A DNA stretch of 64,000 bases from Alicyclobacillus sp. SO9 (GTDB taxonomy: Bacteria; Bacillota; Bacilli; Alicyclobacillales; Alicyclobacillaceae), in NCBI RefSeq assembly GCF_016406125.1, contig NZ_CP066339.1:1550001-1614000 (forward strand). Direction: 5' to 3'. Shown piece after piece: positions 1 to 64,000 of the stretch (position 1 is the stretch's first letter; the number at the start of each line of letters is the position of its first letter). Position numbers and translations under genes: made by a program. Under the pieces are notes generated by a model. That model was not told where the DNA came from, did no database searches, and worked only from the letters and a program-made list of their open reading frames with translations.

Positions 1-921
1 CTGAAAATTAATGGTATCCCAGACCTCAACAGGCGTGCCTCCTGCCACCACGGCTTCTAAATCTGTAAAGGGCATTCCCGTCAAATCAAGTCCTCGGTCA
101 GGCAGTATTTCGTTGACCAGTTTTGTCAGCGGTCCATGATAGATGCTGTATCCAAGGTTGTTCTTTCCTGATACACTTCCGACAAAACCGACGTTTGGAT
201 TTCCCCAGGATATAAACTTTTTGTTCTTTCTGACAAGGGGTGTCTTGTCTTGCGGTTCTTCCTTAGCCAAGGTCATTTTACTGACCGGGTGTTTTTCAAA
301 AGTGAGCAGCATTGACAGACTGGTTACTTCACAGCCGTTTTCAAGTTGCGGCAACTGCGACATAGCCGGAACACGAAGGAGTGCCTCACTTGGCAACGGG
401 TCTTTCATCATTTTTTGCAGAATTTCCTGCTTGTTCGGCAGCGGGTTGTCGTGAGGTTTAGGTTTGTCGCCGTCCTTCGGTTTGATGGTGGTACCGCCTG
501 AAATTTTGTCAGTCACAGTTCCTGGTGGTATGCTGCTCGGAGATCCCGTTTTTCCGCTCTGGGTTCCTACTTTTTGTCCACCTGTTCCCTGTGCTGTTTG
601 CTTGCCTCCGCTTCCTGAGGTTTGGCCCTTCGCTTTCGCTGGCGGTTGTCCAGAACGGGTCGAGCCACCTGCTTGGTTCGCCTGACTTTGACCGGGTGTT
701 ACGCTGTTCCCGCTCGTCGCGGTTGTATTGTAGAGATTGTATCGACTTACTTTATGAATCATCCATGCGGCTGTCGTACCTCCGCCGAGCACAGCCAGAG
801 TCATAGTGGCCACAGCCAATCTGCGCGTACTCTTATTCGGTTTCTTCCGAGCATGAGGCTGGATTTTTGCGTAACGAACTTGATTTTTATATTGTTTTTG
901 ACTTCTTTTTTTGTTTCGCAA
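1..921 (-). CDS. C39-like (papain-fold) peptidase, membrane anchored, C-terminus cut by window edge
   Basis: This is the first 307 codons of a gene running off the left edge. It starts with TTG at 921, preceded by a GGGGGAGGG ribosome binding site. The basic N-terminus is followed by one membrane segment at about residues 35-56. Then comes a long low-complexity linker rich in Gly, Ser, Thr, Gln and Lys, which looks like a cell-wall spanning spacer. The C-terminal part carries the motif QLPQLENGCEVTSLSMLL, which in the C39_2 family holds the catalytic Cys, and a later GGTPVEVW stretch. The His part of the catalytic site would lie beyond the edge. The likely role is an extracellular thiol protease or amidase-like enzyme; the substrate is unknown. 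Confidence 0.75.
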   Translation of the reverse strand, partial: MRNKKRSQKQYKNQVRYAKIQPHARKKPNKSTRRLAVATMTLAVLGGGTTAAWMIHKVSRYNLYNTTATSGNSVTPGQSQANQAGGSTRSGQPPAKAKGQTSGSGGKQTAQGTGGQKVGTQSGKTGSPSSIPPGTVTDKISGGTTIKPKDGDKPKPHDNPLPNKQEILQKMMKDPLPSEALLRVPAMSQLPQLENGCEVTSLSMLLTFEKHPVSKMTLAKEEPQDKTPLVRKNKKFISWGNPNVGFVGSVSGKNNLGYSIYHGPLTKLVNEILPDRGLDLTGMPFTDLEAVVAGGTPVEVWDTINFQ

Positions 922-1091
922 GGTTCACCCTCCCCCAAGCTCTAAGTCTCCAGTATCCATTTAGTTTCCAGCACCATACTTCATCATATGTATAAGTTCC
1001 ACATATACAGACGTGACACTTCACGTTTGTGTTACAGATTTGTTCATTTGAGATATCTTTGAGTAGAGTGTCTTTAAAAGCGGCGCGGGCT

Positions 1092-1973
1092 TCAGTCTGT
1101 TGCGGGGTTCTCTTTGGCCCGCTTAGACCGAGTTTGAAGAAGAAACAGACCTACACCTGTCAGTGTAACAGTCCCTCCTAGTATTTGAAACAGATGGATC
1201 TGTTCATGGAGTACTATAGCTGCCAGAGTAATGGCCCCAATTGGTTCTTCCAATATGGACATAGCGACAGTCGTCGCAGAAACATATTTAAGCAACCAAT
1301 TGAAGAGCGTGTGCCCAAATAAGGTCGGTATGACGGCAAGCAGAACAAACAACATCCACTCATGGCTCGAGTACCCAATAAGGGGCTGTCTCGTCACCAC
1401 GTTGAAGAGAAATAAAACCACAGCAGCTGTTACAAAAACAAGAAAACTGTAGACACTTGACGAGATGGTCTTACGTAATTGTTGTCCAGTTAACATATAG
1501 CCTGAAATGGCTGCGGTTCCGCCCAAGGACAGAACATCACCGAACAGGGAACCTCCGGCAGAGCTTGAGTCTCCTACTGCTATCACAATACTGCCCAATA
1601 CAGCCGTCGTCATTGCAATCACTGCAACTGTATTTGTGCGTTCTGTGAAAAAAAGATACGCACCAAGACTGACGAGCACAGGCTGAATGCTTAAGACAAT
1701 CATCGAACTGGCCACGCTGGTCAGCTTGAGCGACTCAATCCACAGTAAAAAATGAAGACCTAGAAAGACGCCGGACGTCAGTATCAGGCCTAGCTGCCGA
1801 CGGCTGAGCCCCGTAATTTCATGGGCATTCTTAAGTGTGACTGGGATGAGCAGAACGCTTGTAAACAATAATCGATACATACCGATAATAGGAGCGGGAG
1901 CAGTTGACATTTTGATGAGAATGGCAGAAAAGGAGACGGCGACAACTCCAACCAAGACGAACGACCTATACAT
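1092..1973 (-). CDS. EamA/DMT-superfamily transporter
   Basis: A 293-residue hydrophobic protein with about ten membrane segments in two repeated halves, the pattern of the EamA drug/metabolite exporters. The first half starts VLVGVVAVSFSAILIK, and the second half has the typical LEEPIGAITLAAIVLHEQ stretch. The ATG at 1973 is preferred because it has a GAGGAGAG ribosome binding site seven bases upstream; an in-frame start 33 bases earlier lacks one. Substrates of this family (amino acids, cofactors, drugs) cannot be read from sequence. A second, only distantly similar EamA gene lies at 3811-4776. Confidence 0.85.
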   Translation of the reverse strand: MYRSFVLVGVVAVSFSAILIKMSTAPAPIIGMYRLLFTSVLLIPVTLKNAHEITGLSRRQLGLILTSGVFLGLHFLLWIESLKLTSVASSMIVLSIQPVLVSLGAYLFFTERTNTVAVIAMTTAVLGSIVIAVGDSSSAGGSLFGDVLSLGGTAAISGYMLTGQQLRKTISSSVYSFLVFVTAAVVLFLFNVVTRQPLIGYSSHEWMLFVLLAVIPTLFGHTLFNWLLKYVSATTVAMSILEEPIGAITLAAIVLHEQIHLFQILGGTVTLTGVGLFLLQTRSKRAKENPATD

Positions 1974-2135
1974 ATTCTCTCCTCTGTACCTTAACAACAT
2001 CGACAATTATAAGATATAGTATCATATATAGTAGTGTACCGGATGCTCTGCGGGTTCGTCAGCATTATCAATAATTTGGCTTTGTACGACATAGGCGTGA
2101 TTTTCTGTACAGGTCTGCACAGGGAGGTGTCATCA

Positions 2136-2306
2136 ATGCGTATACACGTTGGTAGTCAGGTAAACCACCCAGAATTACAACGAGTCGGTACGGTAGTGGA
2201 CATTCACACCAATCCCGCTTGCCTGCTGCGACAGTTGGTGGTGGAATGGGATGATGGTGAGATTGAAGAACTCGAAGAACTGGAGTTTGGTCCGCTGGAA
2301 GATTAA
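2136..2306 (+). CDS. Small acidic protein of unknown function (56 aa)
   Basis: ATG at 2136 follows an AGGGAGGTG ribosome binding site. The product is soluble and acidic, with a run of Asp/Glu near the C-terminus (WDDGEIEELEELEFG). The start RIHVGSQVNHPELQRVGTVVDI suggests a small beta-barrel, like the short KOW/SH3-like domains found in Bacilli. I do not recognise a family. It precedes the permease gene by about 120 bases and could share its transcript. Confidence 0.6.
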   Translation: MRIHVGSQVNHPELQRVGTVVDIHTNPACLLRQLVVEWDDGEIEELEELEFGPLED

Positions 2307-2423
2307 ATGTTCTGAAGTATGCAGTCCGTGTTGTCGAATGGTATCGAATTCTATCTTTCTTTTCTATGAACTTCATGATATCCTCTGATAGATTTGTGAA
2401 TTTTCAAAGGGGAGGATATCTGT

Positions 2424-3590
2424 TTGAACAGCGCAATACGGAAGTTTCCGCTTTCTGTACAGCACGTGTTTGCCATGTTTGGCTCCACTGTACTTGTTCC
2501 GTTCCTGACCGGCCTCGATCCGGGCAGCGCCTTAATTGCAAGCGGCGTCGGCACCTTGATTTTTCACCTCATTACACGCGGTAAAGTACCAACCTACCTG
2601 GGCTCTTCATTTGCATTCATCGCACCACTTACCTTATTTGTTACGAAACATCATTCACCTGCCGAAGCGGCAGCAGGGCTCATCAGTGTGGCAGTTGTCT
2701 ATGCAATTTTGTCCTTACTGGTCGCTTCCATTGGTTTTGCCAAGATCCGAAAAGCAATTCCTCCGGTAGTTGTGGGACCAGTAGTATCTATTATTGGACT
2801 CGCGTTGGCCAATACTGCGGTAACCCAGATGGCTGCAAAACAGTGGGATGTAGCGATTGTCAGTCTTGGAGCAGCCATACTGTCATCATTGGTGGGATTT
2901 AAGCAAATGCGTCTCATCCCACTCTTAATTGGTATTTTTGTGGGTTATGTGTACGCGTGGATACGAGGGCTGGTACATTTTGGTGTGGTCGAAAAAGCTC
3001 CTGTGATTGCATTGCCGCACTTTACGATGCCCCACTTTGCCTGGGCCGCAATACTGAGCATGGCTCCAATTGCCTTGGTGACGATGGTAGAAGATTTGGG
3101 CCATATGTTTGTGCTCAATGAGATTATCGGCAGAGATGTTACAAAGGACCCTGGTTTTTCACCCATTCTAATTGGAAACGGAATCGCGACTTTTGTGTCA
3201 TCCCTTTTGGGAGGTCCTGCACAGACAACCTATGCAGAAAACCTTGGTGTTCTAGCCATTACGAAACAGTACTCCAGCCGTATCATTCAAGGCGGAGCCG
3301 TCATTGCAATCATATTAGGTTTATTTGGAAAAGTCGGCGCTCTGATTCACTCCATCCCTGTGCCGGTGATGGGAGGAATCAGCATACTGCTGTTTGGCAT
3401 GATTGCCGCTATGGGCATCCGTCATCTCGTTGAAGAAAAGGTCGATCTCGGTAACATGAAGAATCTCATCGTCGTAGCTGTGATTTTCATTATCGGCATT
3501 GGCCTTCCAAACAATGGAATCGCCTTGGCTACACTCGCGGGAATTTTAGTTTACTGGTTGGTACCGGACTTTAGCAGCAAACAACAGTGA
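2424..3590 (+). CDS. NCS2-family uracil/xanthine-type permease
   Basis: A 388-residue membrane protein with around 12-14 hydrophobic segments. It starts with TTG behind GGGGAGGAT. The N-terminus (SVQHVFAMFGSTVLVPFLTGLDPGSALIASGVGTLIFHLITRGKVPTYLGSSFAFI) matches the UraA/PyrP branch of nucleobase:cation symporters, including the QH motif and the conserved GSSFAF. The motif GGPAQTTYAENLGVLAITK is the substrate-binding signature of this family, with the conserved Glu. It is somewhat shorter than the usual 420-440 residues. The likely substrate is uracil. No pyr genes are nearby and I see no PyrR-type leader. Confidence 0.88.
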   Translation: MNSAIRKFPLSVQHVFAMFGSTVLVPFLTGLDPGSALIASGVGTLIFHLITRGKVPTYLGSSFAFIAPLTLFVTKHHSPAEAAAGLISVAVVYAILSLLVASIGFAKIRKAIPPVVVGPVVSIIGLALANTAVTQMAAKQWDVAIVSLGAAILSSLVGFKQMRLIPLLIGIFVGYVYAWIRGLVHFGVVEKAPVIALPHFTMPHFAWAAILSMAPIALVTMVEDLGHMFVLNEIIGRDVTKDPGFSPILIGNGIATFVSSLLGGPAQTTYAENLGVLAITKQYSSRIIQGGAVIAIILGLFGKVGALIHSIPVPVMGGISILLFGMIAAMGIRHLVEEKVDLGNMKNLIVVAVIFIIGIGLPNNGIALATLAGILVYWLVPDFSSKQQ

Positions 3591-3706
3591 ATTGACGACA
3601 CATGTTAGCAAAATGCAGATGTATAAACAGGGGGAAGAGCTAGAAAGACAGGGTATTAATGTAGACAAGGTAGTTGACACAAGTATGAATAATGAAAAAT
3701 AGTGAT

Positions 3707-3740
3707 AACAGGCTGTGGGTCTCCGCAGCCTGTTATTATT
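3707..3740 (+). terminator. Intrinsic terminator after the permease gene
   Basis: Arms AACAGGCTG (3707-3715) and CAGCCTGTT (3725-3733) pair perfectly, and three further inner pairs extend the stem. The right side runs into a T-rich stretch. It lies between the permease and the convergent EamA gene and may serve both. Confidence 0.7.
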
Positions 3741-3810
3741 CAGTCGGATGATAAAACGGGGCCTCAAACCTCAAGGCAATCAAACCGAGGATTTTCCCGA
3801 GGTGATCCTT

Positions 3811-4776
3811 TTAGCAATCTGACTTTTCCGCTTCTATACAACCGATGGAAGCATCACTGCGGCGAACTAATGAAGTCGCAGCGCTCGTTTGAATGGTTTT
3901 CGCCTTTCTAGAGGACAATACAATTCCTGAGATGATAAAGGCTGCACCAATGAAGTCGTATATGTACAGAGGTGTCTGTAAGAAAGCAACGCTGAAGACG
4001 ATGCCGAAAAACGGTACAAGGTGTGTGAATATTTGTGATCGCGTTGCTCCAATCAGACTCACGCCTTTGTTCCATAGCGTATAGGATGCAACGGAAGGGC
4101 CTAATGCAAGAAACAGTATCCCTAGTGTCACAGCGAGAGACATGTACGAATGCCAATGCACAGTATGCGACCCAATATCGATTGCAGCAAACGGGATCAG
4201 CATCAGAGAGCCAAGAACGGAGGTGAAAGTGGTGAACCCCGGGACAGACATCTGCTTGTGTTTCGTTCGCAGGAAGGAACTGTAGATACCCCAAGCAACG
4301 GCGGACCCAAGCGCCCACAAATCTCCGACTCCAATGTGTAACCCGAGTATATTTGAAATGTGACCTTGCGACAGGACAAAGAACACCCCAATTGTACTCG
4401 ATAGAACGCCGAAGACATTGAAAAGTGTAATTCGTTCTTTAAAAACCAGGGCATTGATAATCAATACGATGGCAGGAGATGTAGCTAGAAACATTGACGC
4501 ATTCACAGCCGTGGTATACTGCTCTCCAATATACAGGAATGTCGGAAACAGCACTGGACCTAAGAGTGCTAAAAAGATTGTGCGTCCCAGTGATTGGCGT
4601 AAAAACCTGAACTCGTTCAATGCCCTTTTGTGATAGAGGGCAATGAGGAGCAACGATGCAATGACCCAGCGTGCTTCCAGGATAAACCCTGGCACGACGT
4701 GGCTGACCAGCACGCGGCCGACAACGTAGTTCCCTCCCCAAAGTGCTGCCGCCAAAACCAACATGAAATAAGCCAT
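3811..4776 (-). CDS. EamA/DMT-superfamily transporter
   Basis: A 321-residue protein with two five-helix EamA repeats, beginning MAYFMLVLAAALWGGNYVVGRVL, a classic EamA N-terminus. The ATG at 4776 has a GGAGGG ribosome binding site; an upstream in-frame start would add a polar tail without one. The C-terminal 30 residues are polar and probably cytoplasmic. It is divergent from an HxlR regulator gene (4913), which suggests inducible efflux controlled by that regulator. The substrate is unknown. Confidence 0.87.
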   Translation of the reverse strand: MAYFMLVLAAALWGGNYVVGRVLVSHVVPGFILEARWVIASLLLIALYHKRALNEFRFLRQSLGRTIFLALLGPVLFPTFLYIGEQYTTAVNASMFLATSPAIVLIINALVFKERITLFNVFGVLSSTIGVFFVLSQGHISNILGLHIGVGDLWALGSAVAWGIYSSFLRTKHKQMSVPGFTTFTSVLGSLMLIPFAAIDIGSHTVHWHSYMSLAVTLGILFLALGPSVASYTLWNKGVSLIGATRSQIFTHLVPFFGIVFSVAFLQTPLYIYDFIGAAFIISGIVLSSRKAKTIQTSAATSLVRRSDASIGCIEAEKSDC

Positions 4777-4912
4777 TTGTATCCCTCCACTAGTCGTGCT
4801 GGAAATCGTCTTTTCGTTCTTCGTCAAGTATGATAGATACTAGACATTCACGTAAGTACGCAGTTTTTTGTGACATAGTGTCAAGAAGGGTACTAATGAG
4901 GTGAGGCTGGAT
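4777..4912 (+). promoter_or_regulatory. Divergent promoter/operator region between EamA gene and HxlR gene
   Basis: This short space must carry both promoters. It contains an inverted repeat AGTATGATAGATACT (4827-4841) and two GTAC-containing stretches (GTAAGTACG near 4853 and GGTACTA near 4890). HxlR-type regulators usually bind short palindromes between divergent genes, so these are candidate operators. The assignment is inference. Confidence 0.35.
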
Positions 4913-5254
4913 ATGGTGAACAGGAGGACAATTTGCGGGATTGAAGTATTGGTCGATATAATTGGAGGTAAATGGAAAACGGTGATTTTGTTTCATCTGA
5001 TTGACGGGACGAAACGTTTTGGAGAATTAAAGAAGTTAATGCCGGGTATTACACAGAGAATGTTGACCAATCAACTGCGTGAGCTAGAATCAGACGGATT
5101 AATTCACCGTGAAATCTACAAGGAGATTCCGCCGAAAGTGGAATACTCGCTGACGATTCTCGGACGGAGTTTGGAGGGGATTCTTAAACAGATGTGTGCG
5201 TGGGGTGAAGAGTACCCGGCACATGCACCAGACAGTACACCAAATGAATTATAA
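4913..5254 (+). CDS. HxlR-family winged-helix transcriptional regulator
   Basis: A 113-residue protein. The segment CGIEVLVDIIGGKWKTVILFHL followed by KRFGELKKLMPGITQRMLTNQLRELESDGLIHREIYKEIPPKVEYSLT is diagnostic of HxlR proteins. It includes the near N-terminal Cys that acts as a redox or electrophile sensor in some members. The ATG at 4913 is six bases after a GAGGTGAGG ribosome binding site; a GTG at 4901 is the alternative. It probably controls the divergent EamA exporter and itself. Confidence 0.9.
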   Translation: MVNRRTICGIEVLVDIIGGKWKTVILFHLIDGTKRFGELKKLMPGITQRMLTNQLRELESDGLIHREIYKEIPPKVEYSLTILGRSLEGILKQMCAWGEEYPAHAPDSTPNEL

Positions 5255-5273
5255 TCAACACAGTTCCTTGCTC

Positions 5274-5447
5274 CTATGTGTCAGAATCCAGCAGTAACAG
5301 ACGGGCTGCTTCACGTTCTGCTTCTGCTTCATTGAGATGATTCATCATTAAATCCATTTCTCTGTCCATTTGTACAAGTGCTGTAGTACCGAATCCTAAG
5401 TGATGAAGTGCAAGCAGTGCGTAAGCCACAGCTTGTTGCTTTGTCAT
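5274..5447 (-). CDS. Small protein of unknown function (57 aa)
   Basis: The ATG at 5447 follows AAAGGGTGA at good spacing; a GTG four codons upstream overlaps that site and is less likely. The sequence has a hydrophobic first helix (QAVAYALLALHHLGFG) and a charged second helix rich in Glu and Ala (MNHLNEAEAEREAARLLLL), so a small helical hairpin is likely. No family is recognised. It faces the HxlR gene tail to tail. Confidence 0.5.
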   Translation of the reverse strand: MTKQQAVAYALLALHHLGFGTTALVQMDREMDLMMNHLNEAEAEREAARLLLLDSDT

Positions 5448-5715
5448 GAACTGCTTCACCCTTTCTGCATACGACTAGAGTCTCCTCTGAAACGCTAACC
5501 ATGTGTGCTGAGCCTCTGCTTTAGTGTTGACCAGGAGGCCGGTTACATTCGTACAAATGAATTTGGATGGGGAAGGGCAACTTGGTTACACGCTCGCAAA
5601 TGCGGTATTTGCATGTGGGGTATTAGCATGAGACGGGGAATTCAGTTGCCAGTGATGCAGACTAGGCGGCAATGATGGACGGACCAGGGACTCAGTGAGC
5701 CCCGGTTCCGATACC

Positions 5716-6660
5716 TTACTTGCTTTCACTATCAGGGACTTTGGTAACGATACCAGTAAAGCGTCCGGCTAGAGTCACTGTAACACCTTTGGGAAGCAGG
5801 ACGGCATGTCCCTTTTCAAGGGTCAAAGACTCAGAGTCAAATGAGAGAGTAGCGCTGTTGTCTGTAGGAGCGATGACCAGTACTTGATTTGCCAGAACTT
5901 CTTCTTTCCCGTCAATTTCCCATTTTTCCACTTCGAAATATGGGCAAGATGCTAGCGACGTCCCCGAACTGACGTGAGACACCAAACTGTCGTCAGTGTC
6001 CGGAAACGGAATCACGTTTAGGGCATCTTCCAAGTGCAACGGCCGCAGTTTGCCGTCGGTTCCCGGCCTCTTGTAGTCATATACACGGTACGTGGTGTCA
6101 GAACTCTGTTGGACTTCAAGCACCATCGTTCCCGCTCCAAGTGCATGCACTTTGCCAGCCGGCACAAAGCGAAAATCACCTGGGGAAACCGCTGAGTACT
6201 TGAGCACATCGTCCCATTTATCGGCTTGCTCTGCCTGCTCAAAATCTTGTCTGGTCTGTGCGTGATGACCATATACAATTTTGGCGTCTTGAGCGGCGTC
6301 GAGTACCCACCAACACTCTGTTTTGCCGCGTTCACCGGCGTGTTCATAGGCGTAGACATCGTCAGGATGCACCTGAACGGATAAGTCTTTCGCAGCGTCA
6401 ATGACTTTAAAGAGGAGCGGGAATTCCTTCATGTCAGGCCCAAACCAGTCTGGTTCCTGCTCAATGACTTCAGACAGCGTCTTACCCGTATAAGGTCCAT
6501 TGGACACAGTGGATTTCCCTTCTTGGTGATCAGACAGGATCCACGCCTCACCAATCTGGTCCGTATCACTACATTCCCTGAACCAGTCTTTTAAACGGGT
6601 GCCGCCCCAGACTCTTTGTTTAAAAACAGGATTGAATAGTAAGGGATAAGGTTTCATCAT
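5716..6660 (-). CDS. manA: Mannose-6-phosphate isomerase, class I
   Basis: A 314-residue type I phosphomannose isomerase, which interconverts mannose 6-phosphate and fructose 6-phosphate. It shows the N-terminal FKQRVWGGTRLKDWF, the motif LFKVIDAAKDLSVQVHPDD, which provides zinc ligands, and KTECWWVLDA with the Glu ligand. The jelly-roll core follows, with FRFVPAGKVHALGAGTMVLEVQQSSDTTYRVYDYKR. The length fits the short Bacillus ManA/Pmi type. It starts at ATG 6660 (a second ATG is adjacent) behind GGAGTGA. It is a single gene here without sugar transport genes beside it. Confidence 0.93.
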   Translation of the reverse strand: MMKPYPLLFNPVFKQRVWGGTRLKDWFRECSDTDQIGEAWILSDHQEGKSTVSNGPYTGKTLSEVIEQEPDWFGPDMKEFPLLFKVIDAAKDLSVQVHPDDVYAYEHAGERGKTECWWVLDAAQDAKIVYGHHAQTRQDFEQAEQADKWDDVLKYSAVSPGDFRFVPAGKVHALGAGTMVLEVQQSSDTTYRVYDYKRPGTDGKLRPLHLEDALNVIPFPDTDDSLVSHVSSGTSLASCPYFEVEKWEIDGKEEVLANQVLVIAPTDNSATLSFDSESLTLEKGHAVLLPKGVTVTLAGRFTGIVTKVPDSESK

Positions 6661-7068
6661 TTCACTCCGGTTTCCATTTTCGTTCGGTTCCCATTTTCGT
6701 TCGTCAGGTATTTGACGTACTTTTCATGTTCATTATACAAGTTTTCCGGTGTTCGTCATCCAGTGAAACTGTCATTCCAGAAAAATGCCTTGTGCGTGCA
6801 TAGCCCGCACAAGATTCGCACAGGATATGTCTGTTGGCGCCAAGACCTGGAGGTGCAAGACTGATGTCATCGAGCAGACGTAAGTCAATCGGTCGCGGCG
6901 ATGAGGCTTCCGGCCCTGTCATCAATGCTTTTGCGAGCAGAAGTATGGCACGTGGTGAATCGAAAGAAGAGCTGCACAACCATCAGTATGGTACGCCCAA
7001 TCGCGGGAAGTACACGCGGATACCTCACAAGGGGTAACTGTTTTCGGACAGATGCATGAGCGCCAACG
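6661..7068. other. 408-bp intergenic stretch with no secure gene
   Basis: This region lies between manA and the trpB terminator. A minus-strand open frame (6704-6979, TTG start) and a plus-strand frame ending at 7037 both read as fairly protein-like. Neither has a clear ribosome binding site and I recognise neither. The manA promoter should lie in the left part. I call no gene here. Confidence 0.4.
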
Positions 7069-7100
7069 AAGAAGACCCGGGCAGATTCCCGGGTCTTCTT
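7069..7100 (-). terminator. Rho-independent-type hairpin downstream of trpB
   Basis: Perfect 13-bp arms at 7069-7081 and 7088-7100 (AAGAAGACCCGGG and its complement) surround a six-base loop. The A-rich and T-rich ends make it work in either direction. It sits 32 bases after the trpB stop. Confidence 0.75.
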
Positions 7101-7131
7101 GCTGTGAAACGCCGTTTGTTCTGTAACTGGT

Positions 7132-8331
7132 TTATTCGGGGTTGTCTTCAAGCATTTCAGCAACCTGGGCAACATCTTTGTCACCGCGGCCGCTTAAATT
7201 AACAATAATGATTTGAGTGCGTTGCAGTGTGGGAGCAAGTTTCATCGCATATGCTACCGCGTGACTAGACTCCAACGCAGGGATGATTCCTTCAACTCGA
7301 GACAGCTCAAGGAATGCGTGTAGCGCTTCTTTATCGTCTACGGCCAAGTATTCAGCTCGACCGATGGCTTTATAGTACGAATGCTCTGGTCCGACGCCTG
7401 GATAATCAAGTCCGGCCGCAATTGAATGGCAATTTTCGCTGTTCTCCATCACGTAACACGCAAAACCGTGAATGGCTCCAGGATGTCCTGCAGTCAATGG
7501 AGCTGCATGATGTCCCGTCTCAATGCCTTGTCCGCCGGGCTCCACGCCTACAATTTTCACAGACAAGTCGTCGACAAATGGATAAAACAGACCAATTGCA
7601 TTGGAGCCTCCTCCGACGCAGGCTGTAACATAGTCTGGAAGCCTTCCTTCTTGTTCGAGAATCTGGGCTTTGGCTTCACGGCCAATGACGGATTGAAAGT
7701 GACGAACCATCAAGGGGTAAGGGTGTGGACCTACAGCGGATCCCAGCAAATAGAAAGTGTCTTCAGAATTCTGGGCGAAGTCCATTAAAGCTTCATCTAC
7801 GGCTTCTTTTAATGTTCTGTTCCCGCTCGTTGCAGCAACCACTTTTGCGCCTAGCAGTTCCATTCGAAATACGTTCAATGCTTGTCGCTTTGTATCCACC
7901 TCACCCATGTAAATGGTGCAGGGCAAGTTAAACATGGCGCAGACAGTCGCAGTCGCTACACCGTGTTGACCTGCACCTGTTTCCGCAATGACGCGTTTCG
8001 CTCCCATTCTCTTTGCAAGGAGTACCTGGCCAAGTGTGTTGTTGATTTTATGAGCTCCCGTGTGGTTCAAGTCCTCACGCTTTAAATATATCTTGGCTCC
8101 TCCCAGTTTTTCACTGAGGTTTTGCGCATAGTACAGCGGGTTTTCCCTTCCCACATATTGCCGTAAGTAGTAGTTCAGTTCATCATTAAATTCCGGATCG
8201 TGCTGATACCGTCGAAATGCGTCAGCCACTTTGTCCAGGGCTGCTTGCAGCATCTCCGGGACTTGACTTCCGCCAAACACCAATTCGCCAGCTTGAAATA
8301 CGCCTTTGTCTGTTATCTGTACTACACTCAT
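7132..8331 (-). CDS. trpB: Tryptophan synthase beta chain
   Basis: A 399-residue PLP enzyme that joins indole and serine to make tryptophan. The cofactor Lys lies in [18 protein letters not shown]. The family motifs [35 protein letters not shown] and the C-terminal SGRGDKDV are all present, which marks the TrpB1 class that normally pairs with TrpA. The ATG at 8331 follows GAGAGGAG; a longer in-frame reading upstream is not supported. No trpA or other trp gene adjoins it. The gene stands alone between manA and an MFS gene, with its own terminator. Confidence 0.95.
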
Positions 8332-8567
8332 CTCAACATGCTCCTCTCTGCTATGCGGTGCCTCTTTGCACCCTTTCCTCAACTCGCTCTTTGTACACCA
8401 TCGCTATCAATCTTGTGCGGCTTTTGCACAGCGGTGTAAAGCCTGCAGGTTCACCGCCGCGATATGAACGTATTTACATTGTACAAAAGAATGAGAACAT
8501 CGGCTATACTATAGCTCTGTAAATTATCAATTGCCTGCAATACTTGGCATAACGGGGAGGGCGAGCA

Positions 8568-9704
8568 ATGAAAAGGTCACTTGTGCTGTATTTTTCAAGT
8601 GAAATTTTTCTCAGTCTTGGTATTGGCGTGGTGAATTATGCCCAGCCCTTCTTATACAAGTCTGCGGGTCTAAACGACGGTTTAGTCGGTCTTTTGTTCT
8701 CAGTAAACTCATTCTTTGCAGGCGGAGCGGCGTTGTTCTTGGGACCTATGGCAGATAAGGTTGGCGCGTCGCGGATGTTCAAGTTGGCGACGTTTTTGAT
8801 GGCAGTGGCATTCGCTTTGCTGGCCTTTTTTCACAGTTTCTGGCCGTGGGTTTTAACGGCCGTTGTCAGCGGCATCGCTGTGGGGATGTTAATGAGCACG
8901 GAGAATGTCGTCTTGAGTTCATTGACGAAGGGGCATGAAAAAGCTGGAGTCTTGAGCAAGTTTGTATCTCTGTATATGTTGCTTATCAGCATGGGAGTGC
9001 TTCTCTCCGGGTTCTTGAGCGGAACTATAGGATTCCGAGGTGCTGTGTGGGTGGGGGCTGGAATCACAGCGGTATCTCCGCTCATACGCTTCTGGCTGAA
9101 GGCGCCGGACGCAAAATCAGACAGACTGTTGCGGTTGCCGTCAAAGCACGTTGCTCTCATGAGCGTGTACGCTGTCCTGATTGGTGCATCCATGGGGGTG
9201 CTGAACCCGTTCATCACTTTGTTGCTTCACAATCACTTTCTTTTGGATAATCACGTGACGTCCATGATTCAGGCGGCATCTACGCTGATGGTGTCGGTGG
9301 GGGCGTTCCTTGTCAGCAGTATGCTGAGGCGTTTTCGCCACGGAAGAACCCTGCTTTTGAGCTTCTTACTGGCTGTCGTCTTCACAGTCAGCATGGTCTT
9401 TGCCGGAGGTCCATGGCTTTTTGCAGGCGGTTACTTGTTCAGAACGGTGTTTTTGACCATGCCCGGGCCAATCGTAGACGCGGCTTTCTTGGATTTAAGC
9501 CACGAATCTGAATTCTCGCAGATGTTTGGCACGCGGGTCTTTGGAAACAATGCGGGGAGCGCACTTGGTTCTTACGGCGGGGGAGCAATGCTGAACCATA
9601 ATCTCATGTTTGGATTGGCTTTGGCATCGACTGCCATGATTATTTTCGGATATATCTTTCTTCTGTTTCTCCTGCGCAAATTCCGTTCCACGCAGTCTAC
9701 CTAG
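8568..9704 (+). CDS. MFS transporter
   Basis: A 378-residue, 12-helix major facilitator protein. It starts at ATG 8568 behind GGGGAGGG. The loop after helix 2 reads GPMADKVGASRMFK, a weak form of the MFS motif A. The sequence does not point to a substrate. Its stop codon is two bases from the end of the convergent BaiN-like gene, so the two transcripts must overlap or end inside each other. No terminator fits between them. Confidence 0.85.
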   Translation: MKRSLVLYFSSEIFLSLGIGVVNYAQPFLYKSAGLNDGLVGLLFSVNSFFAGGAALFLGPMADKVGASRMFKLATFLMAVAFALLAFFHSFWPWVLTAVVSGIAVGMLMSTENVVLSSLTKGHEKAGVLSKFVSLYMLLISMGVLLSGFLSGTIGFRGAVWVGAGITAVSPLIRFWLKAPDAKSDRLLRLPSKHVALMSVYAVLIGASMGVLNPFITLLLHNHFLLDNHVTSMIQAASTLMVSVGAFLVSSMLRRFRHGRTLLLSFLLAVVFTVSMVFAGGPWLFAGGYLFRTVFLTMPGPIVDAAFLDLSHESEFSQMFGTRVFGNNAGSALGSYGGGAMLNHNLMFGLALASTAMIIFGYIFLLFLLRKFRSTQST

Positions 9705-9706
9705 GG

Positions 9707-11107
9707 TCAGTCAAAGGTTTGTCCAAGCAGGGAGTTGGCATGTTGTGCCGCGCTGCTGCCTGCAAGGTGTCCTGTAGAGAAGGCCACAGTGATATTATAT
9801 CCGCCCGTATGTGCGTGGACGTCCATAACTTCTCCCGCAAAATACAGTCCTGTGCAGAGTTTTGATGCCATTGTCTTCGGATCAATCTCTTTGACAGACA
9901 CGCCGCCGCCAGTGACAGTGGCTTGTGCCAACGGCAACGTGCCGGAAATACTCACGCGAAATGCTTTGCATCCATCAGCAAGCATCATGATGTTTTGATT
10001 GCTGAGGTTTGCCATTTGCTGGTCGCCGCCAATGTCAATTTGCGTGAGCAAGACAATGACAATTCTCTCAGGCAGATATGAACTCAGCACTGTCTGCAGC
10101 TGGCGCTTGGGAAATTGCGTCTTTTCCTGTTGCAGTGTCTGTTGCCATTCTGCCCTTTGAAACTGTGGCAAACAATCGATGAGAACATACAGCTTTTCTT
10201 CTGGGTTCTTCCGCAGAGCAGTCGACACATAGTGGCTGCAGCGCAGCGCGGCTGGGCCGCTGAGACCAAAATGTGTGAACAGCAGGTCTCCTTGTTCTGT
10301 GGTGAGTTTCTTATTCTTTCGTTCTGTATAAACCGAGACATGGATATCTCGCAATGACAGGCCTTGAAGTCTGCGATTTCTGATAAACCGTTGATTGCTG
10401 GTCAGAGGTACTTCCGTCGGATACGGCGTAACAATCGAGTGTCCGGCAGACCTGGCCCACGGGTAGGCGTCTCCTGTACTGCCGGTCTTTGGAACACTCG
10501 TTCCCCCAGCTGCTATCACGACGGATTGAGCATAAACGGAAGTTCCATCCCGCAGCTCGACTCCTTTAACCGTCTGGTCCGAGACCAGGAGTTTGCGTAC
10601 GGGGGCGTTTTGTATGACCTCTACTCCAAGACGATAGACCTCAGAGATGAACGCTTCCACGACTGTCGAGGCTTTATCCGTCACAGGGAACACCCGTCCC
10701 CGGTCTTCCTCTTTTACGTGAATGCCTAAATGCTCTACAAACCGGATAATGTCCTGGTTTCCAAAGCGCGTAAGAGCAGAGTAGAGAAAGCGGCGGTTTC
10801 CGGGGATATTCTCCATTAGTTCTGGCAGAGGTTTGGCGTTGGTCACATTGCAACGTCCCCCTCCGGAAATCCCCAGTTTACGCCCCAAGCGGTTCCCTTT
10901 CTCCACGAGGAGTGTGCGGGCACCGGATTGACGGGAGGAGATAGCAGCCATCAGCCCTGCAGGTCCGCCGCCGATGATAATGACATCGTAACTCTGATGT
11001 GTTGGAGCCGAGTTTACCCTAATGGGACCCAGTGGTTTGGTCTCCTCACGTGGCATGTATGTTGCCGCCCGAGGGCGTTTAAATTGAGACCTGTTGGTTT
11101 CTTTCAC
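9707..11107 (-). CDS. BaiN/YhiN (HI0933)-family FAD-dependent oxidoreductase
   Basis: A 466-residue flavoprotein. The Rossmann motif YDVIIIGGGPAGLMAAISSRQSGARTLLVEKG binds FAD and is followed by the family hallmark GRKLGISGGGRCNVTN. The C-terminus has the signature GLYFAGEVMDVHAHTGGYNITVAFSTG. The likely start is GTG 11107, because an AAGGAGAG site lies eight bases upstream. That leaves a basic N-terminal tail of about 38 residues before the FAD domain. The family's physiological substrate is mostly unknown; BaiN of clostridia acts on bile-acid intermediates, which need not apply here. Confidence 0.9.
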   Translation of the reverse strand: MKETNRSQFKRPRAATYMPREETKPLGPIRVNSAPTHQSYDVIIIGGGPAGLMAAISSRQSGARTLLVEKGNRLGRKLGISGGGRCNVTNAKPLPELMENIPGNRRFLYSALTRFGNQDIIRFVEHLGIHVKEEDRGRVFPVTDKASTVVEAFISEVYRLGVEVIQNAPVRKLLVSDQTVKGVELRDGTSVYAQSVVIAAGGTSVPKTGSTGDAYPWARSAGHSIVTPYPTEVPLTSNQRFIRNRRLQGLSLRDIHVSVYTERKNKKLTTEQGDLLFTHFGLSGPAALRCSHYVSTALRKNPEEKLYVLIDCLPQFQRAEWQQTLQQEKTQFPKRQLQTVLSSYLPERIVIVLLTQIDIGGDQQMANLSNQNIMMLADGCKAFRVSISGTLPLAQATVTGGGVSVKEIDPKTMASKLCTGLYFAGEVMDVHAHTGGYNITVAFSTGHLAGSSAAQHANSLLGQTFD

Positions 11108-11385
11108 GGCTTTTGCTCTCCTTGGCCACCTGTTCGTCACGGTAACAGTCTGAGTGTACAAAAGTGGCAGTGACGACGCAACTGCGGCGGACGACGTGAC
11201 GCCATGGAACCAGTGTGATAGAGGACTGGAAGCCGAATGTGCAAGCCGAACTCTGGAAGCCAGCAGCCAGTCGGTGCCTGGAAGTCGTCCGATTTCGTTC
11301 TGGTGGACACTTGAGGTACAATCAAATTTGCGCCTCTTACAGGCGAATACAGCAAGAATTCATATTGCAGCAGGAGGTTGGTATT

Positions 11386-12552
11386 GTGAATCCATTTCGT
11401 TTTCAAAACCCTACGGTTTTATATTACGGAAAGGGACAGATCGAAGAAAATCTGGTTCCAGAGGTAAAGAAGTATGCATCCAAGGTTTTGCTTGTATATG
11501 GAGGCGGAAGCATTAACCGCAGCGGTCTCTACGATAAAATCCAATCCCTTCTGATTGGCGCGGGAGTAGAGATACTGGAACTCGCTGGTGTTGAGCCTAA
11601 TCCACGCTTGACGACTGTACAAAAGGGAATCAATATCTGCCGCAGCGAAGGTGTGGAATTGGTGTTGGCTGTAGGCGGCGGTTCTGTACTGGATTGCTCC
11701 AAAGCCATTGCGCTGGGGACAAAGTACAATGGTGAAGTATGGGACATCTATTCGAAGAAAGTCAGGCCGGAAGAGGCGCTGCCGTTGGGAACTATTCTGA
11801 CGTTGGCGGCAACGGGATCGGAAATGAATGCAGGCGGCGTCATCACCAATTGGGAGACCAAGGAGAAATTGGGCGGCGGTTCTCCGGCGGCTTTTCCGAA
11901 GTTCTCCATCTGTGATGCGGAAAACACATACACAGTTCCCAAAGACCAGACGATTTACGGAATTTGCGACATGCTAGCCCACAGTTTCGAGCACTACTTC
12001 CATCCTACGGAGCACACTGCTCTGCAACGGCGGTTGATTGAGTCTGTGATTTCCACCGTCATTGAGTACGCGCCAAAGGTATTGGCGAATCCGGAAGACT
12101 ACCAGGCGCGGGAGACCATCATGTACTGCAGTACAATGGCGTTGAACGGTATGATTAGCATGGGCGTGCAGGGAGATTGGGCATGCCATGCAATGGAACA
12201 CGAGATTAGTGCTATTTATGACATTCCGCACGGCGGGGGACTGGCCGTCTTGTTCCCCCATTGGATGGACTACGTCATGGATGCAAATCCAAGCCGATTT
12301 GCGCAACTTGGTGAGCGCGTGTTTGGAGTCAGCCGTGATGGAAAAAGCGACAGGGAAATGGCAGAAGCAACCATTGCAAAGGTAAGGGAGTTCTATCGCA
12401 GCATCGGTGCACCAGAACGTCTGGCAGACTACGATATCGGCGATGAATCACTGCAAACCATGGCTGCTCAATCTGTGCGCTACAGCGACATTGGTCAATT
12501 CAAGAAACTGAACGCAGACGATGTCCTGAGTATCCTCAAGGCTTCCCTCTAA
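11386..12552 (+). CDS. Iron-containing alcohol dehydrogenase (butanol dehydrogenase type)
   Basis: A 388-residue group III alcohol dehydrogenase, close in length to Bacillus YugJ/YugK and clostridial BdhA. The NAD(P) loop is [19 protein letters not shown]. The metal site is formed by [11 protein letters not shown] and by [27 protein letters not shown]. The GTG at 11386 follows AGGAGG at good spacing; longer upstream frames have no such site. It interconverts aldehydes and alcohols in the cytoplasm. It ends at a strong terminator shared with acnA. Confidence 0.92.
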
Positions 12553-12582
12553 AGCTTTTCTCTAAAGCTTCAAACCGGAAGT

Positions 12583-12622
12583 AACAAGCCCTCCACCCCG
12601 GATCTCGGGTGGAGGGCTTGTT
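12583..12622. terminator. Strong bidirectional terminator between the alcohol dehydrogenase gene and acnA
   Basis: A 16-bp perfect stem pairs 12583-12598 with 12607-12622; the core is AGCCCTCCACCC. A-rich and T-rich flanks serve the converging genes on both sides. Confidence 0.88.
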
Positions 12623-12650
12623 TCGCGTTTCAGTGTCGGGAAATCCGCTT

Positions 12651-15362
12651 TTAGTTCCTCACAAAGTTGCGCAGGACGGTCTGCAGAATGCCGCCGTTGC
12701 GGTAGTACTCAATTTCCACTTTACTGTCGAGACGCAGTGTGGTCTGGAAGCTTTCAGTCGAACCGTCTTCACGGGTAACTTTCACTTCAACATCCTGACC
12801 AGGTTTGAGTTCCTGTGCCAGACCTGTGATATCAAACTTCTCGGTGCCGTTGAAGCCTTTTGACTTCCAGTTGTCACCGTCCTTGAACTGCAAGGGCAGG
12901 ACGCCCATGCCTACCAGGTTGCTGCGGTGAATCCGCTCAAAGCTCTCGGCAATGACAGCCTTGACGCCGAGCAGTGTGGTTCCTTTGGCTGCCCAATCAC
13001 GGGAGCTTCCTGTACCGTACTCCTTACCGGCGACGACCACCAACGCTTTGTTCTCTTCCTGGTATTTCATAGATGCATCGTAAATCGGCATAACTTCTCC
13101 GGTCGGCAGGTACTTCGTGTATCCGCCCTCAGTTCCCGGTGCAACCTGGTTACGGATGCGGATATTAGCGAAAGTACCCCGCATCATGACTTCGTGGTTC
13201 CCGCGGCGTGAACCGTAGGAGTTAAAGTCTACAGGCTTTACATTGTGAGATGTCAGGTACTGACCAGCCGGACTGTCCGGTTCGATGTGGCCTGCAGGTG
13301 AGATGTGGTCTGTGGTCACAGAGTCGCCAAGGAGTGCCAACACGGACGCCTGGTTGATGTCTTCTGTTTTCGGCACATCAGCCGTCAAACCGACAAAGAA
13401 GGGCGGCTCCTGGATGTAGGTGGATGCCTTATCCCAATCGTAGAGTTCACCTTCAGGCGTCGTCAGCTCGTTCCAACGTTCGTTGCTCGAGAAGACTTCT
13501 GCATACTTCTCTTTGAACAGTTCTGGTTTCACTACGCTGGCAATGGTGTCTGCCACTTCGGTCGGGCTCGGCCAGATGTCCTCTAGATAAACCGGCTTAC
13601 CATCCTTGTCTGTTCCAAGGGGTTCTGTTGTCAAGTCGATATCAACGGTTCCTGCTAAGGCATAGGCCACAACCAGCGGAGGCGATGCCAGGTAATTGGC
13701 GCGAACCAAAGAGTGAATCCGTCCTTCAAAATTCCGGTTGCCGGATAAGACTGCGGATACCAGCAGGTCGTTGTCTTCAATGGCGTGACCGACTTCATCA
13801 GGCAGCGGACCGGAGTTGCCGATACAGGTGGTGCAGCCGTATCCGACGACGTCGAAGCCGAGCTTTGCCAAGTCGTCGATGAGGCCAGCGTTTGTCAGGT
13901 AGTCTGTAACCACTTTCGATCCCGGTGCCAAACTGGTCTTCACATATCCGGGCGTCGTCAGGCCTTTCTCGACAGCCTTCTTTGCTACGAGGCCAGCCCC
14001 CACCATCACCGACGGATTGGAGGTGTTGGTACAACTGGTGATAGCCGCAATGGCAACTGCACCGGGTTTCATGGTGGATTCTTTGTTGCTTGGATGTTCC
14101 ACTTTTACTTCTTTGTTGCGGTCTTCTTTTGACAGTCCAAAACCGCCTTCGTTGATGTCTTTTTGAGCAAGGTCATCGAAGGTCTTCTTCATGTCTGTGA
14201 GAAGAATCTTGTCTTGTGGACGGCGTGGACCAGCCAGACTTGGTACTACTTCGCTAAGATCGAGTTCGAGGGTGTCTGTATAGACCGCATCGGGTGTGTC
14301 ATCCGTCCGGAAGATGCCCTGCTCCGTGCAGTAGGTCTTGACCAATTCAATGAGGTCTTCGCTGCGTCCGGTGTTGCGCAGGTAGTTGAGTGTTTCTTCG
14401 TCAACAGGGAAGAAGCCCATTGTTGCTCCATATTCGGGAGACATGTTGGCAACAGTGGCACGGTCTGCAAGGCTGATGTTGCTAAGACCCGGTCCGTAGA
14501 ACTCAACAAACTTGCCGACAACGCCTTTTTTACGGAGCATATTCGTCACCGTCAAAGCCAGGTCTGTAGCTGTTGCACCCTCAGCTAATTTGCCTTTCAG
14601 TTTGAAACCAACGACTTCCGGCATTAACTGATACAGTGGTTGTCCGAGCATGCAGGCTTCGGCCTCAATGCCGCCAACACCCCAGCCCATCACACCAATA
14701 CCATTAATCATGGTTGTGTGAGAGTCTGTACCAACCAGTGTGTCGGGGAAGACGAACGTCTCGCCGTCAACTTCCTTTTGTGCAACAACAGTCGCCAAAT
14801 ACTCCAGGTTCACTTGGTGAACAATACCTGTTCCTGGCGGTACAACACGGAAGTTGTTAAAGGTTTTTTGCGCCCAGTGCAGGAATTTATAGCGTTCTTC
14901 ATTGCGTTCAAATTCGCGGTTGATGTTAAATTGAAGTGCTTCATTGGAACCGAATGCGTCGACTTGTACTGAGTGGTCAATCACAAGATCGACGGGAATG
15001 AGAGGATTGATACGAGTCGGGTCTCCTGCCAAACGCTTCATGGCAGAACGCAGAGCCGCCAGGTCGACAACAGCCGGTACGCCGGTGAAGTCCTGAAGCA
15101 AAATGCGTGCAGGTTTATATGGAATTTCATCCTTTTCGGGTGCTTTTGCATTCCAGTTGGCCAGTTTTCGGACATGCTCTTCTTCCACTGCATGACCGTC
15201 CACTTGACGGAGCACCGCTTCTAGTAAAATCTTAATGGAAAATGGCAGTTTTGATACGGTGGCGACGCCTTGGTCTTCAAGGGACTGCAGCCGGTAGTAC
15301 GAGTACGTTTGACTTCCGACTGACAGTTGTTTTTTGGTTCCAAACGGATCCATGGTCATCAT
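12651..15362 (-). CDS. acnA: Aconitate hydratase AcnA
   Basis: A 903-residue aconitase of the AcnA/IRP type, which converts citrate to isocitrate in the TCA cycle. The three iron-sulfur cluster cysteines lie in [13 protein letters not shown] and [14 protein letters not shown]. The substrate motif [25 protein letters not shown] and the C-terminal swivel domain ([36 protein letters not shown]) are intact. The ATG at 15362 has an AAGGAG site. It is monocistronic. In Bacillus, aconitase is controlled by CcpC, but I could not identify its site here. Confidence 0.97.
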
Positions 15363-15756
15363 TCTCCACTCCTTTTCTAATGCTGCTTCCCGTAGTATTA
15401 CATGACTTTGCTTAACAGAATCATTTTCGCAAATGCCAGCACGCTTTGTCGAACCCAGATTGGAAAACCCGATAAGTAAATTTGTATTCTTGATGATTCG
15501 ATGTACCTGGAATCCGCTTACTCGCGCAGCACTGCGCCCTTTGTCACTCTACTACCAAATTGGTAAGTTCTCAAGTAGGGCAATTGCTGCACAGGTGCTG
15601 CGAGTTTGTGTCGCCAGCCTAGACTCTACCCTACCCATTTTTACGGAAATGATGAGTAAAGATGAGAAGAACGATGTGTGAAAATCTACAATTTTTGAGC
15701 GGTGGTGACGAAAGTGCTATTCTGTAGATTGACTATTGGAGGGGAGGCACATACGC
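15363..15756. promoter_or_regulatory. 394-bp divergent control region between acnA and an MFS gene
   Basis: There is no convincing gene here. A plausible promoter for the MFS gene is TTGAGC (15695-15700), a 17-base spacer and TATTCT (15718-15723). It is bracketed by an 8-bp inverted repeat, AATCTACA (15683-15690) and TGTAGATT (15723-15730). A separate perfect palindrome, TACCAAATTGGTA, lies at 15553-15565. Both look like regulator sites. Confidence 0.45.
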
Positions 15757-16932
15757 ATGATGAAGAAGATTGCCGTGATACTGAGTATGCTTATCACGGT
15801 GTTTATCGGGTTCGGGTTAATTATTCCAGTTCTTCCCCTAATGGTTAAGGACGTAGGAGCCAGGCCGTACAACCTCGGCTTAATGCTCGCAGTCTATTCT
15901 GCGGTCGCCTTCGTCATGTCGCCGTTCTGGGGACGGATTTCGGACCGTGTGGGGCGCAAACCAGTTTTAATTATCGGACTGCTTGGCTTCGCAGTTAGTT
16001 TCCTGGTCTTTGGGCTGGCGAAAGACATTCTTTGGCTCATGTATGTTGCACGGGTGATTGGCGGAGGATTTTCGGGTGCCGTCACTGCGACTGCCATGGC
16101 CTACATTGCGGATGTAACAGATGAAGAGAACCGAACCAAAGGGATGGCATTTGCAGGTGCATCCATTGGTATGGGTTTCATCATTGGTCCTGGGGTGGGC
16201 GGCTTGCTCGGAAATATCAGCATTCCCACACCATTCTTCGTTGCTGCCGGACTGGCTGTCATCAACGCGATTTGGGGAGTCGCAGCTCTCAAAGAGTCGT
16301 CAACGCGGGAGGAGCGTCTTGCCAGGCCGAAATCAACGGGATCGCGGTGGCGCGCATTCGCCGGCGCCCTCAAGTACCTGTATATGGTAGATTTTGTGGC
16401 GCAATTCAGCATTGCAACGTTGGAAGGTGTCTTTCAGTACTTTGAAATGTCCAAGTTTGGTGCAACTAAGACGCAAATTGGGATGATGTTCTTAATTTCT
16501 GGACTTGTCGGTGCCCTGGTGCAGGGCGGAATCGTGCAGCGCTACGTCAAACATGGTCGAGAGGTACCCGCCATGTACACCGGTCTAGTGCTCTCTGGAA
16601 TTGGCATGTTTTTAATCCTGTTCTCGACGAACTTCTGGACTGCCACATTGTACATGACCATTTTCGGTGCCAGCAATACGGTCATTAAACCAACTTTGAC
16701 CTCAATCATTACCAAGGAAACTACGGTTGGACAAGGTTTAGCCAACGGATTACTGTCTTCCATGGACAGCCTTGCGCGTATTATCGGACCCGTCCTGGCC
16801 ACCGTGCTTTTCGAAATCCATCACGACATCCCGTTCATTGTCACGGGCATTATCGTCATCGCGGCAATGGCTCTGGTCATGTCGTACAAGAAGTTTTCAG
16901 AGTCAAGACATACAGCTGTGGACAACCCCTAA
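15757..16932 (+). CDS. MFS transporter, drug:H+ antiporter-like
   Basis: A 391-residue, 12-helix protein. The loop between helices 2 and 3 reads WGRISDRVGRKPVLIIGLLGFAVSFLVFG, a clear MFS motif A. Helix 5 carries the motif C-like GASIGMGFIIGPGVGGLLG, typical of antiporters such as Bmr and TetA. The ATG at 15757 follows GGAGGGGAGG. Multidrug efflux is the best guess, without support for a particular drug. The promoter is embedded in an inverted repeat, which suggests a dedicated repressor encoded elsewhere. Confidence 0.87.
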   Translation: MMKKIAVILSMLITVFIGFGLIIPVLPLMVKDVGARPYNLGLMLAVYSAVAFVMSPFWGRISDRVGRKPVLIIGLLGFAVSFLVFGLAKDILWLMYVARVIGGGFSGAVTATAMAYIADVTDEENRTKGMAFAGASIGMGFIIGPGVGGLLGNISIPTPFFVAAGLAVINAIWGVAALKESSTREERLARPKSTGSRWRAFAGALKYLYMVDFVAQFSIATLEGVFQYFEMSKFGATKTQIGMMFLISGLVGALVQGGIVQRYVKHGREVPAMYTGLVLSGIGMFLILFSTNFWTATLYMTIFGASNTVIKPTLTSIITKETTVGQGLANGLLSSMDSLARIIGPVLATVLFEIHHDIPFIVTGIIVIAAMALVMSYKKFSESRHTAVDNP

Positions 16933-17291
16933 CGTCAGTTGTCTCTCAAACCCCAGCTCAGATGTTTCAAGTTTGTGACAAATGACTTCGGTACTCTTTT
17001 TTAGACCTGTCTATATTGACTATAGAAGTTTGGACTATGGTAAACTGTTTTCAAGCAGTAGTCTAAATGAACTACGGTATAGTCTTTTTGGATCTTGAGG
17101 TCTTGGCTCTCCTATACTACAGGTACTACAGGTACTACAGGTGGAACCTTGGTAGGAAGTTTGAGCCAAAGAGTGATAAGGGACAATTTGTCGCTTGCGA
17201 ACACATATGCCAGGAAATGCAGGGCAGCCGCAGGCTGTCCTGCATTCGTTTGGAGTTTAAACCAGAGTGAAAGGGTTAGGGGGCTGGCGTC
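16933..17291 (+). other. 359-bp leader region upstream of ctaB
   Basis: There is no gene. It contains three perfect tandem copies of TACTACAGG (17115-17141). It also has a strong hairpin with 14-nt arms at 17216-17229 and 17233-17246 (one G-T pair, three-base loop), followed by a T-containing stretch. The hairpin ends 45 bases before ctaB and could be a terminator or attenuator in the ctaB leader. Confidence 0.4.
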
Positions 17292-18209
17292 ATGCCAACA
17301 AATGTTGCTGCAGTTGGACAACAAAAAAACGCAAATCCTGCAGCTGTTGTAAAAGCGTACGTATCGATAACAAAGACTGGTATTACATTCGCAAATGTGA
17401 TGTCGACGTTTGCAGGGTTTTGGGTTGCAAGTCAGGGCCACCCAGAGTGGGGGGTGTTGCTCTGGACTCTGCTTGGAACAGGGCTTGTTGTAGCCGGAGG
17501 AGCAGCACTGAACAACTTTATTGATCGGGATATCGACGGGAGCATGAAACGCACTGAGGCACGTGCATTAGTAGCTGGAAGAGTTCGTCCGCGTCCTGCG
17601 TTTCTGCTCGGAATCACACTCGGCATCGTCGGATTGATTATTCTCATTACAATGACGAATGTCACCGCAGCGATTTGCGCATTTATTGGACTCGTATTCT
17701 ACGCCTATGTTTATACAGTTTGGTTGAAGCGTACGACCACGCTAAGCACGGTTCTTGGTGGAATCCCTGGAGCCATTCCTCCGTTGATTGGTTGGACGGC
17801 TGCAAACGGAGGACGTCTGGATTTAGCTGGACTCACGATTTTCTTCATCTTCTTCCTGTGGCAGATTCCTCATTTTCTTCCGTTTGCGATGAAGCGAACT
17901 GAGGAGTACCGCAAAGCAGGCATTCCGCTGCTTCCCGTAGTGGTCGGATTTTCGCAAACCAAATCTCAAGTTTTGAAATACACGATTGCCATGTTCTTTG
18001 TATCTCTGTTGCCCTACGCCCTTCGCGTGGAGGGGCTTTTGTACTTGGTGTTGGCAGGATCGCTCGGACTGGGATTTTTGTATCATGCCATTAAGGGTCA
18101 ATTCAGTAAAACAGTCGAGACCGACTTGATTTGGGCGAACAAAGTCTTTCGCTACTCATTGATTTACCTCACAACCATGTGTCTTGTACTCGTGATTGGC
18201 GTAATGTAA
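17292..18209 (+). CDS. ctaB: Protoheme IX farnesyltransferase
   Basis: A 305-residue polytopic UbiA-family prenyltransferase. It makes heme O from heme B for the terminal oxidases. The first Asp-rich substrate motif is NNFIDRDIDGSMKRTEARALVAGRV, the CtaB version of NDxxDxxxD, and the second half contains YTVWLKRTT and FLWQIPHFLPFAMKRTEEYRKAGIPLLPVV, both diagnostic. It starts at ATG 17292 behind AGGGGG. No ctaA or oxidase genes follow. Instead a repeat region starts within about 20 bases of the stop codon. Confidence 0.94.
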   Translation: MPTNVAAVGQQKNANPAAVVKAYVSITKTGITFANVMSTFAGFWVASQGHPEWGVLLWTLLGTGLVVAGGAALNNFIDRDIDGSMKRTEARALVAGRVRPRPAFLLGITLGIVGLIILITMTNVTAAICAFIGLVFYAYVYTVWLKRTTTLSTVLGGIPGAIPPLIGWTAANGGRLDLAGLTIFFIFFLWQIPHFLPFAMKRTEEYRKAGIPLLPVVVGFSQTKSQVLKYTIAMFFVSLLPYALRVEGLLYLVLAGSLGLGFLYHAIKGQFSKTVETDLIWANKVFRYSLIYLTTMCLVLVIGVM

Positions 18210-18223
18210 CTAAAGTCTGTAGC

Positions 18224-18553
18224 TGAGGCGGTTAGTGATATGACCGATGGGCCGCTTAGGGATTCGGACGGAGAAGCAGGCTGATAGTGATGAGGGAAGC
18301 AGCAGGCTGATAGTGATCCGAAAGATCACTATCGATTGCAGGGGCAATGAGATTGTGATCGCAATGATCACTAGCGCGACCCTGTCCTAAACATTAGTGT
18401 CATAAATGCACACTAATATGGGGAGTGCCGGGGTGGGACGTGGGTGATAGGGAGCAACGGGATCCCTAATGTAGACGGCCTGCGGGTGATAGTGAGAGAA
18501 TCGATCACTATCGGCTGGCGAGTATCATGATAGTGAGCAAAAGGATCATTAAC
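18224..18553 (+). repeat. Dispersed copy of the six-module 10-5-10 hairpin element
   Basis: Six 25-nt modules, each a 10-nt arm, 5-nt loop and 10-nt arm, occur at 18309-18333, 18351-18375, 18393-18417, 18446-18470, 18488-18512 and 18529-18553. Loops in order are CGAAA, GCAAT, TAAAT, AACGG, GAATC, AAAAG. The last three are identical and in the same order in every full unit of the array at 37.3-39.0 kb. The first module is a perfect palindrome (GATAGTGATC with GATCACTATC). A decayed start resembling the array's GAGGCAGTTAGTGAT lies at about 18225-18239. It is non-coding on both strands. Confidence 0.8.
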
Positions 18554-18559
18554 AAACGG

Positions 18560-18691
18560 GAACGGACTGCGAACGGACTGCGAACGGACTGCGAACGGAC
18601 TGCGAACGGACTGCGAACGGACTGCGAACGGACTGCGAACGGACTGCGAACGGACTGCGAACGGACTGCGAACGGACTGCGAACGGACTGC
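18560..18691 (+). repeat. Twelve perfect tandem copies of an 11-bp repeat
   Basis: The unit GAACGGACTGC is repeated twelve times without a single mismatch over 132 bp, directly after the hairpin element. The identity of all copies points to recent expansion or active homogenisation. Since 11 is not a multiple of 3, it is not a protein repeat. Confidence 0.97.
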
Positions 18692-18698
18692 TGCGAAA

Positions 18699-18836
18699 AA
18701 TAGCGATCCCGCAGGAGCTTATAGGAACCTTTCGCCTCTATACGGCTTGCATAAGCCCCTCAGGGATGCTTAATGCCTCCATTTCCACCCCGGATCCTCA
18801 TTTCAAGTGGAAATAAGCTTCTCTCAGGCATCTATT
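18699..18836 (+). repeat. Fold-back element, copy 1
   Basis: A 24-nt left arm (18699-18722) is partly complementary to a 24-nt right arm (18813-18836), mainly at the two ends of the arms. The same arrangement, with better pairing, occurs at 40619-40806. The left arms of the two copies match at 20 of 24 positions, including AATAG, GATCCC and GCTTAT. The rest of the stretch to 18940 shows no gene. Confidence 0.55.
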
Positions 18837-18942
18837 TATGCCTGTTCACTCTCATCACTGTGGATAAGCGCTTTTCGGATCGTTATTTCATCATCATGAA
18901 TGCAGCGGCACCTAACACCCGTCCAAAAAGTCCCCAATAAGG

Positions 18943-18973
18943 AAGAGATAGACGGAGTACCCGTCTATCTCTT
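18943..18973 (-). terminator. Intrinsic terminator of rocD
   Basis: A perfect 13-bp stem pairs 18943-18955 with 18961-18973 (AAGAGATAGACGG) around a five-base loop. It lies about 55 bases after the rocD stop. Confidence 0.8.
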
Positions 18974-19027
18974 GTCTACGGTTAAGTCGTCTGACCTCGT
19001 GCCATTTTTGTGGAAGCTGCAAGTTGA

Positions 19028-20233
19028 TTATGCTTCAAGTACACTTTTGATACGGCCAACCGCATCGTCCAGCTCAGCCTTCGTAATAATCAGCGGCGGT
19101 GCAAATCGAATCACATTTTCGTGGGTTTCTTTACACAGGAGCCCCTTTTCTTTTAGAGCTTCGCAGTATGGTCGTGCAGCCGTATCCAATTCCACTCCAA
19201 TAAATAACCCTTTACCTCTGATGTCCTTAATATGCGGATTATTGATAGTCTTTAACTGGTCTTGAAAGTAGTCGCCCAGATCATTGGATTTCTCCACTAA
19301 ATTCTCGTCTTTAATGACGTTCAGGGCAGCTACTGCCACTGCACAGCCGAGTGGGTTTCCACCGAACGTGGATCCGTGTGATCCAGGTTCAAATACACCC
19401 AAAATGTCCTTGTTCGCCGCGACTGCTGAAATGGGGAAGACACCGCCTCCCATTGCTTTACCCATGATGTACATATCCGGGACGACCTTCTCCCACTCAC
19501 AAGCGAACAGCTTTCCTGTCCGTCCAAACCCGGTCTGAATTTCATCTGCAACCAAAAGAACATTGTTTTGCCGGCAGATTTCTGCTGCTTCGCGGAGAAA
19601 TCCTTCAGGGGGAATAATAATGCCTGCCTCACCTTGGATGGGCTCTGTGAGGAATGCGGCTGTGTTTTCCGTCATCGCTTCTTTTAATGCATCGATATCA
19701 CCGTACGGAATGATCTTAAAGCCAGGTGTGAGCGGACCGAATCCGCGTTTGTATTCCGGTTGCGACGACATTGAAACTGCCGTCACAGTCCTGCCGTGGA
19801 AATTCCCTGCGGACACGATGATTTCTTGTTTACCGTCCTCAATTCCCTTTACATCCGAGCCCCAACGCCGGACTGCTTTAATCGCTGTTTCTACCGCCTC
19901 GGCTCCGGTGTTCATCGGCAGAACCATTTCTTTTTGTGTCATCTTCGCAACGGTTTCATAGAATTTGCCCAATTCGGCGTTATGGAACGCGCGAGAGGTT
20001 AAAGTCACTTTATCCGCTTGGTCTTTGAGAGCCTGAATGACTTTTGGATGCCTGTGCCCCTGGTTTAAAGCAGAGTACGCACTTAACATGTCCATGTATC
20101 GATTACCCTCTGGGTCTTCGACCCAAATACCCTCTGCCTTACTGATGACAATCGGCAGAGGATGATAGTTGTGAGCGCCATAGTGTTCGGTAGTTTCAAT
20201 GATGTTTTGCGAACTGATTTTTGTTTCGGGCAT
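19028..20233 (-). CDS. rocD: Ornithine--oxo-acid aminotransferase
   Basis: A 401-residue class III PLP aminotransferase. It converts ornithine to glutamate semialdehyde in arginine/ornithine catabolism. The N-terminal [28 protein letters not shown] is characteristic of RocD. The cofactor site is [12 protein letters not shown], with the Lys in [17 protein letters not shown], and [17 protein letters not shown] follows. It starts at ATG 20233 behind AAGGAGG. No rocA or rocF is adjacent. The gene is flanked by a terminator downstream and a recognisable promoter upstream. Confidence 0.95.
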
Positions 20234-20277
20234 AAAAAAAACCTCCTTTGTCAGTCAAAGCCATCTTGCTCTGTTCT

Positions 20278-20306
20278 ATTATGATGTACCTGAATAGAAG
20301 TATCAA
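20278..20306 (-). promoter_or_regulatory. Predicted sigma-A-type promoter of rocD
   Basis: On the minus strand TTGATA (20306-20301), a 17-base spacer and CATAAT (20283-20278) lie about 45 bases before the start codon. Bacillus rocD is sigma-L dependent, but I see no -12/-24 site here. Confidence 0.55.
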
Positions 20307-20603
20307 ATGACATGTTGTCGAAGGGCTGTGGCACAGGTCTGTGTCCGTGCCCGTGTCCGCTTTGGCGAACTATGCATACATGCACAGCTTTGGCCGGCGG
20401 CGTACGTTCGCATGGATGATTGGCATTGGGATCGCGGTGGGCTCACACCGAAATCAGCACCGGAACCAGCACCGGAATCGCCGTCGGACCAACACCGGCA
20501 TCCTCACCGGCTTGTACAGCTTAATTGGGAATTGCAGCAGACACAAATTAGGCCGGCTGTGGGAACTCCCCGCCGGCGTAACTGAAGTGCATTCTCAATT
20601 TTG
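20307..20603. other. GC-rich stretch of short imperfect repeats, no gene assigned
   Basis: Several near-copies of AGCACCGGAA-like words occur at about 20450-20510. A plus-strand open frame passes through but has no credible ribosome binding site and turns into Arg/Asn/His repeats. It may be a decayed small membrane protein gene. I assign nothing. Confidence 0.3.
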
Positions 20604-20798
20604 TTATTTGGTGTCATGCGGCTTTACGCGGGCCCACTTACGGTTGCCGTTGCGCGTGCGCGGGAAGGACTCGCCTTTTCGCAGGTGTACCGTTTGCGGG
20701 TCATGAATACCTGCGCTGTCAGGATGTTCTCCGACCTCAATGTAATCACCGTCATTCGGTGCTTTCCAACCAGGCTCAAACTGTTGATGTTGTGCCAT
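20604..20798 (-). CDS. YjzC-like small protein (64 aa)
   Basis: The core QFEPGWKAPNDGDYIEVGEH, followed by DPQTVHLRKGESFPRTRNGNRKW, matches the short YjzC family of Bacilli, which shares the pattern FKPGxKAPNxGxYxEVGE and KGxxFPxTxNxxRKW. The function of the family is not known to me. The ATG at 20798 follows GAGGAGG at good spacing. It is transcribed alone. Confidence 0.75.
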   Translation of the reverse strand: MAQHQQFEPGWKAPNDGDYIEVGEHPDSAGIHDPQTVHLRKGESFPRTRNGNRKWARVKPHDTK

Positions 20799-20930
20799 GC
20801 GCCAAATCCTCCTCAACTGCAGTAGCTGCGTGACTGCAGTAGCTGCATGATGGAAACTTGTGATTTAGTATAGAACCATTTTCGACCGCTATACATTTCA
20901 AGTCGGACATTGGAAGTTCCCATAAAAATG

Positions 20931-20957
20931 TCCCGCACCACGGTGAGTGATGCGGGG
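20931..20957 (-). terminator. Terminator of the class I aldolase gene
   Basis: The arms TCCCGCA (20931-20937) and TGCGGGG (20951-20957) pair. On the minus strand they are followed by a T-rich run (ATTTTTATG). It lies about 35 bases after the stop. Confidence 0.6.
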
Positions 20958-20992
20958 CATAAGCCGAGTCGAGAAAGCTTTGGCGGCAGTGA

Positions 20993-22060
20993 CTATGCAA
21001 GCGTGATGTCTTTGTTGAGGTAGACATCCTGAATGGTGTTCAACAGCTTCACACCTTCGTCCATAGGACGTTGGAAGGCTTTGCGGCCCGAGATGAGTCC
21101 CATACCGCCTGCACGTTTGTTGATGACAGCTGTGCGTGTCGCATCTGCGAAGTCGTTGTTCCCAGAGGCGCCGCCAGAGTTAATCAGGCCAATTTTCCCC
21201 ATGTAGCAGTTGGCAACTTGGTATCGAGCGAGGTCAATCGGGTGATCGCTCGTTAATTCTGTATAAATGCGATCGTCCGTTTTTCCATAACTACTTCCTT
21301 CCATATTCAATGCTTTGTATCCGCCGTTTGTAGTAGGCAGCTTCTGCTTAATGATGTCTGCCTCAATCGTGACGCCTAAATGGTTGGCTTGCGAGGTCAG
21401 GTCCGCAGCCGTATGATAATCTGTACCGCCTTGTTTGAATTCCGGATTACGGAGGTATGTCCAGAGAATTGTAAACATACCCAACTCGTGAGCCTCTTCG
21501 AAGGCTTCACTGATTTCCTGCAATTGGCGTGTTGCATTTTGTGAGCCAAAATAGATGGTGGCGCCGATTCCTGCTGCACCCAGGTTCCAGGCCTCATGGA
21601 CGCTGCCGAAGGGTACTTGGTCAAACTGATTGGGATAGGTTAAAAGTTCGTTGTGGTTGATTTTTACAATGTGCGGGATTTTATGTGCGTATTTCCGTGA
21701 TGTCATAGCGAGAACGCCAAATGTAGAGGCAACCCCGTTGCAACCGCCTTCGATGGCCAACTTCACAATGTTCTCTGGGTCAAAGTAAGCTGGGTTCTTC
21801 GCAAAGGATGCGCCGGCTGAATGTTCAATGCCTTGGTCAACAGGGAGAATCGAAACGTACCCTGTATTTGCAAGTCGACCTGTACCGAGTAAAGACTGCA
21901 TACTGCGCATTACTTGGTTGCTTCGATCAGACTGTGCAAATACTTCATCCAGATAGGCTGGGGAAGGAGAAGTAATGGTTTCTTTTGGAATAGTGGTAGA
22001 AGTGTGGTTCAGAAGGTAGTCGGCTTCTGAGCCTAGGTAGGAAATAATTTGATCCGTCAT
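20993..22060 (-). CDS. Class I fructose-bisphosphate aldolase (FbaB/DhnA type)
   Basis: A 355-residue archaeal-type class I aldolase, which cleaves fructose 1,6-bisphosphate through a Schiff base. [48 protein letters not shown] and [15 protein letters not shown] contain the residues expected of this family; the Schiff-base Lys is one of the Lys further along the barrel or in this segment and was not proven. The end has [10 protein letters not shown] and [18 protein letters not shown], the phosphate-binding loops. The ATG at 22060 follows GAGGAG; a GTG six codons earlier is possible. It is divergent from ispG. Confidence 0.9.
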
Positions 22061-22455
22061 TACGGTGACACTCCTCACAGATTTACTTTTTACGAGGCAT
22101 TCTGTCTCATATTCCTCTTACTCAGATACTGTACCAAATCACTGAACAAATAGGAATTCCTTGAGGCGGGTCAATTTTCCGCCCACACGATTGAGGTCCG
22201 CATTTTTACATCTCCATGTTTTGTGCCCGCATGTTTCATGCTTCATGTCCAGGTGTATCGCAGCTAATTTTCTGTCCGGTTTGGTTCTATGTCATGTATA
22301 ATGGTGGTGATTTGATAAGTTTTACTCAAATCGAGTCAAAATAATGGTTTGTCCTTTGCAAATTATTTTTGAAGACAGACGAAGACAACCCACTATTGCA
22401 TGAAGCTACAGGAAGAGACGCTCGGACATACTTTCCAAGCTATGGAGGCGAAAGC
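22061..22455. promoter_or_regulatory. 395-bp divergent region between the aldolase gene and ispG
   Basis: There is no gene. A good -10 element, TATAAT, lies at 22297-22302 in the ispG direction, without a convincing -35. A small hairpin (GGCGG with CCGCC) lies at about 22166-22183. The upstream frame of ispG is open through 22369, but the ATG at 22456 has the ribosome binding site. Confidence 0.4.
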
Positions 22456-23562
22456 ATGTTTCATCGTAAAAATACTCGACCCGTTCGCGTCGGCGACCTA
22501 ACTATCGGCGGCGAGGATAAAGTCGTTCTACAAAGTATGACAACCACGAAAACGGCGGATGTCAAAGCGACTGTCAATGAAATTCATCGGCTGGAGGAGG
22601 CAGGCTGTGAAATCGTCCGGGTCACCGTCAACTCTCAGGAGGCGGCTGATGCGATTAAGGACATTAAACGCCAGATACACATTCCGCTGGTCGCAGACAT
22701 TCATTTTGATTACCGGTTGGCACTGAAGGCCATCGAAAACGGTATTGACAAGGTGCGGATCAATCCAGGGAACATTGGCAAACGTGATCGAGTTGAAGCT
22801 GTGGTGGAAGCATGTAAAGACCGAGGGATTCCGATTCGTATCGGTGTCAACTCTGGTTCACTGGAGAAACATATTCTGGATAAATACGGGTATCCAACGG
22901 CCCAGGGTATGTTGGAAAGTGCTCTGCACCACATTTCCATTCTTGAGGAACTAGACTTTCATGACATTATTGTGTCCATGAAGGCTTCGGACGTCCCGCT
23001 AGCCATCGAAGCTTATCGTTTGGCTGCTGAGAATTTCAATTACCCTCTGCACTTAGGCATCACGGAATCAGGCACGTTGTTTAGCGGAACAATTAAGAGT
23101 TCTGCTGGCCTCGGAACACTTTTGTCGATGGGACTGGGTAACACCATGCGCGTTTCCCTAAGCGCCGATCCAGTGGAAGAAATCAAGGTTGGACGCGAAT
23201 TGCTAAAAACCTACCAACTAATATCCAATGCGGCCACGTTGGTGTCGTGCCCGACATGCGGGCGGATTGACATTGACTTAATCAGTGTTGCCAACGAAGT
23301 TGAGGCGTATTTGGAGAAGGTGAAGGCTCCGATTAAAGTGTCTGTGCTCGGTTGCGCTGTCAACGGTCCGGGTGAAGCGCGGGAGGCAGATATTGGTATT
23401 GCGGGTGCCAGAGGAGAGGGTCTCTTGTTCCGTAAAGGCAAAGTAATTCGTAAAGTGCCTGAGGCAGAACTGGTAGACGCGCTCAAGACAGAAATTGATG
23501 AGATGGCTGAACGGTACGCAAAGACTGGATTTGTTCATGAACCGGTGAGTCAAGGTCAGTAG
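22456..23562 (+). CDS. ispG: 4-hydroxy-3-methylbut-2-en-1-yl diphosphate synthase (flavodoxin)
   Basis: A 368-residue IspG/GcpE, the iron-sulfur enzyme of the MEP isoprenoid pathway. The TIM-barrel half begins [29 protein letters not shown]. The cluster-binding cysteines are in [11 protein letters not shown] and [20 protein letters not shown], the C-terminal sulfite-reductase-like domain. The ATG at 22456 follows GGAGG and gives the normal family start (RRKTRPV-like). It is monocistronic, followed by a c-di-GMP riboswitch unit. Confidence 0.96.
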
Positions 23563-23663
23563 TATGCCTCCCTGACAGGCTGGGAAAGTGGTTTAGACGG
23601 CGAAGTTAATTTGTTGACAAAATACTACAAGTTGTGCAATATAGTGGATAGAGTTGAAAATTT

Positions 23664-23751
23664 GTCGTGATAATGGCAAACCAGTGGAAACACTGGGACG
23701 CAAAGCTACGGGTCTACGGACGCATGTCTATGATCGCCGGGTTGCCACTAT
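23664..23751 (+). promoter_or_regulatory. Cyclic di-GMP-I (GEMM) riboswitch aptamer
   Basis: The aptamer core is unmistakable. P2 is CCAGTG, a GAAA tetraloop and CACTGG (23681-23696). The invariant GGGACGCAAAGC spans 23695-23706. P3 is closed around GGTCTACGGACGC, and the 3-prime strand GGGTTGCCAC pairs with ATGGCAA (about 23673-23679) to form P1. The terminator at 23768 follows at once, so control of transcription elongation is likely. The regulated gene is the 157-residue unknown at 23925. A TTGACA -35 lies at 23614; the best -10 (TATAGT, 23640) leaves a long 20-base spacer. Confidence 0.92.
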
Positions 23752-23767
23752 GTATTGCACTTTTCTG

Positions 23768-23795
23768 GCACCCGTAGAAATGCGGGTGCTTTTGT
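23768..23795 (+). terminator. Terminator hairpin of the c-di-GMP riboswitch
   Basis: The arms GCACCCG (23768-23774) and CGGGTGC (23783-23789) are followed by TTTTGTT. It lies 17 bases after the aptamer and 130 bases before the gene, the place of an expression platform. Confidence 0.82.
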
Positions 23796-23924
23796 TGGTT
23801 TGAAAAACACCAGAGATTACATAGAAGGCAACAGACCTGTCCGGTTCTCATGACGCTGCTGGAACGAACGAAACAGTGATTCCAGGCAGTGATGAAAAAA
23901 AGAATGTATGGAGGGTTTGGGAGG

Positions 23925-24398
23925 ATGAACCACCGAGAAGCGTTGACAGAAGTTACAGAACAGCTCGTGAGCGAGGGAACACCGCTGTATAACAAGCCAA
24001 TTCTATACGTGCAGTTGCGCAGACATTTAACGGATGTACTGATGGAATTGAAAAAAGGTGAGGAGCAGGTCAATTTTCCTTCAATGAACATGGATGTCTC
24101 GTTCAGCCCTCAATTGCGCAGGTATCAGTTCACCAGAGACAACAAGTACTATCACAATCTGCTCGAAAACATGGCGTTGCGCTTGGCCCCGCAGTTGTTC
24201 CTTAAGCTCGCGAGAGAAAATGCGGAGATTGTTCGAATTCAAGAAAATTATCGCGTCGACAGAGACCTTGCCAATGATATCTTTGTCCGTGCAAGTCTCC
24301 ATGCTGGAGGTTCCAAGCAAAAATACCAGAACTATGTTCGGCAGTTGGTTTCAATATGTCAGATGGTAGCCACAGAACGGGAGATTATGTCACGCTAA
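23925..24398 (+). CDS. Unrecognised 157-aa protein under c-di-GMP riboswitch control
   Basis: The ATG at 23925 follows GGAGGGTTTGGGAGG; two upstream in-frame ATGs (23889, 23907) lack a proper site. The product is soluble and mostly helical by composition, basic at both ends, with LRRHLTDVLMELKKGEEQVNFPSMNMDVSFSPQLRRYQFTRDNKYYHNLLENMALRLAPQLF in the middle and no membrane segment, signal peptide or Cys. I recognise no domain. Control by c-di-GMP suggests a role in motility, surface attachment, sporulation or matrix, but that is inference from the riboswitch only. It ends at a strong terminator. Confidence 0.8.
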   Translation: MNHREALTEVTEQLVSEGTPLYNKPILYVQLRRHLTDVLMELKKGEEQVNFPSMNMDVSFSPQLRRYQFTRDNKYYHNLLENMALRLAPQLFLKLARENAEIVRIQENYRVDRDLANDIFVRASLHAGGSKQKYQNYVRQLVSICQMVATEREIMSR

Positions 24399-24442
24399 CG
24401 GATTCTTTGATTGATTCTTGCAGAGACTACCTGTCCATATAC

Positions 24443-24486
24443 AAGGAACTGCCAGACGCCGACAAGCGCGTCTGGCAGTTCCTTTT
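24443..24486. terminator. Strong bidirectional terminator
   Basis: A perfect 17-bp stem pairs 24443-24459 with 24467-24483 (core ACTGCCAGACGC), followed by T-runs. It separates the riboswitch gene from the convergent YjcZ-like gene. Confidence 0.88.
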
Positions 24487-24499
24487 TCTTGTTTGTTAT

Positions 24500-24631
24500 T
24501 TAGTAGCCGGCTGCGCCGCCCGCTGCTCCTAAACCGCCGTAACCTGGTACGAGCAGGAAGAAAAGCACGAAGATGATTAGGAACACGACTGCCCATTGGG
24601 TGTAGCCGCCAAATGCTCCGCCACCATACAT
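24500..24631 (-). CDS. YjcZ-family small sporulation protein (43 aa)
   Basis: This tiny gene encodes MYGGGAFGGY, then a single membrane helix (WAVVFLIIFVLFFLLVPGY), then a Gly/Ala-rich tail ending GAAGY. Gly/Tyr-rich ends around one helix are the hallmark of YjcZ/YjcM-type sporulation proteins of Bacilli. The ATG at 24631 has AAAGGATGG upstream; an ATG three codons earlier overlaps that site. Its presence supports a spore-forming host. Confidence 0.75.
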   Translation of the reverse strand: MYGGGAFGGYTQWAVVFLIIFVLFFLLVPGYGGLGAAGGAAGY

Positions 24632-24735
24632 AGTAACCATCCTTTCAATCTTTTGTTACACCAGCTCTCCGCCAGAGTACCTTAAAGTTTATGCGGGGAG
24701 GGAAGGGGCCGAAAGGGCGGATGTGAACCAAACGG

Positions 24736-24833
24736 TTGACGTGCCTGAAATGCGGCGATACAATCGACCACAAGCGCTTTACTGTGGTAGTACGTTAAAG
24801 TGAAACTCGGCAGACGCCGAGCGGTGAGGTTTC
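24736..24833 (+). promoter_or_regulatory. Promoter and leader hairpin of the histidine operon
   Basis: TTGACG (24736-24741), a 17-base spacer and TACAAT (24759-24764) form a good sigma-A promoter. The leader of about 115 nt contains a nested hairpin. Inner arms CTCGGC (24806-24811) and GCCGAG (24816-24821) are enclosed by GAAAC (24802-24806) and GTTTC (24829-24833). It lacks the T-box motif GGTGGNACC, so any leader control is of another kind. Confidence 0.65.
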
Positions 24834-24887
24834 ATGCCGAATTTATGAACTTTATCTTAAAAACTTTGAGTTGGATGTGAATAGTCG

Positions 24888-25952
24888 ATGGGTTCACAAC
24901 AATACCCGAATTGGGCGGAACGGCCCCTGGGAATGAAAGACATTTATCCGGACGAGGCTCGGCAAAAACGTTCGTTAGAGAATAAACTGCTGGAGTTCTT
25001 TGAAGCAGAGGGATTTGAGATGGTGTCCTGCGGTGTTTTTGAGTATGTAGATACACTCTTGCGGGGCCGACTTGAGGAGGAAACGTCAAATTGGGTTCAA
25101 TTATTTGACACAAGCGGCCGAGCCATGGCCCTCCGCCCGGATATCACACCTTCTGTAGCTCGTATGGCAGCTCCCTTGATTGCCAGCGGTCAGAACAATA
25201 TCCAATGGTGTTACGCTGAGCGGGTGTACCGGCGAGCACAGGAGAATGTGCCATTTACGTGGTCTACGATGAGAGCAGCAGAATCTGCTCAAGTCGGGGT
25301 TGAGTGGTTGGGTCAGGACGGAACGGATTCCGATGTGTCTCTGCTCACGACAGCAGTGAAAGCTTTGCATCACTTGAACTTACATAACTGGCAACTGGTC
25401 GTGGGCCACGCTGCCTTCACGCCTGCATACCTCAGAGCTACGGGTTTGTCGGAGGATGATGTGGAAGACTTGCTGCTGGAACTGGCTGAAGGCAACTACG
25501 TGGGGTTTCGTCAGAAAGCTGAGGATGCAGGGGTCGATGTGGATGTCTTGAATCAGCTGAGTGAACTGAATCCGCGAAACGGAGCGTCACTGCCTGGTCA
25601 TATCAAGGCAGCATTCCGCCGCTCATCTGCTGGAGAACTGGCTCTGGAAGCATGGGACCATTTAACCCAACTCGGTGCAACTATCGACCGGTTGGGATTC
25701 GGAGATGGAATTTCCTTTGATTTGACTTTGTGTCGCGATTTGACCTATTACACGGGAATTGTGTTTGAAGTGTTCGCAGAAGGAGCAGGAGCACCCATTG
25801 CCCTGGGAGGACGCTATGATGAATTGTTGCAGCACTTCGGCGCTCGGGCCCCTGCAATTGGATTTACGTTTGAAATCGACGGTCTCCTGAATGTGATGTC
25901 TCATCAAACCTTCGGCAGCACTCTGGCAAAGGGGGAGGAAGGCGAATGTTAA
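24888..25952 (+). CDS. hisZ: ATP phosphoribosyltransferase regulatory subunit
   Basis: A 354-residue HisRS-like protein without tRNA-charging function. With short HisG it forms the hetero-octameric enzyme for the first step of histidine synthesis. The class II synthetase-like core is seen in RPLGMKDIYPDEARQKRSLENKLLEFFEAEGFEMV, LRPDITPSVARMAA, YAERVYR and the late motif DLTYYTGIVFEVFAEGAGAPIALGGRYDELL. It lacks the anticodon-binding domain of true HisRS. Its ribosome binding site is weak. It overlaps hisG by seven bases and heads the operon. Confidence 0.93.
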   Translation: MGSQQYPNWAERPLGMKDIYPDEARQKRSLENKLLEFFEAEGFEMVSCGVFEYVDTLLRGRLEEETSNWVQLFDTSGRAMALRPDITPSVARMAAPLIASGQNNIQWCYAERVYRRAQENVPFTWSTMRAAESAQVGVEWLGQDGTDSDVSLLTTAVKALHHLNLHNWQLVVGHAAFTPAYLRATGLSEDDVEDLLLELAEGNYVGFRQKAEDAGVDVDVLNQLSELNPRNGASLPGHIKAAFRRSSAGELALEAWDHLTQLGATIDRLGFGDGISFDLTLCRDLTYYTGIVFEVFAEGAGAPIALGGRYDELLQHFGARAPAIGFTFEIDGLLNVMSHQTFGSTLAKGEEGEC

Positions 25953-26656
25953 CCATTGCATTAGCCAAGGGCAGAACGGCAGATGATTTGTGGCCGTTGT
26001 TGGACAGGGCCGGCGTTGCAATTCCTCAAGATGTGGACGAGTCGCGAGCACTGGTCTTTGAGGTGTCCTCAGCATCAGCCCACGCTGCTTTGTCAAGGGA
26101 TGGGACAGCAGAGAATACGGATGCAAACACCATTCGCTACCTGTTGGCTAAGCCCGCAGACGTTCCCACCTATGTGCATTTTGGTGTAGCGGATATGGGT
26201 GTTGTGGGAAAGGATGTTTTGCTTGAGTCCGACAGTGACATCTATGAGCTGCTCGATCTCGAAGTAGCTCGCTGCGCTCTCTGCGTTGCCGGGCCTCCGG
26301 AAGAGCGAGACAAGCGCCCGCGCCGGATTGCAACTAAGTATCCGAAGTTGGCTGAACAGTACTTCCGGAGTCAGGGTGTGGCTATCGACATTGTGCCTTT
26401 AAGCGGATCGATTGAATTGGCAGCCGTCATTGGACTCACGGATAGAATCTTCGATCTCGTCCAAACAGGCAAGACCCTGGCAGCCAACGGCCTGGAAGTA
26501 TTTGACCGCGTACGGGAGAGCTCCGCGAGGTTGATTGCCAACAGAGGCAGCTATCGCCTCAAGCGACAGCAGATTGAGTCTGTCGCAAAGTCACTGGAAG
26601 CCGCAGTTCAAGTGGAAAGAGCAGCGGTACGATGTCAAGGCCCTAAGGTGACATAA
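25946..26656 (+). CDS. hisG: ATP phosphoribosyltransferase catalytic subunit, short form
   Basis: A 236-residue HisG(S), which condenses ATP and PRPP. It starts MLTIALAKGRTADDLWPLL and has the PRPP loop DIVPLSGSIELAAVIGLTDRIFDLVQTGKTLAANGL. The short length, lacking the C-terminal regulatory domain, fits the partner HisZ upstream. Translation is probably coupled to hisZ (seven-base overlap, GGGGGAGGAAGG site). An IS110-type element has landed directly downstream and parts it from hisD. Confidence 0.95.
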   Translation: MLTIALAKGRTADDLWPLLDRAGVAIPQDVDESRALVFEVSSASAHAALSRDGTAENTDANTIRYLLAKPADVPTYVHFGVADMGVVGKDVLLESDSDIYELLDLEVARCALCVAGPPEERDKRPRRIATKYPKLAEQYFRSQGVAIDIVPLSGSIELAAVIGLTDRIFDLVQTGKTLAANGLEVFDRVRESSARLIANRGSYRLKRQQIESVAKSLEAAVQVERAAVRCQGPKVT

Positions 26657-26724
26657 TATTTGTCGAATTGCTACTACGTTGGACGTGGTGCCAAAATTAG
26701 CAATACTCAACTAAGCCCACCCTA

Positions 26725-26757
26725 CCTAGATTTTTAAAATATGGTGAAAAACCTAGG
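26725..26757. repeat. Inverted repeat near the IS right-hand end or transposase terminator
   Basis: CCTAGATTTTT (26725-26735) and AAAAACCTAGG (26747-26757) are inverted repeats with one mismatch. They lie 31 bases beyond the transposase stop and could end its transcript or mark an element end. Confidence 0.45.
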
Positions 26758-26788
26758 AACTGGTGGATAGAGGTCGATCGCGGTAAGT

Positions 26789-28039
26789 TTATGCGCGTTG
26801 TCGGACCCCTCCTTCCGGAGTGTAAAGTCGGTTGGTCTTTAGCAGATAGAAGACCACTCGCATCAGTTTCCGGGCTGTAAGCGCAAGGGTACGTCCCTCG
26901 GCAAATTCCTTTGGCTCCGCTCTCTTCTTGGCATAGTACTCGGCGAAAACAGGGTCGTGCACCCGGACACTGTTTGCCGCTTCAACCATGTAGTACTTGA
27001 GGTAGCGGTTGCCAGAATGAATCAGTCGAGTTCGGTTGGCTGTGAATTTCCCGGACTGGTGAACGGTCCAAGCGAGCCCGGCGTGTTTAGCGGCTTCCGC
27101 GTGGCTCTTAAACTGGCTTACATCCAGCTCAGCTACAATGCCGGAAGCAAGAATGGGACCGATACCGGGAATGGAATCAAGGGTTTGCGGGATCGTCGCC
27201 AAGTGGTCCTCAATTCCTTTGCGTAGTGCCTTCAGTTGCTCTTGTACCGTTCGAATCACGCGAATACTAGAAGCCATTGCGAGATTGACCGAGTCCGACA
27301 TCGACTGGGGTAGCCGGTACGAGGAGCGAGCAGCCTTCTGTAGCACTTTAGCAACGACCTCAGGATTTTCGAATCGGTTCTTGCCATGTGCCACAAGGAA
27401 TTCAATGAGACGCTCAAGGGGCATCTCACAGAGTTCCTCAACGGATTCGAATTCCTCCATGACAGCAATGGAAGTTGCCGAGAGCTTGTTTCTCTTAAAG
27501 GGACCTGTGCTGCTGTAGTCACTGAACTTGAGATACAAGTTCGTCATGAGGAAGTTGCTCTCTCTAGACAGATCCTGCATCAGGTGGTAGCGGGCTCGCG
27601 TCAAGCGCTGCAACGCCATGAGCGGCTCGCTCCAGGTAAAGGGATGCGGGAGAAGGCCTGTCCGAAGCTTAGCTGCGATAAACCAGGCATCTACTCTATC
27701 GTTCTTGGGGGCACTCAGGTAATGGGATTTCTTAAACTCCCTGATAAGACTGGGGTTAAAGACGTAGACCCTACGCTGAACACCAAAGTCCAAATGACGT
27801 TGCAGATACATGGCGGCATGGGTTGAGTAGCATCCAGTATGTTCGAGACCAAAGAGAATCTCTTCAGCCTGTTTCTGTTTTGCCAGCTTGGAGATACGAT
27901 CCTGAAACTCTAAAATCCCAGGACGATTGTTGGTAACGGTGAATCGACTCACAGGTCGTTTCTCATCGTCCTGTGTTAAGCAGCAAACCACGTTCTCTTG
28001 GCTGCCTACATCAATTCCGACAAACAAGGAGGAAGTCAA
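26789..28039 (-). CDS. IS110-family DEDD transposase/recombinase
   Basis: A 416-residue protein with the two domains of the family. The N-terminal RuvC-like DEDD part has LFVGIDVGSQENVVCCL (first Asp), LFGLEHTGCY (Glu) and SAPKNDRVDAWFIA (last Asp pair). The C-terminal Transposase_20 part has LDSIPGIGPILASGIVAELDVSQFKSHAEAAKHAGLAW and the serine-bearing SGNRYLKYYMVEAANSV. The start is TTG 28039, six bases after a perfect AAGGAGGTGAT; longer readings have none. It looks intact, so the element may still be active. Confidence 0.95.
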   Translation of the reverse strand: MTSSLFVGIDVGSQENVVCCLTQDDEKRPVSRFTVTNNRPGILEFQDRISKLAKQKQAEEILFGLEHTGCYSTHAAMYLQRHLDFGVQRRVYVFNPSLIREFKKSHYLSAPKNDRVDAWFIAAKLRTGLLPHPFTWSEPLMALQRLTRARYHLMQDLSRESNFLMTNLYLKFSDYSSTGPFKRNKLSATSIAVMEEFESVEELCEMPLERLIEFLVAHGKNRFENPEVVAKVLQKAARSSYRLPQSMSDSVNLAMASSIRVIRTVQEQLKALRKGIEDHLATIPQTLDSIPGIGPILASGIVAELDVSQFKSHAEAAKHAGLAWTVHQSGKFTANRTRLIHSGNRYLKYYMVEAANSVRVHDPVFAEYYAKKRAEPKEFAEGRTLALTARKLMRVVFYLLKTNRLYTPEGGVRQRA

Positions 28040-28400
28040 TATAATCACCTCCTTCAGGTTGGGATGCAGATGCCTGCGACCTCGGGATGACCCTGGGAAA
28101 CCCATGAACGACAGCCTTGCGAGCTATTGGAATACACCAGACGTCATCGGTGCACGAGCCTCCTTCTGCTGGCAGGAGGGATGACGGACCGGGAAACAGT
28201 CAGCGTGTAGGTCTATTCCATGGGGCCAGGGGAACAATCTTTCCTCGGAAGACACCCTCAGATGAGGGGCAACGGGAGGGATAGGAACATTCCCTTGGTA
28301 GACACCTACGGCTATTTTCCCAAGATCAGCCCGAGGTCGTAAACACTCACTTTGTCACAGAAAGGTCTATCAACATTTGATTAGGTTTTCAAGGAACAGA
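28040..28400 (-). ncRNA. Candidate IS110 bridge-RNA region (5-prime non-coding end)
   Basis: About 360 bases upstream of the transposase contain no gene but several short inverted repeats (for example CCCTC with GAGGG near 28256-28270). In IS110-group elements such as IS621 this place encodes the bridge RNA that pairs with target and donor DNA. The assignment rests on position and structure only. Confidence 0.4.
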
Positions 28401-28479
28401 AATTTAATAGAGCAACTACATTATGGTTTTACGTAAACCAATTCAGCAGCTGTTCTTAATATACAAGGGGGACAAAGGC

Positions 28480-29805
28480 ATGAAACTGCGACGCGTGAAA
28501 GCATCAGAGTGGAACTGGGCCCGAGATACTGCTGACGATTTATCCGTGATGCAATCCGTCACTGACATCCTGGCAGGCGTTCGAAACGACAAGGACCAAG
28601 CTTTGCGTGCCTATACTGCCAAGTTCGACTATCCAGATGCTGCAGAGGACAGCTTTCACCTCAGGGTGCCTGCAGCAGCTTTGGAGCAGGCATGGCATGA
28701 ATTGCCGAGTCAACTGCAGGAAGCCATGGAGGCTGCTGCAAAACGCATTCGGACGTTTCATGAAGCACAGGAGGTTGTGGATACGGCCTACGAGGGTCCT
28801 GACGGGGAACAATTAGGCCTTGTCTGGCGTCCGCTTCAAAGGGTTGGCGTCTACGCGCCTGGCGGACGAGCACCATACCCGTCCACTGTGTTGATGGACG
28901 TCATCCCGGCACAAGTAGCGGGAGTCCATGAGATAGCGATGGTGTCTCCACCGACCAAAGAAACAGGACTTCCCCACAGCATTGTTTTGGCTGCGGCGTA
29001 TTTGACAGGTATCAAGGAAGTGTACCGTGTGGGTGGAGCCCAAGCCGTGGCAGGTCTGGCATATGGAACACAAACCATCCCGCGTGTCGATAAGATTGTC
29101 GGTCCAGGCAATATCTTTGTTGCCACGGCAAAACGTCTGGTGTCCGGTACGGTGGGCATAGACAGTATAGCCGGTCCCAGTGAGGTCTTCATTGTGGCCG
29201 ACAAGACAGCAGACCCTCAGCATATTGCTGCTGATATGCTGGCACAGGCGGAGCACGACGTGGAGGCAGGTGCCGTCTGTGTGGCACTTTCAGCAGAGAT
29301 TGCAGAAGCTGTGGAAACGGCTTTGAGTGAGCAATTGCCGCGTCTGGCCCGTCGTCAAATCTGTGAAGCGTCGCTGGAGCGGTGGGGGTGCATCGTGATC
29401 GCAGATAATATGCAGGAAGCGCTTGCTGTAGTCAATCAAAGCGCTCCAGAACACCTGGAACTGCTGGTCGAGAATCCCCGTGCTTGGACGCCTGAAATAT
29501 ACACCGCAGGAGCCGTGTTCCTTGGGCCCCATTCGCCTGAACCCGTAGGAGACTACTATGCCGGGACCAATCATGTGCTGCCCACTCACGGCAGCGCAAG
29601 GTTTGCCTCAGGGCTTGGCCGCCACGATTTTCTGCGCCGGATGAGTACGGTTGAATACCAGGCGGAAACGTTGGCAAAGCACCGCAGTCACATTGTTCTG
29701 CTGGCGCGGGCAGAAGGACTGCAAGCCCACGCAGAAGCTGTGGAAGTTCGGTTTCAAAATCAGGATAAAGCCGATAGAAACGGAAGTGAACCAGATGAAG
29801 AATGA
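28480..29805 (+). CDS. hisD: Histidinol dehydrogenase
   Basis: A 441-residue zinc enzyme catalysing the last two oxidations to histidine. Motifs seen are RVGVYAPGGRAPYPSTVLMDVIPAQVAGV, the NAD site, and VGGAQAVAGLAYGTQTIPRVDKIVGPGNIFVATAKR, IAGPSEVFIVAD, MLAQAEHDVEAG (zinc and substrate) and GPHSPEPVGDYYAGTNHVLPT. The ATG at 28480 follows AAGGGGG; an upstream in-frame start is unneeded. The IS insertion upstream removes the normal coupling to hisG. Expression now relies on read-through or a new promoter near the IS end. Confidence 0.95.
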   Translation: MKLRRVKASEWNWARDTADDLSVMQSVTDILAGVRNDKDQALRAYTAKFDYPDAAEDSFHLRVPAAALEQAWHELPSQLQEAMEAAAKRIRTFHEAQEVVDTAYEGPDGEQLGLVWRPLQRVGVYAPGGRAPYPSTVLMDVIPAQVAGVHEIAMVSPPTKETGLPHSIVLAAAYLTGIKEVYRVGGAQAVAGLAYGTQTIPRVDKIVGPGNIFVATAKRLVSGTVGIDSIAGPSEVFIVADKTADPQHIAADMLAQAEHDVEAGAVCVALSAEIAEAVETALSEQLPRLARRQICEASLERWGCIVIADNMQEALAVVNQSAPEHLELLVENPRAWTPEIYTAGAVFLGPHSPEPVGDYYAGTNHVLPTHGSARFASGLGRHDFLRRMSTVEYQAETLAKHRSHIVLLARAEGLQAHAEAVEVRFQNQDKADRNGSEPDEE

Positions 29806-30400
29806 AACGGCTCCGTCTTTTGCAGCCAGTCTTGACAGAAAAACGGGAGAGACAGAGGTGCACCTCAGCCTGAATTTGCGCGGTACGGGGGAAGCACAAC
29901 TTGACTTTCCAGTTCCGTTTTTACGACATATGCTTCATTTGTTGGCAGGTCACGGGCAGTTTGACCTAACTATTAATGCGGACGGTGACGTGGATGTAGA
30001 CCCGCATCACTTGGTTGAAGATATTGGTTTGGTACTGGGGAAGGCTGTCCACGAGGCTTTGGGCGACAAGCAAGGCATACGTCGGTATGGGGAACGGCAC
30101 ACGCCAATGGATGAAACTCTGGCTCGCGCAGTCGTCGATTTGTCTGGCAGACCCGCTTTCGTTCTAAAAGCGGACTTTCCCGCAGAACGTGTGGGTGATT
30201 TTCCGGTTGAACTGGTACGGGAGTTTTTCAAGTCGTTTGCCAACGAGGCGCGCATGGCTCTTCATTTAGCTGTGCTCTATGGAGAGGATACACACCATAT
30301 GATTGAAGCTTTGTTTAAAGCGGTTGCTGCGGCACTGCGGGAGGCTACCGGTCCGTCTGACAACGGCAGCGTTCCCAGTACCAAGGGGGTCTTGGAATGA
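29795..30400 (+). CDS. hisB: Imidazoleglycerol-phosphate dehydratase
   Basis: A 201-residue monofunctional HisB. It shows the Mn-binding His motifs FLRHMLHLLAGHGQFDL, DPHHLVEDIGLVLG and HTPMDETLARAVVDLSGRP, and the second half FFKSFANEARMALHLAVLYGEDTHHMIEALFKAVAAALREA. It overlaps the end of hisD by 11 bases. The phosphatase domain found in enterobacterial HisB is absent, so histidinol-phosphate phosphatase must be encoded elsewhere. Confidence 0.95.
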   Translation: MKNETAPSFAASLDRKTGETEVHLSLNLRGTGEAQLDFPVPFLRHMLHLLAGHGQFDLTINADGDVDVDPHHLVEDIGLVLGKAVHEALGDKQGIRRYGERHTPMDETLARAVVDLSGRPAFVLKADFPAERVGDFPVELVREFFKSFANEARMALHLAVLYGEDTHHMIEALFKAVAAALREATGPSDNGSVPSTKGVLE

Positions 30401-31047
30401 TTGCCGTATTGGACTTGGGCATCGGAAACTTATCCAGCGTTCGCAGCGGGTTTGCTCGGGCTGGTGCAGATACCATTGTGGTAGAAACAAGTGAGATGTG
30501 GAATCAACTTGCAAAAGACACCATTGACGGCGTTGTGTTGCCAGGGGTTGGGGCCTTTGGAGACGCCATGTTTCAACTGCGAGCTACAGGTTTGATGCAG
30601 GTAGTAAAGAAGGCTGCCAAACAAGGTCTGCCCGTGCTTGGCATTTGCCTGGGCATGCAGCTTTTGTGCTCCATCAGTGAAGAACACGGCAGTCACATTG
30701 GTCTCGGGCTGATACCAGGCAGGATCGTCCGTTTTAAGGGACCAGAGAAAGTACCGCATATGGGCTGGAACGACTTCGTGGAGGTGGCTTCCCATCCGCT
30801 GTTAAAAGGTGTAGAAGTTGGGGACTACGTCTACTTTGTCCACTCCTATTATGCACAGATGCATGCGGACGAGCACCTGCTGGCTGCAGCGCAGTACGGA
30901 GACGTGCGGGTCCCGGCCGTGATTGGCAAAGACAACGTTTGCGGAACTCAGTTTCATCCGGAAAAGAGTGGAGAAGTAGGAGAGCAAATCCTGCGGAACT
31001 TCTCGCAGATGTGTTCGGAGTTCAGACAGAGTGAGGTGTACCAATGA
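30397..31047 (+). CDS. hisH: Imidazole glycerol phosphate synthase, glutaminase subunit
   Basis: A 216-residue class I glutamine amidotransferase, partner of HisF. The nucleophile Cys is in VLGICLGMQLLCSISEE, the catalytic His in GTQFHPEKSGEVGEQILRNF. The N-terminus IAVLDLGIGNLSSV is typical of HisH. The start overlaps the hisB stop by four bases (ATGA). Confidence 0.96.
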   Translation: MIAVLDLGIGNLSSVRSGFARAGADTIVVETSEMWNQLAKDTIDGVVLPGVGAFGDAMFQLRATGLMQVVKKAAKQGLPVLGICLGMQLLCSISEEHGSHIGLGLIPGRIVRFKGPEKVPHMGWNDFVEVASHPLLKGVEVGDYVYFVHSYYAQMHADEHLLAAAQYGDVRVPAVIGKDNVCGTQFHPEKSGEVGEQILRNFSQMCSEFRQSEVYQ

Positions 31048-31808
31048 GCGTTTCGGGCCAACCCAGTAACACAAACAGTTTTACGTTGTTTCCTGCAATC
31101 GATATTTATCAGGGACACTGTGTGCGTCTGTTTCAAGGAGACTACGAGGCTCGCACAGAATATAGCGAAAATCCTGCACAGGTTGCCCGTGAGTTTGTGG
31201 AAGCAGGGGCCAAGTGGCTTCACGTCGTCGATCTCGATGCCGCCAAATCAGGCACAGCCGAGAACCTGCCTGTCATTGAACAGGTTGTAAAGATTTGTTC
31301 CAAGTCTGGGGTACAGGTCCAGGTTGGGGGCGGTGTGCGTTCCAGGGAAGCCATTGAACGATTGCTGGCTTTAGGGATAACGCGTTGTGTCATCGGCACT
31401 GCAGTCCGGGACTTGACCTGGATGCAGGACATGGCAACTCAGTTCGGCGGCAGCAGGCTTGTGGCAGGACTTGACGGTCGTAACGGGAAGCTGGCCGTGA
31501 AAGGGTGGACAGAGCAGACCGAGATTTCATTGGTTGACCTTGGCAGGGAACTCTATGCCCTGGGTGTTCGCACAGCCCTGGTAACGGACGTGGCAAAGGA
31601 CGGCACGCTCACAGGACCCAATCTGGATTTGGCTGCACAAGTCCAAACTTCATCGGGCTTGGATGTGTTGGCCTCGGGAGGCGTCAGTGGTCCGGAAGAC
31701 GTGTTGGCGTCCAGGGCTGCAGGTCTTGCGGGTGTGATTGCCGGACGCGCACTCTATGATGGACGACTGGACTTAAAGGACATCTTCTCTCAGTTGGGGG
31801 TGGTATAA
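31044..31808 (+). CDS. hisA: ProFAR isomerase
   Basis: A 254-residue half-barrel repeat protein, catalysing the Amadori isomerisation in histidine synthesis. [23 protein letters not shown] holds the general-base Asp. The phosphate loops are [17 protein letters not shown] and [15 protein letters not shown], and [17 protein letters not shown] carries the second catalytic Asp. It has a polar N-terminal extension of about 11 residues. It overlaps hisH by four bases. Confidence 0.96.
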
Positions 31809-32596
31809 TGCTGACAAAACGGATTATCCCTTGCTTTGACGTATTGGACGGGCGGGTTGTCAAACATGTGGGGTTTTTATCGGATCGGCGAGATGCAGGC
31901 GATCCCGTCGCTCTCGCACACCTCTACTCCAACGCGGGGGCTGATGAACTCGTTCTCCTCGATATTTCGGCGTCAGAAGAAGGACGCCTGGCTACGCAAC
32001 GGGTTGTCGAACAGGTGGCCAACCAGGTCAACATTCCGCTTACAGTCGGCGGCGGTGTCTCCAGTGTAGACGATGTCCGCGGACTGCTGTTGGCAGGGGC
32101 TGACAAGGTTTCCATGAATACAGGCGCTGTTCGCAATCCCAGTTTGATTCAGGAAGCAGCTCACAGGTTTGGTGAGCAGTGTATTGTGGTTGCCATTGAC
32201 GCGAATTTGAATCCCACCATGGGGGAGTACGAGGTCATGGTACAAGGCGGCAAAAAAGGAACCGGAATGGATGCCGTGGAATGGGCCCGCAAGGCAGCAA
32301 ACCTCGGTGCGGGAGAAATTCTTCTCACCAGCTTTCGTCAGGACGGGACAAAGGCAGGGTATGACTTGGAACTCACACGGCAAGTCGCCAATGCTGTCAG
32401 TATTCCCGTCATCGCCAGCGGCGGTGCGGGCCGAAAGGAACACTTTGCTGATGTATTGCTCGCCAGTGTGGGCGCGGACGCAGCCTTGGCAGCCAGCATT
32501 TTTCACTTTTCTGAGACGTCGATTGGGCAGGTCAAAACCTATTTGAAGCAAAGGGGGATTCCTGTGCGATGGACAGAGACAGCCAGCAGGACATAA
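31808..32596 (+). CDS. hisF: Imidazole glycerol phosphate synthase, cyclase subunit
   Basis: A 262-residue TIM barrel. [20 protein letters not shown] contains the first catalytic Asp, [31 protein letters not shown] the phosphate site, and [21 protein letters not shown] the second catalytic Asp. It normally reads TSMDRDGT; here Phe-Arg-Gln replaces Met-Asp-Arg before the conserved Asp. It overlaps hisA by one base and hisIE by 28. Confidence 0.95.
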
Positions 32597-33585
32597 ACGG
32601 CGGGCACGATGGGGCAGGCGGTGCAGACGGGAACGACGGACGCGATGGATGGCAAACTGCGTCGTTGAATGAGGTCCGGTATGACAAACATACGGGTCTC
32701 GTGCCAGTGGTGGTGCAAGACATTGCAAGCCGGCAGGTTCTGATGACAGCCTATGCCAACCGCGAAGCCTTAAAGCGGACCTATGGAACAGGCCAGGCCT
32801 GGTTTTGGAGCCGATCACGGCAGTCGTATTGGCGTAAAGGAGAAACGTCAGGCAATGTGTTGCATGTTCGTGAAATCCGGCTTGACTGTGACGGTGATAC
32901 GGTGCTCTTCCTGGTGGACGTCGCGGGGCCAGCGTGTCATACAGGCAATACCAGCTGCTTTTATCGGAATATGACCTATCAAGGGGGCAATCCTGGATAC
33001 GGTGCCGAGTTTGCTGGAGATGATACCGGCATCGTCATGGAAGAAGCCTACATAATTGAAGAGTTGGATGGCTTTGAACGAGGCGAAAACACCCCCGTGT
33101 CTGATAGCGTTCAGAACAGGTCAAGCTTTGGCGGCTCTGAACAAGGCAACGCCGACGACACTACACCAGGCAGCTTGGAAACAGGAACTCCGGAAAAACT
33201 GGTTTCTGAACCTTTTTACGCCAGCGTCTTGCAGCAACTATGGACAGTACTGGCGGAGCGGTACGAGAACCGTCCTCAGGGTTCCTATACCACTTTCTTG
33301 TTTGAACACGGTATGGACAAAATTGCAAAGAAGGTTGGAGAAGAAGCCACAGAGGTGGTCATTGCTGGTAAAAACGCAGCTGCGTTCAGTGAAGCGAAGG
33401 CACACGGTGCAGGCAGTCCGGATGCCATTGATGCCGGAAGCGCAGGAGCGGATGGGGTGCGAAATGCAAAGGCAGAGTTGGCTCAGGAGAGTGCTGATCT
33501 GATGTATCACCTGTTAGTTCTGTGGAAACAAGCCGGCATCTCCCCTGATGACGTGTTCAGGGTGTTACAGGACAGGACCAGGTAA
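32569..33585 (+). CDS. hisIE: Oversized bifunctional phosphoribosyl-AMP cyclohydrolase / phosphoribosyl-ATP pyrophosphatase
   Basis: A fusion of HisI (about residues 31-138, with [25 protein letters not shown] and [12 protein letters not shown] as zinc and magnesium sites) and HisE (about 214-338, with [46 protein letters not shown] and [13 protein letters not shown]). At 338 residues it is some 100 longer than usual. The extra parts are a Gly/Asp-rich N-terminal tail (residues 9-27), an acidic linker of about 75 residues, and an Ala/Gly/Asp-rich insertion of about 30 residues (270-302) inside HisE between conserved helices. It ends the operon. Confidence 0.94.
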
Positions 33586-33614
33586 CAATCTCATATGAGA
33601 GTTCTGTCTGCCTG

Positions 33615-34490
33615 TTATTCTAAGCTTACACTGCCTAAATCTGACGAAGCATGAATGGTCGGCCCGCCTTGTCCGATGGTTCCTTGCAGATGGCGTTTGC
33701 TCTGCTCTGCATAATTGACCCCAGGCAGTCCGACGTTGACAGCGCCGAGAGATGTGCTCAGGTCAAAGGAGAGGTTCTTGGGGTCCTTATCACTGCTGAT
33801 GGAAACTGCTCCAGTATTCGTACTGGCATCAATGTTGTCTGTTAAGGTTTTTTCCTGTACATTGACCGCACCTGTGTTGGCGGTCAAGTGCAGCGGACCC
33901 GTAACATTCGTCACAGCGACTTTACCGACGTTGGAAGTCGCTGTTACCGCAGAGTGCAGGTTTTTTACATCTATTTTCCCCGTGCTTACGTGCACCGTCA
34001 TCTGCTTTGAATTTACTTTCTCTATCGATATGCTGCCAACGTTTGCGTGCACATCCAGATTGTCATACAGGTGTTGAGGTACGGAGACATCCAGTTTAAG
34101 ATTGATGTTTTGGCCAATGCCTGACGTGTTTGGTTCCTTCAGTCTAATCTGCAAAGTCTGCCCTGTGAGTTTGGATGTTAGTTGTAGTTCGCTGTCAGGT
34201 ATCGTCGTGGATCCGCTTAGGGTTACAGTCGCCTTTTGGGTATTGGCGGGATAGAGGCGGATGGCAGCTATACTGGCATCCACGGTAACGGATTTGGCAT
34301 TCCCTGCATCTACCGTCTGTTGCTTCTGAACCGAATGTCCACTCAAGTTGTGTCCGATAATAGACAAGCCGGAACTATCATTGATGGAAAAGGAAAAGCC
34401 GGAAGTATGTCCCGTTGCCGCCATGACGCCAAGTCCGAGGCCGCCAATTGCGATGAGAGCAGCACCTGCAATGGCAATTTGCTTTAACAT
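33615..34490 (-). CDS. DUF4097-family surface protein
   Basis: A 291-residue protein with an N-terminal membrane helix or signal (residues 4-26). A beta-helix-like series follows, in which short strands repeat with G/N turns (VHANVGSISIEKVNSKQMTVHVSTGKIDVKNLHSAVTATSNVGKVAVTNVTGPLHLTANTGAVNVQ), the pattern of DUF4097 proteins, which include LiaG-like membrane-stress components. It is last in the operon PadR - DUF1700 - DUF4097, one base from the preceding stop. That context is common in Bacilli for cell-envelope stress sensing. Confidence 0.85.
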   Translation of the reverse strand: MLKQIAIAGAALIAIGGLGLGVMAATGHTSGFSFSINDSSGLSIIGHNLSGHSVQKQQTVDAGNAKSVTVDASIAAIRLYPANTQKATVTLSGSTTIPDSELQLTSKLTGQTLQIRLKEPNTSGIGQNINLKLDVSVPQHLYDNLDVHANVGSISIEKVNSKQMTVHVSTGKIDVKNLHSAVTATSNVGKVAVTNVTGPLHLTANTGAVNVQEKTLTDNIDASTNTGAVSISSDKDPKNLSFDLSTSLGAVNVGLPGVNYAEQSKRHLQGTIGQGGPTIHASSDLGSVSLE

Positions 34491-34491
34491 T

Positions 34492-35070
34492 TTAGTTTCC
34501 TCCTTTAATCACTCGAAGATTGAACTTTAGATACGTCACAAACAGTATTCCGAACCACTTTGCCAAGAGAATAGTGCCTGCCAGAAAAACCAGGCCTAGA
34601 CCTTCGAGCAGCAGCAGGGTAAAGACGGACACAGTTGTCGACACAGAGGAAAAAAGTCCAAAAGGGAGAATGAGGTGGAGAAACGTAATTCCGAAAATAA
34701 TCTTTATCGGCAGCAGAATGAAACTGATTGAAACTGCAAAAAACGCAATTAAGATTCCAACCGCGGCAAAAAAAGGCCCTGAAACGAAAACCAAATTGAA
34801 AAAGCCAAGGCTGATGGTTGCAAGCACAGCTCTGGTCACATTTGTGACACTGGCCGTTTCGTCTGCTTGCTGAACGTAATAATCTGCCATTAATTCTTTT
34901 GCAATCGATCGCGGTGAACCGAGTCCACGGACTGCCTCTTCTTCACTGACTCCTTTCTCCATTGCAACTCGAATGTGCTCCTCGTAGTCGTAAAGCATGT
35001 CCCGTCGATCGCGCTCCGGGATTCTTTGCAATAGACTGTCGAGACGCCGGAGAAACTCATCCTTACCCAT
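34492..35070 (-). CDS. DUF1700 (HAAS-type) membrane protein
   Basis: A 192-residue protein. The N-terminal 80 residues (MGKDEFLRRLDSLLQRIPERDRRDMLYDYEEHIRVAMEKGVSEEEAVRGLGSPRSIAKELMADY) are a textbook HAAS helical domain. Three to four membrane helices follow. It overlaps the PadR gene by eight bases. Such proteins pair with PadR regulators as membrane-linked signalling partners. Confidence 0.88.
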   Translation of the reverse strand: MGKDEFLRRLDSLLQRIPERDRRDMLYDYEEHIRVAMEKGVSEEEAVRGLGSPRSIAKELMADYYVQQADETASVTNVTRAVLATISLGFFNLVFVSGPFFAAVGILIAFFAVSISFILLPIKIIFGITFLHLILPFGLFSSVSTTVSVFTLLLLEGLGLVFLAGTILLAKWFGILFVTYLKFNLRVIKGGN

Positions 35071-35404
35071 CTACGTTTTCCCCCTTGATGATGTTGTCTA
35101 CAGCTGCCGCAAACTCAGCCCAATCTGTCACTAACTGCTGCATGTATCTTTTTCCATCATCTGTTAGATGATAGTATTTTCGAGGCGGTCCTTCCGTTGA
35201 CTCCTTAAGATAGGTCGTGAAATACCCGTCCTTCGTAAGACGTCTCAGCAATGGATATACGGTACCTTCTGCAATGAAAAGACTGTCTGAAATCGTATGC
35301 ACAAGCTCGTAACCGTAACGGTCTTGGTTTGACGTGACGACAAGCACACAGAGTTCCAGGACACCCTTTTTAAATTGAATGTTGATTGTAATCACCTCAT
35401 GCAC
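35063..35404 (-). CDS. PadR-family transcriptional regulator
   Basis: A 113-residue winged-helix protein: FKKGVLELCVLVVTSNQDRYGYELVHTISDSLFIAEGTVYPLLRRLTKDGYF, then PPRKYYHLTDDGKRYM, both signatures of PadR. The start codon is uncertain. A GTG at 35404 opens the frame. The only good ribosome binding site (GAGGTGAT) lies after it and would best serve an ATC seven codons in, which gives the usual family start (INIQFKKG). It probably represses its own operon. Confidence 0.9.
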   Translation of the reverse strand: MHEVITINIQFKKGVLELCVLVVTSNQDRYGYELVHTISDSLFIAEGTVYPLLRRLTKDGYFTTYLKESTEGPPRKYYHLTDDGKRYMQQLVTDWAEFAAAVDNIIKGENVDG

Positions 35405-35432
35405 TGGTACGTTATTCCATGTATTCAGCTAT

Positions 35433-35461
35433 AAGATATCACTCAGTACTGATTAATGCAA
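35433..35461 (-). promoter_or_regulatory. Promoter with palindromic operator of the PadR operon
   Basis: On the minus strand TTGCAT (35461-35456), a 17-base spacer and TATCTT (35438-35433) form a promoter. The palindrome CAGTACTG (35444-35451) sits inside the spacer, and a second TCAGTAC word lies just upstream. This is a likely autoregulation site. Confidence 0.5.
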
Positions 35462-35682
35462 GGTACTGAAATGCTGTGTGGGTGTTTGTGCAACATAGAG
35501 ACAACGACTGTTCAAATTCACCTACTGCCCAATTGCTGCGAACGTGGTATTATCAGGACGCAGAGTATGAAGGAAAGTTATTAAACTTACAGAAGTAAAT
35601 TTAGGAAAACAAGGTGTAGGAAATCAGAGTTTAGGAAATTGAGTTCAGGAAATCAAGGTGGCAAACTACTGGAGGCACTGTT

Positions 35683-36312
35683 GTGAAACGAACTATGTCT
35701 TTTTACTTATGGATTGTTATTATTTTGGGAGCGTTGGAGTTCCTCAGTGAACTTGTTTTGCAAGGGGTTCCGGGGGCGCTTCACAATACGTCTGTTGTGT
35801 TATATATTTTGGCTGGCGTCGCCACCTTCATGGTCGGTCGTAAAGCTCGTCAGGAGCGCGGTAATCCAATGGCAGCCGGAGCAGCGCTAGGCTCTGTGTT
35901 TGGCGTATTTGTTGGTGTTGCCCCATTCTTCATCCACGTGACTACAAAGGAACTCCAATCAAGGTTTCCACATTTGGGTGCTGCAAAACTCCAGCAAGGA
36001 GTCCAACTCGCAAATCAAGCATCGACACACATTGCCGGCCTTGTGACAAGTGTATTCATGCTGGCCATTATCGGTTTTATTATCAGCTTTATTGGCAGCG
36101 CCGTCACTGCAAGGCCGCCGGTCCAGGAAACGGACAAGCCGCAAGGGCAGAAAACAGCCAATGCGCAGGTTCAAGCGAAAGCAGAAGTGAAACAGGAAAC
36201 AGAAGTGAAACAGGAAACAGAAGTGAAACAGGAAACAGAAGTGAAACAGGAAACAGAAGTGAAACAGGAAACAGAAGAAACAAGCGTGGAAAAAGAAGCA
36301 GAAGAAACATGA
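35683..36312 (+). CDS. Four-helix membrane protein with EVKQET tandem repeats
   Basis: A 209-residue protein. It starts at GTG 35683 behind GGAGG. Membrane segments lie at about residues 6-28, 36-52, 65-87 and 122-142. From residue 150 there is a hydrophilic tail containing five perfect copies of Glu-Val-Lys-Gln-Glu-Thr (168-197), encoded by identical 18-bp repeats. The hydrophobic part resembles DUF4199-like or other small Bacilli membrane proteins, but I do not recognise it firmly. The tail probably lies in the cytoplasm or wall. Confidence 0.75.
   Translation: MKRTMSFYLWIVIILGALEFLSELVLQGVPGALHNTSVVLYILAGVATFMVGRKARQERGNPMAAGAALGSVFGVFVGVAPFFIHVTTKELQSRFPHLGAAKLQQGVQLANQASTHIAGLVTSVFMLAIIGFIISFIGSAVTARPPVQETDKPQGQKTANAQVQAKAEVKQETEVKQETEVKQETEVKQETEVKQETEETSVEKEAEET
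36184..36273 (+). repeat. Five perfect 18-bp coding repeats
   Basis: The unit GAAGTGAAACAGGAAACA occurs five times in a row, in frame. The perfect identity suggests a length-variable tract. Confidence 0.97.
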
Positions 36313-36631
36313 TTTTGCTAGGATAGAGCCAGAAGCACAGGTAAAACAAGCAGCAGAAACATAAGAATAAAAGGGATCTGCTAGCAAGCATCAGAGTCGG
36401 AGTCAAGAAGGACACAAATCCCAACGAAGGACATGCAATCGCACACAAGTCACTCATCCACGAATCGAAAGACTGCTCAGGTGATGCTTGACCTTTGCAT
36501 GCCGTTAGGTGCAAGATTAAATTAGAGTAACTGTTTTTAGGTTAGTCATTTGTCCAGCATGATTTCGTGCGTTTCATTTGTATTAACCATGTATGCTGGA
36601 ACATCTCTTAATTTCTGAAGGAGGCGTATCA
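36313..36631 (+). other. 319-bp stretch after the EVKQET gene, with decayed repeat remnant
   Basis: Just after the stop codon, bases 36326-36364 translate in the +1 frame as EPEAQVKQAAET and then stop, a degenerate continuation of the EVKQET pattern. The remainder shows no gene. A short minus-strand frame at 36546-36740 mostly lies over the DinB gene and is not credible. Confidence 0.5.
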
Positions 36632-37096
36632 TTGAGTAAAGCTGAGCAATTTGCAAATCAATGGATGATGCATCGATCTGTTCTTCTAGACATTCTTGAT
36701 AGAGTAGACGACAAAAATTTTGACTTTCGTCCTTGGTCAAAGGCTATGACTTTAGGTGAATTAGCACAACATATTGCTGGAGCCGGTGCACTCTTTATCA
36801 ACACCGCGAAAACGGGTCAATTCTCACGTCCTGAGGGTCAACCGGTAGTCACAAGCATGGCAGAACTGCGTCAGTTTCTGAAAGACAGCACTGACAGCGG
36901 CTACGCGACCATCAAAAGTATGACAGATGAAGAGTTTGACGGGCCCGTAACCTCGGAACATATCCTTCCGGATGGGACACCCGCATCGGTGTGGCTGTCA
37001 GCAATGAAAGACCACGAAGTGCATCATAAAGGTCAAATGTTTGTTTATGCGCGAATGACTGGCGTCGAGGAAATGCCAAACTTCGTCCAACACTAA
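36632..37096 (+). CDS. DinB-family (DUF664-like) four-helix protein
   Basis: A 154-residue protein. The start is TTG 36632, right after AAGGAGG. The four-helix DinB/YfiT fold is indicated by QFANQWMMHRSVLLDILDRVDDKNFDFRPWSKAMTLGELAQHIAGAG and the C-terminal MKDHEVHHKGQMFVYARMTGVEEMPNF. The three His of the metal site are those in AQHIAG and in DHEVHHKG. Members include thiol-S-transferases (bacillithiol transferases) and metal-dependent hydrolases; the activity here is open. Confidence 0.85.
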   Translation: MSKAEQFANQWMMHRSVLLDILDRVDDKNFDFRPWSKAMTLGELAQHIAGAGALFINTAKTGQFSRPEGQPVVTSMAELRQFLKDSTDSGYATIKSMTDEEFDGPVTSEHILPDGTPASVWLSAMKDHEVHHKGQMFVYARMTGVEEMPNFVQH

Positions 37097-37198
37097 AAAC
37101 TCAACAAAGCATTAGCAGAATATAGCAGCAGGAGTATGCTTTGCTACGGATTTTTTGCATAGGTGCTCCGGTCAAATAGTATGCTGCCATATACAAAC

Positions 37199-37244
37199 GG
37201 AACCTGCCGCGGAGTCAATTCGCAATTAGGCGGGTTCCTTTTTA
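37199..37244 (+). terminator. Intrinsic terminator after the DinB-like gene
   Basis: GGAACCTGCC (37199-37208) pairs with GGCGGGTTCC (37229-37238) with one G-T pair, followed by a run of T. It ends 80 bases before the hairpin array. Confidence 0.78.
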
Positions 37245-37323
37245 TATTCAAATTGCGTATCTAATGCGGTCTGGACGGTGCTGCCGGCTCGCTCCGAGAG
37301 TGGAATGAGACGCTGCCTGGACT

Positions 37324-38963
37324 GGCGTGAGGCAGTTAGTGATCGCAATGATCCTTAACGGGCGTTGGCCCAATCCGATTGTGATCGCAAAGATCCTTAA
37401 TGCTCCGTGCCCGGGATATTAGTGATCGCAAAGCTCCCTAATGTGGGAGGCGGCAGAGTGGGGCGTAGGTGATAGGGAGCAACGGGATCCCTATTCTGGA
37501 CGGCTACTGGGGATAGGGATCGAATCGATCACTATTCTTTGCCGAGCGTTGGGATAGGGAGCAAAAGGATCCTTAACCAATTGGCGCTGTGAAGAACGGA
37601 GCCCCGCTGAGAGCCTGCACCGGCTCCACTGCGCATCGAATTGGATGTAACAGTATGTAATGTTAATACATTCCGCTTGTGTTTGGTTAAATCTTCTTGA
37701 TCCCGCTCCCCTCACTGGCTGCCAGTATTGGCGTGAGGCAGTTAGTGATCGCAATGATCCCTAACGGGTGTTGGCCCAATTCGATTGTGATCGCAAAGCT
37801 CCCTAATGCTCCGTGCCCGGGACATTAGTGATCGCAAAGCTCCCTAATGTGGGAGGCGGCAGAGTGGGGCGTAGTTGATAGGGAGCAACGGGCTCCCTAT
37901 TCTGGACGGCTACTGGGGATAGGGATCAAAAGGATCCTTAACCAACTGGCACTACAAAGGCCCGAGCCCCGCTGAGAGCCTGCACCGGCTCCGCTGCGCA
38001 TCCAACTGGATTAAACAGTATTTAATGTTAATAGATTCCGATTGTGTTTGGTTAAATCTTGTTGATCCCGCTGCCGTCGCAGGCTGTCTGGATTGGCGTG
38101 AGGCAGTTAGTGATCGCAAAGCTCCCTAACGGGTGTTGGCCCAATTCGATTGTGATCGCAAAGATCCTTAATGCTCCGTGCCCGGGATATTAGTGATCGC
38201 AAAGCTCCCTAATGTGGGAGGCGGCAGAGTGGGGCGTAGTTGATAGGGAGCAACGGGATCCCTATTCTGGACGGCTACTGGGGATAGGGATCGAATCGAT
38301 CACTATTCTGTGACGAGGGTTGGGATAGGGAGCAAAAGGATCCTTAACCAACTGGCGCTGCGAAGAACGGAGCCCCGCTGAGAGCCTGCACCGGCTCCGC
38401 TGCGCATCCAACTGGATGCACCAGTATTTAATGGTAAGCAACGCCGCTTGTGTTTTGTTAAATCTTGTTGATCCCGCTGCCGTCGCAGGCTATCTGGATT
38501 GGCGTGAGGCAGTTAGTGATCGCAAAGCTCCTTAACGGGCGTTGGCCCAATCCGATTGTGATCGCAAAGCTCCCTAATGTGGGAGGCGGCAGAGTGGGGC
38601 GTAGTTGATAGGGAGCAACGGGATCCCTATTCTGGACGGCTACTGGGGATAGGGATCGAATCGATCCCTATTCTGTGACGAGGGTTGGGATAGGGAGCAA
38701 AAGGATCCTTAACCAACTGGCGCTACAAAGGCGCGAGCCCCGCTGAGAGCCTGCACCGACCCGCTGCGCATCGAATTGGATGTAACAGTATGTTATGTTA
38801 ATACATTCCGCTTATGTTTTGTTAAATCTTGTTGATCCCGCTGCCGTCGCAGGCTATCTGGATTGGCGTGAGGCAGTTAGTGATCGCAAAGATCCCTAAT
38901 GTGGGAGGCGGCAGAAGGGAGCGCGGGAGATAGGGGGCAACGGGATCATGAACAAACGGGATG
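37324..38963 (+). repeat. Tandem array of four and a half 365-406-bp units made of 10-5-10 hairpin modules
   Basis: Units begin with GGCGTGAGGCAGTTAGTGAT at 37324, 37730, 38095, 38501 and 38875. Each full unit has six 25-nt hairpins; in unit 1 they are at 37335-37359, 37377-37401, 37418-37442, 37471-37495, 37512-37536 and 37553-37577, with loops GCAAT, GCAAA, GCAAA, AACGG, GAATC and AAAAG. A spacer of about 150 bases follows, containing GCTGAGAGCCTGCACCG and TTGATCCCGCT. Units 2, 4 and 5 lack parts, always by fusion within modules. No frame is conserved through the units, so it is non-coding. Confidence 0.95.
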
Positions 38964-39017
38964 ACGGAGAAACTCGTTTGCATGGTACTTTGAATCAGCG
39001 GTTTTGGGCAAGTTCAT

Positions 39018-39662
39018 TCATCTCGGAACCTTCATCCAAGCAAGCCATTGCGGCGGCATCCCCGGCGCCCTTTTAGGTGGTGTTGGCAAATTGTTTGGAC
39101 AAGTCGTATTTACTGCTAGTTGAAAATCACCTCTAAAATAATCTGTGTAAGTCTGGCCCTGACTGGTGTATTTTACAACCAACCCGGGAATCGTATAGAG
39201 CCCTGGGCTCGATGCTTCTACGGTAATCACAGGTTGATAGAATATCTTATTCAGTGGCAGTGTTATGGGTAATGACTGAATCGGGTACGATGAATGGTTC
39301 TCGACCCACTTGAGAGACCCTCCCAGAAATTCTGGTCCACCCTTCATAGTGCCCATTCCAATTTGTTTCAGACCGTGGGGCAACGCGGCTGGCTTGACAG
39401 AGGTAACAATCACGGACATGTTGCGAGTGTGTTTGTTGTTTATGGGAAACGGATCGGAGCCGAAGTACATTATTTGGTCAGGTTTACCCATGACGCATTC
39501 GGTCCAACCATTTGCTTTGGACATTCCTCCTGCAGCCATCGCAAGGGGTCCATCGGTAGTAATTGAACTTGCAAAGAAATTCACGTAGACGCCACATCCT
39601 AAAAAGATGAGGGCAATCACAAGACTTGGAACAAAATAGCGTTTTTTTAGCTTCTGCAACAT
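39018..39662 (-). CDS. Secreted or membrane-anchored protein of unknown function (214 aa)
   Basis: The ATG at 39662 follows AAAGGAG. A basic start (MLQKLKKRYF) and one hydrophobic segment (VPSLVIALIFLGCGVYVNFF) act as signal or anchor. The external part has no membrane helix, only two Cys (in WTECVMG and NTTCPNN), and several beta-like stretches (GLYTIPGLVVKYTSQGQTYTDYF). I recognise no domain. It stands alone, tail first against the hairpin array. Confidence 0.75.
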   Translation of the reverse strand: MLQKLKKRYFVPSLVIALIFLGCGVYVNFFASSITTDGPLAMAAGGMSKANGWTECVMGKPDQIMYFGSDPFPINNKHTRNMSVIVTSVKPAALPHGLKQIGMGTMKGGPEFLGGSLKWVENHSSYPIQSLPITLPLNKIFYQPVITVEASSPGLYTIPGLVVKYTSQGQTYTDYFRGDFQLAVNTTCPNNLPTPPKRAPGMPPQWLAWMKVPR

Positions 39663-39722
39663 CAAACTCCTTTACTAAATTCTCCTCATTCTTCTGCCTT
39701 CTGGTTGGATAACCCAGCTTTC

Positions 39723-40349
39723 CTACTTAAAAGAATAAACGACATATCCTAAGTATACTGCTGATAACCACATCATTGTGGCAGATATGCGATTCAAAAC
39801 TCCGAACGAAGAACTTTTCAATACCACTTTTCCTACCGCATGACTCGCAATTGACAATCCAAAGAACCACAACCACGATACGGCGGCGCTGGCGACACCA
39901 AACGCAATTCGATTTTGCCACGTGGTGTACATCACCGCACTGCCGCCAATCACCGCAAGTGTATCGATAAGTGCGTGGGGATTTAACAGTGACACGGATG
40001 AAGTAAATCCAATTTGTCTTTTCGCCGTCCAGGCCGTCGAAGGCATCTTTCCGTTTTGCGGTTCCGCCTCTTTCCTCCAGGTGGACCATCCCATGTAGAG
40101 CAAAAATACGATGCCTATTGCACCAAATGTATACCGGAGCCATGTGATATGAAGGGCTACCGTTGAAACACCGAGGACTGCCAACCCGATGAGCAGTGTA
40201 TCACAGATTGATGCAGTAACAACTGCTGGGAGTGAACTGGACCAGCGCCTGTGGAGGGCCCCCTGTGTAAGGATAAATCCATTTTGCATTCCAATCGGTA
40301 GAATAAGTCCGAGCGACAATACGAATCCATGGATAAAAGCGATAAGCAA
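39723..40349 (-). CDS. LysE/ArgO-family amino-acid exporter
   Basis: A 208-residue, six-helix protein: FIHGFVLSLGLILPIGMQNGFILTQGALHRRW is the LysE/ArgO signature with the conserved GxxNxF, and TSSVSLLNPHALIDTLAVIGG the second conserved part. The start is TTG 40349, six bases after GGGAGGG. The frame stays open further upstream, but only through 15-bp direct repeats that would encode Arg/Ser-rich filler. Export of basic amino acids is likely. Confidence 0.88.
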   Translation of the reverse strand: MLIAFIHGFVLSLGLILPIGMQNGFILTQGALHRRWSSSLPAVVTASICDTLLIGLAVLGVSTVALHITWLRYTFGAIGIVFLLYMGWSTWRKEAEPQNGKMPSTAWTAKRQIGFTSSVSLLNPHALIDTLAVIGGSAVMYTTWQNRIAFGVASAAVSWLWFFGLSIASHAVGKVVLKSSSFGVLNRISATMMWLSAVYLGYVVYSFK

Positions 40350-40372
40350 TCGTATCCCTCCCAACATCTTTG

Positions 40373-40473
40373 CTACTAACAGGCGCCCGACTAGCAGGTC
40401 GCTTGCTGGCATGTCTCCTACTAACACGTCGCTTACTCACAGGTCTCCTACTAACAGGTCTCCTACTAGCATC
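40373..40473 (-). repeat. Degenerate 15-bp tandem repeats upstream of the LysE-type gene
   Basis: Nearly seven units related to CTACTAACAGGTCTC run from 40373 to 40473. They begin 24 bases before the start codon of the exporter gene, so they occupy its promoter and leader. Confidence 0.75.
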
Positions 40474-40618
40474 TTAAGCGAATGGTACAATCACCGTATA
40501 CGAAAGTTTCGATATAACAAGGGATAACTTCAAATTGGATGCCGATGGAGGTTGTGGCATTGCGCAATGGAGCAGAAGCGAGATCAGGTAGAGTAACGAA
40601 CCGACCCGGTGCGATTGG

Positions 40619-40806
40619 AATAGAGATCCCTCAGGTGCTTATCTGGCATCTGCCTATCTCCTCATCCCGAATAAGCGGCTGAAAAGTGCTTAAGGGCTCA
40701 CAAACCATAGAAAATGGGCTCTGAACAGCAAATAAGCTCGTCTGAAGGGTTTATTTGCTCCGGTTGGGGTTCATTTCAGCGAATAAGCACCTCTCAGATC
40801 TCTATT
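40619..40806 (+). repeat. Fold-back element, copy 2
   Basis: The left arm (40619-40642) and right arm (40783-40806) pair over AATAGAGAT and AGGTGCTTAT with their complements (19 of 24 positions). Inside lies a second hairpin, AGCAAATAA with TTATTTGCT (about 40730-40759). It shares its left-arm sequence and size with the element at 18699. No gene lies here. Confidence 0.65.
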
Positions 40807-40811
40807 TCTAT

Positions 40812-40847
40812 GGCGATCCCGCTGGCGATCCCGCTGGCGATCCCGCT
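40812..40847 (+). repeat. Three perfect copies of a 12-bp repeat
   Basis: GGCGATCCCGCT occurs three times in a row right after the fold-back element. The core GATCCCGCT is also present in every spacer of the 37-39 kb array. Confidence 0.95.
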
Positions 40848-40873
40848 GCTCTCTATCACTTAGATTCCCACTC

Positions 40874-40902
40874 TTGAATCCGCGTGGAGGCGGTGCTACA
40901 CT
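40874..40902 (+). promoter_or_regulatory. Promoter of the thiamine-precursor transporter operon
   Basis: TTGAAT (40874-40879), a 17-base spacer and TACACT (40897-40902) lie just before the TPP riboswitch. Confidence 0.65.
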
Positions 40903-40922
40903 AACTATAAATCTAATAGCAA

Positions 40923-41012
40923 GGCGCTAGGGGTGCCCGCAGGGCTGAGAAGCAGAGAATGCTAACCCTTTCAGAACTCGATCTGGATAATACCAGCGGG
41001 AGGAAGTGCCGT
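40923..41012 (+). promoter_or_regulatory. TPP riboswitch (THI element)
   Basis: The conserved blocks are all here: CTAGGGGTGCCCGC, GGGCTGAGAAG, AACCCTTTCAGAAC and CTGATC-like GATCTGGATAATACCAGCG. A terminator follows at 41031, so thiamine pyrophosphate should stop transcription of the transporter genes. Confidence 0.97.
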
Positions 41013-41030
41013 CGAACTTGTTCGATCGAG

Positions 41031-41063
41031 ACTCTTTATGCGCCTGCGTAAAGAGTTTTTTTA
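41031..41063 (+). terminator. Terminator of the TPP riboswitch expression platform
   Basis: The arms ACTCTTTA (41031-41038) and TAAAGAGT (41049-41056), with three inner pairs, are followed by eight T. It ends 16 bases before the ykoE-like start. Confidence 0.85.
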
Positions 41064-41079
41064 ATGGGAGGAATCATAG

Positions 41080-41682
41080 ATGGAAAATGGAAGTGTGCAG
41101 ACGAGCAGCAAAGGATGGGTCGATTGGAAGTTGAGGGACATTGTGGTAACTGCGATTATTGCGGTTATCGGCGGAGCCGTTTACATGGGCTGGGATTACC
41201 TTACAAACTTGTTTCTTGGGGCACTTGGGCCAACGGGCCAGGGGATTTTCAATGGTGTATGGTGGATCGCGGCGGCTTTAACGGGATACATTTTGCGCCG
41301 TCCTGGCGCAGCGTTTCTGGGAGGGCTGCTAAGTGCGGTGGTCGAATTCGCGCTTGGGAGTCCGTATGGAGCGAGCGCGATTATATCCGGACTTGTTCAA
41401 GGCGGCGGAGCAGAAGTCGGATTCATGCTGACTGGCTACCGCAAATGGAATGTTTGGTCGGCAATTCTGGCTGGCAGCATCGGTGGCGTCGGCAATATTC
41501 TTCAGTGGTGGTTTCAATACGGAGGAGACAAGGTGGCTGTTGGATCCGTTATTGGCTACAGCGTCACAACCATTCTCAGCGGTGCCATTGTTGCGGGCTT
41601 GTTTCCGAAATGGGTTGGTGACAGCCTAAACAAAGCCGGTGTACTGAGAAACTTTCCAATTGGGCGTCAATCGAGATTGTAG
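41080..41682 (+). CDS. ykoE: ECF transporter S component, YkoE type (thiamine precursor)
   Basis: A 200-residue, six-helix substrate-binding subunit. DWKLRDIVVTAIIAVIGGAVYMGWDYLTNL, GIFNGVWWIAAALTGYILRRPGAAFLGGLLSAVVEFALGSPYGASAIISGLVQGGGAEVGFML match YkoE of Bacillus subtilis, which takes up hydroxymethylpyrimidine/thiamine precursors. It follows a TPP riboswitch and precedes the ATPase/T-component gene by nine bases, so the whole ECF importer is encoded here. The ATG at 41080 follows GGGAGG. The ykoF (thiamine-binding) gene is missing. Confidence 0.93.
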   Translation: MENGSVQTSSKGWVDWKLRDIVVTAIIAVIGGAVYMGWDYLTNLFLGALGPTGQGIFNGVWWIAAALTGYILRRPGAAFLGGLLSAVVEFALGSPYGASAIISGLVQGGGAEVGFMLTGYRKWNVWSAILAGSIGGVGNILQWWFQYGGDKVAVGSVIGYSVTTILSGAIVAGLFPKWVGDSLNKAGVLRNFPIGRQSRL

Positions 41683-41691
41683 GGGTTCTTC

Positions 41692-44145
41692 ATGAAAAAT
41701 ATAGATGAATTTATGAATTCGCAGGATGTGGATTCGCACCAGCCTTTGATTCAGCTTCACCAACTCAGTGTCACGTATGAAGATACTGCGCACAGTGTAC
41801 TTTCCAACATCGATTTTGAACTGCGCGAAGGAGAGTCTGTACTGTTTCTCGGACCCAGTGGCTGCGGCAAAAGTACACTGGCAATGGTGTGCGCTGGATT
41901 AATCCCTGGAAGCATTGAAGCTGAAGTCACGGGGGAGGTCAACCTAGATGCGACGATTGCAGGGCCTGGCGGGGTTGGCTATGTATTTCAAGACCCCGAC
42001 TCGCAGTTTTGCATGATCCAGGTTGATGATGAGATTGCCTTCGGGTTGGAGAATCTGCAGGTCAGTCCTCATCAGATGGGGGCACGCATCGAAGAGGCGT
42101 TGCATAGAGTTGGACTCAAGACCCCAAAGGTGTCACAGCATGCAAACTTCTCTGGCGGAATGAAGCAGAAACTTGCAATTGCATCTGCGCTGGCCATGAA
42201 ATCAAAGCTTTTAATATTTGATGAACCGACGGCCAATCTCGATCCGTACGCATCACGAAAAGTGTTCGAAGAAATAGAGAGTTTGGCTGAAGCGGGAGAA
42301 ACACTGGTTGTCATCGAGCACAAGTTTGACCGCTTGCTGGGGGTAATGGATAGAGTTGTTCTGTTTGAGCGGGATGGCACTATCTATCGTACTGGTCCGA
42401 CAGAGCAAGTCATACAGGAAGAGTGGCAATGGATGATCGATACGGGGGTGGTCGCGCCTTGGAAATCGCCGCCTCTCATCTCCTCCAAACAGGGTGCAAG
42501 TGTTTTAACGCTCTCACATCAGAACACTGAGCTAGCCCTGAACACTGAGCCGGCCCTTAACACAATGGACGTACCGATGCCAAGCCCTGCAGCTTCTGCC
42601 GTTGAAATTGCATCCGGAACAGTGCGTTATGGGGACCAGACGGTGTGGGAAGACCTGAGTGTGCGTGTGCCGGCGGGATCGTTCACCGCAATTGTCGGAC
42701 CGAACGGTGCGGGAAAGTCCACTTTACTCCAGTCCATCGCCGGTCTGCAAAACCTGAGTGCAGGCAGCCTTTCTGTTCTGGGAAAGAGCCTTAAAGAGTG
42801 GCGAAAATCGGGTTTGGCTAAGAGTGTCTCCTTCTGCTTTCAGAATCCGGAATTTCAGTTTATTTTTGAGCGCGTCGCTGACGAATTGTCCAATCAGGTT
42901 GTCACAGGGCCGCTGCCCGCGTCTACTTCCGAACTTTTGCAGCAGTTTGGTTTGGCAGGATATGAAGAGCATAGTCCATTTGGGCTGAGTCAGGGCCAAA
43001 AAAGACGTCTTAGTGTTGCTTCAATGCTGCGGGAGCAACACGAACTGTACCTGCTGGATGAACCCACGTTTGGGCAGGATGCACATACACAACAAGTGAT
43101 TATGGAGCGTATGAAAGAATTGCACCAGTCCGGCAAGACTATCATCATGACTACACATGATATGGACCTTGTGAACCGCTATGCCAGTCATGTGTTGGTG
43201 CTAAGCGGTGGAGAACAACAGTTCTTTGGAAGCCCAAGTGAACTGTGGTCTCACACAGATTTGGTTCAATCAGCTCATCTCTTGGCGGACGTAAGGACGG
43301 ATGCAGAACCGCAGGGCGGCTCCGAGCAGGGGCACAAGACACATACGGACCAAGACTTTTATGCGGGAAGTGTCCACAGAGACGCTTTAGAGCCGCTTAC
43401 ACAGCACAAGTGGAAGCTGAATCCTGTGTGGAAACTGGGTGCGGTATTGTTATTTGCTCTTGTGGCCATGTTTTCAAATACACTCTACCAGTCGCTCTCA
43501 CTGTTTGGGTTGTCAATCCTGGTGATGTTGTGGTTTGGCCGCATGAATCCATGGAAAATAGTGAAGAGGTTCTCGCCGTTTCTCATTTTCTATATTTTCT
43601 ACCTGTTTACATTTGTCGCGTACTCACGGGTACCTGCAGGTGACAGTAGTGTCCACTTTCTTTGGATGAATTTCAGTATGCACGGTCTGTACAACGGCGG
43701 AGTACTAGCTTTTCGAATGCTCAGTGCCGTTGGAGCAGCTATTTTCTTGCTTTCCACGACGTCGATGACAGATATGGTCGTGAGCTTGTGTCAAGATGCA
43801 AGAGTGGCACCGAAATTCAGCTATGGCGTTCTTGCTGGACTGCGACTCGTGCCGCTGTTTCAAAATGAGTGGGTGAAACTCAGACAGGCGCGGCAACTCC
43901 GCGGACGAGATGCTGGCCGGGCATGGATGCGGCCAGTCACTTATGCCATCCCCCTGCTGAGCCAGGCAATTCGGATGAGTGAGCGTGTTGCGGTTGCCAT
44001 GGAGGCGAGGGGGTTGGTTGCGGAAGCGGCACGCAGTCCCCAGCAGCGGACTTATTATCGCCACGTTCAGAGGAGTTGGCGCGATCCCTTTTTTACTGTG
44101 TTTCTCAATTTGCTGTCCGTTATTTTCCTGCTGACAATCAAATAA
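41692..44145 (+). CDS. Fused ECF transporter ATPase pair and T component (YkoD-YkoC fusion)
   Basis: An 817-residue fusion. Residues 20-245 are the first ABC ATPase (Walker A GPSGCGKST, signature FSGGMKQKLAIAS, Walker B LLIFDEP). Residues 305-525 are the second (GPNGAGKST, LSQGQKRRLSVAS, LYLLDEP, H-loop TTHD). The C-terminal 250 residues are an EcfT-type membrane protein with four to five helices and the coupling motif AMEARGL. Bacillus subtilis encodes these as two proteins, YkoD and YkoC. The inter-ATPase linker contains a small repeat (NTELAL, NTEPAL). It is the last gene under the TPP riboswitch. Confidence 0.93.
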   Translation: MKNIDEFMNSQDVDSHQPLIQLHQLSVTYEDTAHSVLSNIDFELREGESVLFLGPSGCGKSTLAMVCAGLIPGSIEAEVTGEVNLDATIAGPGGVGYVFQDPDSQFCMIQVDDEIAFGLENLQVSPHQMGARIEEALHRVGLKTPKVSQHANFSGGMKQKLAIASALAMKSKLLIFDEPTANLDPYASRKVFEEIESLAEAGETLVVIEHKFDRLLGVMDRVVLFERDGTIYRTGPTEQVIQEEWQWMIDTGVVAPWKSPPLISSKQGASVLTLSHQNTELALNTEPALNTMDVPMPSPAASAVEIASGTVRYGDQTVWEDLSVRVPAGSFTAIVGPNGAGKSTLLQSIAGLQNLSAGSLSVLGKSLKEWRKSGLAKSVSFCFQNPEFQFIFERVADELSNQVVTGPLPASTSELLQQFGLAGYEEHSPFGLSQGQKRRLSVASMLREQHELYLLDEPTFGQDAHTQQVIMERMKELHQSGKTIIMTTHDMDLVNRYASHVLVLSGGEQQFFGSPSELWSHTDLVQSAHLLADVRTDAEPQGGSEQGHKTHTDQDFYAGSVHRDALEPLTQHKWKLNPVWKLGAVLLFALVAMFSNTLYQSLSLFGLSILVMLWFGRMNPWKIVKRFSPFLIFYIFYLFTFVAYSRVPAGDSSVHFLWMNFSMHGLYNGGVLAFRMLSAVGAAIFLLSTTSMTDMVVSLCQDARVAPKFSYGVLAGLRLVPLFQNEWVKLRQARQLRGRDAGRAWMRPVTYAIPLLSQAIRMSERVAVAMEARGLVAEAARSPQQRTYYRHVQRSWRDPFFTVFLNLLSVIFLLTIK

Positions 44146-44236
44146 AAACTCTAGACTACCATAGGACGAACGTGTCGCTGCATAAGTAAAGAGTATGGTG
44201 CGGTCAGACGCAGAAAGACAAGAGGGAGGGGATGAA

Positions 44237-44485
44237 ATGCCAGCTTTTGTGTGGATTGGTGTAAATAACTGTAACACGCCGCAGGAAAATGCAGGTGTAT
44301 TTATTGGGCAGATTAACAATGGCGGCTGGGATGCGAACATGAAATTCCAGGCTGCGAAAACTGGTAACTTTGGTTTTTTCTCAATTAACAACAGCTTGTG
44401 GAACTGGATGTCGGACAATATGGAATTTATTGACGGCGTGATCAACGACCAAGACCTGAAGCCAACGTTTGACGGCAATGTCTGA
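44237..44485 (+). CDS. Small Gly/Asn-rich protein, possibly spore-associated (82 aa)
   Basis: The ATG at 44237 follows GGGAGGGG; a longer frame upstream lacks support. The sequence begins MPAFVWIGVNNCNTPQENAGVFIGQ and ends DGVINDQDLKPTFDGNV. It has no membrane segment and few charges. Its size and the MPAFV start recall the GerPA/GerPF class of small spore germination proteins, but the rest does not match well enough to name it. Confidence 0.65.
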   Translation: MPAFVWIGVNNCNTPQENAGVFIGQINNGGWDANMKFQAAKTGNFGFFSINNSLWNWMSDNMEFIDGVINDQDLKPTFDGNV

Positions 44486-44566
44486 TGTAAGTGTTTGATG
44501 TACCGTTTAATGTAATGTCTAATTCAAGTCTTGGTTAGATTGTCACCTCAAAGTGGCTGGGAGAGT

Positions 44567-44677
44567 ATGAAGTTTCGGCGGACAGTTGCCCGATTTTGGT
44601 TCGGCTATGTTGTTGTCCCTGTTAACTCTAGCAATCTCGCATATAGTAATAATGCGTCTGCGGGAAACGGAAATTGA
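44567..44677 (+). CDS. Possible very small protein (36 aa)
   Basis: The ATG at 44567 follows GGGAG. The translation is MKFRRTVARFWFGYVVVP, then a Ser/Asn/Gly-rich tail ending NNASAGNGN. It lies between the 82-residue gene and a terminator. Weak evidence: the site and the terminator only. Confidence 0.3.
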   Translation: MKFRRTVARFWFGYVVVPVNSSNLAYSNNASAGNGN

Positions 44678-44729
44678 AAGCCCGCCACCGTACGTCCTCC
44701 TCCCGGATAGATTGCCTGCAGACGTATAT

Positions 44730-44765
44730 GGCAGGATGAGCCCCGCCCCTCATCCTGCCTTTTTT
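44730..44765 (+). terminator. Intrinsic terminator
   Basis: GGCAGGATGAG (44730-44740) pairs perfectly with CTCATCCTGCC (44749-44759), followed by six T. It closes the unit containing the small proteins. From here to tkt (45006) I see only a leader. Confidence 0.9.
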
Positions 44766-45006
44766 GCTGTCAAAAGACGTTCGTCAGGCACCTTGGAAGA
44801 TAGATTGCAGAAGTTATGCTTGGATAGGTTTCCAATATTAAAATCTTACTAACAAAGCATGGATATACCGATACAAAGCGACGAATCCTATGTGTACCAC
44901 GCCTGTTGAAGTGTTATCATACGTAACAGATAGTGTAATCTAAAAAGGAGAGCAAAGGGCGGAGTTTTCATTCGCCGTTTGCAGAAAGAAGCAAGGGAGT
45001 GGAATT

Positions 45007-46992
45007 ATGAGTTTTAGTGAGGTAGACCATCTATCCGTTAATACCATCAGGACCCTTTCCATTGACGCGGTTGAAAAGGCGAACTCTGGACATCCGGGCT
45101 TGCCCATGGGTTCTGCACCTATGGCGTATGTTTTGTGGACAAGGTTTTTGAATCAGCATCCAGAGCATTCGAATTGGAGTAACAGAGATCGCTTTGTGTT
45201 GTCGGCAGGCCACGGTTCAATGCTGCTGTACAGCCTCTTGCACTTGTTCGGTTATGACCTGTCTCTCGATGATTTGAAACAATTTCGGCAGTGGGGTTCA
45301 AAAACACCGGGTCATCCGGAATATGGACATACGCAGGGTGTTGAGGCGACAACAGGACCGTTGGGCCAAGGTATTGCGAATTCCGTAGGAATGGCCATGG
45401 CCGAAAAGTTTCTCTCAGCAAAATACAATAAGGACAGTTACTCACTGGTTAATCATTATACATATGCTCTGTGCGGTGACGGCGACTTGATGGAAGGCGT
45501 AGCTTCCGAAGCAGTCTCTCTGGCAGGGCATCTACAATTGGGTAAGTTGATTGTGTTGTACGACTCAAACGATATTTCATTGGACGGCCCCACAGACTGG
45601 TCCTTTACTGAAGATGTCAAAGCTCGGTTCACAGCTTGTGGTTGGGACGTATTGCGTGTAGAAGACGGCAACGACTTGGATGAGATTGAAGCTGCAATTG
45701 TCAAGGCCAAGGAGATGACCGAGAAACCCACGCTGATTGAGGTCAAGACGACGATTGGTTTCGGCGCTCCGAACAAGCAGGGAACCTCTAAGGCACATGG
45801 AAGTCCCCTGGGTGAAGAAGAAGCGAAACTGGCGAAAGAAACCTATAAGTGGTCTCACGAATCGTTTTTTGTACCTGATGAAGTCCAGAAGAACTTTGCT
45901 GAAATAAGAGACAGAAATCTTGAGACAGTGAAGGCGTGGGACAATGCATTTGAGGCCTATGGAAAAGAATATCCTGAGGAAGCTCAGGAGTTTGTGGATG
46001 CACTGCACGGCAGAGTAAATGTCAATTGGGCTGAAGAGTTGCCCGTCTTTACGGATAAGACAGCTACGCGCGATGCGTTCGGGAAGGTCATCAACGCCGT
46101 TGCACCATCCTTGCCAACGTTGTTGGGAGGGTCTGCTGACTTATCGGGATCGAACAAAACCTTGATTGCAGATGCGGAGCACTTTGGTCCAGAGAACTAT
46201 GCAGGAGCCAATGTGTTCTACGGTGTGCGCGAGCACGCCATGGGAGCAGCCATGAATGGAATTTGTCTGCACGGCGGTGTCATACCGTACGCAGGTACGT
46301 TCCTCGTGTTCTCAGACTACCTGCGACCGTCAATTCGACTCGCAGCACTGATGAAACAGCCGGCTTTGTATGTATTCACACATGATTCCATTGCAGTAGG
46401 CGAAGACGGTCCCACACACGAACCGGTTGAGCAGGTCGCTGGGTTAAGGTCGATTCCGGGGTTGTTGGTTTTCCGACCGGCAGATGGCACAGAGACAGCG
46501 CAGGCGGTGCGTTATGCGCTTGAACACAGAGACCGGCCTGTTGCTTTGGCTTTAACACGACAAAAATTGCCTTCATTGCAAGAAGTGGCCAATCATGAAG
46601 GCGACTTTGGCAAAGGTGCATATGTGCTGTATGAATCGGGATCTGGAGACCCTTTGGTGTTGTTGGCGAGCGGTTCAGAAGTGAACCTCGTGTTGGATGC
46701 AGCTAAAAAGCTGGCAGAACAGGGTCAAGCAGTGCGCGTCGTAAACGTCACCTCTATGGAACTGTTTGATGAGCAAGATAAGTCATATCGGGAACAGGTT
46801 CTTCCACCTGCGATGACACGCAGACTAGCAGTGGAGATGGCGCACCCCATGCCGTGGTACAAATATGTGGGTCTTAATGGACGCGTACTCGGGATTGACA
46901 GATTCGGTGCGTCTGCGCCTGGAGATACGGTGGTTGCGAACTACGGCTTTACCGTCGAAAACGTCTTGAAAATTGCTGCTGAAATACAGTAG
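45007..46992 (+). CDS. tkt: Transketolase
   Basis: A 661-residue TPP enzyme of the non-oxidative pentose phosphate pathway. The key motifs are [49 protein letters not shown] with the TPP/metal motif GDG through N(D), and [17 protein letters not shown] with the catalytic Glu. DLSGSNKT and [22 protein letters not shown] bind substrate. It starts at ATG 45007 behind AAGGGAG. It works with gnd and zwf, which lie about 10 kb away. Confidence 0.97.
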
Positions 46993-47056
46993 GGACGTCA
47001 CCAGTAGGGAAGCCTAGGGCTGAAGACGGCGACATCAAAATCAATGCCATTCGGTT

Positions 47057-47100
47057 GTGGTACAGTGCAGGGAGCCCCGTGCTGTACCACACGTGCTTTT
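47057..47100 (+). terminator. Terminator after tkt
   Basis: GTGGTACAG (47057-47065) and CTGTACCAC (47082-47090) form the stem base, with imperfect inner pairs, followed by TTTT at 47097. It separates tkt from the convergent SDR gene. Confidence 0.7.
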
Positions 47101-47160
47101 CGCATGTACCAAGCATTCATTCATCTTGAACCATTGGTCTCAACACAACTGCCAAGGTGA

Positions 47161-47997
47161 TTAGCGGCCCAAGACGTATTTCTTAAGGAGTTTATCAACA
47201 GCTTTTGTTGGCAAAAGGGTTGTTGCAACGGGCATCAATTTTGAATCATAGGTCGCAGCGTACCGTGCCTTGGGATGCTCAGACTGCACAATGTCGCGGA
47301 TGGTCTTAGCGATGACCAAAGGTTTTGCTCCGCCATCTGCCATTCGGTCGTTTTGGAATTTCGTGTAGCTGTGTTTGTACGGCGATGCCTCCACAGCCCA
47401 GTCTTCAATCGATGTGGATACGGTAGAACCAAAATTTGTCTCCACACTCCCCGGTGCCACCACTGATACTGTCACGCCAGCGTCAGCCAATTCAACGCGC
47501 ATGGCGTCTGAGATGGCTTCTACGGCATGTTTGCTGGCCGTATAAGCACCCATGAGTGGAATGGATACTTTTCCGAGTACGGAGGAGATGTTGATAATTT
47601 TCCCTCTCTGGCGTTGCCGCATGAGCGGAAGCAGTGCTTGACTAACGGCAACAAGTCCAAACACGTTCGTTTCGAATTGCTTACGCAAGCGATTTAAGGG
47701 TAATTCTTCGATTGCACCTGCTTCTGCGTAGCCGGCGTTGTTAACAAGAACATCCACACCATAGCCGTTTGTGAGTGCCAGTACTTCGTTTTTCATATTG
47801 GAGATGGACTCTGAATCTGAAACGTCCAGCTTCACGCGGCGGATTGTGACGTTTGCCTTGTCTGCAGCTTGTTCAACTCGGCGTAGTTTCTCTTCTGTCC
47901 GGCCGGTCGCTATCACTTGATGCCCTTCCACAGCAAGCAGTGTTGCAGCAGCCAGTCCAATGCCGCTTGTTGCACCAGTAACAAGTATTTTTTGCAT
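47161..47997 (-). CDS. SDR-family short-chain oxidoreductase
   Basis: A 278-residue classical SDR. The cofactor loop is TGATSGIGLAAA, followed by NNAGYAEAGAIEE and the catalytic Ser-Tyr-Lys in NISSVLGKVSIPLMGAYTASKHAVEAISDAMRVEL. An Arg after the first strand (ATGRTEEKL) suggests NADP preference. The substrate is unknown. It is 103 bases downstream of a TetR gene in the same direction, so it is probably under that regulator. Confidence 0.9.
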   Translation of the reverse strand: MQKILVTGATSGIGLAAATLLAVEGHQVIATGRTEEKLRRVEQAADKANVTIRRVKLDVSDSESISNMKNEVLALTNGYGVDVLVNNAGYAEAGAIEELPLNRLRKQFETNVFGLVAVSQALLPLMRQRQRGKIINISSVLGKVSIPLMGAYTASKHAVEAISDAMRVELADAGVTVSVVAPGSVETNFGSTVSTSIEDWAVEASPYKHSYTKFQNDRMADGGAKPLVIAKTIRDIVQSEHPKARYAATYDSKLMPVATTLLPTKAVDKLLKKYVLGR

Positions 47998-48100
47998 GAT
48001 TATTCCTCCAATTTAACGTCACTCACAGACAGAAACGCTGTGGGTCGTGAGGACGTACCTTGTATCCCTTACCTGAGACATCAAACATCTGTGCCACACC

Positions 48101-48709
48101 CTAAAGGGTACTGCCAGGCACATGGGGTTCTAGATGCTTACGCATACCTGCCAATACAAATTCAATCGCATGCGCTTCAAATGCATCTCTTTGGTTCTTT
48201 GCAATTTGACCGACGGCGTAGTAGGACATATCACCAATGAGTGAAATAAGCATGGTCACAGTCCACTCCAGGTTTGGAATTTTTGCGCCGTGTCGATGTT
48301 CCAGTGCTTCCACCAACCGTCCGCCCATTTCTTTAAACATAATCTCCTGTTTACGCTGCATAAATTCCTGTCCGCCGCCTGAATAGAATACGGCGCCCAG
48401 GGCTGGGTCATCTTGAAACATGTCAAACACCGCATGAATGACCTCAATCGTGCACGTCTCAAAGGAAATTTCCATGTTTGATAAAATCGGATCGATGCGC
48501 GCCCAGGTTTTTTGAACTGCATCTTCAAACAAACCGGTCAAGAGCGCTTCTAAAGAATCAAAGTGCAGATAAAACGTGCCTCTCGCGACGTTGCTTCTCT
48601 TAATGACGTCAGCAATGGTGACATTGTCATAACCGTCTTCTTGAAAGATGTGTTTAGCTGTATCGAGAATATGTTGATGTCGCTCTTCCTTTGTCATCAG
48701 TTCACGCAC
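48101..48709 (-). CDS. TetR/AcrR-family transcriptional regulator
   Basis: A protein of about 202 residues. The helix-turn-helix region is MTKEERHQHILDTAKHIFQEDGYDNVTIADVIKRSNVARGTFYLHFDSLEALLTGLFEDAV, a textbook TetR N-terminus. The effector domain shows no known signature. The start is uncertain: GTG 48709 has AGGGGG nine bases upstream, and an ATG four codons later is the usual family start. It likely controls the SDR gene that follows. Confidence 0.9.
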   Translation of the reverse strand: MRELMTKEERHQHILDTAKHIFQEDGYDNVTIADVIKRSNVARGTFYLHFDSLEALLTGLFEDAVQKTWARIDPILSNMEISFETCTIEVIHAVFDMFQDDPALGAVFYSGGGQEFMQRKQEIMFKEMGGRLVEALEHRHGAKIPNLEWTVTMLISLIGDMSYYAVGQIAKNQRDAFEAHAIEFVLAGMRKHLEPHVPGSTL

Positions 48710-48825
48710 AAAAGTGTGCCCCCTTGTCCCAAAATCGTTCATAGAAAGTGTAATTGTACGACACACAAGGAGCAAGTTGAGGCCGCACCCGATTTTAAGT
48801 CTCCGGATAATACAAAGCAGACAGA

Positions 48826-49725
48826 TTAATGAAAACCAGAGGACTGAAGCTGTGAATAGAATTCTGTTGCAACCCGCAAAAACTGTTGAATAAGGGGTTG
48901 AGTTTCAATGGCTTTTGGGAAAGCCAAGTATGTTGGGCGTGACCAGATGGAACTGTGGGCGGCGTGCACGGACAGTACCTTATAGCCTTTGGCCTCTGCA
49001 TCAAACAGAGTGCGCCTCGGAAGCAGGGACACACCCAGGCCGTGGCTGACCATGGCCTTTACTCCGTCAAACGAGTCCAGTTCCATAATGACATTCGGAT
49101 ACACTTGGGACTTTGCCAGTAGTGTCATGATGCGCTGTCGGAATGGAGACGTGGGTCTGCCAAACGCAATAAAGGGTTCCGATTGAATTTGATTGATGTC
49201 ATTGAAACTGTACGCCAGGTAATGAGTTTCGGGTACAATGACGTCAATTGCATCGGGCGCAAATTCTACCAAGCGAATGTTCGGGTGGTATATGGGTTCA
49301 CCCAGAAAGCAGAAATCTACTTGCTGTGCAAGGAGTGCATCCCGCATTTCGTCATACAGTCCCATTCGTACCTGAAGATGGACAGTAGAGTGCTTCAGCA
49401 TTCGGTGCAGACACTCTGGTACATCTGTCGAGACAAAGGCTCTGCCGGACATCACGCGCAGTAAGGGCGTTTCTTCAAGCCTGGGGCTTTGCATTTGTTT
49501 CTCAATTTGTTCAATTTGCTCCGCCAGTGATACAAACCGTGTCCCCCTCGGTGTCAGTTGTACACCGTTTTGCGTACGTTCAAACAAGCTGTAGCCAAGG
49601 TTGCGTTCAAGTCTTTGTAAACGTGTAGTCACTGTGGATTGAGACATAAACAACTGCTCTGCTGTCTTTGAAATGGAGCCGATTCGAGCAATTGCGAGAA
49701 AGAGTGAGATATCCTTTGTTTCCAT
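48826..49725 (-). CDS. LysR-family transcriptional regulator
   Basis: A 299-residue protein. The helix-turn-helix domain is FLAIARIGSISKTAEQLFMSQSTVTTRLQRLERNLGYSLFERTQNGVQLTPRG, followed by a periplasmic-binding-like effector domain. The usual divergent target would lie to the right; there only a 41-residue zinc-ribbon-like gene and a ThiF-like gene are found. Confidence 0.92.
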   Translation of the reverse strand: METKDISLFLAIARIGSISKTAEQLFMSQSTVTTRLQRLERNLGYSLFERTQNGVQLTPRGTRFVSLAEQIEQIEKQMQSPRLEETPLLRVMSGRAFVSTDVPECLHRMLKHSTVHLQVRMGLYDEMRDALLAQQVDFCFLGEPIYHPNIRLVEFAPDAIDVIVPETHYLAYSFNDINQIQSEPFIAFGRPTSPFRQRIMTLLAKSQVYPNVIMELDSFDGVKAMVSHGLGVSLLPRRTLFDAEAKGYKVLSVHAAHSSIWSRPTYLAFPKAIETQPLIQQFLRVATEFYSQLQSSGFH

Positions 49726-49891
49726 CCGTCACCGTCCTTCGAGCACAGACTCAACACATCGGTTATTGCCTACTCCATATTATAATCATTCATCCTTATG
49801 TCATAAATAAATTGAAATAATCTGAAATTTATATTGAATTATGGGCTTGGTTCATACTACAATGATATCCAAGCAGAGAGGAGTGGTAGAA

Positions 49892-50017
49892 ATGGAAGAA
49901 CGTCATGACCTTCAGAATTGTGGCATTTGCGGTAGTGAACTTCAGGAGGACAAGAGTCGAAACATGTGCAAACAGTGTGAAGATGCCTGGGAGCGGGAGG
50001 TGGAATGTGACTGGTAG
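49892..50017 (+). CDS. Small double-CxxC zinc-ribbon-like protein (41 aa)
   Basis: The ATG at 49892 follows GAGAGGAG. It encodes Cys10-x2-Cys13 and Cys26-x2-Cys29 with an acidic C-terminus ending ECDW. Four Cys at this spacing would bind zinc. The product is highly charged and has no membrane part. I do not know the family. It is divergent from the LysR gene and ends at a terminator, so it forms its own transcription unit. Confidence 0.7.
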   Translation: MEERHDLQNCGICGSELQEDKSRNMCKQCEDAWEREVECDW

Positions 50018-50065
50018 TAAAAACAGGCGAATTCCAATCCGGAATTCGGCAGAACTGTACCTGAT

Positions 50066-50103
50066 GAGGCGCCCTCGAAGATGACACTGAGGACGCCTCT
50101 TTT
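50066..50103 (+). terminator. Terminator after the zinc-ribbon gene
   Basis: GAGGCGCCCTC (50066-50076) pairs with GAGGACGCCTC (50089-50099) with one mismatch, followed by TTTT. Confidence 0.7.
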
Positions 50104-50331
50104 GTGCGATTTTTACTGCCGCTAGCAATACAACTGCTCCAGCGACAGCTTCAAGCGAGCTGAATGGCACCAGTCGAGGATTGAGAACATACGCTGCCGT
50201 CAGTCGCGCCATCGTTCGTCATTCCTACTGTATCTGGACTCTGTGTCCGTGAAGCTTCATAATTGACGGAAGTAATTTTAATGAGACTCTGCGTGAGTCA
50301 ACACCGCTTCAGAGACAGGGGATGTACGGTC

Positions 50332-51360
50332 ATGGCTTCGTCGCTGACAGAACGTTACTCTAGGCAAGTATTATTTCGTCCAATTGGATTACTTGGACAG
50401 GAGAATTTGTCTCGTTCCAGAGTTGCTATTGTCGGATTGGGGGCACTGGGAACCGTTTCTGCCGGCGAATTGGCCCGTGCAGGTGTTGGGTACCTAAAAT
50501 TGATTGACAGAGACATCATTGAAGCCTCCAATTTGCAGAGGCAATCTCTTTACGATGAGGAGGATGCGAGGAAAGGTCTTGCCAAGGCAGCCGCAGCCGC
50601 GGACAAGCTTCGTCTCGCTAACAGTGACATCGAAATCGAAGTGGTAGTCACAGACCTTACCTGGCGTAATGCGGAAGAATTGTTGTCTGATGTGGATGTC
50701 ATTGTGGATGGTACAGACAACTTTGAAGTTCGGTATCTGATTAACGAGGTGTCGGTCAAACACAGCATTCCATGGAGCTATGGAGGCGCCGTCAGCAGCT
50801 ATGGTACCACTGCTTTTTTCCGTCCTGACGAAACTCCGTGTCTCGTCTGTTTGTTTGGACCACATCAAGGCGGAGGGCATGATACCTGCGATACCGTTGG
50901 AGTAATTGCCCCAATTGTTGCGACCATTGCTTCACTGCAAACTGCGGAAGTGCTGAAATACTTAAGCGGGAACCATGAAGCGTTGGCTAAGGTGATTACG
51001 ACGATTGACCTTTGGAGAAACGATTTTCGACAGGTTCATCTCGGTGCGAAAAAGGAGAGCTGTCCTTGCTGCGGACAGCATGAGTATCCGATGCTGACGC
51101 CAAAGGCAGACGCACTGACGGTGTCTCTGTGCGGACGCAGAACCATTCAAGTTCGTTCTCTCCATGCCCCTCAAGAGACCTTGCACCAGGTGGCACAGCG
51201 TCTGCAGCGAGTCGGGGAAGTTCGCCAAAATCCGAATTTGCTGAGATGTGATTTGGGAGAGGTTCAAATTACGCTGTTTGCGGACGGCCGTGCACTGTTC
51301 CATGGTGTCGACGATCCGCAAACAGCTCGCAACCTGTATGCATCCTACATTGGAAACTAG
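50332..51360 (+). CDS. ThiF/MoeB-family E1-like adenylyltransferase
   Basis: A 342-residue protein. The nucleotide loop is VAIVGLGALGTVSAGELARAGVGYLKLIDRDIIEASNLQRQ, as in ThiF, MoeB and HesA. Two zinc-binding Cys pairs are at 170/173 (CLVC) and 244/247 (CPCC). The active Cys is in HDTCDTVGVIAPIVATIASLQTAEVLKYL. The C-terminal 90 residues (from about 258) are a divergent extension, possibly a small ubiquitin-like or rhodanese-replacing domain. The ATG at 50332 has only a weak site. It activates a ThiS- or MoaD-type carrier protein in sulfur transfer; neither partner is adjacent. Confidence 0.88.
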   Translation: MASSLTERYSRQVLFRPIGLLGQENLSRSRVAIVGLGALGTVSAGELARAGVGYLKLIDRDIIEASNLQRQSLYDEEDARKGLAKAAAAADKLRLANSDIEIEVVVTDLTWRNAEELLSDVDVIVDGTDNFEVRYLINEVSVKHSIPWSYGGAVSSYGTTAFFRPDETPCLVCLFGPHQGGGHDTCDTVGVIAPIVATIASLQTAEVLKYLSGNHEALAKVITTIDLWRNDFRQVHLGAKKESCPCCGQHEYPMLTPKADALTVSLCGRRTIQVRSLHAPQETLHQVAQRLQRVGEVRQNPNLLRCDLGEVQITLFADGRALFHGVDDPQTARNLYASYIGN

Positions 51361-51426
51361 TCTTCAGGGAGTTACCGTGAACAAATGCTGAAACTCGGCG
51401 TATCAATGGATATCTAAAGCCATTTG

Positions 51427-52974
<1,548 letters not shown>

Positions 52975-53892
52975 TTGTTTGAACTAGACCGCGACGCAAT
53001 TTTGTCCCATCCCAGACTACGCTTTTTATCAGATGTTGTTCCTGTGGATGAACACTTAAATAACATAGAACACTTTGTCAATGCCTGCTATGTTGAAGAT
53101 GGGTGGAAAGTAGCGCAACATCGTCGAGTGATTGCACTGCGAGCAACCGACCAGAATCGGCTGTCCAGCGCATTCAAGGCTAGTTTGTATTTGGGAAAGT
53201 ACAAGGATATGGCTAACACGGACAGGTTTTTGAGAAGCATGGTGTCGGCCGGACATTCTTATGAGCCAATCCGCGGCGAAAGCGTCTTGTTCTTGTTCAT
53301 TGGCATTGGTAAACCTGTTTACGACCATTTGGTGACCTACACCGTAGGTCGTCCCACACGGATTGCAGGGGGGCAGCGAGCCAATGTCCCGTGGGGGTTT
53401 GAGTTGCCCGTAGAAGCGAAAAACCCTGAGGAATACAAGGAAGAATTAGAACGGATTCGTGACGTTATCCGGCTTGCCAAGCAGGAAAAATCAGAGCAGA
53501 TGCAAGCTGCCCGGGCGAAGCTTCCTGTTGGCTATGTCATGCCGCCGTTTTTGATGGAATTCTCTGAGGAAGCCCTGATTAAAAATGTGTTTCGGCAACG
53601 GCTGTTTGAACGCGGTGCGCAGGGAGCAACCGTAGAAATTACGGCCGATATGCTGGAGGCATGTCTTCAGATCGATCGCGAAAAATGGGAGTTTCTCATG
53701 GATTATCACGGACCACATATTGCACAGTGGCAGAAATCCATGAGAACTCTACGGAAGGAAGAATATACCTTCGCGAACTTGATGGAGCAATTTGGTATCA
53801 GTGCCGAAGAGGCTGAACAGACCAGTTTATACGAACTGCTGCTGCGTACGGTAGGAAAGTTGCCTCCATCCATGTGGGATAAACGCAACTAG
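52975..53892 (+). CDS. ThyX-like protein with altered signature
   Basis: A 305-residue protein; TTG 52975 follows GAGGAGG. Its plan resembles flavin-dependent thymidylate synthase. FLRSMVSAGHSYEPIRGESVLFLFIGIGKPVYDHL (residues 85-119) resembles the ThyX stretch before the signature, ARAKLPVGYVMP (179-190) resembles the AR.vLP segment, and KNVFRQRLFERGAQGATVEI (203-222) resembles the L..R....AQ.EI segment that binds dUMP and FAD. But the RHRxxSxxxxSxR signature is replaced by GRPTRIAGGQRAN (125-137), without the serines. It may be a paralogue with another activity. Homology is inferred by eye. Confidence 0.5.
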   Translation: MFELDRDAILSHPRLRFLSDVVPVDEHLNNIEHFVNACYVEDGWKVAQHRRVIALRATDQNRLSSAFKASLYLGKYKDMANTDRFLRSMVSAGHSYEPIRGESVLFLFIGIGKPVYDHLVTYTVGRPTRIAGGQRANVPWGFELPVEAKNPEEYKEELERIRDVIRLAKQEKSEQMQAARAKLPVGYVMPPFLMEFSEEALIKNVFRQRLFERGAQGATVEITADMLEACLQIDREKWEFLMDYHGPHIAQWQKSMRTLRKEEYTFANLMEQFGISAEEAEQTSLYELLLRTVGKLPPSMWDKRN

Positions 53893-53918
53893 ACTGAATA
53901 CACAACTCATCCCCATTC

Positions 53919-54560
53919 TCACTGCTGTAAACGAGCTACTGCTTCTAACAGTTCGGATGGATGGCGGATGACTGACGCAGCGCCGGCCAACTCCTCTTGC
54001 GTTCCGAAACCGAAGCGGCAGCCGATAGTAGGTATACCGAATTCGTCCGCCGCTTCAATGTCGGTGTGTCGGTCGCCGACCATAACCGCATTCTGCTTTG
54101 CGAATCTGGTGAAATGCTGCCGCAGAATATCCGCTTTTTTCGTGCCGGCTACAGACTCCAAGCACAGAGGGGCTGTGACATATCGGCGTAAATCAAAGGT
54201 GTCCAGAACAGAGTTTAAATAATCCAGGCCGCAGTTGCTGGCGATGGTCAGTGTATGACCTTGTGCGAACAACTCATCGAGGACTTCTCTTACGCCTGGG
54301 ATAAGAATGTCGTGTGATCCAAATCTTTTTTGGACGATTTCTTCATAGAGAGCAAAAGCTTCTTCCCGTTCTTCCTGTGACGCACTAGGTAACAGCATCT
54401 CCCAAATTACTGTGTCTGGGTTGCCAAAGGTCTTGCGCAGGGTTTCGTCATCAGGCTGAGGGTGGTTTGGGAAGTGACGAATGACTTCACGAAATAAGGG
54501 AAAGACAATGGCCGCACTGTCCACAAGGGTACCGTCTAGGTCAAAAATTATGGTCATCAT
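53919..54560 (-). CDS. HAD-family phosphatase (Gph/PpaX-like)
   Basis: A 213-residue HAD protein. Motif I is IIFDLDGTLVDSAAIVF with the nucleophile Asp, motif II is LTIASNCGLDYLNS, and motifs III and IV are KKADILRQH and MVGDRHTDIEAADEFGIPTIGC. The helical cap is of the C1 type. ATG 54560 or the ATG right after it is the start. It may act on small sugar phosphates or pyrophosphate; the exact substrate is open. Confidence 0.88.
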   Translation of the reverse strand: MMTIIFDLDGTLVDSAAIVFPLFREVIRHFPNHPQPDDETLRKTFGNPDTVIWEMLLPSASQEEREEAFALYEEIVQKRFGSHDILIPGVREVLDELFAQGHTLTIASNCGLDYLNSVLDTFDLRRYVTAPLCLESVAGTKKADILRQHFTRFAKQNAVMVGDRHTDIEAADEFGIPTIGCRFGFGTQEELAGAASVIRHPSELLEAVARLQQ

Positions 54561-54764
54561 GAGCCCTATTATACACCGCTGGGCCGGCTTGTTTGAAGTC
54601 TGGTGGCACTGAATACAGAGTCTTAAATGTGATGACATGATAAAATGGGTTTTGAGAATGCTATACATAGAGGCTGTCGCTGAACATGTAGGCTTCAAAG
54701 AGTTCCGTTTTAACGGAGCTGGAGAAGCCGATGGCAGCAGAAGCTTTGGAGGGAGAGTAGTTCA

Positions 54765-55664
54765 GTGAAACTTGGTTTATTTGGATTGGGAAAAATGGGA
54801 TATAATCTGGGTTTGAATTTTCTCGACAGGGGTCATGAAGTCATAGGCTACGATGTCAGTGATGAAGCGAAAGAACGGTTTGCAGTTGACGGCGGTAAAA
54901 CGGCTGCAAGCGTTGAGGAGTTGGTGAACTCCCTCGACACGCCCAAAATCGTCTGGCTAATGGTTCCTCAGGGTAAAATCATTGACGACATTTTGTCTGA
55001 CTTAACGCCGCGATTGTCAAAAGGGGATATTATTATCGAGGCCGGCAACTCACACTACAAGGATTCTTTGCGCCGTGCAGAATCATTGAAAGAGCAGGGA
55101 ATCTACTATTTTGATGTGGGTACATCCGGGGGGATGGAAGGTGCACGCAACGGTGCGTGTTACATGATTGGCGGAGACGCTGAAGTTTTTCAGCGGATTG
55201 AACCGCTGTTTCGAGACACTGCTGTTGAAGGCGGTTATCTCAGAACGGGTGTATCAGGCAGCGGACACTACGTCAAAATGGTGCACAACGGCGTTGAATA
55301 CGGAATGATGGCTGCAATTGGAGAAGGCTTTGAAGTGCTGGAAAAGAGCCAATTTGAGTTGAACTATGAGGATGTGGCTCGGGTCTGGTCCAATGGTTCA
55401 GTGATACGTGGTTGGTTGATGGAATTGACACAGGAAGCCTTTAAGAAAGATCCCAAGTTGGAGGACATCAAAGGTGTAATGCATTCATCCGGAGAAGGCA
55501 AGTGGACGGTCGAGGAAGCCCTGGATTTGCAGGCTTCGGCACCAGTCATTGCGCTGTCTTTAATGATGCGCTACCGCTCACTTGAGACCGATACGTTTAC
55601 AGGAAAGGTAGTAGCAGCGTTGCGGAACGAATTTGGCGGGCATGCTGTGGAAAAGTCGCAGTGA
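54765..55664 (+). CDS. gnd: 6-phosphogluconate dehydrogenase, short (NAD-type) form
   Basis: A 299-residue decarboxylating enzyme of the short class (like Bacillus YqeC). It starts at GTG behind GGAGGGAG. Motifs: LGLFGLGKMGYNLGLNFLDRGHEVIGYD, the nucleotide fold (Asp after the second strand fits NAD); IEAGNSHYKDSLRR; DVGTSGGMEGARNGACYMIGGD; and the active-site Lys in GSGHYVKMVHNGVEYGMM. It converts 6-phosphogluconate to ribulose 5-phosphate. It faces zwf with one cyclase gene between. Confidence 0.93.
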   Translation: MKLGLFGLGKMGYNLGLNFLDRGHEVIGYDVSDEAKERFAVDGGKTAASVEELVNSLDTPKIVWLMVPQGKIIDDILSDLTPRLSKGDIIIEAGNSHYKDSLRRAESLKEQGIYYFDVGTSGGMEGARNGACYMIGGDAEVFQRIEPLFRDTAVEGGYLRTGVSGSGHYVKMVHNGVEYGMMAAIGEGFEVLEKSQFELNYEDVARVWSNGSVIRGWLMELTQEAFKKDPKLEDIKGVMHSSGEGKWTVEEALDLQASAPVIALSLMMRYRSLETDTFTGKVVAALRNEFGGHAVEKSQ

Positions 55665-55694
55665 TGTGAACCGACAAGTAGAGAGAATAATAGG

Positions 55695-55725
55695 GGGCAG
55701 GCCCAGTATTCAGCTTGGCCTGCCC
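55695..55725. terminator. Bidirectional terminator between gnd and the cyclase gene
   Basis: GGGCAGGCC (55695-55703) pairs with GGCCTGCCC (55717-55725) around a 13-base loop. Confidence 0.7.
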
Positions 55726-55750
55726 TTCCTATGTCACCCTGAGGTAATGG

Positions 55751-56380
55751 CTACTTTAGTTCACGCAACACTATACGTGCAGGAGATGCGTCTAGCCCCT
55801 CAAGTTTCAGAGGGAGTGCCATCATCTCGTATCTGCCGGGCTCGACCTTGCCTAATTGCAAACCCTCAATAATGACAGCGCCAATTCCGAACAGAGCCTT
55901 ATGTGTTGTGTGTTCAGGTTGACTGCGTTCGATGCCGAGCGCATCGATTCCCACACCTTTAATTTTCTTTTCGGCAAGGTACTCTGCGGCATCTGCAGCG
56001 AGAAACACAAATTCGAAGTCAAATTCTGCGGCAAAGGAGTTTCTTGTTTTCAGCAGAATAAAATCCCCGGCAGTGATTTCGAAAGGCATCAGGTCCTGCG
56101 CATGGATTGCTTTCTCGACCTGGGTTAAATCAAGGACAGAGCAGGGTCTTATCAAGTCGGTTAAGGGAATTGTTTCAATTGTGTCTCCGGATGGCATCAT
56201 GTGCAACGGGGCATCTACGTGTGTTCCCGTATGTACATCAAGGTGAATTCGTGTTTCCCGAACGGAATTCTCTGGGAAATTGGACGTGATTTCAAATTCC
56301 GGCTGTTTCTCCGGCTTGTTTTTATAAACTGGCATACCCGGTTGAATTGGCATGGAGATATCGTAAATCTTTGCTGACAT
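55751..56380 (-). CDS. Cyclase-family metal-dependent hydrolase (kynurenine formamidase-like)
   Basis: A 209-residue protein of the cyclase superfamily. The metal site HTGTHVDAPLHMMPSGDTIE is the family hallmark HxGTHxDxPxH. The start is IYDISMPIQPGMPVYKNKPE, and GIDALGIERSQPEHTTHKALFGIGAVIIEGL carries the later conserved residues. The ATG at 56380 follows GGGGGAG. True kynurenine formamidases have this set, but no other kynurenine gene is here, so the substrate is open. It may share a transcript with zwf, 87 bases upstream. Confidence 0.88.
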   Translation of the reverse strand: MSAKIYDISMPIQPGMPVYKNKPEKQPEFEITSNFPENSVRETRIHLDVHTGTHVDAPLHMMPSGDTIETIPLTDLIRPCSVLDLTQVEKAIHAQDLMPFEITAGDFILLKTRNSFAAEFDFEFVFLAADAAEYLAEKKIKGVGIDALGIERSQPEHTTHKALFGIGAVIIEGLQLGKVEPGRYEMMALPLKLEGLDASPARIVLRELK

Positions 56381-56467
56381 GCAATGGCTCCCCCGTTCGT
56401 TCTGTATTGACACCCTTCAGGTTTTCCTCGTGTATTCTGGCAACGCTTGGGTTCATTCAGAGCTTAT

Positions 56468-58042
56468 TCAAGGTTGTTTGGTTGACACCGCGGCTTCAAG
56501 GGGTTCTTTTTTGGCTTCTGCCGACGGAGCCTCGACATGGAACGGCCACCAGAAAAAGCCGTCTTCCTGCAGCAATTCGTCTGCGCGCTTAGGTCCATAG
56601 GAGCCGGCATCGTAAAAGCTGAGTTCCGGGCCGACGTCAGAGTTGAAGGCGCGGGCAATGGGATCGACAAACTTCCAAGCCAGAGACACTTCATCCCACC
56701 TCGTGAAGAAAGTGGAATCCCCGACTAAGGCGTCGTGCAGCAACCGCTCATAGGCCTCTGGCGACGATTTGTCTTCTTCTTGGCTGAACTCCATTTTGAC
56801 CGGTACCACGGTTTCCTCGTTTTGACCTGGGTGTTTGGCGTTTAACAACAAGGAAATGCCCTCTGCAGGACTCACGCGTATGACCAGCAGGTTCGGGTTT
56901 AAGTTGCCATTCGGATTAAAGTAGAGATTCTTTGGCATGTCGTGAAATTGGATAACAATCTCTGTGGATTTCCCAGCCAGGCGCTTTCCGGTTCTCAAGT
57001 AAAACGGGACGCCGGCCCAGCGGAAGTTGTCGATATACAGGCGCGCGGCCACAAAGGTTTCCGTCTGCGAGTCATCGTCTACATTGTTCTCATCTCGATA
57101 ACCCGGGACTTGTTCTCCTTTGAGCTTCCCTGCTTGATACTGCCCTCTGACAACATGGTCCTTCACGTCAATCTCGCTGTATCTGCGCAGAGACCTGAGC
57201 ACCTTCACTTTCTCGTCTCGAATGGCTTCATTTTTGAGCCGGCTGGGCGGCTCCATGGCAATCATCATCACCATTTGTAACATGTGGTTCTGAATCATGT
57301 CCCTCAGGGCGCCAGCCTTGTCGTAATACGAAGCTCTGTCTTCAACCCCCACCGTCTCACTGGATGTAATCTGGACATTGGCAATAGCTTGATTGTTCCA
57401 GACAGGGCGGAAGATTGAATTGGCAAAACGGATGACTTCAATATTTTGTACCATTTCTTTACCAAGATAGTGGTCAATGCGGTAAATCTCTTCCTCCTCA
57501 AATACCTGACGCAGTTCTTTATTTAGCTCCTCAGCACTTTGATAATCCCAACCAAACGGCTTTTCAATAATGAGACGTTTCCAACCTTGGTTCTTGGTAA
57601 GATTGCAGCTTTTCAGGTTGGTTGTGACCGTACCAAAAAACTCGGGTGCCATGGCCAGATAAAACATTCGGTTCTGCTCCTCGACACCACGTTCTTTCTC
57701 AACCTTGCTGATGTGGTCATCGAGATCGCAAAAGTGATTGGCGTTGTTCACATCCAGCGCGACATAGCTGAAGTGCTGAATGAATTGGTTCCAAGTGTTC
57801 TCGTCAGGAACGGGCTGCCTCGAAAATTCCTCAATCGCATCACGCACCTTCTGGCGAAACTCTGCTGTATCCAACTTTCTGCGCGCAACACCAACAACGC
57901 TGTATTGACTTGAGAGTGCTCCACCAAGATAGAGGCTGAACAGCGCGGGGAACAACTTTCTTTGTGCAAGGTCGCCGGTGGCCCCAAACAGCACGAAGGT
58001 ATGTTCAGGGGCTTCTGTAACTTTTTGAGTCGAGTTTGACAT
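56468..58042 (-). CDS. zwf: Glucose-6-phosphate 1-dehydrogenase
   Basis: A 524-residue enzyme for the entry into the oxidative pentose phosphate pathway. The NADP fold is FVLFGATGDLAQRKLFPALFSLY, the substrate motif is RIDHYLGKEMVQNIEVIRFAN (catalytic His and Lys), and IEKPFGWD is the coenzyme site. It starts at ATG 58042 after AAAGGATGAAGG. It is slightly longer than usual because of an Ala/Glu-rich tail. Genes zwf and gnd are in opposite directions and not one operon. Confidence 0.96.
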   Translation of the reverse strand: MSNSTQKVTEAPEHTFVLFGATGDLAQRKLFPALFSLYLGGALSSQYSVVGVARRKLDTAEFRQKVRDAIEEFSRQPVPDENTWNQFIQHFSYVALDVNNANHFCDLDDHISKVEKERGVEEQNRMFYLAMAPEFFGTVTTNLKSCNLTKNQGWKRLIIEKPFGWDYQSAEELNKELRQVFEEEEIYRIDHYLGKEMVQNIEVIRFANSIFRPVWNNQAIANVQITSSETVGVEDRASYYDKAGALRDMIQNHMLQMVMMIAMEPPSRLKNEAIRDEKVKVLRSLRRYSEIDVKDHVVRGQYQAGKLKGEQVPGYRDENNVDDDSQTETFVAARLYIDNFRWAGVPFYLRTGKRLAGKSTEIVIQFHDMPKNLYFNPNGNLNPNLLVIRVSPAEGISLLLNAKHPGQNEETVVPVKMEFSQEEDKSSPEAYERLLHDALVGDSTFFTRWDEVSLAWKFVDPIARAFNSDVGPELSFYDAGSYGPKRADELLQEDGFFWWPFHVEAPSAEAKKEPLEAAVSTKQP

Positions 58043-58297
58043 TCATCCTTCATCCTTTGTAAAAAGCACCCACGGCGAATACTGTAACGATAACCGCAGA
58101 TTCCGCTTTGTGATAGTTTGATGACAACTGTTCTAACGTTGTCTATGTTAGGGTTTGAATTGTAGCTTGTCCAATCTCCTGTGGTTCAATGACCCGAAAG
58201 TGGTAGACTAAACGCAATCTGGACAAGCCGGGCAATGACATGCTCTGCAGAGGCAAGAGAATTTACATAGACAACGCACTAAGGATGTGGTGAAACG

Positions 58298-59125
58298 ATG
58301 TTGACGGACCCAAGACAACTTGATAAGTGGATTCAGGAGAACTCGGTCAGTATATTTGACTGTCGTTTTTCGCTGCTCGACAAAACAAAAGGAAAAGAGC
58401 AGTACGGCAAAGCCCATATTCCTGGTGCGCTTTATGTGGACCTGGAAACAGACTTATCGTCGCCGGCTTCACGTGAAGCCGGACGTCATCCGCTGCCGAA
58501 CCCCATTTCCTTTGCGGCTCGCATGAGTGAGTTGGGCGCAGCAGATGACAACCCGGTGGTCTTTTATGACAATGGGGAAGGGATGGCTGCCCGCGGTTGG
58601 TGGTTAATGCGCTATATTGGTCACAAACAGGTTTATCTGCTGGACGGCGGCTTCAAGCGTTGGTCTGAAGAAGGATATGAAGTTACAGACAGGGTTGAGC
58701 CCGCGACAGCCGGCCGGTTGACCGTCAGCCTGCAGGAACAGATGATTGCAAACGAGGCAACGGTTGAACGGATTTCTTCGGCCCAAGCCGCAGGAACTCT
58801 GGTTGATGCAAGAGCTGGTGTTCGATACAGAGGTGAGGAAGAGCCCATTGATCCAAAGGCGGGTCATATTCCCTTGGCAAGAAACGCGCCGTGGATAGAA
58901 GGAATGGATTCCAGCGGCAGGTGGTTGCGGCCAGAGCAGCAACGTCATCGGTTTGAGAAGATTTTAACAGGCGATGCCCCAGTAGTGAACTACTGCGGGT
59001 CAGGTGTCACAGCCTGCAACAATGTATTTGCGATGGAGCTTGCCGGTCGCAAAGGAGCTCTCCTGTATCCTGGGAGTTGGAGTCAGTGGTGTAATAAAGC
59101 ACATCATGCCGTTGCGGTCGATTGA
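58298..59125 (+). CDS. Two-domain rhodanese sulfurtransferase
   Basis: A 275-residue tandem rhodanese. The N-terminal inactive domain has VSIFDCRFSLLDKTKGKEQYGKAHIPGALYVDLE. The C-terminal domain has LVDARAGVRYRGEEEPIDPKAGHIPLARN, and the active-site loop VVNYCGSGVTACNNVFAM with the nucleophile Cys. CGSGVTA is the loop type often found in 3-mercaptopyruvate sulfurtransferases, CRxGx[RT] in thiosulfate ones. It starts at ATG 58298. Confidence 0.92.
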   Translation: MLTDPRQLDKWIQENSVSIFDCRFSLLDKTKGKEQYGKAHIPGALYVDLETDLSSPASREAGRHPLPNPISFAARMSELGAADDNPVVFYDNGEGMAARGWWLMRYIGHKQVYLLDGGFKRWSEEGYEVTDRVEPATAGRLTVSLQEQMIANEATVERISSAQAAGTLVDARAGVRYRGEEEPIDPKAGHIPLARNAPWIEGMDSSGRWLRPEQQRHRFEKILTGDAPVVNYCGSGVTACNNVFAMELAGRKGALLYPGSWSQWCNKAHHAVAVD

Positions 59126-59372
59126 CTGTACCATGTGAGGAATCGGGAGAACGAATCAGGAGTGATAACTCGCCTGGCGAAATGTTTCAAACAGAGGTCC
59201 TTCCGGTTGCGCTGTGTGAAACGAAGCTTGCATCGTAACCGTCTATAATAAGAGATATAGCAGACTGTTTTCGGATAGCCGACGGCAAAGATTTGACAAT
59301 CACACCAATGCTGGATAGAGCCGTCTCATATCTTCCGTATTTAGCACTTTTGTAGAGACAGGAGAGAAAGGA

Positions 59373-60557
59373 ATGTCCAAAAGGACGTCAAAAACCCCTT
59401 CGACCGGCGGCTTACACGGTCGTAAAGACAGACAAAAAACACGAAATAGACGGTTGCGAAGGATACGGAATACTGTCTTTGGCATTTTTGCCGCTCTGCT
59501 TCTGCTCGTTGGAACAGGGTACGGTGTTGGATTTTTAACGCCTTGGGGCAACCGCACCCGTATTGTCTTGGCTGAGACAATTGTATCTACGCGCCACTAT
59601 TATTTGGCTAAATACATTACAACAAACAAGGAGTACCATACGTTACGGGCTCAGTTGAGCAAGACTGTAAAGGACAGCAGCGTACCTGTCACAGGACAAA
59701 TTTCTGCCAGTTCACCATCTCCCAAAATCACACCAAGTACACCTGCACAAGCAGGTTCGGTGCAACCTTCCAACGGTACAACGGGTCTCTCTCGTACGCC
59801 TGTTAAAAAGGTGAAAAATGTTGAAATTAAGCGCATCTCCGGCAAGGGTTACAACGGCTTTGTCATGCTCGTGCACAACCCTAAGACCATTCGGCTTGTT
59901 CACGCACAGATTCTCAACGGAAAGGGCGAATACATTACACATATGGCCAAGCGTATTGGCGCAGTGGCTGGTGTGAATGCCAGTGGTTTTCTCGACCCAA
60001 AAGGAAACGGCTGGGGTGCTAAGGCCTACGGCCTCGAGTATGTCGGAGGACAGGTGTTGCACGGTCTGAACAACGGATACGGCATGGTAACAGTCGGTTT
60101 CACGAAAGCTGGAAAGATGTTGCTTGGTAAGTACAACTCACAGCAACTCCAGCACTTGGGCATTCAGGATGCGATGCAGTTTATGCCTGAACTGGTTGTT
60201 GACGGGAAACCAATGATTACGCACGGTGACGGAGGTTGGGGCTATGGACCGAGGACAGCCGTAGGCCAGACCAAAGACGGTACTGTGATTTTTGTCGTGA
60301 TAAACGGCCGGTTTCACGGCGGCAGCGGGATGGGGGCGAGTCAGCGCCAAGTGATGAACATCATGTTGCAGTACGGGGCTGTGAATGCGTGCGCCATGGA
60401 CGGAGGCTCATCAAGTGTGTTGTACAGCAAGGGGAAAATACTCAACTCGCCGTCTACGATTGATCCAAATGGTCAACGTCACCTTCCTGATGCATGGCTT
60501 GTGTTTCCAAGCGCCTCGGCTGCGCAGAGCTACCATGTCAATTCATCTTCCAACTAG
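59373..60557 (+). CDS. Phosphodiester glycosidase (NAGPA)-domain surface protein
   Basis: A 394-residue type II membrane protein. A very basic start (residues 1-32) is followed by one membrane helix (about 33-53), a Ser/Thr/Pro linker (about 100-145) and a NAGPA-type domain. Domain motifs: AGVNASGFLDPKGNGWGAKAYGL, GYGMVTVGFTKAGKMLLG, GWGYGPRTAVGQTKDGTVIFVVINGR and NACAMDGGSSSVLY with the catalytic-site residues. ATG 59373 follows AGAAAGGA. Such proteins in Bacilli act on wall polymers or spore surface sugars; the substrate is open. Confidence 0.9.
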   Translation: MSKRTSKTPSTGGLHGRKDRQKTRNRRLRRIRNTVFGIFAALLLLVGTGYGVGFLTPWGNRTRIVLAETIVSTRHYYLAKYITTNKEYHTLRAQLSKTVKDSSVPVTGQISASSPSPKITPSTPAQAGSVQPSNGTTGLSRTPVKKVKNVEIKRISGKGYNGFVMLVHNPKTIRLVHAQILNGKGEYITHMAKRIGAVAGVNASGFLDPKGNGWGAKAYGLEYVGGQVLHGLNNGYGMVTVGFTKAGKMLLGKYNSQQLQHLGIQDAMQFMPELVVDGKPMITHGDGGWGYGPRTAVGQTKDGTVIFVVINGRFHGGSGMGASQRQVMNIMLQYGAVNACAMDGGSSSVLYSKGKILNSPSTIDPNGQRHLPDAWLVFPSASAAQSYHVNSSSN

Positions 60558-60679
60558 GCCGAGGAAATTCAACCAAAACATAATGAAGTTGTGATATGAG
60601 ATAAGCCGGTCTTTTCGGTATAATATGGAGAGCCTGAATTTTCTCGTCGGGCAATTTTGTACAACAGCGAGGCGATGGC

Positions 60680-62194
60680 ATGGGTACACAGGAAACAGCG
60701 CAGAAATTTCGCGCATATGTAGAGAAGATGCTCCACTATTCAGAAGCAATCGGCCTAATGGAGTGGGATTTGCGTACAGGAGCACCGAAGCAGGGGGCAG
60801 AGTTGCGGGCCGAAGCTATTGGGACGCTGTCTTCCGAAGTCTTTCGAATGCAGACTGCAGAGGAGATGGGAGAGTATCTGGATCGACTGAGTACACCAGA
60901 GGCTCTTCCTGAACTTGACGAAATTACTGCAGCCTCCGTGACAGAGATGAAAAAGGAGTACGAACGTAATTCAAAGATTCCTGCCGAGCGATTCCACGAG
61001 TTCGTCGTCCTCGCCTCAAAGGCTGAATCAATCTGGGAAGAAGCAAAGGACAAGTCAGATTTCGCAATGTTTCGTCCCTATCTAGAACAGATTGTTGCCT
61101 TTAAGAGGGAATTTGTGGAGTACTGGGGCTACACAGACAACAACAAATACGACACGCTGCTCGACCAGTTTGAACCAGGATTGACTGTGGCAGAGCTCGA
61201 TCCCATTTTTGCAAACCTGCGTCGGGAGACTGTAGACTTGTTGCAAGCGGTCACGGGCTCCGGTCAGCGCGTGGATGAATCAAAGTTTGAGCGCCGCTAT
61301 GACCCGCAAGTACAAAGGCAGCTTTCCATTCGAATGCTGGAGCAGATGGGATACGATTTCCGTGCAGGCCGAATTGATTCAACTGTGCATCCGTTTATGA
61401 CGGCATTAAACCGCTATGACACTCGTGTGACGACCAAATATCTGCTGACCGATATGCGCAGTGCGCTCTTTAGCACAATTCACGAAGGTGGGCACGCATT
61501 GTACGAGCAGGGCATTTCGCCGGATTTGATAGGAACGCCGCTGTGTGGCGGGGTCAGCAACGGTATTCACGAATCTCAATCGCGGTTCTGGGAAAACATG
61601 ATTGGCCGCTCACGGGCATTCTGGGAGTACAATTATAAGTCAGTCCTGGAATTGTTTCCAAGTCAATTTGCGGATATTTCACTGGAAGACTTTTATCGCG
61701 GTGTCAATGTCGTAAAGCCGTCTTTAATTCGAATTGAAGCAGACGAGCTGACGTATAATCTACACATCATGGTTCGCTACGAAATCGAAAAAGAGCTTGT
61801 CAACGGCAGCGTAGAGGTGAAGGACCTGCCGGAGTTATGGCGGCAAAAGATGAAGGATTACATCGGATTGGAACCAAAGAATGACGGTGAAGGAGTTCTT
61901 CAGGATGTTCACTGGTCAGGCGGGGAGTTCGGATACTTCCCTACATATGCACTAGGAAACATCTACGCTGCTCAGTTTGCGTGGGCCATGGAACGAGATA
62001 ATCCAAATTATATGGACGAAGTCCGACACGGGGAATTGACAAACATCAGGACTTGGCTGCATGATAAAATTCATCGTTACGGAAAGTTGCGAACGCCGTC
62101 AGAACTGGTTGAGGGAGCTACAGGCAAACCTCTTGATTCGCAGCATCTGGTAGACTATTTGAAAAACAAGTTTTCAGCACTGTATGGACTCTAA
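60680..62194 (+). CDS. Carboxypeptidase M32
   Basis: A 504-residue zinc carboxypeptidase of family M32 (thermostable carboxypeptidase Taq type). The zinc motif HEGGHALYEQG (HExxH, residues 268-272) is followed by GGVSNGIHESQSRFWENMIGRSRAFW with the third ligand Glu, and DELTYNLHIMVRYEIEKELVNG is a family signature. It releases C-terminal residues, except proline, from peptides in the cytoplasm. It starts at ATG 60680; its ribosome binding site is weak (GCGAGGCGATGGC). Confidence 0.95.
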   Translation: MGTQETAQKFRAYVEKMLHYSEAIGLMEWDLRTGAPKQGAELRAEAIGTLSSEVFRMQTAEEMGEYLDRLSTPEALPELDEITAASVTEMKKEYERNSKIPAERFHEFVVLASKAESIWEEAKDKSDFAMFRPYLEQIVAFKREFVEYWGYTDNNKYDTLLDQFEPGLTVAELDPIFANLRRETVDLLQAVTGSGQRVDESKFERRYDPQVQRQLSIRMLEQMGYDFRAGRIDSTVHPFMTALNRYDTRVTTKYLLTDMRSALFSTIHEGGHALYEQGISPDLIGTPLCGGVSNGIHESQSRFWENMIGRSRAFWEYNYKSVLELFPSQFADISLEDFYRGVNVVKPSLIRIEADELTYNLHIMVRYEIEKELVNGSVEVKDLPELWRQKMKDYIGLEPKNDGEGVLQDVHWSGGEFGYFPTYALGNIYAAQFAWAMERDNPNYMDEVRHGELTNIRTWLHDKIHRYGKLRTPSELVEGATGKPLDSQHLVDYLKNKFSALYGL

Positions 62195-62263
62195 GTTGGT
62201 TTAAAAGCGGCCCATTGCAGTGGTTGTGATGAGCCGTAGAGGTTGTAAATGCAGTTGTCAGTG

Positions 62264-62296
62264 CGCTCATCCGGAGAATCAGCGGATGGGCGTTTT
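62264..62296 (+). terminator. Terminator after the M32 carboxypeptidase gene
   Basis: CGCTCATCCG (62264-62273) pairs with CGGATGGGCG (62283-62292) with one G-T pair, followed by TTTT. Confidence 0.75.
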
Positions 62297-62349
62297 GGTT
62301 ACGTTAGGTGGTAAGTTTGCAGATAAACATATTCTAGGAGGTCTGTACG

Positions 62350-62691
62350 ATGGAATTTGTTCAATCCTTGGAAGAGTATTTTACGTTGGTACGTGATGAG
62401 ACTCCGACCGTAATGGTCTTTACGGCGGGTTGGTGTCCGGACTGTACCTTTTTGAAGACGTTCATTGATGATGTAAAGCAGGAATATGAAGGTAAACTGC
62501 AGATGTACTGGATTGACCGAGATGAGTACGGAGACCTTTGCGAAACACTAGACATCATGGGAATTCCCAGCTTTTTGGCATACAAGGACGGTCAAGTCGT
62601 CAGTCGATTTGTTAACGGAAAACGCAAGTCAAAGCAAGAAGTGAAAGACTTTCTCGACGACTTCTTGTCAAAATTAGCAGCCAACGTTTGA
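62350..62691 (+). CDS. Thioredoxin-like protein with CPDC active site
   Basis: A 113-residue single-domain thioredoxin fold. The redox pair is Cys29-Pro-Asp-Cys32 in VFTAGWCPDCTFLKTF; the cis-Pro is in IMGIPSFLAYKDG. The CPDC motif is unlike CGPC of normal thioredoxins and is found in YtpP-like and similar Bacilli proteins. The ATG at 62350 follows TAGGAGGT. It probably helps reduce specific disulfides in the cytoplasm. Confidence 0.88.
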   Translation: MEFVQSLEEYFTLVRDETPTVMVFTAGWCPDCTFLKTFIDDVKQEYEGKLQMYWIDRDEYGDLCETLDIMGIPSFLAYKDGQVVSRFVNGKRKSKQEVKDFLDDFLSKLAANV

Positions 62692-62756
62692 GTTTCCATA
62701 CCCGCATCTTGAGGCGCTGTGCTGCGGACGTCTACTAATCGCAATGGGGGGATTTG

Positions 62757-63932
62757 ATGCCGGGAGACCAGTGGTTTGTTCGAAATCGGGAAGAACAAGA
62801 CCGTCATGGATTGATTCAGCAGGTTGCAACAGAATTCAGCAAAACGGCACCGCAGTATGATGAGGCAGGTACATTTCCTCATGAGCACATCAACCGGTTG
62901 CGAGAAATTGGCTATGTCAGTTGGACTACACCGCGAAAATACGGGGGCAAGGAGATTAGCCTCTATGAAATGCTGTTACACCAGGAGCAGCTTGCCCGAG
63001 GGGATGGTTCGACCGCCCTTGCGATGGGCTGGCACATGGGAATGATGCTGAATCTGCGAGCCAGCCTTGCTTTTCCTGAAGAAATTTTTGCGGAAGTGGC
63101 GAGGAGTGTTGTGGAGAAGGGAGCTCTGATTAACAGTTGTGCTTCTGAACCCGCAACCGGGAGTCCGAGCAGAGGGGGGCGCCCTCAGACCACTGCTCGC
63201 AAGGTGGATGGAGGATACATCATCAACGGCCGCAAGACCTTCAGTACACTGAGCCCAGCTTTGGACTGGATTTTGGTAACAGCCGGTCTTGAAGGGGAGA
63301 CGGGTATCGGCGAGTTTCTGCTGACAAAGAAGGACATCCGAATTGTTGAAACCTGGAATGTACTGGGTATGCGCGCAACCGGGAGTCACGATATTGTCAT
63401 GGAAGAGGTCTTTGTACCGGACGACTACCTAATATCCACATTGGAAGCCGGAGAGCCGAAAAAACGCAACCAAGACGGCGGCGGATGGCTGTTGCATGTT
63501 CCCGCGTGCTACATGGGCGTAGCCCTAAATGCACGGGATATTGCTGTGAGATATGCGGCTAGTTACCAGCCGAACAGTCTACCTCACCCGATTTCCGAGG
63601 TCGACCACATTCAATCTAAACTTGGCGCCATGGAACTGAAACTGCTTTCTGCCAGAACCTTGATGTACGATTTGGCCAGTCGTTGGGATGATGCAGGAGA
63701 AGCAGAGCGCCGCAGCCTTCGCCCGCAATTCGGCGCAGTTAAGACGTTTACAACCAACGCTGCTATGGAAGTCGTGGACCTTGCCATGCGCGTGGTTGGT
63801 GCGCGGAGCTTGTGGAAAGATATGACTTTGGAACGGTTGTATCGGGATGTTAGAGCGGGCCTGCATAATCCGCCAATGGACGATGTAGTATACAAGTCAC
63901 TCACAAAGGAAGCCATTCGCGAGTTGACGTAG
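62757..63932 (+). CDS. Acyl-CoA dehydrogenase-family flavoprotein
   Basis: A 391-residue protein. The N-terminal helical domain, the FAD beta-domain ([55 protein letters not shown]) and the C-terminal helical bundle ([43 protein letters not shown]) follow the family plan. The loop [24 protein letters not shown] is typical. The catalytic Glu of true acyl-CoA dehydrogenases is not evident, so it might belong to the related monooxygenase branch (SfnC/DszC-like). ATG 62757 follows GGGGGG; TTG one codon before is possible. Confidence 0.85.
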
Positions 63933-64000
63933 CAGCGAATATCAGACGAGGAATTGAGACGAATGCTGATTTGAGGGAGTTGCAGACACGGTTTGGCAAC

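What the first reader, a model, noticed from the sequence alone, without database searches (positions are those of the whole stretch)
37324..38963. Unrecognised non-coding element built of six ordered 10-5-10 hairpin modules, in a tandem array and as a dispersed copy at 18.2-18.6 kb
Each full unit contains six 25-nt modules with a 10-nt arm, 5-nt loop and 10-nt arm. The loop is fixed by module position (GCAAT, GCAAA, GCAAA, AACGG, GAATC, AAAAG). The copy after ctaB (18309-18553) has six modules in the same order; the last three loops are identical although the sequence between modules has diverged. Arm pairs covary: in module 6, arm position 6 is T with A in the 18-kb copy and G with C in the array. 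In module 5 the A opposite position 6 in units 1 and 3 becomes C in unit 4, restoring a pair. Covariation with constant loops argues for selection on the folded form, as RNA or as cruciform DNA. No coding frame survives through it. I know no described family with this geometry.
Basis: partly seen in the sequence, partly recalled or inferred. Interest (0 to 1): 0.85.

Follow-up and report, generated by a model that had tools for sequence, protein, structure and literature searches.

The report
Scattered six-site palindromic DNA scaffold
A roughly 250-base DNA element, a row of six palindromes set four or five DNA turns apart, is repeated over a hundred times between the genes of one bacterium and has a counterpart in a relative; it looks like a docking strip for an unknown protein that may help arrange the chromosome, and not like a folded RNA.

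Summary
The repeat is real and larger than reported: 121 units or fragments at 67 sites of one chromosome. The geometry holds; the covariation does not. On 34 representative units the paired cells equal the shuffled mean (77.6% against 77.6%) and RNAalifold finds no covarying pair; over 105 full units the two arms vary about independently. Conserved instead are a half-site, TARKGATC (T in 1258 and G in 1254 of 1260), and the spacing of the dyads, 41-42-53-42-41 bp (100 of 105 units within the two main values per gap), even between units whose spacers are unrelated. That is 4, 4, 5, 4, 4 helical turns. Alicyclobacillus sp. ALC3, another genus of the family, has tandem palindromes at 41 or 42 bp, and one array repeats 41-41-(50 to 52). 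Best reading: a double-stranded DNA scaffold of phased dyads for an unidentified dimeric protein, perhaps organising the chromosome: 37 of 67 sites lie in the origin-nearest quarter. It resembles sopC, Noc-site layouts and BIMEs, but no RAYT passed the cut-off, the dyads are neither parS nor NBS, and Rfam has no match.

The parts
18302..18558 (+). Dispersed copy, one complete six-module unit after the UbiA/ctaB-type gene 17292-18209
   Evidence: cmsearch 260 bits; gene by Pfam PF01040
18309..18333 (+). Module 1 of the 18-kb unit
   Evidence: alignment A1, sequence
18351..18375 (+). Module 2 of the 18-kb unit
   Evidence: alignment A1
18393..18417 (+). Module 3 of the 18-kb unit
   Evidence: alignment A1
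18446..18470 (+). Module 4 of the 18-kb unit
   Evidence: alignment A1
18488..18512 (+). Module 5 of the 18-kb unit; the module that insertion sequences split in four other units
   Evidence: alignment A1; insertions
18529..18553 (+). Module 6 of the 18-kb unit
   Evidence: alignment A1, sequence
37328..37582 (+). Array unit 1, six modules
   Evidence: cmsearch 250.9 bits
37734..37947 (+). Array unit 2, five modules (M5 and M6 fused)
   Evidence: cmsearch 169.6 bits; fusion read
38099..38353 (+). Array unit 3, six modules
   Evidence: cmsearch 244.3 bits
38505..38718 (+). Array unit 4, five modules (M2 and M3 fused)
   Evidence: cmsearch 192.9 bits; fusion read
38869..38958 (+). Array unit 5, two-module remnant
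   Evidence: cmsearch 53.4 bits; read

Best explanation
The unit is a double-stranded DNA element: six palindromic sites, each presumably for one dimer of a sequence-specific DNA-binding protein (half-site TARKGATC), held on one face of the helix at 4-4-5-4-4 turns in a mirror-symmetric layout, so that dimers can assemble side by side into one complex about 220 bp long. Units stand alone or in tandems of 2-5 between genes round the chromosome, denser on the origin side. I infer that the complexes serve chromosome organisation (segregation, anchoring or nucleoid occlusion), in the way that sopC serves the F plasmid and Noc sites serve Bacillus subtilis. Shown: copy number, anatomy, spacing rule, independent arms, absence of one exact dyad type outside units, origin-side bias. 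Inferred: that a protein binds, that it is dimeric and cooperative, and the function. About 0.65 for a phased protein-binding DNA array of some function; the confidence given is for that plus an organising role.
For: Gaps 41/42, 42/41, 53/52, 42/41, 41 in 100 of 105 full units. Of 1137 unit pairs with spacer identity under 0.35 (unrelated spacers score 0.34) 88% keep all five gaps within 1 bp. Half-site T in 1258 and G in 1254 of 1260. Arms independent. All 71 exact GTGATCN5GATCAC of the genome lie in fetched sequence: 69 in units, 2 in remnants of units split by an insertion sequence. Second genus with the same step: ALC3, 450 of 479 spacings of 41 bp in TGTCA-type arrays, 69 of 75 of 42 bp in GATC-type arrays, and one array of seven 41-41-(50 to 52) triads. 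Sites per quarter from origin to terminus 37, 11, 12, 7 (KS p 5e-7); ALC3 TGTCA arrays 9, 11, 8, 2 (p 0.010).
Against: No binding protein is known; no extra ParB-type protein exists in either genome (2 each, as in most of 41 family genomes). Only two lineages of the family have the arrays, so the function is dispensable or lineage-specific. Units share descent, full units were chosen by length, and modules were located by scoring the consensus, so spacing and half-site figures are somewhat flattered. In ALC3 tandem duplication alone gives a constant step. Origin bias could come from gene dosage or from insertion history. Paired cells exceed slid registers (77.6% against 30-42%), which a fold would also give.
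Confidence: 0.35

Rival explanations
1. REP/BIME-like extragenic palindromic repeat: a mosaic of palindromes kept mainly at gene ends, acting on supercoiling (gyrase, HU) or transcript ends, or merely tolerated there.
For: Over 100 copies, composite units, between genes; in the own genome convergent gaps are preferred (29 of 57 array gaps against 32 of 148 other gaps, p 2e-4) and divergent ones rare (4 of 62, 8 of 57). IS110-type elements insert into units, as insertion sequences do into REPs (PMC1525189, abstract). BIMEs bind several proteins including gyrase (PMC2817692, passages).
Against: No match to the RAYT model over its cut-off in three array-bearing genomes. Strict helical spacing without spacer conservation. 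No gene-end preference in ALC3 (7 of 24 against 15 of 60, p 0.92). Origin-side bias.
Confidence: 0.25
2. Selfish or MITE-like repeat moved in trans by an unidentified enzyme whose binding sites are the dyads (three sites at each inverted end).
For: Mirror-symmetric layout; near-identical units at unlinked sites, with homology often running 120-170 bp past the last module; array positions differ between own genome and ALC3 in the two orthologous neighbourhoods compared.
Against: No target-site duplication signal in 58 sites; no mobilising enzyme identified; spacing kept after sequence divergence implies lasting selection; no match in plasmid or phage records.
Confidence: 0.2
3. Binding sites of the resident nucleoid occlusion protein Noc with a changed specificity.
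For: Both genomes encode Noc (TIGR04285 366 and 366.6 bits, cut-off 315) yet have only 2 exact NBS cores each. In B. subtilis about 70 Noc sites lie round the chromosome but not at the terminus (PMC4331003, passages), much like the arrays.
Against: By my reading of the alignment against the residues named in PMC7383237 (passages), the own Noc keeps Q173, K179 and R201 (position 184 is H), so it should still bind NBS. Of four other family genomes without arrays, three have no exact NBS core and one has 2, so few cores are usual here. The dyads are not NBS-like.
Confidence: 0.08
4. Structured RNA or cruciform.
For: Dyad symmetry; paired cells well above slid registers.
Against: No covariation; strand-symmetric mismatches apart from the outermost pair; weak consensus fold; spacers of fixed length and free sequence; no Rfam match.
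Confidence: 0.05

Closest known systems
sopC (parS of the F plasmid), bound by SopB/ParB
   Same: Rows of about 43-bp repeats (twelve), with 16-bp inverted repeats each bound by a dimeric protein (PMC6238139, passages); here 41-42 bp steps with a dyad in each.
   Different: Here over 60 chromosomal sites, a fixed hexad with one wider gap, spacer sequence free, another dyad, and no extra ParB in the genome.
Noc-binding sites (NBS) of Bacillus subtilis
   Same: Many palindromic sites round the chromosome, few at the terminus (PMC4331003, passages).
   Different: NBS are single 16-bp sites with another sequence; here dyads come only in phased hexads or rows, and the exact NBS core occurs twice per genome.
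REP / BIME / REPIN repeats
   Same: Extragenic palindromes in high copy, composite units, targets of insertion sequences (PMC2817692 passages; PMC1525189 abstract).
   Different: No RAYT over cut-off, arms not covarying, helical spacing, every module a dyad in a fixed order.

Membership tests
Structured non-coding RNA | Compensatory changes in the stems | tested here: not met
Structured non-coding RNA | Match to a described family (Rfam 15) | tested here: not met
   no match on the array, up to E 5 in 37200-39100
REP/REPIN with RAYT | A REP-associated tyrosine transposase in the genome | tested here: not met
   NF047646 below cut-off in G000 and G020 (best E 0.146 and 0.117), none in G056; control: over cut-off in 1 of 14 genomes
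REP/BIME | High-copy extragenic palindromes | tested here: met
   121 units at 67 sites; 55 of 62 sites examined free of an overlapping called ORF, 7 with one of 104-436 aa reaching in
REP/BIME | Binding of gyrase or IHF | not testable with these tools
   needs biochemistry
Chromosomal parS (ParB) | TGTTTCACGTGAAACA site | tested here: not met
   exact or one-mismatch parS lie at 5182260-5185807 in the own genome and 2376788-2376953 in G020, apart from the units (core recalled)
sopC-like partition array | Row of about 43-bp repeats, each with an inverted repeat | tested here: met
   41/42-bp steps in both genera
sopC-like partition array | Cognate ParB-type protein beyond Spo0J and Noc | tested here: not met
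   2 ParB_N proteins in each of G000 and G020
Noc sites | ATTTCCCGGGAAAT-type core | tested here: not met
   module profile; 12-base core twice per genome (core recalled)
Noc sites | Spread with depletion at the terminus | tested here: met
MITE | Target-site duplication | tested here: not met
   58 sites, k-mers 5 to 10 no more than expected apart from k=9, 1 against 0.6
Any protein-bound scaffold | Occupancy by a specific protein | not testable with these tools
   needs pull-down or ChIP

The most novel reading that the evidence does not exclude
A new class of chromosome-organising element: a mirror-symmetric scaffold of six dyads at 4-4-5-4-4 helical turns, scattered over a bacterial chromosome with an origin-side bias and bound by a dedicated, still unknown dimeric protein; seen so far in two lineages of one family that share the geometry but neither core nor spacer sequence in full.
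Probability: 0.3. Interest if true: 0.8.

Novelty: new variant of a known kind. Interest (0 to 1): 0.6.

Why it matters
If the reading holds, these bacteria carry dozens of scattered docking sites for a chromosome-wide protein, with the geometry written in the spacing of sites rather than in sequence: a chromosomal counterpart of plasmid centromere arrays, and a possible clue to how lineages that encode Noc but have almost no exact Noc-site cores arrange division and segregation. It also shows that hairpin-like repeat families should be tested for independence of the arms and for helical phase before they are called structured RNA, and it gives an IS110-type element with a precise palindromic target.

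Tried and rejected
RNA or cruciform: rejected. The model R1 rests on the RNAalifold structure and served as a sequence profile only. Target-site duplications: none seen. Common tail: homology between many related sites runs 120-170 bp past the last module, but the commonest 10-mer of the tails is in 14 of 63 sites and is made of module letters. Flanking genes: an all-against-all comparison of 124 flanking ORFs gave four pairs only (an ABC-type pair, one IS256-type gene seen from both sides, an IS110-type pair and one more pair), so no common neighbour. Replication strand: 39 of 67 co-oriented, p 0.22. Exact module-5 pattern in the genome collection: 0 hits, own genome possibly left out. Module 4-5 pattern in viral contigs: 0. 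A unit against plasmid and phage records: no match. GTGTCAN3TGACAC pairs in 16 viral contigs and 8 other bacterial contigs lie in rows with steps mostly of 17-23 or 39-44 bp, not in regular 41-bp rows; I take them for another repeat. Extra ParB: none. Isolated modules: 3 weak ones (15 of 18) in 576 kb, all of it sequence chosen round units or the window.

Limits: one search scored 150 of 840 first-look candidates, so the number of divergent units is a lower bound; the count of one exact dyad (71 of 71 in or at units) argues that few typical ones are missing. Of its 142 rows I dropped 21 before counting: 20 opposite-strand echoes of listed units and one same-strand partial. (loops) and 87 use the 105 units of 250-260 nt among 121. 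One search covers 62 of 67 sites (5 lacked flank). ORFs are my own simple calls; short ORFs lying within 250 bp of an array were left out. One search used stricter filters. One search lists only the first places of G020, so GATC-type ALC3 arrays may be missing; therefore tests the 30 TGTCA-type arrays alone (p 0.010), while with all 36 gave p 0.003. Only 20 kb of the second contig was compared with plasmids.

Full report
What is there. The array in the window (37328-38958) and the copy at 18302-18558 belong to one family. A model built from 34 representatives finds five units or fragments in the array and the dispersed copy, and in the whole genome 142 rows, which reduce to 121 units or fragments at 67 sites after 21 echoes are removed. 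Of the 67 sites 31 hold one unit, 23 two, 10 three, one four and two five, always on one strand. All rows lie on the chromosome, none on the second contig.

Anatomy. A full unit is about 255 nt with six 25-nt dyads. In 105 full units the centre-to-centre gaps are 41/42 (79/26), 42/41 (60/45), 53/52/51 (90/14/1), 42/41/43/40 (65/37/2/1) and 41/42/40 (101/3/1). The layout is the same from both ends, which fits the weak opposite-strand matches at nearly the same places. The dyads share a half-site, TARKGATC, with T in 1258 and G in 1254 of 1260 half-sites; modules were located by scoring this consensus, so these figures are somewhat flattered. Three shortened units, two of them in the window, measure 213-214 nt, one period of about 42 bp less.

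Not a folded form. On the 34-unit alignment the six named hairpins have 77.6% paired cells against 77.6% in shuffles and a covariation score of 0.076 against 0.076; pairs with a double change number 11 against 12.6. RNAalifold gives -6.25 kcal/mol and no pair with a double change. Over 105 units complementarity at the variable positions is close to the expectation for independent arms; where it departs it is as often below (M1 at the K position, 11 against 28.2) as above (M3 at position -5, 51 against 39.8). Mismatches are 400 G-U against 242 A-C on the unit strand, but the outermost pair gives 212 and 53 of these and the rest is 188 against 189. Paired cells do exceed the slid registers (30-42%); a dyad-symmetric binding site gives that as well.

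What is constrained. Of 1137 unit pairs with spacer identity below 0.35 (unrelated spacers score 0.34) 88% keep all five gaps within 1 bp. The divergent units show it by eye: L072 (two units) and L078 have gaps of 41-42-53-42-41 and 41-42-53-41-41 with unlike spacers, although hairpin picking fails for several others in the same call. The gaps are multiples of 10.2-10.6 bp, whole helical turns. A spacing rule without sequence conservation is what proteins assembled on one face of double-stranded DNA need; it is hard to explain for RNA linkers. Caution: the units share descent and full units were chosen by total length.

A second lineage. Of 59 genomes of the order, the model finds weak matches in G020 alone besides the own genome (7 matches, best E 3.2e-6). 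GTGATCN5GATCAC occurs 71 times in the own genome, 49 in G020 and 0-4 in the other 57; the reversed control pattern occurs in none. AGTGTCAN3TGACAC (forward and reverse) occurs 176 and 152 times in G020, 1 and 13 in G056, and 0-2 elsewhere, none in the own genome. A pattern scan of the genome collection for tandem pairs gives 41 stretches: 30 of ALC3, 3 of the MAG YS1.bin19 and 8 of unrelated organisms. ALC3 has 36 arrays of two or more perfect dyads, 445 dyads in all, with steps of 41 bp (450 of 479 spacings up to 70 bp, TGTCA type) or 42 bp (69 of 75, GATC type); the array in L187 runs seven times through a gap of 50-52 followed by 41-41. This is the rule of the own unit, triads with a wider gap, on another core. 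In ALC3 constant steps could come from tandem duplication alone. In the two orthologous neighbourhoods that I compared (window 12.6-17 kb with L158; L065 with L170) the arrays lie in different gaps.

Placement. Of 62 sites with enough flank, 55 have no called ORF reaching into the array; in 7 an ORF of 104-436 aa does, one of them an inserted transposase gene. In the own genome convergent gaps are preferred (29 of 57 against 32 of 148, p 2e-4), in ALC3 not (7 of 24 against 15 of 60, p 0.92). From origin (dnaA at the start of C1) to terminus, sites per quarter are 37, 11, 12 and 7 (KS p 5e-7). In ALC3, with dnaA at 2.365-2.367 Mb, the 30 TGTCA arrays fall 9, 11, 8 and 2 (p 0.010). There is no bias of orientation with replication (39 of 67).

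Landing pads. Four units seen are split in module 5 by insertion sequences: three by IS110-type elements, two in the left arm at the same place and one in the mirror position in the right arm (L058, L063, L041), and one by a Mutator/IS256-type element (L033) (Pfam on the L058 and L033 proteins; the L041 protein by its printed sequence). Insertion sequences do the same with REPs (PMC1525189, abstract).

What it is not. No RAYT over cut-off in three genomes; not parS, which exists apart; not NBS; no target-site duplication; no Rfam family; no match in plasmid or phage records. Paper searches: Alicyclobacillus with repeat and palindromic, 106 papers, 10 listed, none of them about such a family by title; Alicyclobacillus with ALC3, 0; helical phasing with palindromic tandem repeats, 0; dispersed Firmicutes repeats, 0. 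The library holds open-licence papers only.

Mechanism. The best-supported reading is a phased array of dyads bound cooperatively by an unidentified dimeric protein. The closest working model is sopC, twelve 43-bp repeats with 16-bp inverted repeats for ParB (PMC6238139, passages); the closest distribution is that of Noc sites (PMC4331003, passages). Noc itself is an unlikely binder: three of its four NBS specificity residues are kept, although each array-bearing genome tested has only two exact NBS cores, which stays unexplained. The organising role is inference from placement; a BIME-like role at gene ends and a selfish repeat remain open.

Noticed in passing
L041 4329-6011, L058 4639-6320, L063 4774-6454: An IS110-type element sits in module 5 of three units, at the same arm position or its mirror image: a precise palindromic target.
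   Followed up: partly
G000 and G020 (ALC3), origin regions L200 and L198: Both genomes encode Noc with three of four NBS-type specificity residues in the own one, but each has only two exact TTTCCCGGGAAA cores.
   Followed up: partly
window 18560-18691: Twelve perfect copies of an 11-bp repeat (GAACGGACTGC) directly after the 18-kb unit; short tandem repeats also follow some other units.
   Followed up: no
window 36177-36298: An 18-bp tandem repeat of GAAACAG type, 5.6 copies, overlapping the 3' part of the ORF 35683-36312.
   Followed up: no
window 23665-23749 and 40919-41021: A c-di-GMP-I and a TPP riboswitch above gathering score.
   Followed up: no
L214-L229 (viral contigs): Rows of GTGTCAN3TGACAC palindromes at steps of about 17-23 or 39-44 bp in 16 viral contigs; apparently another repeat family.
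   Followed up: partly
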